From Candidatus Altimarinota bacterium (lineage in GTDB: Bacteria > Chloroflexota > Chloroflexia > Chloroflexales > Chloroflexaceae): 33,709 nucleotides of DNA. The stretch covers positions 1 through 33,709 of the forward strand of contig JAAUTF010000002.1 in assembly GCA_012031775.1 (NCBI GenBank). Reading direction: 5' to 3'. Below, piece by piece: positions 1 through 33,709 of this stretch (its first letter is position 1; each line of letters starts with the position of its first letter). Below the pieces are notes generated by a model. That model was not told the origin of the DNA. It made no database searches and saw only the letters and a list, made by a program, of their open reading frames with translations. A program made the position numbers and the translations under genes.

Positions 1-355
1 GTTCTGATGCGCCGAAAGATCCAGCGCCCGAGATCCCCGATCGCCGATCCGAAGGCCATGCTCAATCGCTTGCGCAACGCTCGTGAGCAGCGCGAGCGCC
101 GTCAGCCCGCTGCGCGTGAGCGCGCCGCCAAAACTCTCGATGAGCCCCGGTGTGCAGCGCTTCGCACCCGGAGACAAGATCCGCTGCCCTCCCTTCGGCG
201 ATGGCGTGGTGCGCGAGAGCCGTATCGAAAAGGGCCGCGAGATCCTTATCGTCGACTTTCCTATGGTCGAGGATATGCGTATCGATACTACAACGCGCCA
301 TGTGCGCTTGCTCGACGACAACGCCGAAATTGTCGACGATGAACTGCCGCTTTAG
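1..355 (+). CDS. C-terminal end of a putative UvrD/PcrA-type helicase (partial, frameshifted)
   Basis: The gene enters from the left edge. The last ~65 residues (about 150-355) read PGVQRFAPGD...FGDGVV...GREILIVDFP and end in a TAG. This matches the small Tudor/SH3-like fold that closes many PcrA/UvrD helicases (basic GD.I..P.FG.GVV pattern) and links the helicase to RNA polymerase or DNA. Upstream of about position 140 the plausible reading moves to another frame, giving a charged, coil-like linker (LNRLRNAREQRERR). A one-base indel therefore probably lies between 120 and 160. The helicase motor itself is outside the window, so the family call rests on this one domain. It could be another protein with the same Tudor-like tail. 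Confidence 0.45.
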
Positions 356-414
356 CTCACGATTGTACGCCGATCAGGTGGCTGCGCATTGGGTTCGCAC
401 AGCCGCCTTCCCGT

Positions 415-443
415 TTGACACATCCGACGCTTTCTTCTACCAT
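415..443 (+). promoter_or_regulatory. Predicted sigma-70-type promoter of the 451 gene
   Basis: TTGACA at 415-420 and TACCAT at 438-443 are separated by 17 bases. The predicted transcription start falls at about 450, next to the ATG at 451, so the mRNA would be leaderless or nearly so. Confidence 0.45.
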
Positions 444-450
444 CTACCGT

Positions 451-2485
451 ATGATTACAGACCAGGTGCCGAGTGCGCATACGCGTGTGCGCCCAACCTT
501 CAATCTCAGCGCGGCGGGCCGCTGGCTCAGCGATGTCTTCCGCGATTGGCGGCTCGGCCTGATCGTTGGCCTCTGCTTTCTGCTGCTGCTGCTCGTGACA
601 CAGCTGCCGTTTAACTATCGCTTTCAGGTCGGCATCGATCAAGGGGCCGTCACGGATAAGCCCTTTCTGCGTGGTTTCAACGGCGGTGAGCTGATCACCT
701 GGGACGAAAGCTGGCGTTGGTCGCGCGGCGAGGCGGCGGTCGTTGTGCCCGGCATTGGCCAGCGCGCCGTACTTGTCGGCTTTGATGTTGTCTCGCATCG
801 TGCGCAGTGGCAAGCAGATATTCCGCCGCCGGTGCTGACGGTGGATGTTGGTGCGGGCACCCCGGTCGATGTTGTCTTGCGCCCGCAGGCGGCGCGTTAT
901 ACGTTCTATGTGCCGTCAGAAGCGATGCGCAACGGCAGCTTGAACATCGGTTTACGTACCGAGGGCTGGCAGAACCCTAACGACGCACGCAGCGAACTTG
1001 GCGTTGCTATCGGCAACTGGCTCACCGTTAGCAGTATCGCGGTACCAAACTTGGTGCGTCCCGACTGGGGGCTGGCGCTGAGCTGGCCGTTAGGCCTCGG
1101 CTTGCTTTGGGTTGCGGTGCGTACGCTGCGCTTCCCGCCGCGCCAGGCGCTGCTCCTACTCGTGCCCTTGGCCCTGCTTGTGCCGCTGCTGGCCGCTTTC
1201 GAGGCCCCGCGCCTCGCCGCCGGTGAGCGCTGGGTGATCGCAAACGGCCTGCTCGCTATCGTCGGCGCAGGGCTTTGCAATTGGCTGGTGCCGCCCTTGC
1301 TCAAATACCTCGGCCTTGCCGTGCCGACGGCTATTGTGCGTTGGCTGCTGCTGCTGATGGTGCTCAGCTTCGCCGTTAAGTTCGGTGGCCAGCTTTACCC
1401 GGCAGCTATGCCGGGCGACCTGCAGTTGCATGTTAATCGTTATACTCGCACCATGTTTGGCGAGGTATACATCCCCGCCCAGCATCGCGGCCTGCCTTTC
1501 CCGTTCCCCAACGCGCCCTATATAGTCATCGCCCCGTTTACACTGTTTGTCGGCCCACACCTGGCCTTCGAACTGATGGCCGGCTTCTGCGAGGCGACCA
1601 TTGTATTGATCTTTTTTATCACACTCGTTCGCCTCACCGGCAGCGCGCAGCTCGGCCTTTTCGCCGCCTTTTCGGCAGCGCTCACGGCGGCGGGCTTTAT
1701 GAATGCCTGGTTCTCGTTCCAAACCCAGGTGATGGCACAGTGGTTCACCGCCCTGCTACTGATGCTTGTCGTCACGCGCTGGCCCGATTACGAGGACTGG
1801 GGCGTGTGGGCGGGCATAACCTTGCTGTTTACGCTCGCCTTTCAATCTCATATCGGTGCCTTTCTCAACAACGGCATGCTCGGCGTGCTGCTCATACCGC
1901 TGCTCTGGCTCCGGGCGCACACACATGCCGAGCGCCGTGGCACGCTGCGCCTTGCGCTGGCCGGGCTGACGGCGGCGCTTTTCCTGTTGATCTTCTATTA
2001 CAGCGGCTTTGCCGAGATGATCATCACCCAGCTCACCGGCATTGCGACGGTGGGTATGGTCGGGGGTGACGCAGCGCGAGCCGCTCGACCGTGCCGATTG
2101 GCTGGCTGCGCTGTGGGTGCCGGGCGTGATCGGCCACTACGGCCTCTTCCCGCTTATTCTTTCGTTTGCGGTGCTTGCGGTATGGATGGTGAGCGGACGA
2201 ATGCGGCACTCGATTGTGCCGCCGCTTGTCTGGTTAACGTTTGTGGTCGCTGCGACGCAGGCGATCCTCCCGCTGATCACGTTGTCGTCTATTACTACGC
2301 GCTGGCTGACCTTTGCGGGTTGGTCGATCATTGTTGCCAGTAGCTTCGGCTTTCGCTGGCTGTGGCGGCGCGGATGGGCAGGCAAAGTTGCGGTTGTGGC
2401 GATGTACGGCTTTATCGCCTGGCTCTCGATCATTGTCTGGATCAACGGCATGGCGCTGAACAAACCGCCGATCGAACCGTTTTAA
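451..2485 (+). CDS. Large multi-pass membrane protein, GT-C-like architecture, function unknown (one frameshift)
   Basis: About 680 residues. A first membrane segment (LGLIVGLCFLLLLLV) is followed by an extracytoplasmic stretch of ~150 residues rich in beta-type sequence, then about ten hydrophobic helices to the C terminus. The arrangement resembles GT-C glycosyltransferases and other polyprenyl-linked sugar transferases, but I see no diagnostic DD or DE loop motif, so no reaction is assigned. The reading frame breaks at the GGGGG run at 2062-2066. Removing one G joins ...GIATVGMVG to VTQREPLDRADW and the hydrophobic pattern continues to the stop at 2485. ATG 451 is chosen because the promoter lies immediately upstream; a TTG at 415 would fall inside the -35 element. 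Confidence 0.6.
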
Positions 2486-2491
2486 CGATGT

Positions 2492-2520
2492 CAGGTAGCG
2501 GCACGCTGCGCCGCTACCTG
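2492..2520. terminator. Hairpin between convergent genes
   Basis: Perfect 11-bp stem (2492-2502 with 2510-2520) and a 7-base loop, 6 bases after the stop of the membrane-protein gene and about 90 bases past the end of amylosucrase. There is no U-run on either strand. Confidence 0.5.
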
Positions 2521-2612
2521 GCACCTTGTGTGCATAGCGCGCATGCCCTAATGGCGATCGAACCAGACGAATTGGTACGCCGTGAGCACCAGCGGCTCAG
2601 CGGCAGTGTATG

Positions 2613-4485
2613 TCATACCGCCGGCCATGTCGGCGAACGGTAGCCCGCACCGGCGACGCGTAGCGTATTCGGCTCGATTTTTTGCGGGCGTTCGCTAAAA
2701 TTGGCAAGCACCACCAGTTGGCGCCCATTGGCGCGGCGCACATAGCCCAGCACCTGGGCGTTCCCCGTCTCCACCACTTCGAGATCGCCCCCAGCTAGCG
2801 CTGTAAGCGCCTTGCGCAGGCTTGTCAGCCGCAGCAGTTCGCTGTAAATGTAACCGCCAGGCCGACTCATATCGCGCCACGCCGGGTTCTCCCAATTGCT
2901 CGCCACACGATGTACCCACCGGCTATCGTCGGCCTTGGCTGGATCATCGACATAACGGTAGTCGTTGAGCGTCGCAACTTCGTCGCCGATATAGATCAAC
3001 GGCATACCGCCTGCGCTCATCACCACACTGTAGAGCAGCAGAATACGCTTGAGCGCCAGGTCGATCAAGCCGTCGTCGCCCGCCTCAAGCGCCTGTTCGA
3101 GGCCTGCGAGCGAGGCCAGTGTGCCGGAGACACGCGCATCGCCGGTGTCGGGGTTGAATTGAAAGGGCAACCCACGTGCAAACGATCCGGGAAAGAAGCC
3201 CGTGTAAAAGCTATTCAAAAAGCGCCGGTGTCCATACGGGTCGATGCCGACGCGTCGCGCATCTTCATCGTCAAATGTCCAGCCGATGTCGTCGTGAACA
3301 CGAATATAGTTCAGCCAGGCGCAACCGGGTGGTAGCTGGTAGCGATTGCGCAAGGAACTGCTGAGCAAGCGCACCTGACGTGTCGCCAGGGCCTCCCAGA
3401 GCAGCGCCATCAGCAGCGGGTTGTACGAGATCTGGCACTCGTCGACGCTCACATATTTGATCACTTCGTCAGGATGTACGATCGCTTCGGAGAGGAAAAG
3501 CAGGCTTGGTGCCGCAATGCGCGCCAGGGCGTTAAAGGCCTGGATGAGCAGGTGTGCTTCGGGCTGATTCTCACAATCGGTGCCGAGCCGCTTCCAGATG
3601 AAAGCCACTGCGTCGAGCCGCAGGATCTCGACGCCCTGGTTGGCCAGAAAGAGCATCTCGCCCGCCATCGCGCGGAAGACCTCAGGATTGCTGTAATTTA
3701 AATCCCACTGAAAGCTGTTAAACGTCGTCCACACCCAGCGTCGCATGCCCTCATCCCAGGTGAAGCTGCCGCGTCGTACCGTAGGAAAGATCTCGCGTAG
3801 CGTGCGGTCGTACTGGTCGGGTATAGTGCGGTCGGGGAAGAGATAATAGTAGCGCTGATACGCCGGTTCGCCGGCACGCGCGCGCAGCGCCCACTCATGC
3901 TCGTCTGAGGTATGATTGAAGACGAAATCGACTGTCAGGCTGATGCCCTCGCTGCGCAATAAGGTACATAATGCGGCGAGTTGCTCCATGGTGCCGAGCC
4001 GGGTTGACGACGCGGTAGCTGCTGACGGCATAGCCGCCGTCGCTGTTGCCCTCTGGTGCGGCAAAAAGTGGCATCAAATGTAACACTGTCACGCCGAGGC
4101 GCTTAAAATAGTCGATGCGCTCGCGTAGGCCGCTCAGATCCTTGCTGAAGAGATCGACATAGAGTACTGCGGCGACCATGTGCTGCGATTGAAACCACGC
4201 TGGCTGGGCCTCGCGCTGGGCGTCTAACGCTTTCAAGGCGGTGGGTCGTGCGGCCCAGCTATCGAAGGCAGCGAGCAGAACGTGCTCTAGATGGTAGAAA
4301 AAATCGTAGTGCAAGCCGTACAACCGCAGCAGCAAGGTGAACAGGCGCGGCCATTCACGACGCAGTCGCTGTTCGAAGATCGGCCAGTGCTCTGTGTGCG
4401 CCGACGCCTCGGCGTGCGCGCGGAGACGTGGCAGCAGACGCTCCAGCGAGATCGCTGCCTCTACTCGTAGTTGCTCTTCCTCCAT
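2613..4485 (-). CDS. Amylosucrase, GH13 (one frameshift)
   Basis: Transfers glucose from sucrose to make alpha-1,4-glucan and release fructose. About 624 residues, the normal amylosucrase length. The helical N domain is followed by the (beta/alpha)8 barrel with [27 protein letters not shown] (nucleophile Asp), LSEAIVHPD (acid/base Glu) and [10 protein letters not shown] (stabilising Asp), plus [13 protein letters not shown]. These are specific to amylosucrase rather than generic alpha-amylase. The N part and C part are in different frames, meeting at about 3998-4003: ...[11 protein letters not shown] joins [11 protein letters not shown] if one base is removed or two added. Start at 4485 gives [11 protein letters not shown] with a GAGGA upstream. 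No sucrose transporter or fructokinase lies in the window. Confidence 0.93.
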
Positions 4486-4533
4486 GCAATGTGCATCCTC
4501 ATTGTCTCAAGGCAGTCGGCCTAAGAGTGCTGT

Positions 4534-4542
4534 ATTATAGCA
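4534..4542 (-). promoter_or_regulatory. Extended -10 promoter of amylosucrase
   Basis: On the minus strand TGC precedes a consensus TATAAT (complement of 4534-4539). The -35 position is poor (CACAGA), which fits an extended -10 promoter. The predicted leader is about 40 bases. Confidence 0.5.
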
Positions 4543-4565
4543 GACGCAATGGATGCTCTGTGATA

Positions 4566-4598
4566 GCCTCTTTTAGCGATAAGGTCGCCAAAAGAGGC
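4566..4598 (-). terminator. Terminator of the MinD/ParA-like gene
   Basis: Stem of 9+4 bp with a 5-base loop. The only non-Watson-Crick position is A.C on the plus strand, which becomes a G.U pair in minus-strand RNA, so the hairpin is complete only in the transcript of the gene ending at 4626. Confidence 0.55.
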
Positions 4599-4625
4599 CA
4601 TGGTTCGCCTTATTGTTGCGTTTGA

Positions 4626-5381
4626 TCAGGAGGCAAGCAGCAGCGCAAGTTGGTGATAAAGTTCGGTGAGCGGATGCTCGGGGAAGCGCAGCGCGAAGAG
4701 GGCGCTGCTGGCGAGGATCATCAGTTCGTCGGAGTGGGGGATGACACCGGCCACAGGGCACTGGTAGATCTGCTGGACGCGCAATCGCAGATCGGCGGTA
4801 TCGACATTCAGCGGCACCTTGTTAACCAGCAGCAGCAGGCGCGGTACATCGAGTTTCTTGGCGATGTCTACCGTGACACTGGTGCCCTGGTAATCTTGCT
4901 GGTCGGGCCGCATAATCACAAGTAAAGTATCGGAGATCGCGATCGAGAGCAGCGTCTCCTCGTTGAGACCGGGATGGGTATCGATCAGCAGCAGATCGAG
5001 GCTAAGCTCTTCGATCAGCCGGTGGACGCCATCGCTAAGCAGGCCCGGGTCGTACCCTTCGCGCAACACGCGAGTGATCTCGCCAGCCTTGCTGCTCGAT
5101 GGGATCAAGAAGACCTCGCCGCTCACCTCGCGCCCGAGGTTGCCCGTCACCTGGTAGGCCGCCTCTTCGATCGTGCATTCGCCCCAGAGGTAGTCGTTAA
5201 GTGTGCGGACAGTATCTTCTTCAGCCAGGCCGAAGAGCACATGAATGCCGGGCGATTGAATATCGGTGTCGATCACGCCGACGCGGTAACCCTGGGCCGC
5301 AAACAGGCCAGCGAGATTTGCCGTCGTGTTCGATTTACCAGTCCCACCACGAAATGAATGGATCGAAATTATCTGTGCCAT
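4626..5381 (-). CDS. MinD/ParA-family P-loop ATPase
   Basis: Deviant Walker A motif FRGGTGKSNTTANLA at residues ~9-23, then GVIDTDIQSPGIHVLFG (Walker A' Asp) and LLLIDTHPGLNEE (Walker B). These mark the MinD/ParA/Mrp class of dimerising ATPases that position cell machinery or act as protein switches. About 251 residues. No membrane-targeting amphipathic tail like MinD's is obvious and no MinC, MinE or ParB is adjacent, so division or plasmid roles are not supported. ATG 5381 gives the usual MAQIISIHSFRGGTGKS start; an in-frame ATG at 5405 would add eight residues. It is divergent from the SpoIIE phosphatase gene, and a signalling role with it is only inferred. Confidence 0.85.
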   Translation of the reverse strand: MAQIISIHSFRGGTGKSNTTANLAGLFAAQGYRVGVIDTDIQSPGIHVLFGLAEEDTVRTLNDYLWGECTIEEAAYQVTGNLGREVSGEVFLIPSSSKAGEITRVLREGYDPGLLSDGVHRLIEELSLDLLLIDTHPGLNEETLLSIAISDTLLVIMRPDQQDYQGTSVTVDIAKKLDVPRLLLLVNKVPLNVDTADLRLRVQQIYQCPVAGVIPHSDELMILASSALFALRFPEHPLTELYHQLALLLAS

Positions 5382-5412
5382 AGCTTTTCCAACCTGTTCA
5401 AGCATTCCAACG

Positions 5413-5433
5413 TTCGAGCGTTAAACGCTTGAA
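5413..5433. promoter_or_regulatory. 21-base palindrome in the divergent region
   Basis: Arms TTCGAGCGTT and AACGCTTGAA around a central A, with one mismatched pair. It sits directly upstream of the MinD/ParA-like start and about 40 bases before the promoter of the SpoIIE gene, the usual place for a shared operator. Confidence 0.4.
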
Positions 5434-5474
5434 GGTTTCACTTGCTCTAGTCCGAACGTAGTCATATTCGCTTT

Positions 5475-5503
5475 TTGCAGGCTCCTGCTCTGCAAAATAT
5501 AAC
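5475..5503 (+). promoter_or_regulatory. Promoter of the SpoIIE-type phosphatase gene
   Basis: TTGCAG at 5475-5480 and TATAAC at 5498-5503 with a 17-base spacer. The transcription start is predicted near 5510, leaving an untranslated leader of about 120 bases. Confidence 0.5.
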
Positions 5504-5633
5504 AATCCTAAAGAGGCTGTGTTAGGAATGTGAGCGGTTGCTAGCGGGTATGCCGCCAGCAACCACTCAAGCTTCTACATACACTGTTCAGGACTACATA
5601 GTGGGTTATCGCAGAGTAACACAGGGAGGCTGT

Positions 5634-7028
5634 ATGGCAAGTTTGTCTTCTCGTCGCAAGGTTTTTCCACGTTCCCTACAGCCCTGGGTTCGCCGCCTGA
5701 ACGCCGTTCCGTCTGAACACGATCTCCTGGCTGAGGCCTTCCGTGTCGACAATGAGGTGTCGCTGCAACGTCTTGGCTCGGCGATCCTTGTGGCGGTCGG
5801 CTGCTTCTGGTTCGTCTATTTTCTCGTCGATGCTACCCTCTACCGCGAAGTGTTCTGGCAGCTCGCCGCGCTGCGTCTTGTACTGATCGCCAATGCCTTC
5901 GGCGTCGCCTGGATCTCGTATCGCCGCCTGACGAAGCTTTCTTCCTTCGATCTCTACGGCGCGGGCGTGCTCATTACCTGGGCGGTCATCTGCCTTATGG
6001 TGGTCGTGAACGGCGATCCGACTGGGCAGTACGCCACCGCTCTGTTTGGTGGTCTCTTCGTCGTTTCGCTCTTGCCCTGGAGTATAGGCTGGTTGCTGGC
6101 GCTCATGGCATCGCCCTGGCTGTTCTATACGATCGCGCTCTTTTTCATCGAAGGCGCTTTGTTGTCGCTGCGCATCTGGGTCTTCGACATCAGCCTGATC
6201 GTGACCGCGATACTCGGGGTTGCCGTGCATGTGCAGCTACAGCGCCTGCGCTGGGCGAACTACTACAACGAACAACAGGTGCTCAGCCTGAACCGGCGTA
6301 TGCAAAACGAGCTGACGCTAGCGCGTGGCATTCAGCAGAGTCTGCTTGCTGCGCCACAGGCACGCTGGCTCCAATTCGGGGTGGCCTGTTTCAGCCAGCC
6401 GGCGCGCGAGGTAGGCGGCGATTTCTACCTTTACCACGGCTTTAGCGATGGCCGTCTGGCACTTGCGGTCGGCGATATTTCGGGCAAAGGGCTGCCCGCA
6501 GCACTCCTGATGTGCACGAGTCTCGCATCGCTGCAGGCGAGTCTGGGCGACGAGATCTCGCCGGCGACGCGGCTGGCGCAACTGGATTATGTGCTCACGC
6601 CCTACACTAAGGCTTCGCGCCAGAACTGCGCGCTCTGTTATGCTGAGCTGCACAGGCGAACGATGCGCGTCGCGAACGCCGGCTGTATCGCACCGCTCGT
6701 TCGCCGCCGCGACGGCCAAACCGTCTGGTTGGACGTCGGTGGTCTGCCGCTTGGCGCTGGCCTGGGCGCGCGTTTTGGCTACCACGACTGCACAATCACG
6801 CTGGAACAGGACGATATGATCGTTTTTTGTAGCGACGGTCTGGTGGAGACGATGAACGAGCAGGGCGAGTTGTTCGGCTTCGAGCGCGTCGAGCAGACGG
6901 TGCGCGTGTCCGCGGTACGCACACCACGCGACCTCGTCGATGGCCTGCTCGGCGCTGCCGCCTTCTTTCGTGGTGCTGCCGAACAGCACGACGATCTGAC
7001 GATCGTGGTGATCGGCGTACAGGAGTGA
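5634..7028 (+). CDS. Membrane-anchored SpoIIE/RsbU-type PP2C serine phosphatase
   Basis: 464 residues. Five to six hydrophobic helices (roughly residues 45-200) are followed by a linker helix (LSNRRMQNELTLARGIQQSLL type) and a PPM/SpoIIE phosphatase domain. Metal-site motifs are visible: REVGGDFYLY, LAVGDISGKGLPAALLM, MIVFCSDGLVE and QHDDLTIVVI. Such enzymes dephosphorylate anti-anti-sigma factors in partner-switching pathways, but no STAS or RsbW-like partner is in the window. ATG 5634 is preceded by GGGAGG at good spacing and is preferred over an upstream in-frame codon at 5538. The stop is followed closely by the glycoside hydrolase gene, suggesting co-transcription. Confidence 0.88.
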   Translation: MASLSSRRKVFPRSLQPWVRRLNAVPSEHDLLAEAFRVDNEVSLQRLGSAILVAVGCFWFVYFLVDATLYREVFWQLAALRLVLIANAFGVAWISYRRLTKLSSFDLYGAGVLITWAVICLMVVVNGDPTGQYATALFGGLFVVSLLPWSIGWLLALMASPWLFYTIALFFIEGALLSLRIWVFDISLIVTAILGVAVHVQLQRLRWANYYNEQQVLSLNRRMQNELTLARGIQQSLLAAPQARWLQFGVACFSQPAREVGGDFYLYHGFSDGRLALAVGDISGKGLPAALLMCTSLASLQASLGDEISPATRLAQLDYVLTPYTKASRQNCALCYAELHRRTMRVANAGCIAPLVRRRDGQTVWLDVGGLPLGAGLGARFGYHDCTITLEQDDMIVFCSDGLVETMNEQGELFGFERVEQTVRVSAVRTPRDLVDGLLGAAAFFRGAAEQHDDLTIVVIGVQE

Positions 7029-7039
7029 ATGTAATAGCT

Positions 7040-8362
7040 ATGCGTGGAACGATAGTCTGTCTTTTCACAGCGCTGGTGTTCCTGGCGAACTTTAGCGCTA
7101 CCTTGGTTGCCTCGCCTGCCCGTGCCTCCGATGCTTTCATCAATCCTGAGTTGCTCGGCATGGTGGTGCGCGACCCCTGGTACGATTTCGGTACTAATCC
7201 GGCTTTTCCCAATCAGCCGAATTACGCTGCGCAGGAGCGGATGGGTCAGGTTCTCGAACAGGCTGGCGTGCGCTGGGTGCGGCTGGAATTTTTTGTCGAT
7301 GGCCAATTGCCCGAGGCTAGCGATATGATCTCGTTGACCCATATCAGCCGCTATGATTATTTTATCAACGAGGTTGCGCCGCGCCATAACTTGAAGGTGC
7401 TGGCGCTGCTCGGCTTCGGTGTGGTGCGCGGCGAGGGGCCGCTCGACAAAGAGAAAGGCCTGTTGGCCCCGACAACCGTTGATCCTATCTATGGCGGCGG
7501 TGTAAACCCATATCTGCGTACCTGGCTCGACCGGGCGCGCTTTATCGCCGCTCGTTATCAGGGCAAGATCGCCGCCTACGAAGTGCTGAACGAGCACAAT
7601 CGTCTGCCGGCACCTTACCCCGGCGAACAGGTGCCACCTGAGATCGCGGCGCGTCTGCATACCAAATTCTACCGCTTTTTTAAGTTTGAAGATCGGGAAG
7701 TTCCGCCGCCGCTGCCTTCGTGGCGTGACACCGTCGCTATCGTCGTCGGCGGCTTGCACCCGGCTGGCACCGGCCCTGACCCTTCAGCGCCAACGATGAC
7801 CGATCGCGAGTATCTGAAAAAGATTTACACTTCCAGCGCCTTTCGCGAATACTTTAACAATCCGCAGTACGGCAACAAGCAGCGCTACCCGCTCGATGGC
7901 CTGGGCTTTCACCCCTACCCGGAAGAGATTCGTGCTTCGCTGCAAAGCAGCCTTGATCTCATCGCGGGCCGCCTAGACGAAGTGCGCGAGCTGTTGACCG
8001 AGCTAGGTGCTAAAGAACTACCCTTGTGGATTACTGAGATCGGCTATAACGCCGGCTACGCTCGGCAAAACGCCTATGGCCAGGCCGTGTTTATGCGCTC
8101 GGTCTTCCAGCTACTGGCGCAGCGCGGGGATGTAGCGCACATCTTCTGGTTTAAATACGAAGACTTTCCACCGGCCGAGGGCAGCAACGCGCAACGCTGG
8201 GGCATCGTGCGTATACCATTTACCAGCGATAGCCGCTGCCCCGGTGGAGCCTGCTATGCGTTGAATGGTGATCCAGCGTACTATCGCCTCTCCTACCACG
8301 TCTACCGCGAACTGGCAGGCCTGCCAGTCTATCAGCAGCATCTACCAGTGTTGCAGCGATAA
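7040..8362 (+). CDS. Secreted clan GH-A-like glycoside hydrolase (TIM barrel)
   Basis: About 440 residues with an N-terminal signal peptide (MRGTIVCLFTALVFLANFSA, cleavage near ARA-SDA). The barrel shows AYEVLNEHNR (NE pair carrying the expected acid/base Glu), a GLGFHPYP strand and LWITEIGYN (expected nucleophile Glu), the order seen in GH5/GH39-type retaining enzymes. The substrate cannot be inferred. A GTG at 7025 overlaps the TGA of the phosphatase gene and is in frame, giving a 5-residue longer protein. ATG 7040 is preferred because it starts right at the basic n-region of the signal peptide. No terminator is seen behind it. Confidence 0.75.
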   Translation: MRGTIVCLFTALVFLANFSATLVASPARASDAFINPELLGMVVRDPWYDFGTNPAFPNQPNYAAQERMGQVLEQAGVRWVRLEFFVDGQLPEASDMISLTHISRYDYFINEVAPRHNLKVLALLGFGVVRGEGPLDKEKGLLAPTTVDPIYGGGVNPYLRTWLDRARFIAARYQGKIAAYEVLNEHNRLPAPYPGEQVPPEIAARLHTKFYRFFKFEDREVPPPLPSWRDTVAIVVGGLHPAGTGPDPSAPTMTDREYLKKIYTSSAFREYFNNPQYGNKQRYPLDGLGFHPYPEEIRASLQSSLDLIAGRLDEVRELLTELGAKELPLWITEIGYNAGYARQNAYGQAVFMRSVFQLLAQRGDVAHIFWFKYEDFPPAEGSNAQRWGIVRIPFTSDSRCPGGACYALNGDPAYYRLSYHVYRELAGLPVYQQHLPVLQR

Positions 8363-8584
8363 AGCGTTTCTTGCTGCTAGTCCGTACATCGTGCCTGCTA
8401 TTGAATGGCTGGGGTGGCTGCTGGCGGAGCTGCTACGTTAGCGATCGGTTACCGGTGTGTAAAACGATGCAACCTTCGCAGCACTGCTGCGTATACCATA
8501 ACAGCCCGCTGATCCAATTTCGCAGTTCCAGAGCACTCCGTTATGCAGGCGGCACGTACCGCTCAAAACACAGGAGTATCCGAG
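8363..8584. other. Intergenic stretch without recognisable elements
   Basis: 222 bases between the glycoside hydrolase and the small membrane protein. I found no convincing ORF, long hairpin or consensus promoter; an open frame across it on the plus strand has no RBS and an unnatural composition. Confidence 0.4.
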
Positions 8585-8914
8585 ATGGTCGATGCATGGG
8601 TTTTGTTTGGAGTTGTCGCGCTTGTTGCCGTCCCCTGGCTGATTTACCGTTTTATACGCCGACGCAGTAACGCGCATTTTACCGCTAACCGCTTTCACGA
8701 TTACGATTACGATCACGATAGCGGGCGCGATAATGGAACTTTTTTTGTCGGCTCTGCCGCCGGGTATGCCTTAGGCAGCAGCCACAGCAACAGCCAGGGT
8801 GAAAGCAGCCCCGCCAATAGCGATAGCGGCAGCAGTTGGGGCGATACCGGCGGTGGTGGTGGCAGCTGGGGCGGCGATTCGGGCGGTAGTGATGGTGGCA
8901 GTGGGGGCGAATAA
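8585..8914 (+). CDS. Small single-pass membrane protein with Gly/Ser-rich tail
   Basis: 109 residues. One N-terminal helix (VDAWVLFGVVALVAVPWLIYRFI) is followed by a basic patch, an Asp/His/Tyr-rich segment and a low-complexity tail dominated by Gly, Ser and Asp (SWGDTGGGGGSWGGD). Such tails occur in bacterial envelope proteins, but no family can be named. GGAG at 8573-8576 sits 8 bases before ATG 8585; an in-frame ATG at 8543 lacks an RBS. Confidence 0.65.
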   Translation: MVDAWVLFGVVALVAVPWLIYRFIRRRSNAHFTANRFHDYDYDHDSGRDNGTFFVGSAAGYALGSSHSNSQGESSPANSDSGSSWGDTGGGGGSWGGDSGGSDGGSGGE

Positions 8915-8991
8915 GCGGTGTTTAAAACCAGCTACAGCGGCAGACTCAGCTCTACTGCTGTGGGATGCGTAACGAATCGGCCTGCTCAAAC

Positions 8992-9022
8992 GGTGTAATA
9001 GAGAGCAGATTACACCAAGGAG
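8992..9022 (+). promoter_or_regulatory. Dyad abutting the radC ribosome binding site
   Basis: GGTGTAAT (8992-8999) and ATTACACC (9009-9016) form an 8-bp inverted repeat with a 9-base loop. It is followed at once by the RBS AAGGAG (9017-9022) of radC. It could be an RNA hairpin affecting translation or a DNA operator. Confidence 0.4.
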
Positions 9023-9028
9023 CACACC

Positions 9029-9730
9029 GTGATACCGCCTGACCTGCCCCTACGCCTCAAGGAGTTACCCAGCCACGACCAGCCACGCGAGCGCCTGCGC
9101 GACCACGGCGCTGCAGCTCTAAGCGATGCGGAGCTTTTGGCGATTTTACTGCGGGTGGGCGTTGCCGGCACGGGCGTGATGCAGCTTGCGCAGCAGTTGC
9201 TGGCGGAACATCGGGGCTGGCGCGGCCTGATGCGCGCCGACTACGCGACACTCTGCCGCCAGCACGGCCTTGGCGAAGCCAAGGCTGCTACCGTCAAAGC
9301 CGCTTTAGAGATCGGGCGGCGCATTTTGATTACCGGCGGCGAAGAGCGCTTTCAGATTCGCTCGCCAAGCGACGCTGCGAATTTGCTGATGGTTGAGATG
9401 GGGCATCTCGACCAAGAGCATTTACGCACGATTTTGTTGGACACGAAGAACAATGTTCAGACGATCAGCACCGTGTATATCGGCTCGGTAAACAGTGCCC
9501 TGATTCGAGTTGGTGAGGTTTTTAAAGAGGCTATCCGACGCAACAGTACGGCGCTCATCCTGGCTCACAACCATCCCTCGGGCGACCCGACGCCGAGTAC
9601 CGAGGATATTCTGGTCACGCGCCAGATCGTCGAGGCGGGCAACTTGCTCGATTGCGATGTGCTTGATCACCTGGTCATCGGTGCGGGAAAGTATATCAGC
9701 ATGCGCGAACGGGGCCTTGGCTTTGGCTAA
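9029..9730 (+). CDS. radC: RadC-family JAB/MPN protein
   Basis: 233 residues. An N-terminal helix-hairpin-helix region (LSDAELLAILLRVG...HGLGEAKAATVKAALEIGRR) is followed by the JAB1/MPN-like metalloprotease fold with LILAHNHPSGDPTPSTED (His-x-His...Asp zinc motif). This is the complete standard RadC/YicR architecture. Despite the name, its role in DNA repair is not established. Start is GTG 9029 with AAGGAG 6 bases upstream. A strong hairpin begins at the base after its TAA. Confidence 0.93.
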   Translation: MIPPDLPLRLKELPSHDQPRERLRDHGAAALSDAELLAILLRVGVAGTGVMQLAQQLLAEHRGWRGLMRADYATLCRQHGLGEAKAATVKAALEIGRRILITGGEERFQIRSPSDAANLLMVEMGHLDQEHLRTILLDTKNNVQTISTVYIGSVNSALIRVGEVFKEAIRRNSTALILAHNHPSGDPTPSTEDILVTRQIVEAGNLLDCDVLDHLVIGAGKYISMRERGLGFG

Positions 9731-9767
9731 CGAACATAAGGAAATGCGCCGCATCTCCTTATGTTCG
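9731..9767. terminator. Hairpin terminator behind radC
   Basis: 12-bp stem (9731-9742 with 9756-9767), extended inward by five more pairs after one A.C position that is G.U in minus RNA. It begins right after the radC stop and may also stop transcription of the minus-strand gene ending at 9837. Confidence 0.6.
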
Positions 9768-9836
9768 TGCCAGCAGGCGCGTGTATGTGTCGGCGTATGT
9801 TGTTTATCGACACTTCAGCGTATGAACACAGCTGCC

Positions 9837-10370
9837 CTAGGCACCGCGTCGCCAGGGCCGTACAATTGCCACAGCCAGCGCCACAACGCCGAGTGCAAAG
9901 GGGATAGGATTGCGCTGAATGAAACCGACAAGGCCGCTGGAGCCTTGCTCGCGCAGATAGGTGCCGCCCGCCTCAACGTTGCTCGCAACAGTATCGACGA
10001 GTTCCTTGGCAGGCCCTTCACTTGGCGCGAGTGAACGCAGCTTATCGGCGGTGTCGTCGAGCACTTCGCCGACAGAGCGTGTGGCCGCGTCGGCTTGCTG
10101 ACTGGCCGAGTGGGTCAGCGTGTTGATACCCTCCTGGGCTTGCTTGGTTAGATCCTGGGCGCGTTCTTGCGTTGTGTGGACGAGATCCTGCGGGTCGATA
10201 TCACGGATGCCTTGCGCAACAGTGTTCACAGCGCTAGACACTTTACCGCCAATGTCTCCGGGAAGTTGCTGGGCTTGTTGGGCTGCCTGCTCGGCCAGGT
10301 TCACGGCACTCTGCTGGACGTTGTCGATCAGCTTCTTGATCTGGTCGGGCTGCTCGTTCGGCTCGCTCAT
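9837..10370 (-). CDS. Amphipathic-helix protein with C-terminal membrane anchor (YtxH/ElaB-like)
   Basis: 177 residues. Long Ala/Gln/Asp-rich amphipathic helices (NLAEQAAQQAQQLPGDIGGK, RAQDLTKQAQEGINTL, SVGEVLDDTADKL) resemble apolipoprotein or LEA-like helices. The protein ends in one hydrophobic segment, NPIPFALGVVALAVAIVRPW, with a basic tail. The layout matches ElaB/YqjD or YtxH-like stress proteins that anchor in the inner membrane by their C terminus. ATG 10370 has GGAGGA 8 bases upstream. A longer open frame to 10487 lacks an RBS. The function remains unknown. Confidence 0.7.
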   Translation of the reverse strand: MSEPNEQPDQIKKLIDNVQQSAVNLAEQAAQQAQQLPGDIGGKVSSAVNTVAQGIRDIDPQDLVHTTQERAQDLTKQAQEGINTLTHSASQQADAATRSVGEVLDDTADKLRSLAPSEGPAKELVDTVASNVEAGGTYLREQGSSGLVGFIQRNPIPFALGVVALAVAIVRPWRRGA

Positions 10371-10524
10371 GGTTCGGTTCCTCCATCGAGTCAAACACGG
10401 CCGCAGGCGACGCAAGAGGGGATTGTTGCCGCAAACACTGTACCATACTTTCTTGTTCTGTCGAATAGACGCGCAGGTGCGGTACAATATCCAGGCAAAT
10501 AATCATTATAGACACTAGTGAGCC

Positions 10525-11139
10525 GTGAACGTCTATCTGATTCGTCACGCCCAGAGCGAAGAGAATACGCTCAATTTACGCCAGCAGGTGAGCCGCGCCG
10601 ATTTCAATCGTATTGTCGGCCAGTCGGCATTGTCGCCGATCACGCCACACGGGCGTGCTCAAGCTGAAGCCGTAGCTATCAGCTTTAATGGCATTCCGAT
10701 CGATCGGCTCTACAGTAGCCCGTTTCTACGGGCCTTGCAGACAGCCGAGATCATCGGCGGCCGCTTCAGCCTGGCGCCGATCGTGCTCGCTGATCTGCGC
10801 GAAATCTTGCCGCGAACAATGCCCGAGCAGCGCAGCGCGCGCAGCCTGCGTCGGCTCTTTATTCAGTCATATTTAGAGATGCTGCTGCCGGGCCAGGGCA
10901 GCCCGCAAGGCGAGGGTTGGCGCGAGGCCTACACTCGCGTGAAGCGGGCCTTTGCTGCGATAACTGAGGAGCCAGCAGAAAACGTTGTTGCAGTTGCGCA
11001 TCGCGGCACAATCGGGTTGATTCTGTGGGGTCTACGTCGCAGCCCGCAGTGGCGTGTGCTCAGCCGCGATCTGAGCAATACGGGAGTCTCGCTCGTTCAA
11101 CGTGTCGATCACCGCGCCGACGACGAGCCGTTCGGATAA
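10525..11139 (+). CDS. Histidine phosphatase (phosphoglycerate mutase superfamily)
   Basis: 204 residues. The N-terminal LIRHAQSEEN carries the catalytic His (RHG-type motif, here RHA). SPFLRALQTAEII carries the second conserved Arg, and VVAVAHRGTIGLIL the C-terminal His. The substrate is unknown; members range from sugar phosphatases to SixA- or CobC-like enzymes. GTG 10525 begins exactly at the conserved strand; the upstream RBS is weak. It is a single gene, convergent with the epimerase gene. Confidence 0.85.
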   Translation: MNVYLIRHAQSEENTLNLRQQVSRADFNRIVGQSALSPITPHGRAQAEAVAISFNGIPIDRLYSSPFLRALQTAEIIGGRFSLAPIVLADLREILPRTMPEQRSARSLRRLFIQSYLEMLLPGQGSPQGEGWREAYTRVKRAFAAITEEPAENVVAVAHRGTIGLILWGLRRSPQWRVLSRDLSNTGVSLVQRVDHRADDEPFG

Positions 11140-11201
11140 CTGCGGTTTAAGACTGGGCGGCTCACGCCATATAAGCAGGCCTCGCTACGGGTTCTATCTA
11201 T

Positions 11202-12127
11202 TCAGACGCCAACACCTATCTCGCGGCCCACGCCCAGCTGGCTATCAACCCAATCGCGTAGGCTCGGGTAGCGCAAGTCAATGGCAAAGTCGTGTTTCAT
11301 GCGCTCGTTGCTAGCGCGTACCGATGCGCTGAGCTGACGTACAACCGTGGCGTCGATGCCGGATTGCAGGGCCACATCGCGCGAAAAGGTGCGCGGTGGC
11401 ACCATGCCGAGGCGCTGGCGAATTTCACTGTAAAGATCGAACTGACGGAGCGGTTCGTCGTCGACTACATTGTAGATGGCACCTGGTACACCAGCTTGCG
11501 GAGCGCGTTCGAGCACCGTGAGCAGGTCGTCGATGTGAATGTATGGTACGAAGTTTCGACCGTCGCCGAATAACGTCACGGCACCGTTTCGTACCGCATC
11601 TATCGGGTCGCGCTCGGGGCCGTAGATAGTACCCACGCGCAATATCATAGCTGGGAAATAGTGGCGGCGTACAAGTTCCATAATCGTGCGCTCAGCTTCG
11701 GCCATTACGTCGCCGAAACCCGAGAGCGGAGCCACCGCAGCATCTTCTGAAAGCAGGGTATCGCCGCCGTCCCCATAGGGGGCCGTGTTAGAAGTAAAGA
11801 GGTAGGTGCGAACGCTGCGCGCGCGCGAGGTGGCGGCGATCAGGTTCTGATTGCCTTCGACAAACGTACGATGGACGGTGCCATTACTGAGGACTGAGCA
11901 TGAGGTCAGGTTATACACATAGTCGGCGTGTTCAGCAACACCGATAAGCGTTTCGGCTCGTGTGATATCGCCTGTCCAGACGACCATACCCTGGGCTGCG
12001 AGTTCAGCGACGATCGGCTCTTCCGCGTCGCGCACCAGGCCGCGCACCTTGTGCCCTTGAGCCAGTAAGCGCTGTGCAATCGTGCGCCGGTATAGCCGGC
12101 TGCCCCCGCGATGAGATAATACGCCAT
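11202..12127 (-). CDS. NAD(P)-dependent epimerase/SDR-like protein (one frameshift, no YxxxK)
   Basis: About 309 residues. The true N terminus, MAYYLIAGAAGYTG (Rossmann glycine motif), starts at 12127 behind a GAGAGGTG RBS. The rest, TIAQRLLAQGHKVRGLVRD onward, lies in another frame. One missing base at about 12084-12090 reconciles them. The extended-SDR fold is clear (TGDI, TSNTAPYGDG, ILRVGTIYGP, YIHIDDL). At the active-site position the sequence reads GFGDVMAEAE instead of YxxxK, so epimerase or dehydrogenase chemistry is doubtful. It belongs with atypical NmrA/epimerase-like proteins. Confidence 0.8.
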
Positions 12128-12242
12128 TGTTCACCTCTCCGTCACTCGGTGCGCTACGGCACGATCCAACTATTCAGGTACAGAAGAATTTCTCTAGTTT
12201 ACCATGGCCTGTCGCTCGCTGCCTAGCTCTTGCCGCAGCAAA

Positions 12243-12273
12243 ATAATAGTGCATTTACTTTGCATAATGCAAA
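12243..12273 (-). promoter_or_regulatory. Epimerase promoter overlapped by a palindromic operator
   Basis: On the minus strand TTGCAT (complement 12267-12272) and TATTAT (complement 12243-12248) have an 18-base spacer. The -35 lies inside the 15-base palindrome TTTGCATAATGCAAA at 12259-12273, a likely regulator site. Confidence 0.45.
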
Positions 12274-12375
12274 CAAAAGTGGTGCAAAACGTGTCCGTTG
12301 CACCACCTTGGCGAGATGCTAAACTTTTAGAAAAGAGTTTTATGGCTGCCTACAGCGCTATTAGGATAAGGTTTC

Positions 12376-12434
12376 AAAAAAGCCGTGTGTGTTAGTCAGT
12401 GGTGGCGGTGCCGCCACCACTGACTAACACACAC
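12376..12434 (-). terminator. Strong Rho-independent terminator of the 13078-12561 gene
   Basis: Perfect 24-bp inverted repeat (12385-12408 with 12411-12434), separated by two bases. On the minus strand it is followed within four bases by TTTTTT (A6 at 12376-12381). The direction is therefore clear. Confidence 0.8.
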
Positions 12435-12482
12435 CCGTTCTGAACCTGGCGTTCGTCAGAACGGTCACGCACCGGCGAACGC
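12435..12482 (-). ncRNA. Predicted H-type pseudoknot in the 3' UTR
   Basis: Two interleaved stems: CCGTTCTGA 12435-12443 with 12456-12464 (9 bp), and GCGTTCG 12449-12455 with 12476-12482 (7 bp). The second uses the loop of the first, which is the topology of an H-type pseudoknot. It directly abuts the 24-bp terminator stem, so the two could stack. Confidence 0.4.
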
Positions 12483-12560
12483 AAGCGGCACCCATACCTG
12501 GAAACGAATGTCCGCCGCGCTGTACTAGCATAGACCAGCATATTCTGTTCCTGAACCGGT

Positions 12561-13078
12561 CTAACGATTTGCTTGCAGTATCTGCTGGCGTTCTTCAGCG
12601 GTGATCAGGCTGAACGCGCTGTCACGATTGATATAGACCATCTCTTCATTTTTGACTTGTACAATCAGGTCGGCAGCACCATCGCCATTGACATCAGCAA
12701 GCCGCATCGTGACCGGCGTGAGGTCTTCTCCCGCACCAAAGAGATAGGGGCCTGGCAGTGCCCGCGTCTTGGTCGAGTCCCCGCCGGGGATCTCCAAGAC
12801 AACGACCTGTCGATCTAGATTCATGGCGATGAGATGAGTTTGCGCATTCGCTTCCTCCGGACGGCCAACATTTGCCGTTAGATGGAACGTGCGCGGACGA
12901 CCATAACGCATATCGTCGGCGACGACTTTGCCCCAACTCACCAAACTACTGAAAAGCACATAGACGGCGAGCAGCGCAAGCAGGCCGGTGACGATATAGG
13001 CGATCGAACCGATGTTTGCCGGGATAGCATTGAGTGTTGCCCGGCGTCCGTTTGAAGATCACGTCCTCTGACTGCCAT
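12561..13078 (-). CDS. Small membrane protein with FG-GAP/Ca-loop-like C-terminal domain (two frameshifts)
   Basis: ATG 13078 is preceded by a near-perfect RBS (AAGGAGG, complement 13087-13093). A single continuous protein needs one extra base removed near 13075 and one in the CCC run at 13040-13042. It then reads MQSEDVIFKRTPATLNAIPA, followed by a transmembrane helix (IAYIVTGLLALLAVYVLFSS) and ~115 extracytoplasmic residues. The region with LADVNGDGAADLIVQV has the DxNxDGxxD loop of FG-GAP/VCBS repeats, normally calcium-binding. The role is unknown. Without repair, only the part from about 12959 is open in its frame. Confidence 0.6.
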
Positions 13079-13211
13079 TGCTGATGCCTCCTTTAGTCGA
13101 AACGTGTGCGGCGAGTCTACTCGTCCCTGCCCCCGTTCCAGGTTGCTACGGAAGCATCCTTCCTGCGCCGGCTTACGGGGTTATTAGCTCTTTTGTGCTG
13201 TCGCTTATATG
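13079..13211 (-). other. Structured 5' leader of the 13078 gene
   Basis: The predicted minus-strand start near 13211 leaves a leader of about 130 bases. Nested complementarity is visible: CCCCGT (13131-13136) with ACGGGG (13175-13180), enclosing GGAAG/CTTCC (13150-13154 with 13159-13163), and the RBS at the end. It does not match a riboswitch class I recognise. Confidence 0.3.
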
Positions 13212-13217
13212 TTCTAA

Positions 13218-13246
13218 AGTATAACAGAAGGATGTGCCCTCGTCAA
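13218..13246 (-). promoter_or_regulatory. Promoter of the 13078 membrane-protein gene
   Basis: TTGACG (complement 13241-13246) and TATACT (complement 13218-13223) with an exact 17-base spacer; one of the best sigma-70-type matches in the window. Confidence 0.6.
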
Positions 13247-13264
13247 GAACAAGTTTGCTGATTT

Positions 13265-13300
13265 TCGCGTTTGCGCGAGGGTCGATCGATATGGTACTCT
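13265..13300 (+). promoter_or_regulatory. Promoter and possible operator of the DtxR-family gene
   Basis: TTGCGC (13271-13276) and TACTCT (13295-13300) with an 18-base spacer. The dyad TCGCG-tttg-CGCGA (13265-13278) covers the -35 and could be an operator. Confidence 0.35.
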
Positions 13301-13355
13301 GAAGTCGGCGGCGTGTGGGCGACGGCTTTAAGGCTGTATTGGAGAGAGAAGAACG

Positions 13356-14051
13356 ATGCCAGCTCCCGAAGAGCAGCCGGCGCGTATCTCACCGGCGATC
13401 GAGGATTATTTAAAAGCCATTTATATCCTGCAGCAGCAGGATGATGTCGTCAGCACGACTATGCTTGGCGAGCAGGTTGGCGCACGGCCCGGCTCGGTGA
13501 CGGGTATGATCAAGAAGCTCGACGAGATGGGCCTTGTGCAGCACACGCCGTACCAGGGGGTACAGCTCACGGCGGCAGGAAAGCGGGTTGCGCTTGAGGT
13601 TATTCGCCATCATCGTCTGATCGAACTCTTTCTGGTCGAATTTCTCGGCTATACCTGGGACGAAGTCCACGAGGAGGCCGAGCGACTTGAGCACCATATC
13701 AGTGAAAAGATGGAAGCGCGGATCGCGGCGCGGCTCGGCAATCCTGATTTTGACCCTCATGGAGATCCTATTCCGTCGCTAGAGGGCGTACTACCGACTT
13801 CGGACGATCATATGCTCGCCGATTTAGCTGTCGATGTGCCGGCACGTGTGGTACGTGTGCTCGACCAAGACGCTGAGCGCTTGCGCTATCTCGCCGATCT
13901 TGGTATGACGCCTGGTGTCTGCGTTATAGTTACGGCAAGCGCGCCGTTTGATGGCCCGCTTACCATACGTATTGGTGCGACAGCAACGCCGATCGATCGG
14001 CGGCTGGCACGTATGATTGCAGTCGAGATAGTGAAGGTTGCCACCACGTAG
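13356..14051 (+). CDS. DtxR/MntR-family metal-dependent repressor
   Basis: 231 residues with the full three-domain layout. The winged helix is at residues ~10-75 (ISPAIEDYLKAIYILQQ...GSVTGMIKKLDEMGLV). The metal-binding and dimerisation helices follow (VIRHHRLIELFLVEFLGYTWDEVHEEAERLEHHIS, with the conserved H, E and D/E ligands). The C-terminal SH3/FeoA-like domain (~155-231) ends at the stop. Length and the third domain favour a DtxR/IdeR-type over a short MntR-type protein, but Fe versus Mn cannot be decided. GGAGAG lies before ATG 13356. It is followed by bS18 and a Fur-family gene, giving a metal-responsive neighbourhood. Confidence 0.92.
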   Translation: MPAPEEQPARISPAIEDYLKAIYILQQQDDVVSTTMLGEQVGARPGSVTGMIKKLDEMGLVQHTPYQGVQLTAAGKRVALEVIRHHRLIELFLVEFLGYTWDEVHEEAERLEHHISEKMEARIAARLGNPDFDPHGDPIPSLEGVLPTSDDHMLADLAVDVPARVVRVLDQDAERLRYLADLGMTPGVCVIVTASAPFDGPLTIRIGATATPIDRRLARMIAVEIVKVATT

Positions 14052-14201
14052 TTGTGCCTGGCCGCACAGGGCTGCGGGCGATGTAAAGCTCTGTAACTCG
14101 TCTACGCGCTTGGCTAAAGCCCTGCGCTGTTGCTATGTCATACCCGGTAAAAATGTCCAGGTTCAGACGCCTAATGCCCATAGCTGCAAGGCGACGATTG
14201 C

Positions 14202-14245
14202 GTTTAAAAAATATGGTATACTATCCGTCAGGTTGTGTTTAAAAA
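14202..14245 (+). promoter_or_regulatory. Extended -10 promoter of rpsR flanked by direct repeats
   Basis: TGG followed by TATACT (14217-14222) is an extended -10. GTTTAAAAA occurs at 14202-14210 and again at 14237-14245, spaced 35 bases and bracketing the -10, a possible regulator site. Confidence 0.45.
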
Positions 14246-14287
14246 GCGCTATGAGACGCTATACATTGTATGTCTAAGGAGAAATCG

Positions 14288-14542
14288 TTGGCTATTCGTC
14301 CGAAATCAAATGGGATGCGCATGCGCTCGCGTCGCCGCGAATGTGAATTTACAAAGCTTGGCATCGTGCCCGACTACAAAGATGTGAAGCGCTTGCAAAA
14401 GTATGTGACGGCGCAGGGCAAAATTCTGCCGCGTCGTCGCACTGGCGTAACCGCGAAGATGCAGCGCCGTCTGTCAGTTGCGATCAAGCGTGCCCGGCAC
14501 CTCGCGCTGCTGCCCGCCGCTCCTAACCATACCCGCGGCTAG
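14288..14542 (+). CDS. rpsR: 30S ribosomal protein bS18
   Basis: 84 residues. The core [23 protein letters not shown]...[25 protein letters not shown] is diagnostic of bS18, which binds 16S rRNA with bS6. The N-terminal part has only one cysteine ([11 protein letters not shown]) and lacks the CxxC-type zinc-binding cysteines found in zinc-carrying forms. It stands alone instead of in the common rpsF-ssb-rpsR-rplI order, so it may be a second copy. Start TTG 14288 is chosen because AAGGAG (14276-14281) ends 6 bases before it; an ATG at 14270 would put the RBS inside the gene. Confidence 0.9.
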
Positions 14543-14589
14543 TGTGCGTGTATTGTCTCCCAGGCTGGGCTGAAGCCGCTCTGTTTGAG

Positions 14590-14628
14590 CAGCGCGGGCA
14601 ACGAGGGTTCTCCTCGCTGCCCGCGCTG
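14590..14628 (+). terminator. Hairpin between rpsR and the Fur-family gene
   Basis: 11 bp (14590-14600 with 14618-14628), an A.C mismatch, then 5 bp and a 5-base loop. It lies 47 bases past the rpsR stop with a weak T-rich stretch behind, so it may terminate or attenuate read-through into the fur-like gene. Confidence 0.5.
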
Positions 14629-14661
14629 TCGTTTCGTCGCGAATTCGAGAGGAGGTGTCTT

Positions 14662-15129
14662 ATGAGTCAACCTAGCGATGCCGCTACCGTTGGGGTCAAC
14701 CCCGAGTTCTGGGTGAAGGCGGTGCGCTCATATTGGCAGGGCGGTGGCTATCGGTTGACCGAGCCACGCCAGCGGATGCTAGACTCGATGGTGGCGTATG
14801 CTGCGCCCTTCAGTGCTGAGCAGCTCTACGCTGATATGCAGACGGTCGAAGTGGTGGCCCCGGGCCGTGCTACAGTTTACCGTACAATTGAACAGCTCAA
14901 CGGCGCTGGCTGGCTCGCCCGTATTCATACTCAGTCGGGGGAGGGCTATGTGCCTAGCTTCCCCGGCCATCTGCATCACCTCGTCTGCACGCGCTGCGGT
15001 AAAGTGGTGGCTTTCGAAGGCTGCGCGCTTGAAGGCCTTGTCGAACGGCTGGCAAGCCAGACTGATTTTATGATCGAGGGGCATCTGCTGCAATTGTACG
15101 GTCGATGTGGGGAATGCCAGCGAGTGTAG
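14662..15129 (+). CDS. Fur-family metalloregulator (Fur/Zur/PerR type)
   Basis: 155 residues. An N-terminal winged helix (GYRLTEPRQRMLDSMVAYAAPFSAEQLYADM...RATVYRTIEQLNGAGWLARI) is followed by the dimerisation domain. That carries GHLHHLVCTRCGKVV and a terminal YGRCGEC, the two Cys pairs of the structural zinc site, and the regulatory His cluster. Fe, Zn and peroxide sensing cannot be told apart by eye. Its place right behind a cysteine-poor bS18 suggests a Zur-like role, since zinc-independent ribosomal paralogues are classic Zur targets; this is inference. GAGGAGGTG precedes ATG 14662. Confidence 0.92.
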   Translation: MSQPSDAATVGVNPEFWVKAVRSYWQGGGYRLTEPRQRMLDSMVAYAAPFSAEQLYADMQTVEVVAPGRATVYRTIEQLNGAGWLARIHTQSGEGYVPSFPGHLHHLVCTRCGKVVAFEGCALEGLVERLASQTDFMIEGHLLQLYGRCGECQRV

Positions 15130-15146
15130 AGGAATAACTTATGCAA

Positions 15147-15704
15147 TCAGGCATCTGGAGAGATAGCGATGCCGTAGCTTTGGAGTTGGCTGTAGATGCT
15201 CTCGGGCACCCGGCAGAGCGTCAGGCGTTCGCGGAGATAGGCGAGGTCGAGTTGCTGACGGCGGACGATGGCTTCTGCATCGCTAAAATCGTGCTTGCCC
15301 TGTTCCGGTCCACGCCCTAACAGCAGTTTGTGGACGAGCACATCTTCGGGTGCTAGCAGATGAACGCGCGCGCCGAGCAGCGGCATCTGGCGAAGATGGG
15401 CGATCATGGGCGCGTCGAGCTGAAAGGCAGTAACGGCGCTCCCCTTACGCAGCGTGAGATCGTCGAAGAGTTTGATACCCCGCCAGATAATACGCTGGCC
15501 ATCGAATTGCACCGCCTTCTGCGCAGCACGCAGTAGCGCTACCACAGTGTTGAGTTGGCCAGGAGCAACCAGCAGGTCGACATCTTGAATGGGGCGACGA
15601 TCGCCATAAAGATGGGCAGCAGCCCCGCCGAATACCCCCCAGGTAAGCTTGCGCTCATCGAGTAGGCGCTGGACAAAACCAAGATTGCCGGCAATTAGCG
15701 ACAT
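15147..15704 (-). CDS. Nucleotidyltransferase-fold protein
   Basis: 185 residues. The pattern WGVFGGAAAHLYGDRRPIQDVDLLV (GG...DxD) near residues 22-46 is that of the NTase superfamily seen in AbiEii/MNT-type and tRNA nucleotidyltransferase-like proteins. A helical C-terminal part includes APEDVLVHKLLLGRG and HDFSDAEAIV, also found in this group. Related folds serve as toxin components (AbiEii, MenT), but there is no small partner gene resembling an AbiEi or HEPN antitoxin next to it. GAGGAGGG precedes ATG 15704. Confidence 0.7.
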   Translation of the reverse strand: MSLIAGNLGFVQRLLDERKLTWGVFGGAAAHLYGDRRPIQDVDLLVAPGQLNTVVALLRAAQKAVQFDGQRIIWRGIKLFDDLTLRKGSAVTAFQLDAPMIAHLRQMPLLGARVHLLAPEDVLVHKLLLGRGPEQGKHDFSDAEAIVRRQQLDLAYLRERLTLCRVPESIYSQLQSYGIAISPDA

Positions 15705-15813
15705 TGACCGCCCTCCTCGTGCCGAGACCGCTTGTCAGAGCTTACTGATGTATAGTATCAAAGCGATGTTACAACGCGTTGCTATAGGGTGTGCGCGTTG
15801 TTGGCAAGTATAC

Positions 15814-16416
15814 TTATTTTCCCAACCAGCCGGTACGAATGAGCTCCATCTCGTAAAATAGCACTTGGTGTTCGTGGCGATTGCGGCGAAAGAAGGGTCG
15901 TAGATGGGCCAGTTGAGGGTCATCCAGCAGGCGTAGGGCCGGATCGCTGCCAGCACTGCGCCAATCCTCGCCAACATGGCCAAAGCCAAGCCGCTCGTAG
16001 CAGCGCACAGCCCGTATGTTAAAGGCCGCGACATCGAGTTTCATCAGGCGAAAATCAAGTGGGCCGAAATAATGATCAAGAAAAACGCGCAAAGCTTCGG
16101 TGCCGAGCCCGCGACTTGTGTAGGGCGCACCTAAGGTGATGCCGAGCCGCGCGTGGCCTTGCCCTAGGTCGATCTCGCGCAAGGAGATACGCCCGATCAT
16201 CTGCAACTGAGCGTTGTCGACTGCCCAGACATACCGCTGTGCCGACCAGGAGGGTAAGAAATTGTCGAGCGAGTAGTAGCGCGGGATGTTCCACAGTGAG
16301 TGCAGCGCATCACCATAGGGCGGCCAGCGCTCCTGCTCAAGCGCGTCACGCCGTGTCCAAGGGCGCAGCCTGACGCCATCACCATAGAGGATCTGCGCAA
16401 GCTCGTGCTCGGTCAC
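15814..16416 (-). CDS. GNAT acetyltransferase (RimJ/RimL-like)
   Basis: 200 residues. The GNAT core runs from VRLRPWTRRDA through MIGRISLREIDLGQGHARLGITLGAPYTSRGLGTEALRVFLDHYF (acetyl-CoA binding motif with R/Q-G-x-G replaced by SRGLG) to KLDVAAFNIRAVRCYERLGF. Such enzymes acetylate protein N termini, lysines or small molecules. GTG 16416 shares four bases (GTGA) with the stop of the sirtuin-like gene and has GGGAGGGAG upstream, so translation is probably coupled. An ATG at 16455 would overlap the neighbour by more. Confidence 0.85.
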   Translation of the reverse strand: MTEHELAQILYGDGVRLRPWTRRDALEQERWPPYGDALHSLWNIPRYYSLDNFLPSWSAQRYVWAVDNAQLQMIGRISLREIDLGQGHARLGITLGAPYTSRGLGTEALRVFLDHYFGPLDFRLMKLDVAAFNIRAVRCYERLGFGHVGEDWRSAGSDPALRLLDDPQLAHLRPFFRRNRHEHQVLFYEMELIRTGWLGK

Positions 16417-17180
16417 ACCGCTCCCTCCCGGCTCAGACCGTTGCCCATCAGCCATTCTGCCACAGAGGGCAGAACAGCGGTGGCAGTATCCGCAAGACGC
16501 TCGTCGACCAGCACACTCATGGCGGTTTCGTCGCGATTGACTTCAACGAGATACGCGCCAGCGCGGCGTGCGATAAGCGGCAAGGTTGCGGCTGGCTGAG
16601 CAAGTTCGCTCGCGCCGATAATGAGGAAGACATCGGCGTGCTCGGCGGCTAGTTGTGCCTGGCGTAACAGCTGTGAGGAAACACCTTCACCATACAACAC
16701 AACATCGGGGCGCAGCCAGGCACCGCAGTGCGCACATGGCAGCGGCTCGTGGCTCTCGGTATCCCAGCTCAAGCAGAGCGTACTGCATTCGTAGCAGCGC
16801 ACTCGGTTAAGGCTACCGTTCAGTTCGAGTAAGTCACGGCTGCCGGCACGCCAGTGCAAGCCGTCTATCGTTTGGGTGATCAGGCTAAAGGCTGGAAAAT
16901 GCTGCTCCAGGTCGACGAGGGCGTAATGGGCTGGGCTAGGGGTAGCGCGTTCGGCCAGGCCGCGACGAAAGGCATACCAACCCCAGACGAGCCGCGGGTT
17001 GCGTAAAAAGGCCTGTGGCGTTGCTAGTTCGATCAAGTCGTACTCGGCCCACGATCCGGTTTGTGCGCCGCGGGCATTCGGCACACCGCATTCAGCGGCG
17101 AGGCCAGCGCCGGTAAGCACGGTAACCCGCTGAGCGTGGGCCAGTCTGTTTAGCAGTCGGGGCGGCAATTCGTAGCTCAT
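16413..17180 (-). CDS. Sirtuin (Sir2)-like protein with altered catalytic residues
   Basis: 255 residues covering the whole Sir2 fold: NAD motif VLTGAGLAAECGVPNARG (residues 21-38), LATPQAF, TQTIDGLH, ELNGSL, two zinc Cys pairs (C129/C132 and C149/C152), DVVLYGEGV and GASELAQPAA. Canonical sirtuins read GAGxSxxSGIPxFR, TQNIDGLH and ELHGS. Here the general-base His is Asn121, the NAD-contacting Asn is Thr104, and the PxFR Phe is Ala36. Standard deacylase chemistry is therefore doubtful; NAD or ADP-ribose binding may remain. It lies 18 bases downstream of the pseudokinase gene and overlaps the GNAT gene. AAGGAAGG precedes ATG 17180. Confidence 0.85.
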   Translation of the reverse strand: MSYELPPRLLNRLAHAQRVTVLTGAGLAAECGVPNARGAQTGSWAEYDLIELATPQAFLRNPRLVWGWYAFRRGLAERATPSPAHYALVDLEQHFPAFSLITQTIDGLHWRAGSRDLLELNGSLNRVRCYECSTLCLSWDTESHEPLPCAHCGAWLRPDVVLYGEGVSSQLLRQAQLAAEHADVFLIIGASELAQPAATLPLIARRAGAYLVEVNRDETAMSVLVDERLADTATAVLPSVAEWLMGNGLSREGAV

Positions 17181-17198
17181 CCAACCTTCCTTATCATA

Positions 17199-18575
17199 TC
17201 AAGTGCCAGGGCGAGCGAGATAATTCAGCGACATCCAGCCTTCTACGGTGCGCCCATCGATGGTGACGCGCACCCGAATCCACGAGACATTGTCGACGAT
17301 GAGCGGGCCTTCGAGTTGTTGCACCACGCTGCCGTTGGGCGCAATATCGATCACCGTGTTGTCAGCGCTGAGGCCGGGGCTAGTACGTAGATTGAGGCCG
17401 CCTTCGTTGTTAACAACCCACAACGCATCGCCGCCGAGGCGATCACGCAGCCAGCCCAGTGGGTCGATACCGGGAAGGGATGGCAGCTCGATAGCGACCC
17501 GATCGCTTAAGTAGCGCACGCCGAGGTAGCTCGCGAAGGCGACGCTGCCGATCAGGGCGAGCATGACGATCCAGGCGGTCAATCCGCCCGCTTTGCGCTG
17601 GCGTTTTACCTGGGCAGGGCTCAACGGATGCAGCTGCCCGGGTGCCACGGGTTGAGCTGTATGCACAGGCGGTGCGAGTGGTGTCTGCGCCGGGGCTTGC
17701 TGGGGGGTGCGCAGCGGTGTGCGGCGTGGGCGTGGTAACTCGGCGGGTGAGAGCGGCTGTGTGCTTGATCCTAGCTCACGCCAGAGCGTATCGAGCGCAA
17801 CGGCGAGTTGCTGTGCATCGACATAACGATGTTCGGGGAAGCGTGCTGTAGCCTTGCCGATAAGCTGATCGAGAGCGGGCAGATAGAGTTGTGGCCGTAG
17901 CTGTGCCAGCGACGGCAGCTGGGCTGTCTGATCGCCCGGGCGTGTGCCGCTGAGAAGCTCGAAAAGCAGGATGCCGAGGGCGTATACGGCCGCTGCGGTG
18001 GAAGGTGCTGCACCACTTACACGCTCGGGAGCACGGTAATACACGAGATCCTGTGGTACTTCCTTCGGCGGTAACAGCCAACTTTCGACAAGTTTCACGC
18101 GCCCGTCGTCGACGAGCAAGACGTTGCTGCTGCTGACCGGTGGATGCACGATCCCGGCGGGCAGTGCGGGCGAGCGATAGCTCTGGCACATCGCCACGGC
18201 TCCCGAGACCTGGCGCAGATACAGCAGCGCCTGCTCTGGGCTCAGCGCTCCAAGTTCACGGAGCGGGCGCCCAGTGATATACTCAGTCACCATAAAGGGC
18301 CGATCGCCGACCTCGCCGCTATCAAAAATTTCGAGCAGCGCGGGATGAGAGCGGCGGGCGCTTTCGGCGGCCTCGGTGACGAAGCGCGCGCGGATGCGTT
18401 CCTGACCGATCAGCTCTTTGCGCAGCAGGTGTAATAATACGGTACGCTGGAGGCGCTCGTCGGTGGCATGGTAGACTGTGGCCAGGCGATTGTCGCCCAG
18501 ACGCACTTCAACCCGATAACGCCCAAGCACGAGCGGCGCGGTGATAGGTTTAGCGGCGGAGTTGGGTGGTATCAT
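17199..18575 (-). CDS. Membrane-anchored Ser/Thr pseudokinase with C-terminal SH3b domain
   Basis: 458 residues. The kinase-like domain (~18-290) follows the bacterial PknB pattern but lacks key residues: the glycine loop is LGDNRLATVY, the VAIK Lys is Leu48, HRD reads HPP (144-146), and DFG reads ESW (164-166). The helix-C Glu region and the APE motif (RAPE) remain. A Pro-rich linker, a transmembrane helix (LTAWIVMLALIGSVAFASYL) and an extracytoplasmic bacterial SH3 domain (GLNLRTSPG...WMSLNYL) follow. It is likely a sensor or scaffold rather than a kinase. ATG 18575 overlaps the methyltransferase TGA as TGATG. Confidence 0.85.
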   Translation of the reverse strand: MIPPNSAAKPITAPLVLGRYRVEVRLGDNRLATVYHATDERLQRTVLLHLLRKELIGQERIRARFVTEAAESARRSHPALLEIFDSGEVGDRPFMVTEYITGRPLRELGALSPEQALLYLRQVSGAVAMCQSYRSPALPAGIVHPPVSSSNVLLVDDGRVKLVESWLLPPKEVPQDLVYYRAPERVSGAAPSTAAAVYALGILLFELLSGTRPGDQTAQLPSLAQLRPQLYLPALDQLIGKATARFPEHRYVDAQQLAVALDTLWRELGSSTQPLSPAELPRPRRTPLRTPQQAPAQTPLAPPVHTAQPVAPGQLHPLSPAQVKRQRKAGGLTAWIVMLALIGSVAFASYLGVRYLSDRVAIELPSLPGIDPLGWLRDRLGGDALWVVNNEGGLNLRTSPGLSADNTVIDIAPNGSVVQQLEGPLIVDNVSWIRVRVTIDGRTVEGWMSLNYLARPGT

Positions 18576-19257
18576 CACTTTGTGGCTATCACAAGCTCGT
18601 AGTGACCTGGCTGCCACGGCACAATATGGATCGTGTGCAGGCCAAGTTGTTCGAGTCGGCTGCGCATCGCATTACTTGTTATACCCCCGCCCGGGCAAGA
18701 GCCGCGCCCAGCGATCGGGGTATTTGCTGACAATAAAGGTACCGCCTGGCCGCAAGACACGCGCCATCTCGGCCAGGGCACGCTGCGGTTGCGCGAAAAA
18801 ACTCCAGCGCTTCCAGGCAGGTGACGAGATCGAAGCTTTCGTCCGGCCAACGTAGTTGCTCGGCGCGGCCCACTATCCAGCTGACAGATGACACTTCCCG
18901 CTCCTGTTGCCTGGCTTGAGCGCGTGCCAGCATCGCCGGCGTGAGATCGAGACCAACGACATGCCCGGTGAAGATGGGCGTTGCGGCAAGCAAGAGAGGA
19001 ACGCGCCCGGTGCCGGTCGCGACATCGAGCACGCTGGGCACAGGATAACGCACGACGAACGATAAGAGCAAGGGCTTAAGCACCGCATCGTCGTGAGCAG
19101 CCAGGGCGTGGCGCACCGCATCGTAGTGCGGCGCACCGAAATGGTATAGCAGGCGCACCGCACGCGGGCCGAAGTACGTGAGCTCGCCGACAAACAGCAA
19201 CCAGTACGTCAGCAGCGCCAGCACACAGAGAGTTGCAAAGCCAAGCAATAGAGCCAT
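18575..19257 (-). CDS. Class I SAM-dependent methyltransferase with N-terminal membrane helix (two frameshifts)
   Basis: About 227 residues. One transmembrane helix (MALLLGFATLCVLALLTYWL) is followed by the Methyltransf_11/25 fold: SVLDVATGTGRVP (motif I), VVGLDLTPAML, FDLVTCLEALEF and VLRPGGTFIVSK. Two extra bases break the frame, one in A6 at 18796-18801 and one in C5 at 18684-18688 (plus-strand positions). Removing one from each gives an uninterrupted protein ending ...HYELVIATK. The substrate is unknown; a lipid or quinone is possible given the anchor. It is the first gene of an operon with the pseudokinase, sirtuin-like and GNAT genes. Confidence 0.8.
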
Positions 19258-19264
19258 GGCCTTG

Positions 19265-19273
19265 ATTATAGCA
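19265..19273 (-). promoter_or_regulatory. Extended -10 promoter, leaderless start of the methyltransferase operon
   Basis: TGC-TATAAT on the minus strand (complement 19265-19273), with only 7 bases between TATAAT and ATG 19257. Transcription would begin at or next to the start codon; no RBS is present. Confidence 0.55.
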
Positions 19274-19312
19274 CTTCTCGTACGCGGGCTTGGAGCGAGC
19301 ACGTTGTGTCGT

Positions 19313-20835
19313 TTAGAGGCGAACGATAAGCTCCATCAGCTTGCGACGGTAGGTGCCGCCGTTAAGCTTAAACCAGCGCTCGGGCAGTTCGGCGATGAGG
19401 CGGTCGCGTTCAGCATAGCGCCCGGCGACATAGGCGTCGAGCGCGGGGCGCGCTGCTGCATCGACCGATAACGAAGCAACATAGTCAGCGGCGACGGAGA
19501 TATCGTTAATAGTGCCGAGGTGATCCTGAAACCCCATCAGCGGTTCGAGCGCCGCCTGGACGCGCTCGCCGAAGATGTCCTCGAACATCTCAAGCAAGTA
19601 GCGCAGATGTTTTCCGGCGATGCGCATCTCGTGCAGCTCTTCCGGATCGTCGGCCAGACTCACGATACTATCATCGGGAACATGCGAGCGCAATGCCTCG
19701 TAGTAGCCCCAGATCGTGCTGCCGGCCATATCGCGTACCCGTCGCCGCATAGACCACTTATCGCAGTGGCCGGTGATAAAGCTCGCGAAGTCTCGCTTGA
19801 ATTCGGCGTAGGCTGCATTATCGAGGCGGGCTAGCAATTGCTCGTAGGCTGCGGCACGGTCGGCCTGCAGCGACGCGATAAGCGGGCTGAGCCCGGCGGC
19901 ATCGTCTGGCGTGAGCGCGGCGGCGGCGGCCTGAATATTGGCGATGAAAACATCGGTGTCGCGAACTGCACCAGCCGCCCGCGCGATGCGGCGCAGCCCG
20001 CGACGATACATGCGGATCTCCGGGGCAGGTGCTACGCCGTCGAGCACCTGAAGAATCACGCGCATACGCCGCGTGGCGACGCGCATCTCGTGAATGCCCT
20101 CGGGTCTTGGTCGTCGCGAATGTCGCGCTCGGCCAACATCAGGCGGCGGAAGTGCCGTCGGAGCAAGACAAGGCCAAGATCGGCCAGCGCTGCATTTGAG
20201 CTTTCGTACCAGGGCTTTAACAGTGCGCCGCCCTCGTTCTCATCGCCGTCGTCGCTGTCGCTATCCGCGATGGCACCAGAGGTGCTGATCTGCAGCTCTG
20301 CGTTGAAAACGCGCTGCCAGAGATCGGCCTTGCTGATGGCACGCGCACCATCGGCATCGCTCTGTGGGCCGCTGAGCAGCAAGCGCATGCCGCCTTCGGT
20401 CTGTTCGCTGCCGACGATCTGCGTCGTCTGGCTCTGCGAATAGTCGAGGCCATCGGCGACACGCACGAGCGCGGCGAGCTGCAAGGCCAGGGTCTGTTTA
20501 TTTTTGCCGAGTGCTACGAAGGTTGGTTCAGTTTGCGGGCGCACCTTCTTACGATGGAAAGCGACGAGTGCCGCGATCAGGGCGCGCTCGTCGGCGTCGA
20601 GATCGGCAATCGGTTGCCGCAGCAAGATGTCGCGCCCAACGATATGATGCTGCGCCGGGTCGGTGGTGAGGCCGACATTGTGCAGCAAAGCGCCGAGCTC
20701 GAGCCACTGGCGGCTCGCGGCAGGCAAGGGACGTGCCTCGGCGACGATATCAAATAATTCAAGCGCCCTGTCGGCAACGTGGCGGGCGTGGGCAGTATCG
20801 ACTTGGTAGGTCTCCAGTAGTTCCGTAATCTTCAT
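19313..20835 (-). CDS. HD-CHAD protein (Ppx/GppA-type HD domain plus CHAD), one frameshift
   Basis: About 507 residues. N-terminal ~1-190 resembles the C-terminal HD-like domain of Ppx/GppA exopolyphosphatases (LELGALLHNVGLTTD, ERALIAALVAFHRKK, VRVADGLDYSQ). C-terminal ~235-507 is a CHAD domain of paired helical repeats with IHEMRVATRRMRVILQV and ELHEMRIAGKHLRYLLEMFE, whose conserved His/Arg/Lys bind polyphosphate. The halves are in different frames, meeting at about 20098-20102. One missing base restores DDQDPEGIHEMRVATRR. It follows a CYTH gene, a common partner of CHAD. A role in polyphosphate binding or turnover is likely. Confidence 0.85.
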
Positions 20836-20903
20836 CTGACGGTTTTCTCTCCCTAAATTGTTATAGAGTAGTTAAACAGGTTGCGAAGAAATTTGTGTAA
20901 TGG

Positions 20904-20922
20904 CTGGCGGCGATGCTGCCAG
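20904..20922 (-). terminator. Weak hairpin between the CYTH and HD-CHAD genes
   Basis: Short dyad CTGGC.GC/GC.GCCAG with a 3-base loop and one mismatch, 36 bases past the CYTH stop. No U-run; it may only slow or process the transcript. Confidence 0.3.
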
Positions 20923-20957
20923 TAATCAGACGGCCATAAACACAACCTATTGTGCGG

Positions 20958-21571
20958 TTATACAGTTGCAGCCAGCAAAGCGAGCCCGCGCGCTAATTTT
21001 GAGCGTGGCTCTGGCACGATCGCGATATGCTCGCGCAGCGCAACGGCTAGAGCGTCGAGGTCGGCACGTGTGCCAGCCTGCCGCAGCTCGATCTCCAGTT
21101 CGATGATCGGCTCACGGCGAGCGCCGACGACGATTACTCCATGGTCGAGTGCTAGCTCGGCGACCGCCCGACCACCCTGCTTGACATAAACGACGCGCCG
21201 CTGCGTGTCGATCGTCAGCAGTGCAACGAGCGCAGCGTCGGCGAGCAATCCGAGCGCAATAGCGCGCGCTTCGCCGACGGGCCATGTCGCCGGATGCGGT
21301 GTCTCGCTAGGAAATTCCCACTCGGCGCGCTGATGCACTCCATCTTCCACGGTGCTCGGCCCTTTTAAAGTAATTAGGCTGTGTGCGCCATGATGCGCCG
21401 TCGTAGGCTGTAACGCGCATGCTGCAAACGTCTGTCAACACTGTCAAAGTAGATATTGTGCTGGTCTTCTGTTGGGCCGCTTTGCAGCTGGTAGTCGCCC
21501 AAGCTGGTGAGCGCGGCGACGACATCGAGCTGTGCCTCGTGTGCCAGCCGGTATTTGGCTTCGGTTTCCAT
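20958..21571 (-). CDS. CYTH-domain triphosphatase (one frameshift)
   Basis: About 204 residues. It begins with the ExExK signature METEAKYRL, then YFDSVDRRLQHARYSLRRRI, TLKGPSTVEDGVHQRAEWEFP, VVYVKQGGRAVAELALDHG and PIIELEIELRQAG, the alternating charged strands of the CYTH tunnel fold. Such enzymes hydrolyse inorganic triphosphate or ThTP, or form cyclic nucleotides (class IV cyclase); the CHAD neighbour favours tripolyphosphate. The frame changes near 21385-21390, where one G appears to be missing. ATG 21571 lacks a clear RBS; the next gene on this strand is the HD-CHAD protein. Confidence 0.83.
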
Positions 21572-21650
21572 GGTGGCGTTGGGAAAAGGCCGATCATCGT
21601 GCAGATCGACCTTTGTGTCTTAATAATCTCTTAACATGAGTGATGTCGCG

Positions 21651-21665
21651 TAGTATACCATATTT
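21651..21665 (-). promoter_or_regulatory. Extended -10 promoter of the CYTH gene
   Basis: TGG-TATACT on the minus strand with no good -35. The 15 bases AAATATGGTATACTA are identical to the core promoter of rpsR at 14209-14223. Confidence 0.45.
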
Positions 21666-21752
21666 CGATAGAAGGCTTTGCGGGCTTGCGGTAGTTGTGA
21701 GCGGATCGTAGAATGGTTGCGAGCTATGCGCGCCCTAACCTCGTCCATCGTT

Positions 21753-21781
21753 TTGCGGTTCAGATTATGCCGTGGTATGAT
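21753..21781 (+). promoter_or_regulatory. Promoter of the fadN-thiolase operon
   Basis: TTGCGG (21753-21758) and TATGAT (21776-21781) with a 17-base spacer and TGG just before the -10. The leader is about 60 bases and ends with AAGGAGG (21840-21846). Confidence 0.55.
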
Positions 21782-21851
21782 AGGGCTGTTTATGACGCAG
21801 TGCGTATAAAACCCGGTTTCTGCCGGTTCTACAGCGGTCAAGGAGGACCCG

Positions 21852-24281
21852 ATGCCGTATCAGATCAAACGTGTCGCTGTGATCGGGGCGGGCACGATGG
21901 GTGCCGCAATTGCCGGTCTTGTTGCTGGCACCGGCATACCGGTGCTCTTGCTCGATATGCCGCCCACGGCCCTGACAGCCGACGAGGAGGCGAAGGGCCT
22001 GCATCTCAGCCATCCTACTGTGCGCAATCGCATCGTGAAGCAGGGGTTCGATAGAATGCGCAGTGCGCGCCCCGCGAATCTTTTGAGCGCGGTGAGCGCC
22101 GAGTTGATCAGCCTGGGCAATACCGAAGACGATTTCGACCGACTCGCCGAGTGCGACTGGATCGTCGAGGCGATCGTCGAGAAGATCGCCCCCAAACAGG
22201 CCTTGATGGCGCGGATCGAGGCGGTGCGTAAGCCGGGCTCATTAGTGACAAGTAATACTTCGGGGATCCCGATCGGTGTTATCGCCGCAGGCCGTAGCGC
22301 AGAGTTCCGCCGCCACTTCTTCGGGACACATTTTTTTAACCCGCCACGTTATCTCAAGCTGCTCGAACTTATTCCGGGCGCAGATAGCGACCCGGCTGCT
22401 GTCGCGGCGATGCGTGAATTTGCCGAAATCACGCTCGGCAAAGGTGTAGTGATTTGCAAAGATCGCCCGAATTTTATCGGCAACCGCCTGGGGACATTTA
22501 GCGCGATGAGCGATTTGCGCTTTATTCTTGATAAGGGCTACACGGTTGAAGAGGTCGATGCGCTCACCGGGCCGCTGATCGGTCGCCCGAATACCGCTAC
22601 GTTCCGTCTGCTCGATCTGGCCGGCAACGATATTATGGCCTATGTTGCCGACAATCTCTACGACGCTATCCCCGATGACGAGAGCCGCGCAACGTTTCGC
22701 AGCACCGATCTGTTGCAAAAGATGGTCGCCGCTGGCAAGCTTGGCAAAAAGGCGAACCAGGGCTTCTACAAAGAGACAAAAGTTGATGGCAAGCGTGAGT
22801 TCTGGCCGCTCGATTTGCAAACCTTAGCATATGTGCCGCCGCAGGGCAGCGCCGACGTGCAAAGCTTCATCGACGAAATGAAGGCGATCAAGGATCTGCC
22901 CGCGCGGCTGCGCGCAATGCTGCAGCGTGCTAGCGCAGCGCCCGAGGAGCGCGGCGCACAATTGGTAGCACAGACGCTGCTGCCGGTGATGGCCTATGCC
23001 GCACGGCGTCTGCCGGAGATCGCCGACAGTGTTGCCGATGTTGATAACGCAATGCGCTGGGGCTTTGCCCAGGAACTAGGCCCCTTCCAGATCTGGGATG
23101 CCCTGGGCTTGGCCGAGACCGCCGCGTTGATGGAGGCGCGCGATATCGAAGTAGCGCACTGGGTGAAGGCACTGCTTGCACAAGGTGAGGTCAGCTTCTA
23201 CAAAATGACCGATGGGCAGCAACTGGCTTACGATGTGACACAGCGCCGCTATGTTGTGTTGCCGCGACACCCGCTGGCGATCAGCCTGGCTGAGTTGAAA
23301 GCCCAGGGCAAGGAGATCGCTGGCAACCAGAGCGCTGGCCTGATCGATATTGGTGCAGGCGTGCTCTGCTTTGAGCTGCGCGGCAAAGCGAATACAATCG
23401 ATGGCTACGTGCTGGAGTTGGCCGAGGAGACGCTGCGGATTTTGCAGGATGAATGCTGGGTGGGTCTCGTGGTGGGCAATCAGGGCGCACGCTTCTCGGC
23501 GGGCGCAAACCTGCGCGACTTGGCTACACCTGTGGAGTTCGGCGACTTCGATACGCTTAATGATCTGCTACAGGCCTTCCACGCGATGATGCAGGCCTTC
23601 CGCTTTGCGCCAAAACCGGTGGTCACTGCGCCTTTCGGCCAGACTCTCGGCGGCGGCGCGGAGTTGGCGATGGTTGGTGTGCGCACAGTGGCTGCGGCCG
23701 AAACCTATATGGGTCTGGTAGAATTTGGTGTGGGCCTGATTCCAGGTGCTGGCGGGTGTAAAGAGCTGAACCGGCGGATCATCGCCGAGGCCGCACGTAA
23801 TGGCGGCGATACGCTGAAGGCTTTCCAGCGTGTGTTTGAGGCGATCAGCCTGGCGAAGGTCGCTACCAGTGCGCTTGAGGCGCGCGAGCTCGGCTTTTTG
23901 CGCGCCGACGATGTGATCGTCTTCAACCAGGATCTGCTCATCGGCGCGGCGCGCCAGGAAGTGTTGAAGCTCGCCGAAAACGATTATGCGCCACCGGTTG
24001 CAGGGGCAAACTGTTATGCGATGGGCCGCGATGCGCTCGCTGCGGCACGTGTGGCGATCTATCAGATGGTGCAGGGTGGCTATGCTAGCGAGTACGATGC
24101 GTTCATCGCCGACAAACTGGCTTTTGTGCTGGCAGGTGGTGAGCTGAGCAGCCCGCAGTTTGTAGATGAGCAATACATCCTCGATCTTGAGCGCACGATG
24201 TTTGTTGAGCTCGCGCGCCAGGAGAAAACGCAGGCCCGCGCTCGCGCTATGTTGGAGACGGGCAAGCTGCTACGGAACTAA
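21852..24281 (+). CDS. fadN: FadN-type bifunctional 3-hydroxyacyl-CoA dehydrogenase/enoyl-CoA hydratase
   Basis: 809 residues, close to FadN of Gram-positive bacteria. The N-terminal Rossmann domain (VAVIGAGTMGAAIAG) leads to the dehydrogenase signature FFGTHFFNPPRYLKLLELIPG with its catalytic His, then the dimerisation helices (KDRPNFIGNRLG). From ~residue 490 a crotonase domain follows (FSAGANLRDL oxyanion loop, GQTLGGGAELAM, GVGLIPGAGG). This order, dehydrogenase first, is FadN-like and opposite to FadB/FadJ. It oxidises and hydrates acyl-CoA intermediates of beta-oxidation. ATG 21852 has AAGGAGG upstream. The thiolase follows 17 bases after its stop. Confidence 0.92.
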   Translation: MPYQIKRVAVIGAGTMGAAIAGLVAGTGIPVLLLDMPPTALTADEEAKGLHLSHPTVRNRIVKQGFDRMRSARPANLLSAVSAELISLGNTEDDFDRLAECDWIVEAIVEKIAPKQALMARIEAVRKPGSLVTSNTSGIPIGVIAAGRSAEFRRHFFGTHFFNPPRYLKLLELIPGADSDPAAVAAMREFAEITLGKGVVICKDRPNFIGNRLGTFSAMSDLRFILDKGYTVEEVDALTGPLIGRPNTATFRLLDLAGNDIMAYVADNLYDAIPDDESRATFRSTDLLQKMVAAGKLGKKANQGFYKETKVDGKREFWPLDLQTLAYVPPQGSADVQSFIDEMKAIKDLPARLRAMLQRASAAPEERGAQLVAQTLLPVMAYAARRLPEIADSVADVDNAMRWGFAQELGPFQIWDALGLAETAALMEARDIEVAHWVKALLAQGEVSFYKMTDGQQLAYDVTQRRYVVLPRHPLAISLAELKAQGKEIAGNQSAGLIDIGAGVLCFELRGKANTIDGYVLELAEETLRILQDECWVGLVVGNQGARFSAGANLRDLATPVEFGDFDTLNDLLQAFHAMMQAFRFAPKPVVTAPFGQTLGGGAELAMVGVRTVAAAETYMGLVEFGVGLIPGAGGCKELNRRIIAEAARNGGDTLKAFQRVFEAISLAKVATSALEARELGFLRADDVIVFNQDLLIGAARQEVLKLAENDYAPPVAGANCYAMGRDALAAARVAIYQMVQGGYASEYDAFIADKLAFVLAGGELSSPQFVDEQYILDLERTMFVELARQEKTQARARAMLETGKLLRN

Positions 24282-24298
24282 ATAGGAGCAAGACGATA

Positions 24299-25473
24299 AT
24301 GCGAGAAGCAGTGATTGTGTCTGGCGCGCGCACCGCCGGTGGGCAAGGCCCCACGTGGTACGCTGCGCACCGTGCGCCCCGATGATATGGCCGCTACGGT
24401 GATCAAGGCGGCGATCGAGCGTGCCCCGGGCCTCGATGTGTCCGATGTCGAAGATGTTATGCTGGGCTGTGCAATGCCCGAGGGCGAGCAGGGGCTAAAT
24501 GTTGCCCGGGTTGCTGCACAGCGCGCCGGTTTGCCCGATACTGTAGGCGGGGTGACTGTGAACCGCTTTGTGCTCTGGTTTGCAGACGATCGCTATGGCT
24601 GCACAGCAGATTATGAGTGGTATGGCCGAGGTGATCGTCGCCGGTGGCACCGAGAGCATGAGTATGGTGCCGATGAGCGGCAACAAGTTTTCGCCCAATC
24701 CCTACCTTGCCGAGCACGATCCAGGTATGTATATCAGCATGGGCCTGACGGCAGAGAATGTCGCGCGCGCACATAAGGTTAGCCGTGAAGACCAGGATGC
24801 CTTTGCACTACGCTCGCATCAGAATGCCTTGCGTGCCCAGACCGATGGCCTGTTTGAGGCAGGGATTGTGCCGCTTGATTTCGAGATAGAAGACATCAAA
24901 GGTGGCCATGCCCAGCGCCGTAGCGTTATTTTTGCCAAAGATGAAGGCCCGCGTGCCGATACCTCGCCGGAGGCGCTGGCCAATTTGAAGCCGGTCTTTC
25001 ACGCTAAAGGCAGTGTGACCGCCGGCAACAGCTCGCAGACGAGCGACGGTGCGGCCGCAGTTGTGGTGATGAGCCGGGACAAAGCCGAGGCGCTCGGCCT
25101 CAAACCACGCGCGCGGTTTATCAGCTTCGCAGTTGGTGGCGTTGCACCCGAGGTGATGGGCATTGGCCCGGTAGTTGCAATTCCAAAGGCATTAAAGCTT
25201 GCGGGCCTTGAGCTGCGCGATATCGATTTAATCGAACTGAACGAGGCTTTCGCGGCGCAGTCGCTGGCGGTGATTCGCCAGTTAGGCATCGACATAGATA
25301 AGGTGAATGTTAATGGTGGGGCCATCGCGCTCGGCCACCCGCTGGGTTGCTCGGGAGCTAAACTCACCGTACAGATTCTCGATGAGATGGAGCGTCGAGA
25401 GGCGCGTTATGGTCTGGTGACAATGTGCATCGGCGGCGGTATGGGCGCTGCGGGAATCCTTGAGCGGCTCTAG
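24299..25473 (+). CDS. Acetyl-CoA acyltransferase (thiolase), two frameshifts
   Basis: About 391 residues after repair. It carries [20 protein letters not shown] at the start, [18 protein letters not shown] with the acyl-accepting Cys, [50 protein letters not shown] (catalytic His) and [16 protein letters not shown] (second Cys). This is a degradative thiolase that cleaves 3-ketoacyl-CoA. The frame shifts near 24338-24341 (one extra base after ACCGC) and at the TTT at 24567-24569 (one extra T). AGGAG precedes ATG 24299. Operon partner of fadN; no acyl-CoA dehydrogenase is in the window. Confidence 0.9.
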
Positions 25474-25524
25474 GCATAACGCTTAGGTAGCGCCTTCTGT
25501 AACCTGATCGCGCTGTGAAGAAGA

Positions 25525-25565
25525 TGGCGGTGCTACAGGCGGCTGGGCCGCCTGTAGCACCGCCA
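25525..25565 (+). terminator. Terminator of the fadN-thiolase operon
   Basis: Perfect 19-bp stem (25525-25543 with 25547-25565) and a 3-base loop, 51 bases after the thiolase stop. No U-run follows; a consensus TATAAT at 25574-25579 directly behind it may serve the next gene. Confidence 0.55.
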
Positions 25566-25682
25566 CACTGTTATATAATGGTGTGTAGTAAGGGTAGGTT
25601 CGTGTGCATCAACTTCTCCTCTCCACACAGTTTAGCGCTGATCGCCGATAACAATGTACAACGGGTTGCATATGAGGGTGTG

Positions 25683-26450
25683 ATGACCAGCAAACCGGAG
25701 CGTCCTGCATTACGTATTCTTCTGGTTGAAGATAACGAGACAAATCAGGATTTGATCATCCGCGCATTACGGCGCCGCGGCTTTAATGTCGACGTAGCAG
25801 AAAACGGCCGTCTTGGCCTCGAAGCAGTGCTTGCGCAGCACTATGATGTTGTGCTGATGGATGTGCAGATGCCGGTGATGGATGGCATCGAGGCGACACG
25901 ACGTATTCGCCAGGAGCTTGGCGACCGATGTCAACCACATATTATCGCGCTAACGGCGAATGTTGGCAGGGTTGAGCGCGAAACATGCCTTGCGGCGGTA
26001 TGGATGGCTATCTCACCAAGCCGGTGGCCCTGCGCGATCTTTGTGTTCGCCTCGACCAGTTTGCGGCAGGAAACGTGTCGGAGCAGTTCATTACCGGAAG
26101 CGATGCGAGTGTTCTCGATCAATATGCGCTTGATTCGACTGCGGGCGATGCTTGGAGCGAGCGCGCCGGCAGCGATGAGCGTCTTCACGCAGAATTTTCT
26201 CCGCGATGCCGTCAATCTTCAGGTGGCAGCCCATACGGCCCTGGCAGCAAATGACGCGGAACATCTGCGCCGTATCGCCCACACTCTCAAAGCGAACAGC
26301 GCGCTGTTTGGCGCGCGTACGCTCTCTGAGATCTGTCGCGAGATAGAGGATATCGCGCGCGGTGGCCGTGTCGTTGGCTGTGCAGAGCTACTACAGAGCG
26401 CTGAGCGCGAGTTTATCCGTGTCCAACACGAGCTCGAAGCATTGATCTAG
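25683..26450 (+). CDS. Response regulator receiver with HPt domain (two frameshifts)
   Basis: About 255 residues. The REC domain is complete after repair: ILLVEDNETNQ (acidic pair), DVVLMDVQMPVMDGIEA (phosphorylated Asp), IIALTAN and GMDGYLTKPV (Lys). A C-terminal HPt four-helix domain contains RIAHTLKANSALFGA with the phosphorylatable His. Frame breaks lie near 25995-25999 (one base missing) and near 26138 (one extra base). REC-HPt proteins act as phosphorelay intermediates; no kinase is nearby, so it may be an orphan or a fragment of a hybrid system. ATG 25683 is chosen because the REC fold starts eleven residues later. Confidence 0.8.
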   Translation: MTSKPERPALRILLVEDNETNQDLIIRALRRRGFNVDVAENGRLGLEAVLAQHYDVVLMDVQMPVMDGIEATRRIRQELGDRCQPHIIALTANVGRVERETCLAAVWMAISPSRWPCAIFVFASTSLRQETCRSSSLPEAMRVFSINMRLIRLRAMLGASAPAAMSVFTQNFLRDAVNLQVAAHTALAANDAEHLRRIAHTLKANSALFGARTLSEICREIEDIARGGRVVGCAELLQSAEREFIRVQHELEALI

Positions 26451-26653
26451 CCTATGATCCGCGCCGATATCAGCGCCAGCCGCTAGAAGCCCGTTCTTGG
26501 CTGCGCGAACCGAAGCGATATTGGTGCGCTGCAGACTGAAGATGTCTGAGCAACAAGCTAGTAGAGCGCGGCGAAAGATTGTTTCCGGGTATGGGCGCGC
26601 TTGATCTCGTCGCAATCAGGCGTCCGCTGGAGGCGAATAGACGCTCCCGCCTA
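26451..26653. other. Intergenic region, nothing recognised
   Basis: 203 bases between the convergent REC-HPt and ArsR-like genes. A minus-strand open frame (26391-26615) overlaps the end of the regulator gene, lacks an RBS and resembles no family. No strong hairpin was found. Confidence 0.4.
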
Positions 26654-27265
26654 CTAGCTGCCTACATCGTTGACGATAGCCAAAGTTACCAGTAACGGCA
26701 CGATATGCTGTGGCGCGATAGCATAGCGGTTGCGCCCCTGTTGCTCAACGACACCGACGTGCTGTAGTTCACGTAGATGGTGGTAGAGCTGGCCAGTGGA
26801 GTTCAGTCCGAGGCTTGCGAGCAGTTCCTGACCGCTCTGTGGGCCATCGAGGAGGCTCAGCAGTACCTGTAGACGCTGTACATTGCCGAGCGCTGCTAGA
26901 ACCGGGGCGAGCGCTGCTGGATCAAGGCCACGCACCCAATTCACCGGCCGCACGATCTCCCACTGATACGTTTCGTCGTTACGCCTGAACATCCCGGCGA
27001 ACCCGACCATACCTGCATCTCGCATGTCGAGTCTGGCTTCAAGTGTGGCCAATGCGTCAAGCAGGCCGAATGCTGAGCCACGAACCTCGTAGGACGCTGC
27101 TTCCTCGTGCAGCCCTGGCGGTGCCGTATCTGCGGCCGGTGTTATAGTTCTTTGTGCGCTCACGCCCGGCTCCCAGGATCCCGCCAGCAAGGCCTCGACC
27201 TGATCGAGACGCGCTTCAAGTGCTTGCAGGCGCGCTTGCACCTCGGCTCGTTCTGTTTCGCTCAT
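26654..27265 (-). CDS. ArsR-like winged-helix regulator with N-terminal coiled coil
   Basis: 203 residues. A coiled coil (residues ~1-30, MSETERAEVQARLQALEARL) precedes a linker and a C-terminal winged helix at ~125-195: APVLAALGNVQRLQVLLSLLDGPQSGQELLASLGLNSTGQLYHHLRELQHVGVVEQQGRNRYAI. This is the ArsR/HTH_20 pattern without visible metal-binding cysteines, so the signal is unknown. It starts 10 bases after the stop of the serine hydrolase gene and is probably co-transcribed, which suggests it controls that gene and itself. The conserved middle segment (~60-120) may be a sensor domain. Confidence 0.78.
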   Translation of the reverse strand: MSETERAEVQARLQALEARLDQVEALLAGSWEPGVSAQRTITPAADTAPPGLHEEAASYEVRGSAFGLLDALATLEARLDMRDAGMVGFAGMFRRNDETYQWEIVRPVNWVRGLDPAALAPVLAALGNVQRLQVLLSLLDGPQSGQELLASLGLNSTGQLYHHLRELQHVGVVEQQGRNRYAIAPQHIVPLLVTLAIVNDVGS

Positions 27266-27275
27266 TGATCGCTAC

Positions 27276-29108
27276 CTACCATTGCGCACCCAGAAGATTC
27301 CAGTGCTGTAGCCAGCTGCAGAATACCACGCCGGTGACGCTCATGGCTAGGTACTTGAGTCGCTCGCCACGCCCGATCAGCCCGTTCCGCGCACCAGCAG
27401 CCGTTAGCCCGGCTAGCAAGAGGGTCGTTGGCGGCAACAGCCACATGGCGTTGAGCACGAGCGTCGTGGTCGGGAAAGCCAGGCCATAGCTCCGTAAGAC
27501 ATCGTAGCTCAAAGTAACCAGCGCCAGCACTGGCAGGCAAAAGGCCAGGTTCGCCTGGATTTCGCCAATGATCGGCAGGTAACGTGGTATGTACCCAGGT
27601 GAAACAGCTTTCTGCTTACGTTGCTGCCACCAGCGCCAGTAGGTGTGTAGGCTGCCGATAAGGAAGATACCCAAGCATGTTGCCGGTACGCCCAGCGCAA
27701 AAGGCAGTGTGCGATGCCAGGGCACGCGTTCGTAGGCACGTAGCCCATCAAAGTAGAAGACGGCTGGCCCTTCACCTGCGTTGAAGGCAACCATTTGGTC
27801 TTTCTCCTTGGCCATAAAAAGCGCTGAGCCAATTCCAACGTACGGCGTGCCCGCGATCGTGATACCCGCTTGCGTTGCTTGCACCCGGATCTGATTAAAG
27901 AGCGATACATAGCGCAAGCTGCTGTCGCGCTCGTAGCGCACACGCGTGTATGTGCCTTCAAAACGATCGTGGTTGTCGCTAGTTGCGGCACTCCTTGGCG
28001 CTGCAACACCGAGCGGTGCGAGAAACGTAGTACGAAACCGATCTACGAAATCGCCGCCCAAATCGGCCTCGGAGGTACTGGCGACAAAAACGCCGATGCG
28101 TTCGGCTGGCCACAGATAGAGCAAGCTTCGGTAACCCGGCAGTGCGCCATCGTGCCAGAGCGCCCGCCGCCCACCCTGTAGATCCTCGAACAACCCATAG
28201 CCCGTGCCGCGTAGTGCCGGGTGATGACTAAACTGGCGCTCTTGCATCTGCTCGATCGGATCAGGACTGATCCGCGTACTGCCTGCCAATTTGCCCCCCT
28301 CTAACATGGCCACCATAAAACGCGTCATGTCCGGCGCGGTGGCGTTAAGCCCGCCAGAGGGGTTTGTGCTGTTCATATATTCTACTGCTGTGCCGCCAAA
28401 ATAGCCCCTTGCTAGTGTTTCCGTCGGTGTATAGCTGCTGTTGCTCATCTCCAATGGGCGCAAAATAGCTTCTGCTACATACTGCTCGTATGGCATTTCG
28501 GCAGCTTCGGCTACCAGTTGCCCAACTAGATCAAAGCCGTAGTTAGAATAGTTTATCACCGCTCCCGGTGCAAAAACTCGTGTCGGCATATGCTCAGCTA
28601 GGTATGCGCCAAGCTCCGGCGCTGGTTCTGGTGCCACCGAGCCTGAACCTACCTGTGTCTGATCGAACCCCGCTGTATGCGTTAGGAGTTGGTGCAGCGT
28701 CACGGGTTGGCCAGCGTAGGGTGGAATCTGAAAGCCGCTCAGCCAGCGATTTGCATCTGTACGGAGATCAAGTTGCCCTGTTTCGACCAGCTGCAGCGCT
28801 GCCAGCGCTGTGAACGATTTGGTCACCGAGGCGAGCCGGAAGCGTGTCGTTTCAACCACAACCGGCGTGTTCGTTGCGCGATTGGCCATGCCATAACCCT
28901 TAAGCAGTACTGTTTCACCCCGATAGACGACTCCTACCACAGCTCCGTCTGCGCGCGCCTCTGCCAGAGCCTGCTGAAAAAAGCTGTCGGCAAAATTTGT
29001 CATGGTTTCTGTGGTTAGCGACTGTGTCTCCTCGATGCTCTGCGCCTGAACGCGCTTTGAACTCATAAGTAAAAGTACGGCTACAATTGCCACAAGTGTG
29101 ATTTTCAC
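27276..29108 (-). CDS. Beta-lactamase-family serine hydrolase (class C/PBP4*-like) with C-terminal membrane domain
   Basis: 610 residues. Signal peptide (MKITLVAIVAVLLLM...VQAQS), then the serine beta-lactamase/esterase fold: FRLASVTKSF (SxxK), INYSNYGFDLVG (YxN) and ALWHDGALPGYRS (HxG in place of KTG). A beta-rich segment follows (~375-455), then four to five transmembrane helices to the C terminus. Relatives act as peptidases, esterases or peptidoglycan-related enzymes; true beta-lactamase activity is not implied. GTG 29108 has AAAGGAG 7 bases upstream. It heads an operon with the ArsR-like regulator. Confidence 0.88.
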   Translation of the reverse strand: MKITLVAIVAVLLLMSSKRVQAQSIEETQSLTTETMTNFADSFFQQALAEARADGAVVGVVYRGETVLLKGYGMANRATNTPVVVETTRFRLASVTKSFTALAALQLVETGQLDLRTDANRWLSGFQIPPYAGQPVTLHQLLTHTAGFDQTQVGSGSVAPEPAPELGAYLAEHMPTRVFAPGAVINYSNYGFDLVGQLVAEAAEMPYEQYVAEAILRPLEMSNSSYTPTETLARGYFGGTAVEYMNSTNPSGGLNATAPDMTRFMVAMLEGGKLAGSTRISPDPIEQMQERQFSHHPALRGTGYGLFEDLQGGRRALWHDGALPGYRSLLYLWPAERIGVFVASTSEADLGGDFVDRFRTTFLAPLGVAAPRSAATSDNHDRFEGTYTRVRYERDSSLRYVSLFNQIRVQATQAGITIAGTPYVGIGSALFMAKEKDQMVAFNAGEGPAVFYFDGLRAYERVPWHRTLPFALGVPATCLGIFLIGSLHTYWRWWQQRKQKAVSPGYIPRYLPIIGEIQANLAFCLPVLALVTLSYDVLRSYGLAFPTTTLVLNAMWLLPPTTLLLAGLTAAGARNGLIGRGERLKYLAMSVTGVVFCSWLQHWNLLGAQW

Positions 29109-29135
29109 GGGTGTTCTCCTTTCATTCTTTCAATT

Positions 29136-29171
29136 GTAATTTCATAATATCGTAATTTCGGAAAAATGCAA
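29136..29171 (-). promoter_or_regulatory. Promoter of the serine hydrolase operon with tandem repeat operator
   Basis: On the minus strand TTGCAT (complement 29166-29171) and TATTAT (complement 29144-29149), spacer 16. GAAATTAC occurs twice with a 16-base period (complement 29136-29143 and 29152-29159), flanking the -10. A regulator bound there would block RNA polymerase. Confidence 0.5.
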
Positions 29172-29225
29172 GAGCACTGTTGGAAGGAAGGCTAGGCTCC
29201 GACCGCGTTGTCGGGCAACATCGGC

Positions 29226-29231
29226 TATAAT
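29226..29231 (+). promoter_or_regulatory. Probable -10 of the phosphomannomutase gene
   Basis: Consensus TATAAT at 29226-29231, with no clear -35. The leader is about 43 bases with GGAGGAGG before the start. Confidence 0.35.
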
Positions 29232-29280
29232 CTAGTCGTCCTTTGGCAGCCAAGCAGCTCGAAGTGGAGGAGGGCTATTC

Positions 29281-30624
29281 GTGCAGGTTAATCCTGGGAT
29301 CTTTAAAGCCTACGACATTCGCGGCGTCTATCCGACCGATCTCGACGAGCAGGCGGCCTACATGATCGGGCGCGCCTTTGTTACGTATACCGGGGCGACG
29401 ACAGTAGTCGTTGGACACGATATGCGCACCTCGGGGCCAGCGCTGTTCGAGGCCGTAACGCGCGGCATCACCGACCAGGGTGCAGACGTGATCAGCATTG
29501 GGCTTGTAAGCACCGATCAGTACTATTTCGCCTGTACCGAAACCGGCCTGCCCGGTATGATGGTAACGGCATCGCACAATCCCAAGCAGTACAACGGCTT
29601 TAAGATGGTGCGCAAGATGCCATATTTGCTAAGCGGCGATGAAGGTATTCAGGATTTACGGCATCTGGTTGAGAGCGAACATTTCCCTGATGCAGAGCGC
29701 AAGGGCACGATCAGCGAGCGCGATTATAGCGAGGATTTTATCAAGAAGATGCTCTCGCTGATCGATGTCGCGGCGCTCAAACCGCTCAAGGTGATCGCCG
29801 ACACAGGGAACGGTACTGTCGGTCCGATTTTGCAGAAGGTCTATGCGCATCTGCCTGTGCAGCTCACCGGGCTCTACCTCGACCCAGACGGTACCCTGCC
29901 TAATCACGGGCTCGATCCATTACAGCCCGAAAACCGGGCTGAGCTTCAGCAGCGCGTAAAGGATGATGGTGCCGATCTCGGCATTGCGTTCGACGGCGAT
30001 GGTGACCGTTTCTTCGCTATTGACGATCGTGGTGAGTTTATTTCGGGGGATTTCCTGACCGCGATTCTGGCCGAGTATCTGTTGGAGAAGCAGCCCGGCT
30101 CGAAGATTCTCTACGACGTGCGTGCGTCGTGGGCGGTGGCCGATCGGGTGCGCAGCGTTGGTGGCGTCCCGTTGATGGAGCGTGTGGGTCACGCGTTTAT
30201 CAAACGCCGCATGGCCGACGAAGATGCGATCTTCGCCGGCGAGGTAACAGGCCATTATTACTTCAAAGATTTTACCTACGCTGACTCAGGGCTGATTCCG
30301 TCGCTGCTGCTGTTGGAGATGCTCTCGAAGCGCGGTGTAAAAATGTCGTACTTGCTGGGCGAACTTGAGGCGAAGTATTTCATCTCAGGCGAGATCAACT
30401 CCAAGGTGCAGGACGCTAAAGCGACGCTTGAGGCGCTGAAGAAGCGGTACAGCGATGGCGAGATCGAAACGCTCGATGGCGTCTCGGTGAGCTACGAAAG
30501 CTGGCACTTTAACGTTCGTGCTTCCAATACCGAGCCGCTCGTGCGGCTGAACCTGGAGTCTGTCAACTCGCCCGAGGAGATGACCGAGAAGCGTGATGAA
30601 GTACTGGCGATTATTCGCGGGTAA
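29281..30624 (+). CDS. Phosphomannomutase/phosphoglucomutase
   Basis: 447 residues, alpha-D-phosphohexomutase family. IFKAYDIRGVYP opens the protein, MVTASHNPKQYNGFK holds the phosphoserine, IAFDGDGDRFF the metal-binding loop, AGEVTGHYYFKD the sugar-specificity loop and VRASNTEPLVRL the phosphate-binding loop. The GEVTGHYYF loop fits the PMM/PGM (AlgC/ManB-type) group interconverting hexose-1- and hexose-6-phosphates for polysaccharide precursors. GTG 29281 follows GGAGGAGG. The terminator overlaps its stop codon. Confidence 0.92.
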   Translation: MQVNPGIFKAYDIRGVYPTDLDEQAAYMIGRAFVTYTGATTVVVGHDMRTSGPALFEAVTRGITDQGADVISIGLVSTDQYYFACTETGLPGMMVTASHNPKQYNGFKMVRKMPYLLSGDEGIQDLRHLVESEHFPDAERKGTISERDYSEDFIKKMLSLIDVAALKPLKVIADTGNGTVGPILQKVYAHLPVQLTGLYLDPDGTLPNHGLDPLQPENRAELQQRVKDDGADLGIAFDGDGDRFFAIDDRGEFISGDFLTAILAEYLLEKQPGSKILYDVRASWAVADRVRSVGGVPLMERVGHAFIKRRMADEDAIFAGEVTGHYYFKDFTYADSGLIPSLLLLEMLSKRGVKMSYLLGELEAKYFISGEINSKVQDAKATLEALKKRYSDGEIETLDGVSVSYESWHFNVRASNTEPLVRLNLESVNSPEEMTEKRDEVLAIIRG

Positions 30625-30670
30625 AACAGTGGTGACCGGTTGCAACTGCAATCGGTCACCACTGTTTTTT
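30623..30670. terminator. Bidirectional Rho-independent terminator
   Basis: 16-bp outer stem (30623-30638 with 30653-30668) that continues inward to a two-base loop. T6 at 30665-30670 follows on plus and a U-run on minus. It serves the phosphomannomutase gene and the minus-strand gene ending at 30673. Confidence 0.8.
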
Positions 30671-30672
30671 AT

Positions 30673-31119
30673 TTACCGTAGAATCAAGACGGCACCGCCA
30701 TGAAAAACGTGCTCAGCATATTGGCGGGCGCGCTCTTCCTCAACGCCGCGCTGGTGCAAGAAGCTTCGCAGTTCGTCCGTATCATCAGGCCCCTCGACCG
30801 TGTCAAAACTGCCCTGCGGCTCGACATTTCGATCGTGCAGATTGCCATCGGTATCGTCGTAGCGCCCCTTGCGCTCCAAATTGCGGTCGTGTAGATTACC
30901 ATCGGTATCGTCGAAACGGCCCTTGCGCTCCAAATTGCGGTCGTGCAAAGCGCTGTCAACATCATCGAAGCGACCCTCGCGCATGTGCTCCATTTCTGTG
31001 CGCAGCGTTTCAGCCGAGAGAATAGCATACTGTGCCCCGGGATTCTTCGTGCCGTGCAGTTCCTCCCAGGCGCGTTGGGCCGCTGCGTGATTGTCGTAGA
31101 TCCCTATGATATTCATCAT
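30673..31119 (-). CDS. YflT-like general stress protein with internal 18-residue tandem repeats
   Basis: 148 residues. N-terminal IIGIYDNHAAAQRAWEELHG...YAILSAET and C-terminal LRSFLHQRGVEEERARQYAEHVFHGGAVLILR match the two halves of the general stress/YflT-like domain (beta-alpha-beta ... alpha-beta). Between them sit three clean 18-residue repeats (residues 49-66, 67-84, 85-102; consensus GRFDDTDGNLHDRNLERK) and a degenerate fourth (~103-120). The repeats are strongly charged and replace the usual middle of the domain. AAGGAGC precedes ATG 31119; a second ATG follows at once at 31116. The function is unknown. Confidence 0.75.
   Translation of the reverse strand: MMNIIGIYDNHAAAQRAWEELHGTKNPGAQYAILSAETLRTEMEHMREGRFDDVDSALHDRNLERKGRFDDTDGNLHDRNLERKGRYDDTDGNLHDRNVEPQGSFDTVEGPDDTDELRSFLHQRGVEEERARQYAEHVFHGGAVLILR
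30814..30975 (-). repeat. Three tandem 54-base coding repeats
   Basis: Three in-frame copies of a 54-base unit encoding GRFDDTDGNLHDRNLERK-like peptides; units two and three are nearly identical at the DNA level, which implies recent duplication or unequal exchange. Confidence 0.8.
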
Positions 31120-31176
31120 CTGCTCCTTGCGTAGAATGTGCCTCTACGTGAGAACAGCAAGAAACCTGCCACAATC

Positions 31177-32109
31177 TTACAAACGCCCAACGGCAACAAG
31201 CGCCAGAATGATCACACCGGCGATAATACGATAGATGCCAAAGGGAATGAACGTATTGCGCGAGACATAGCGCAGCAACCAGTCGATGCTGAGCCAGCCG
31301 ACAATCATCGCGACCGTTGCGCCAAGCAGGAGGTTCCCCCAGTCGGATGGTGCGATCTGGTCGAAGCTGCCGATCAGATCGACAAGTGTGGCGAGGCCAA
31401 GCGTCGGCACAGCAAGGTAGAAGGAGAAGCGTGTTGCCACTTCGCGGCTGAGTCCGGCGAAGAGACCGCCAAAAATTGAGGCACCTGAGCGTGACACTCC
31501 CGGGATAAGCGCTAAGGTCTGGGCGATGCCGACGCCCAGCGCCTGGCCGTAGCTGATCTGCTCGAGATCGGCAGTCCGTGCAGCTTTACGTGGTAGTCGT
31601 TCGACAATAATAAAGACGATGCCGCCGAGGATAAGCGAGGTGGCGATGACTTGTGGGCTCTCGAAGAGCACTGTTTTGATCCAGTCGCGTGCGAGCAGGC
31701 CGATGATCGCCGCAGGCAAAAACGCCACGAGCACTGCGATCCAGAAGCGGCGCGCGTTGTGGGTGGCCGACGGTGTTTCCCCCTGGCCGAGCACAGCGCG
31801 CAACTGGCTAAAGAGATCGCGGAAATAATAGGCGACCACCGAAATCACTGTGCCAAACTGAATAAAAATTTCGAAGGTTCCGCCGATACTGCCGCCGTAA
31901 TCGAGGAGATCGGCAGCAATCAGCAGATGCCCGGTCGACGAGATCGGCAAGAACTCGGTGAGGCCCTGCACGACGCCCAGCACGATGACTTTCCACCATT
32001 CGGGGTTACTCGGTACAGTGAGGACGAGGCCGAGCACGAGCAAAACGAAGGCCGCGATCATCAAGGGCATCGGCAGGCGGACATTCGATTGAACAGCTGT
32101 GTTTTGCAT
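31177..32109 (-). CDS. uppP: Undecaprenyl-diphosphate phosphatase
   Basis: 310 residues. Recycles undecaprenyl pyrophosphate to the monophosphate carrier for cell-wall and polysaccharide synthesis. The family motifs GVVQGLTEFLPISSTGHLLIA (first active-site loop) and LALIPGVSRSGASIFGGLFAGLSR (second loop) are both intact, and about eight hydrophobic helices span the protein. An N-terminal extension with an extra helix (PLMIAAFVLLVLGLVLTV) precedes the conserved start, making it slightly longer than the usual ~270 residues. ATG 32109 has no RBS; a TGC-TATAAT promoter sits 6 bases upstream. Confidence 0.94.
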   Translation of the reverse strand: MQNTAVQSNVRLPMPLMIAAFVLLVLGLVLTVPSNPEWWKVIVLGVVQGLTEFLPISSTGHLLIAADLLDYGGSIGGTFEIFIQFGTVISVVAYYFRDLFSQLRAVLGQGETPSATHNARRFWIAVLVAFLPAAIIGLLARDWIKTVLFESPQVIATSLILGGIVFIIVERLPRKAARTADLEQISYGQALGVGIAQTLALIPGVSRSGASIFGGLFAGLSREVATRFSFYLAVPTLGLATLVDLIGSFDQIAPSDWGNLLLGATVAMIVGWLSIDWLLRYVSRNTFIPFGIYRIIAGVIILALVAVGRL

Positions 32110-32115
32110 ACCAGG

Positions 32116-32124
32116 ATTATAGCA
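32116..32124 (-). promoter_or_regulatory. Extended -10 promoter, leaderless start of uppP
   Basis: TGC-TATAAT on the minus strand (TATAAT complement 32116-32121), six bases before ATG 32109. The arrangement repeats that of the methyltransferase operon. Confidence 0.55.
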
Positions 32125-32201
32125 GCCACAGATGAGCCGCCTATCATTTTGAGGCGCACGGACGCACGCTTTAGGTGACGTTTTATTCTATAAAGCTCGG
32201 A

Positions 32202-32236
32202 TTGCTGCCGATGTGGCAACGCCACATCGGCAGCAA
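32202..32236 (-). terminator. Terminator of the metallophosphatase gene
   Basis: Perfect 16-bp stem (32202-32217 with 32221-32236) and a 3-base loop, eight bases past the stop at 32245; a short T-rich segment follows on the minus strand. Confidence 0.6.
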
Positions 32237-32244
32237 CACTTCTC

Positions 32245-32973
32245 TTACATACCGAATTCGAGGCGGCGGATGAGCGCGAGTGGCAGTTGTGCTTCCTGCA
32301 TCTGCTGCTGCGTCTTGCCGATGTCGTAGGCCACACGCTGGAAGCGCACAGTGTTCGTATCGGTGTCGAGCATAGCGTAGGCCGCACGTGCATCTTGGTC
32401 GCGGGGCTGGCCGACACTGCCGGGGTTAAGGAAAAAGCGCGTCGTCTGCAGCTCAAGCGTCTGGCCGCTCTCGGGCAAGAAGCGGCGCACACGGGCGCTA
32501 TGGTCGATCTCGAAGCCGAGCTGAACGTGCGAATGGCCGACAAAACAGATCTGCGTATCAAAGAGCGCAAAGTTGATGCGCGCCTGGTCGGGCATCAGCA
32601 AATACTCCCAGACTGGCTCGCGCGGGCTGCCGTGAACCACAGTGTAGCGGTCGTCGATACGTACAAGCGCTGGTAAGGGCTCGATCCAGGCACGATTCTC
32701 AGCGCTCAACTGTTGCCCATTCCAGATATTCGCGCGGCGCGCATCGGGGTTAAAATCGCTCAGATCTAACTTATCGAGGCAGGCCAGATCGTGATTGCCG
32801 GTGATGGCGATCGATGCATGCTGACGCATCAGTGCGATACACTCATTGGGTCGTGGGCCGTAGCCGATAGTATCACCAAGACACCAGAGCGCATCGTAAG
32901 AGCCGGCAGCAGCGAGAACAGTCTCAAGCGCGACAAGGTTCGAATGAATGTCTGAAACGATCACAATACGCAT
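32245..32973 (-). CDS. Calcineurin-like metallophosphoesterase
   Basis: 242 residues with all metal motifs: IVSDIHSNL (DxH), CLGDTIGYGPRPNECI (GDxxGYG), ITGNHDLA (GNHD), VVHGSP and FVGHSHVQLGF (GHxH). The GYGP...C and ...NPGSVGQPRDQD patterns place it in the YfcE/MJ0936-like group of bacterial phosphodiesterases, whose physiological substrate is mostly unknown. ATG 32973 has no clear RBS, and its upstream region is shared with the divergent surface-protein gene. Confidence 0.9.
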   Translation of the reverse strand: MRIVIVSDIHSNLVALETVLAAAGSYDALWCLGDTIGYGPRPNECIALMRQHASIAITGNHDLACLDKLDLSDFNPDARRANIWNGQQLSAENRAWIEPLPALVRIDDRYTVVHGSPREPVWEYLLMPDQARINFALFDTQICFVGHSHVQLGFEIDHSARVRRFLPESGQTLELQTTRFFLNPGSVGQPRDQDARAAYAMLDTDTNTVRFQRVAYDIGKTQQQMQEAQLPLALIRRLEFGM

Positions 32974-32984
32974 ACGTACGTTCT

Positions 32985-33014
32985 TTGACTACACGCTGAA
33001 CGAGGCTATATAAT
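32985..33014 (+). promoter_or_regulatory. Promoter of the CPYLGL-domain protein, leaderless
   Basis: TTGACT (32985-32990) and TATAAT (33009-33014) with an 18-base spacer. ATG 33020 lies 5 bases after the -10, so the mRNA would be leaderless. Confidence 0.55.
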
Positions 33015-33019
33015 AGCGC

Positions 33020-33709
33020 ATGTCCGCCTCTGCGTTGCAGGAGTCGTCACATTACCATGGTCGAGCCAACGGGGGCATTGCCCGTATCTGGGCTTAAAGC
33101 AAAACCAGGCAATCCGCTTTGCCTCGCCTACGCCGGAGCATCGTTGTTATGTCACCGGCCAGTCACAGGAAATTCCCGTCATCCAGGCGGATTATTGCCT
33201 GTCGGCGAACCACGTCAGTTGTCCATTATACATTGGCTTAACTGTCCCTACAACGGCAGTTCAGGCAGCGCAGTTGGCTGCACCGCCTATGCCGCAGGGC
33301 GGCCTTGGTGGCTGGCTAGCGGGCCTCTCGCCGCGTGATCGCCTGATCTATATGCTGATTCTCGGGGTGCTCGGCGCGGTGCTGATCGGCTATCTCGCTG
33401 TTGTGGTAGGCTGGTTCTCGGGTGGCGCTTTTGGGGCTACGCCAACTTCGGCTGTACCGCTGCCCACGCCAAGTGCCAGCCGTACCGTCGTTGCAACCGC
33501 TACTGTTACGCCGAGCCGAACGCCAAGCCGAACGCCGACGACAGCGCCAAGCGCTACCCCCAGCCCGACAGATGCGCCGTTCCCGACGATCACGCCGTTT
33601 CCAACAGATACGCCCATCCCGCCAACAGCACCGCCGCCGATCTTCCCGATCATCACCTTTACTCCGGTGCCTCCTGTCCAACCGACGCTGGAGCCGACGC
33701 TGGAGCGAC
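33020..33709 (+). CDS. Membrane protein with Cys/His-rich CPYLGL...HRC domain and Pro/Thr linker (partial, one frameshift)
   Basis: The gene runs off the right edge. Its main frame (from about 33061) reads CPYLGLKQNQAIRFASPTPE, then HRCYVTGQSQEIPVIQADYC and LSANHVSCPLY, a compact Cys/His domain. A Gln/Ala linker, a transmembrane helix (LIYMLILGVLGAVLIGYLAVVV) and a long Pro/Thr/Ser tract (PSRTPSRTPTTAPSATPSPT) follow. Such tracts often link surface domains such as LysM in Chloroflexota. That frame has no start codon upstream. The leaderless ATG 33020 is in another frame and joins if one G is missing from G5 at 33070-33074, giving MSASALQESSHYHGRANGG. Confidence 0.6.

Follow-up and report, generated by a model that had tools for sequence, protein, structure and literature searches.

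A Chloroflexales-restricted membrane pseudokinase at the hub of a modular gene cluster

The stretch of DNA analysed here, called the window, comprises 33,709 nucleotides of a Chloroflexaceae assembly and contains a compact cluster of minus-strand genes (Table 1). Open reading frames (ORFs) and Pfam matches give, from the promoter side, a methyltransferase, a pseudokinase with a transmembrane (TM) segment and an SH3-like domain, a sirtuin-like protein and a GNAT acetyltransferase. The methyltransferase and kinase genes overlap in TGATG, the kinase and sirtuin genes are 18 bases apart, and the sirtuin and GNAT genes overlap in GTGA. An earlier note on this DNA had described these four genes, and their coordinates, junctions and expected domains are borne out. 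The genes are linked as it proposed, but the operon is longer, with a nucleotidyltransferase-like protein (NTR) encoded by a fifth gene on the same strand. The kinase, sirtuin, GNAT and NTR reading frames are unbroken in the window, and the operon is a real gene cluster.

Table 1. Positions of the operon features in the window.
Feature	Position	Strand	Basis
Extended -10 promoter, TGCTATAAT	19265..19273	-	7 nt 5' of methyltransferase ATG; TATAAT in 19/19 loci
Class I SAM methyltransferase gene, membrane-anchored, frame-broken	18575..19257	-	Pfam Methyltransf_25/11; tblastn with single-ORF relatives
Pseudokinase-TM-SH3-like	17199..18575	-	Pfam Pkinase; AlphaFold model; Foldseek; catalytic columns of 50 orthologues
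Sirtuin-like protein	16413..17180	-	Pfam SIR2, 136 bits; residue table
GNAT acetyltransferase, GTG start	15814..16416	-	Pfam Acetyltransf_3; alignment; model and Foldseek
Nucleotidyltransferase-like protein, GG...DVD motif	15147..15704	-	PF14907, 30.3 bits, slightly below cut-off; GNAT association in relatives

The single extended -10 promoter that had been proposed ahead of these genes is upheld by comparison across genomes. TATAAT lies 6-7 nt 5' of the methyltransferase ATG at all 19 methyltransferase loci, which belong to two families, and the extended-position TG is present at 18 of them. This arrangement is far above chance: only 30 of the 17,715 ATGs in the DNA of all loci have TATAAT at this spacing, and 19 of these 30 are methyltransferase starts. 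The conserved element is thus strongly supported as a real promoter. A simple sigma-70 scan requires a -35 box and for that reason detected nothing ahead of the operon; the cross-genome comparison decided the question. Since a start site about 7 nt past the -10 element would fall on the ATG, the methyltransferase-led mRNA is predicted to be leaderless. Leaderless genes have been predicted in Chloroflexi (PMC3160421), and in Deinococcus a -10 box commonly stands 6-7 bp ahead of the ORF (PMC12340547). At loci without the methyltransferase, TGCTATAAT often precedes the kinase instead, for example 7 nt from the kinase ATG in genome G002 (L085). No such element occurs upstream of the GNAT gene at any of 40 loci, and a candidate precedes the NTR gene in just 1 of 27, so that one transcript across all five genes is likely. 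A second copy of TGCTATAAT in the window (32109-32124, minus strand) lies six nt 5' of the ATG of a 310-aa ORF, probably another leaderless gene.

The methyltransferase, which had been judged intact, is not. By tblastn with single-ORF relatives, its coding sequence runs through three successive frames (about 19257-18796, 18800-18681 and 18694-18575); the relatives align over about 19245-18796, 18800-18681 and 18675-18578. The first break falls on a T6 run (18801-18796) and the second close to a G5 run (18688), whereas 18 related loci have the gene as one ORF. Programmed frameshifting is unlikely, since about 110 bases would have to hold two shifts that no relative shows. The neighbouring CYTH gene (20958-21571) is likewise split across two frames, with profile positions 3-61 and 82-178 in separate ORFs. 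The HD (Ppx/GppA domain III) and CHAD ORFs at 19313-20835 apparently represent one HD-CHAD protein with a frame change near 20056-20086, as judged from where the two ORFs end. Assembly indels are therefore a serious alternative for the methyltransferase breaks, and the stretch from methyltransferase to CYTH either contains many indel errors or is in decay; the assembly is 71% complete.

The pseudokinase domain spans about residues 14-270, followed by a long helix with a membrane segment (320-359) and an SH3-like domain (385-449). The AlphaFold model (pLDDT 84.5) shows the kinase fold, the long membrane helix and the C-terminal SH3-like domain, and its closest structures in Foldseek are PknA and PknB. 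Across 50 orthologues the ATP-binding β3 lysine is always replaced, by His in 44. The HRDxKPxN loop is replaced by HPPxSSxN, with the first Pro (in place of Arg) and the second Ser in 50/50; the HRD Asp is absent from all 50, and Pro occupies its position in 48. In the DFG column, Asp gives way to Glu in 35 sequences and to Ala in one and is kept in 14, while Gly is Trp throughout. Neither the lysine nor the HRD Asp of an active Hanks-type Ser/Thr kinase is thus found in any of the 50. The earlier note had listed K, D and D as lost in the window protein; this stands for Lys to His and for HRD Asp to Pro, but the change of DFG Asp to Glu is conservative, as 49 of 50 orthologues have Asp or Glu there. 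That the altered residues would be shared by relatives is confirmed, since they are fixed in all 50 orthologues. The conserved HPPxSSxN and the replaced lysine point to purifying selection rather than decay; judged from these columns, the non-catalytic state of the family is strongly conserved. The domain may nevertheless have kept nucleotide binding or have some other catalytic activity.

An orthologue was found in 40 of 400 sampled Chloroflexota genomes. All 40 are Chloroflexales, an order of photosynthetic green bacteria and their relatives, and in a class-wide search every match above 240 bits fell within this order. On this sampling the pseudokinase is an order-restricted family, and the cultured species of the order presumably include Chloroflexus aurantiacus. 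In sequence and fold, the best match is to PknB/PASTA-type kinases, with which it shares the kinase fold, the membrane helix and a presumably extracytoplasmic C-terminal part; it differs in having an SH3-like domain instead of PASTA repeats and in lacking the lysine and the HRD Asp. The PASTA kinase model NF033483 scores 143.9 bits against a cut-off of 450, and the match stops at residue 351.

Bacterial pseudokinases have hardly been studied, and the Chloroflexales family keeps a fixed and unusual replacement of the catalytic loop throughout the order. The available part of a 2025 review describes the families ActPs1-3, GLW, DLHK, CP1 and DYD, which were compared at the VAIK, HRD and DFG positions; that part mentions no Chloroflexi and describes no HPP motif (PMC12599244). 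As far as its text and the examples of its Table 1 allow comparison, by motif and example sequences only, HPPxSS differs from both the GLW motif and these examples. The mycobacterial pseudokinase MviN (ActPs3) likewise sits in the membrane, has degraded motifs and belongs to an envelope context, but in the same part of the review its motifs read VALT / Lsidhpsr / Y--, against HLL / HPPxSSxN / E-x-W in the window protein, in which no flippase part was seen. GLW pseudokinases, as described there, share a membrane helix C-terminal to the pseudokinase and hydrophobic residues flanking the lost lysine; they are mainly proteobacterial and have GLW at the HRD position, where the Chloroflexales family has HPP (PMC12599244).

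The loci compared belong to Chloroflexales; we take Chloroflexus aurantiacus, Roseiflexus RS-1 and Herpetosiphon to be among the relatives. Of about 50 loci counted, 19 have methyltransferase-kinase, 22 have GNAT directly after the kinase with no sirtuin, 18 (L190 included) have kinase-sirtuin(-sirtuin)-GNAT and 11 have kinase-sirtuin but no GNAT. The kinase lies beside a methyltransferase, sirtuin or GNAT gene at nearly every locus, and methyltransferase orthologues adjoin the kinase in 22 of 23 genomes. The partner combinations vary while the kinase is constant; by gene content the cluster is thus modular, with the pseudokinase as its hub. The proposed synteny holds for a core conserved across the order, but the four-gene set is no conserved unit: among 61 genomes the exact set occurs in the window only, which is also the only Chloroflexaceae locus with both methyltransferase and sirtuin. 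At L102-L106 (family f2), a PlsC-like acyltransferase (PF01553) follows the kinase-sirtuin pair in place of GNAT, and at the Chloroflexus-type loci L077, L081, L083, L084 and L087, from which the methyltransferase is absent, the kinase is preceded by a PLP-aminotransferase-like gene. PADLOC matched only the kinase and methyltransferase domains of the cluster and none of the sirtuin, GNAT or NTR proteins, which gives a reading as anti-phage defence no support beyond generic domains.

The window sirtuin has a SIR2 fold (cut-off 24 bits) with four Zn cysteines, and its closest solved relative is Archaeoglobus Sir2. The reported change of the catalytic His to Asn is correct, and the residue table adds Asn to Thr and Phe to Ala. 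With Asn and Thr in place of the deacylase His and Asn, the protein probably no longer deacylates. The Arg, the Asp, the GxS serine and the ribose-site Asn are retained, and the residues suggest that the protein is either a regulatory subunit that binds NAD/ADP-ribose or a copy in decay. Co-conservation of the altered residues, which the earlier note had suggested checking, does not extend from the kinase to the sirtuin: in Chloroflexaceae the locus sirtuins have the catalytic His in 9 of 9 and the Asn in 8 of 9, and six relatives in family f2 are canonical. Canonical residues in close relatives had been named in that note as an outcome that would refute its proposal, and for the sirtuin His this outcome is observed. 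Roseiflexaceae often have two tandem sirtuins, one canonical and one in which Asn replaces His and either Ser or Thr replaces Asn, whereas in Herpetosiphonaceae the kinase-proximal sirtuin retains His and has Ala for Asn. In a tree, the window sirtuin lies on a long branch (0.63-0.70) and groups with the degenerate Roseiflexaceae and Herpetosiphonaceae copies (96/92), which are also long-branched; placing it among the Chloroflexaceae sirtuins is not rejected by the AU test (p 0.21 and 0.31). The tree is thus compatible with more than a single ancient origin of the degenerate copies, and these sequences suggest that catalysis was lost either more than once or long ago. These losses, which in Roseiflexaceae stand beside an intact copy, offer a natural test of sirtuins as non-enzymatic NAD sensors. 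The window genome contains two further sirtuins with canonical residues. One canonical sirtuin of this genome (L193, 1926-4085) is in frame with an apparent S41-type peptidase, giving 719 aa, possibly through a lost stop or an assembly indel.

The GNAT is intact, as had been stated: the alignment contains the acetyl-CoA motif R-G-x-G, with G116, G118 and E120 invariant, and the model (pLDDT 88) matches GNATs. Foldseek places it with SpeG/AAC(6')-like proteins; the structures closest to it are those of polyamine and aminoglycoside acetyltransferases, not of protein-lysine ones, at a weak identity of about 20%. A nucleotidyltransferase gene lies 3' of GNAT at 26 loci. In Herpetosiphonaceae the two genes are paired at a place separate from kinase-sirtuin; in genome G053 they lie at 4.179 Mb and kinase-sirtuin at 4.01 Mb.

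The observed order of the genes, their promoter, the conserved pseudokinase, the lost residues and the modular make-up tentatively favour, at a probability of roughly 45%, the view that the window holds the form taken in one lineage by an ancestral envelope-signalling operon of Chloroflexales with a dead kinase at its centre, in which a PknB-derived scaffold is combined with exchangeable enzymes. The pseudokinase would descend from PknB-type kinases. Its kinase-like domain would be cytoplasmic, a single helix would cross the membrane, and the SH3-like domain would face the wall, where it could read the cell wall or periplasm by sensing a ligand. It would most likely act as a scaffold or allosteric partner, its fold and invariant HPPxSS loop recruiting a cytosolic protein, which could for instance be one of the enzymes of the operon or an active kinase of the PknB type. 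As accessory modifiers, the methyltransferase, sirtuin, GNAT and nucleotidyltransferase would be swapped in and out. Contacts between the operon products, and the way in which sensing would lead to an output, are what we infer from this arrangement. The partners are too variable to imply a single output pathway. A more specific version, in which the wall-sensing HPPxSS pseudokinase controls the exchangeable enzymes and a sirtuin has repeatedly been turned into a non-catalytic NAD or ADP-ribose sensor subunit, sometimes beside its active copy (Roseiflexus), would amount to order-specific envelope signalling and is improbable. The parts are of known kinds; neither the gene combination nor the pseudokinase family appears to have been described, and literature searches on sirtuin, pseudokinase and Chloroflexi and on sirtuin-GNAT operons in Roseiflexus or Herpetosiphon returned nothing relevant. 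What is new is a pseudokinase family that spans the order, together with the repeated decay of sirtuins, and not the set of four genes, a peculiarity of this assembly.

Compatible with the ancestral-operon reading, and somewhat unlikely, is that methyltransferase and sirtuin are decaying in the window lineage as relics of a fuller ancestral locus. The two methyltransferase breaks, the three lost active-site residues and long branch of the sirtuin, and the joint presence of both genes at this Chloroflexaceae locus alone are consistent with such decay; against it, the sirtuin ORF is full length and retains its four Zn cysteines along with further NAD residues, and the frame breaks in the CYTH and apparently HD-CHAD genes make assembly indels a serious alternative for the methyltransferase.

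Operon membership may also reflect co-expression only. It is rather unlikely that the genes are functionally unrelated and merely co-regulated, with two old modules, methyltransferase-kinase-sirtuin and GNAT-nucleotidyltransferase, joined by rearrangement under a common promoter. The separate Herpetosiphonaceae pair, the absence of sirtuin, methyltransferase or NTR from many loci and the unrelated genes flanking the cluster (e.g., bS18 and Fur) would fit this view, but the genes adjoin tightly, often with overlaps, and the methyltransferase-kinase and GNAT-NTR pairings are almost obligatory.

The idea put forward in the earlier note, a GNAT and a sirtuin forming a reversible acylation or NAD-sensing switch with the pseudokinase as read-out, is disfavoured and quite improbable. 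Within it, the membrane pseudokinase as a read-out is still a plausible element. GNAT/sirtuin acetylation pairs such as Pat-CobB and AcuA-SrtN are known, and GNAT lies beside the sirtuin in the window as well; the two genes overlap at several loci (e.g., the window, G008, G001 and G017), and most Chloroflexaceae locus sirtuins keep their catalytic residues. In Chloroflexales, however, co-occurrence is inconsistent: GNAT without a locus sirtuin and sirtuin without GNAT together account for 33 of about 51 loci, and the Herpetosiphonaceae GNAT travels with the nucleotidyltransferase. The resemblance of GNAT to small-molecule acetyltransferases and the missing deacylase His of the probably inactive window sirtuin weaken the switch further.

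A class-M-like ADP-ribosyl transferase working without the catalytic His is highly improbable and was rejected on residues: class M sirtuins (SirTM), which have also replaced this His, by Gln, and act as transferases, require Asn118 (N118A is inactive; PMC4518038) and belong to a macrodomain operon, whereas the window sirtuin has Asn for His and Thr for Asn, with no macrodomain, LplA2 or GcvH-L gene seen beside it.

Beyond the NTR gene, Fur-type and MntR/DtxR-type metal regulators (13356-15129, plus strand) are directed toward the operon, and a Fur gene stands at the equivalent place in many relatives. A short ORF (14270-14542, plus strand) resembles ribosomal protein bS18 by eye, and similar ORFs occur near the cluster in other genomes; its proximity to a RimI-like GNAT may be coincidence.

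Follow-up and report, generated by a model that had tools for sequence, protein, structure and literature searches.

Gene organization and local context

The window (the entire 33,709-nucleotide stretch of DNA analyzed here) contains a real and conserved open reading frame with a product of 148 amino acids, in which the two halves of a YflT/DUF1269-like domain are separated by a charged repeat array (Table 1). The array (aa 49-110) consists of three complete 18-residue units and a truncated fourth, in line with the 18-residue tandem repeats originally noted at this position. Both TRF and a repeat finder detect the corresponding 54-bp period in the gene; in the protein, the 41 self-matches at offset 18 were reached in 0 of 10,000 shuffles, the best of which gave 25 (offsets 5 to 60).

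Table 1. Features of the array gene and its immediate surroundings
Feature	Position	Strand	Remark
Whole gene; split YflT/DUF1269-like domain interrupted by charged repeats	30673..31119	-	148 aa
N-terminal half, aa 1-48	30976..31119	-	AlphaFold2 model: beta-alpha-beta and helix
Repeat unit 1	30922..30975	-	GRFDDVDSALHDRNLERK
Repeat unit 2	30868..30921	-	GRFDDTDGNLHDRNLERK
Repeat unit 3	30814..30867	-	GRYDDTDGNLHDRNVEPQ
Truncated unit 4	30790..30813	-	GSFDTVEG; motif retained, spacer unrecognisable
C-terminal half, aa 111-148	30676..30789	-	AlphaFold2 model: alpha-alpha-beta
Terminator-like hairpin in the gap between the array gene and the convergent phosphohexomutase gene	30623..30668	.	-32.9 kcal/mol (- strand folded), z -10.75
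uppP/BacA gene, 57 bp upstream of the array gene	31177..32109	-	Pfam BacA

The array gene is convergent with a gene encoding a phosphohexomutase (phosphoglucomutase/phosphomannomutase), and the near-palindromic hairpin in the gap between them is very strong, with a T run seen by the scan on the + strand. The upstream gene uppP may share a transcript with the array gene; a simple sigma-70 scan of positions 30550-32300 returned no promoter-like site. Beyond uppP lies a metallophosphoesterase gene, and the gap between these two genes contains a second long inverted repeat (32202-32236; 16 pairs, loop 3). Other repetitive or irregular segments of the window include a short tandem repeat with a 33-base period (8832-8910), judged by eye to be of a glycine/aspartate/serine coding type, and a Gly/Val-rich repetitive reading frame near the contig end (33390-33656) with 12- and 18-base tandem repeats within and beside it. 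At 415-2343, a large membrane-protein-like reading frame ends in an Arg/Cys/Ala-rich C-terminal tail that appears by eye to be out of frame, possibly due to a frameshift or an assembly error.

The array interrupts a domain related to YflT and DUF1269

No Pfam model scored above its cut-off for any of the nine array proteins collected in this study (window protein included). With the window protein, the model of YflT / general stress protein 17M (PF11181) gave 16.7 bits, below its cut-off of 26.2, and DUF1269 (PF06897; cut-off 26.9 bits) gave no match at E <= 10. PF11181 touches the N half of 4/9 members, as well as that of a related short form, at 16.2-20.9 bits (the best being L056 with 20.9; L070 has 16.8), all of them under the cut-off, and DUF1269 has a sub-threshold match (22 vs 26.9 bits) on the C half of the member L069 from genome G081.

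The comparison by hhalign with canonical YflT/DUF1269-like proteins gave 98.2% for the N half and 97.8% for the C half (crossed controls, 19.9% and 19.7%), figures favored by the recruitment of most canonical rows with our own profile. The comparison was therefore repeated with canonical proteins recruited by the Pfam YflT model, giving 96.8% and 94.9% for the N and C halves, and 9.5% and 3.1% for the crossed pairs. Alignment A6 omitted the C half of L067, and alignment A12 that of L059. Judged from these profile comparisons, the protein's two ends correspond by homology to the two halves of YflT/DUF1269-like proteins and follow in the same order, which places it within the wider superfamily. 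The array sits between the two halves in all nine members, with the C half of L067 being too divergent to judge. Thus, the original assignment of the repeats to the interior of a YflT-like domain holds with respect to the homology of both halves, whereas the name YflT itself is carried only by the sub-cut-off score given above.

The array proteins and the known families differ in what fills the slot between the halves. In canonical proteins it is occupied by a glycine/alanine-rich segment ("glycine-rich segment" being used here as a by-eye description) or by very little, as in L036 and in one protein of the window genome (from L065). The same genome encodes three paralogues that match PF11181 above its cut-off, and in all three a glycine-rich segment joins the halves. 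The window protein shares the N-half homology with the YflT family, but in place of the glycine/alanine-rich segment it has the charged four-motif array; with respect to DUF1269, the likeness is confined to the C half, and the insert of the array proteins is different. On another contig of the window genome (L065, 429-2401), two neighboring genes encode YflT-like proteins. The first combines a glycine-rich insert with DUF2382; the second, truncated where the stretch ends, has almost no insert, matches DUF2382 below threshold and lacks any PF11181 match at E <= 0.001.

Distribution and phylogeny of the array proteins

Searched singly against 100 nearby genomes, the window protein had matches at E <= 1 in 22 of them, those in seven genomes (G000, G002, G024, G006, G010, G049 and G072) being clear (E <= 6.4e-5). 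Profile A1 found full-length matches in 9 of 158 genomes of the class, adding G081 and G078. Five of these nine genomes belong to the window's own family and four to one other family of the same order (the Chloroflexales, to which the Chloroflexaceae belong). The remaining A1 matches were partial; among those that were read, most were canonical, one was the short form and one (L051) was seemingly unrelated. In a phylum sample of 400 genomes, where only the best candidates per genome were scored and weaker relatives may escape, the A1 and A9 profiles matched two each, all previously found. A scan of genome contigs with profile A2 yielded 82 pattern matches, of which four were confirmed as relatives (the copies in G024, G002, G010 and G006).

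No relative was obtained in single-sequence scans of genome contigs and viral contigs, in the A2 profile scan of viral contigs, or by tblastn against plasmids and against phages. The PDB sequence search with the window protein gave nothing at E <= 10, and the PDB matches produced by profiles (3 with A1, best E 0.11; 20 with A7, best E 0.022) were regarded as chance. PHROGs and PADLOC had no match at E <= 0.1 for the five proteins tried, and NCBIfam had nothing near cut-off for the short form and 8/9 members (L069 left out). The literature searched, to which most subscription literature is external, contained nothing on this repeat or variant; within these bounds, the array protein appears to be a previously undescribed variant of the YflT/DUF1269-like family.

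A profile built from the array alone (A9) had matches at E <= 0.01 in 8 of 82 genomes from the order, in every case within an array protein; G072, whose array of 13-residue pitch is absent from the profile, escaped it. The possibility raised in the preliminary description that the repeat would prove to be a separate, independent domain is thereby rejected for the genomes searched. The other concern raised there, that the copy number might be an assembly artefact, is unlikely to apply, because the orthologue found next to this phosphohexomutase gene in a second genome carries all four units as well.

The gene neighborhood is inconstant between members. L056 retains the convergent phosphohexomutase (by sequence), L067 and L068 come after a phosphoglucose isomerase gene, and L055 is flanked by SDR and DUF892 genes and by PhoU and AI-2E genes. 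Genes of the AI-2E, Holin-X and ion-channel types surround the short form in L071, where a YflT-like gene follows about 4 kb further on. The gene content of the L055 and L071 loci resembles that of stress clusters, and we infer that these neighbors fit a stress setting. AI-2E family transporters (L055, 3683-4894; L071, 976-2136) thus occur near an array protein and near the short form in two different families.

In a tree of the joined halves (24 rows, 87 columns), a branch with a support of 82/86, not decisive for this grouping, separates the nine array proteins and the short form from the other rows. The nine array proteins by themselves are not set apart by any branch of the best tree, and the one-clade test gave p 0.28, so that a single origin of the array is neither shown nor excluded. 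The end branches of L067, L068 and the window protein are long.

Four motifs at a variable pitch

Each of the nine members, which are related and do not count as nine independent events, has four in-register [GA]-x-[FY] motifs. Their pitches are 18-18-18 in five members, 13-13-18 in two, 13-18-18 in one and 18-17-18 in one. With the looser pattern [GA]-x-[FYW], 8/9 members have four matches in the array, and L056 has an additional fifth, out of register. The motif mostly reads R-x-G-[ST/R]-[FY]-[AD]-D-x-[DE], with charged spacers between the motifs that vary among members in length (pitch 13-18) and in sequence; in the window protein, the G is followed by R in 3/4 units.

Among the 36 units of the nine members, G is present in 35, F or Y in all, and D at +4 in 29, a high conservation that is partly built in, as the five core positions from G to +4 are constrained by the search pattern, which was itself chosen after the first members had been seen. 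Of the positions that the pattern leaves free, -2 is R in 25/36 units and +6 is D/E in 25/36, so that both are retained too; H stands at +10 in 18/36. A calcium-type DxDG loop was considered as a common feature and rejected, Gly at +7 being present in just 11/36 units.

The units within an array are related to each other in different ways. In both L069 and L055, units 1 and 3 resemble each other; unit 2 differs from them in L069 and is less similar in L055. In L070, units 1-3 are all similar. These distinct duplication patterns all arrive at four. On the other hand, a related protein from genome G071 (L034) has two motifs only, along with extra C-terminal sequence. The comparison of repeat number, proposed among strains in the preliminary description, gave across genomes a steady four in the array proteins, with this relative as a counterexample.

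One conceivable role for such units is that of a metal-buffering loop, in which each unit would contribute Asp/Glu and His ligands and the four together would coordinate several metal ions during stress. The acidic residues at +4 (pattern-restricted) and +6 and the His at +10 could supply the ligands. However, this His is absent from the 13-pitch units (L057, L067 and L068) and from the last unit of 9/9 members, and no clear metal-handling gene was found among the chosen neighbors scanned. We regard metal buffering as unlikely.

Divergence of the repeat copies

The copies within the window had been described as near-identical DNA repeats produced by a recent expansion. The three full copies are in fact only 76, 67 and 78% identical in pairwise DNA comparisons, and the synonymous changes account for 5/8, 6/13 and 6/10 of the differing codons. 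The respective Nei-Gojobori estimates are dN of 0.13, 0.26 and 0.11 and dS of 2.6, saturated and 1.5; with only 18 codons per copy the dS values are rough, yet their direction is clear. Silent sites have been replaced while the protein was retained, so that a recent expansion is unsupported in the window array, the copies of which are, by these estimates, old. The presence of four units across genera also speaks against a recent expansion, and this part of the preliminary description was abandoned.

The arrays of other members have a different record. Copies 1 and 3 of L055 are 98% identical in DNA, and the copies of L070 are 93-96% identical, values from which a recent homogenization of the copies is deduced in both arrays. 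Copies 1 and 2 of L056 have a dN of 0.21 and a dS of 0.23, with no constraint evident from that pair alone, and L055 copies have a dN of 0.13 and a dS of 0.21. For copies 1 and 3 of L057, L058 and L069, dN is far below dS. In L067, dN exceeds dS in 2/3 comparisons, although a pitch of 13 puts the 54-base segments compared there out of register.

The ongoing homogenization implied by the high copy identity in L055 and L070, together with a dN near dS among some L055 and L056 copies, would be expected of a passive repeat, that is, of a tolerant loop in which slippage makes and remakes repeats and where solubility is the sole role. A slot that accepts varied inserts, or nearly none, is also consistent with this explanation. 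It sits poorly with the retention of four in-register motifs in every member, with the excess of silent changes among the window copies (dN 0.11-0.26 vs dS 1.5 to saturated), and with the retained R at -2 and D/E at +6. Overall, we consider a purely passive array rather unlikely; both this explanation and metal binding are less likely than either a docking array or a protective shield (see below).

Predicted structure and composition

AlphaFold2 models, each built on 5 sequences, were obtained for the window protein (mean pLDDT 60.4, pTM 0.43) and for L055 (mean pLDDT 66.4, pTM 0.50). In ten-residue blocks, the arrays of both have pLDDT values of 40-46, and the halves have 54-82 in the window protein and 75-90 in L055 (last block 65). 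Structure prediction, which had been suggested as a check of the insertion, thus places a low-confidence array between better-modelled halves; the alignment being shallow, such values are compatible with disorder but do not prove it. On the Uversky plot the arrays fall on the disordered side, but so do all 5 whole proteins, and the test therefore has no discriminating power for the array. The charged array is probably a soluble, disordered loop.

Foldseek found nothing with E <= 0.001 for the window and L055 models. In a second look with VIA, the best match of the L055 model was the C-terminal domain of YpbH (3jto; Z 6.2, rmsd 1.9, 61 aligned residues) and that of the window model was a set of ClpS chains (Z up to 3.6), although by VIA's own note Z values of 6.2 and 3.6 may reflect merely a common arrangement. 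The alignment of L055 with YpbH spans the range 1..173, a hint that in this model the two ends of L055 come together in a single domain. YpbH is a Clp adaptor, and so is ClpS according to the titles of the structure entries. These resemblances provide a lead to a Clp-adaptor-like function, in which a Clp ATPase would be bound by the compact alpha/beta domain and substrates would be recruited or delivered by the loop. Besides the lack of a Foldseek match, it is weakened by the fact that the window and L055 models resemble different adaptors and that maize cytokinin oxidase comes close behind (Z 5.0-5.5 with the L055 model). A function of this kind appears very improbable.

The composition of the array was assessed in five proteins, in all of which its GRAVY is between -1.25 and -1.67 and its Gly content is 8.1-16.1%. 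For hydrophilins the thresholds are a Gly content above 6% and a mean hydrophilicity above 1. The window protein as a whole (8.8% Gly, GRAVY -1.08) is beyond both thresholds. Three others (L056, L055 and L058) miss the GRAVY value and L057, with only 5.1% Gly, misses both, so that 4/5 whole proteins fall short of GRAVY -1.

These features raise the main rival to the interpretation favored below, namely a hydrophilin- or LEA-like shield against drying, salt or heat, in which the hydrophilic, glycine-containing disordered segment would act with no specific partner. Passages of PMC2292704 characterize hydrophilins by high glycine and high hydrophilicity, and a reference title in the same source points to the repeats of GsiB. 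Hydrophilins, group 1 LEA proteins and the GsiB-type KGG repeats (PF10685) have in common with the array short, charged, glycine-containing tandem repeats and a stress setting, a likeness in the way they may work. The low AlphaFold confidence in the array and the stress-type neighbors at the L055 locus would also suit a shield. Unlike KGG/GsiB repeats, the array has a pitch of 13-18 residues with one aromatic residue per unit and is embedded between the halves of a folded domain. PF10685 had no match in the repeats of the members, and none at E <= 0.001 in the window genome; membership in the KGG/GsiB group was rejected, as hhalign gave 0.1% for the arrays against three KGG proteins from the window's own order. 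The absence of this relationship, the composition of the whole proteins and the fixed number of aromatic motifs, which a shield does not require, weigh against it; we view a shield as a real, if lesser, possibility.

A putative tetravalent docking array

The interpretation that we favor, albeit tentatively, is that of a soluble stress-type protein in which a disordered loop presents four linear motifs for contact with a partner or with the protein itself. The product would be a small general-stress-type protein, probably cytoplasmic, with the two halves folding together and gripping both ends of the loop. Each of the four linear motifs displayed by the loop would offer one aromatic residue with a basic residue before it and acidic ones after it, and the four jointly would form a tetravalent array for docking or self-association under stress, kept soluble by the charged spacers. 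Selection would then hold the motif and the number four, while the length and sequence of the spacers could drift. In favor of this interpretation are the homology of both halves, the four in-register motifs of every member with their retained R and D/E, the different duplication patterns that lead to four, the low dN among the window copies, and the low pLDDT and hydrophilic composition of the array; against it stand the two-motif relative L034, the dN/dS values of L055, L056 and L067, and the differing neighborhoods. As for the stress setting, passages of PMC9912610 describe YflT of Bacillus cereus as heat-induced and SigB-dependent.

A broader and more doubtful proposal can be derived from the comparison with canonical proteins. 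The slot between the YflT/DUF1269-like halves may be a modular loop position, which one branch of the Chloroflexales would have refilled with a tetravalent disordered array; the count of four would be selected while the units turn over, and the four aromatic stickers might nucleate or crosslink assemblies.

YflT/DUF1269-like proteins are also found far outside this group and are poorly explained. The array proteins, in which the glycine-rich segment is swapped for a soluble four-motif array while the canonical form is present in the same genome, make up a natural replacement set in which the contribution of the folded halves can be told apart from that of the insert. If true, the steady number of four despite the turnover of units would be a clean and testable bacterial example of how selection can act on disordered-region valency.
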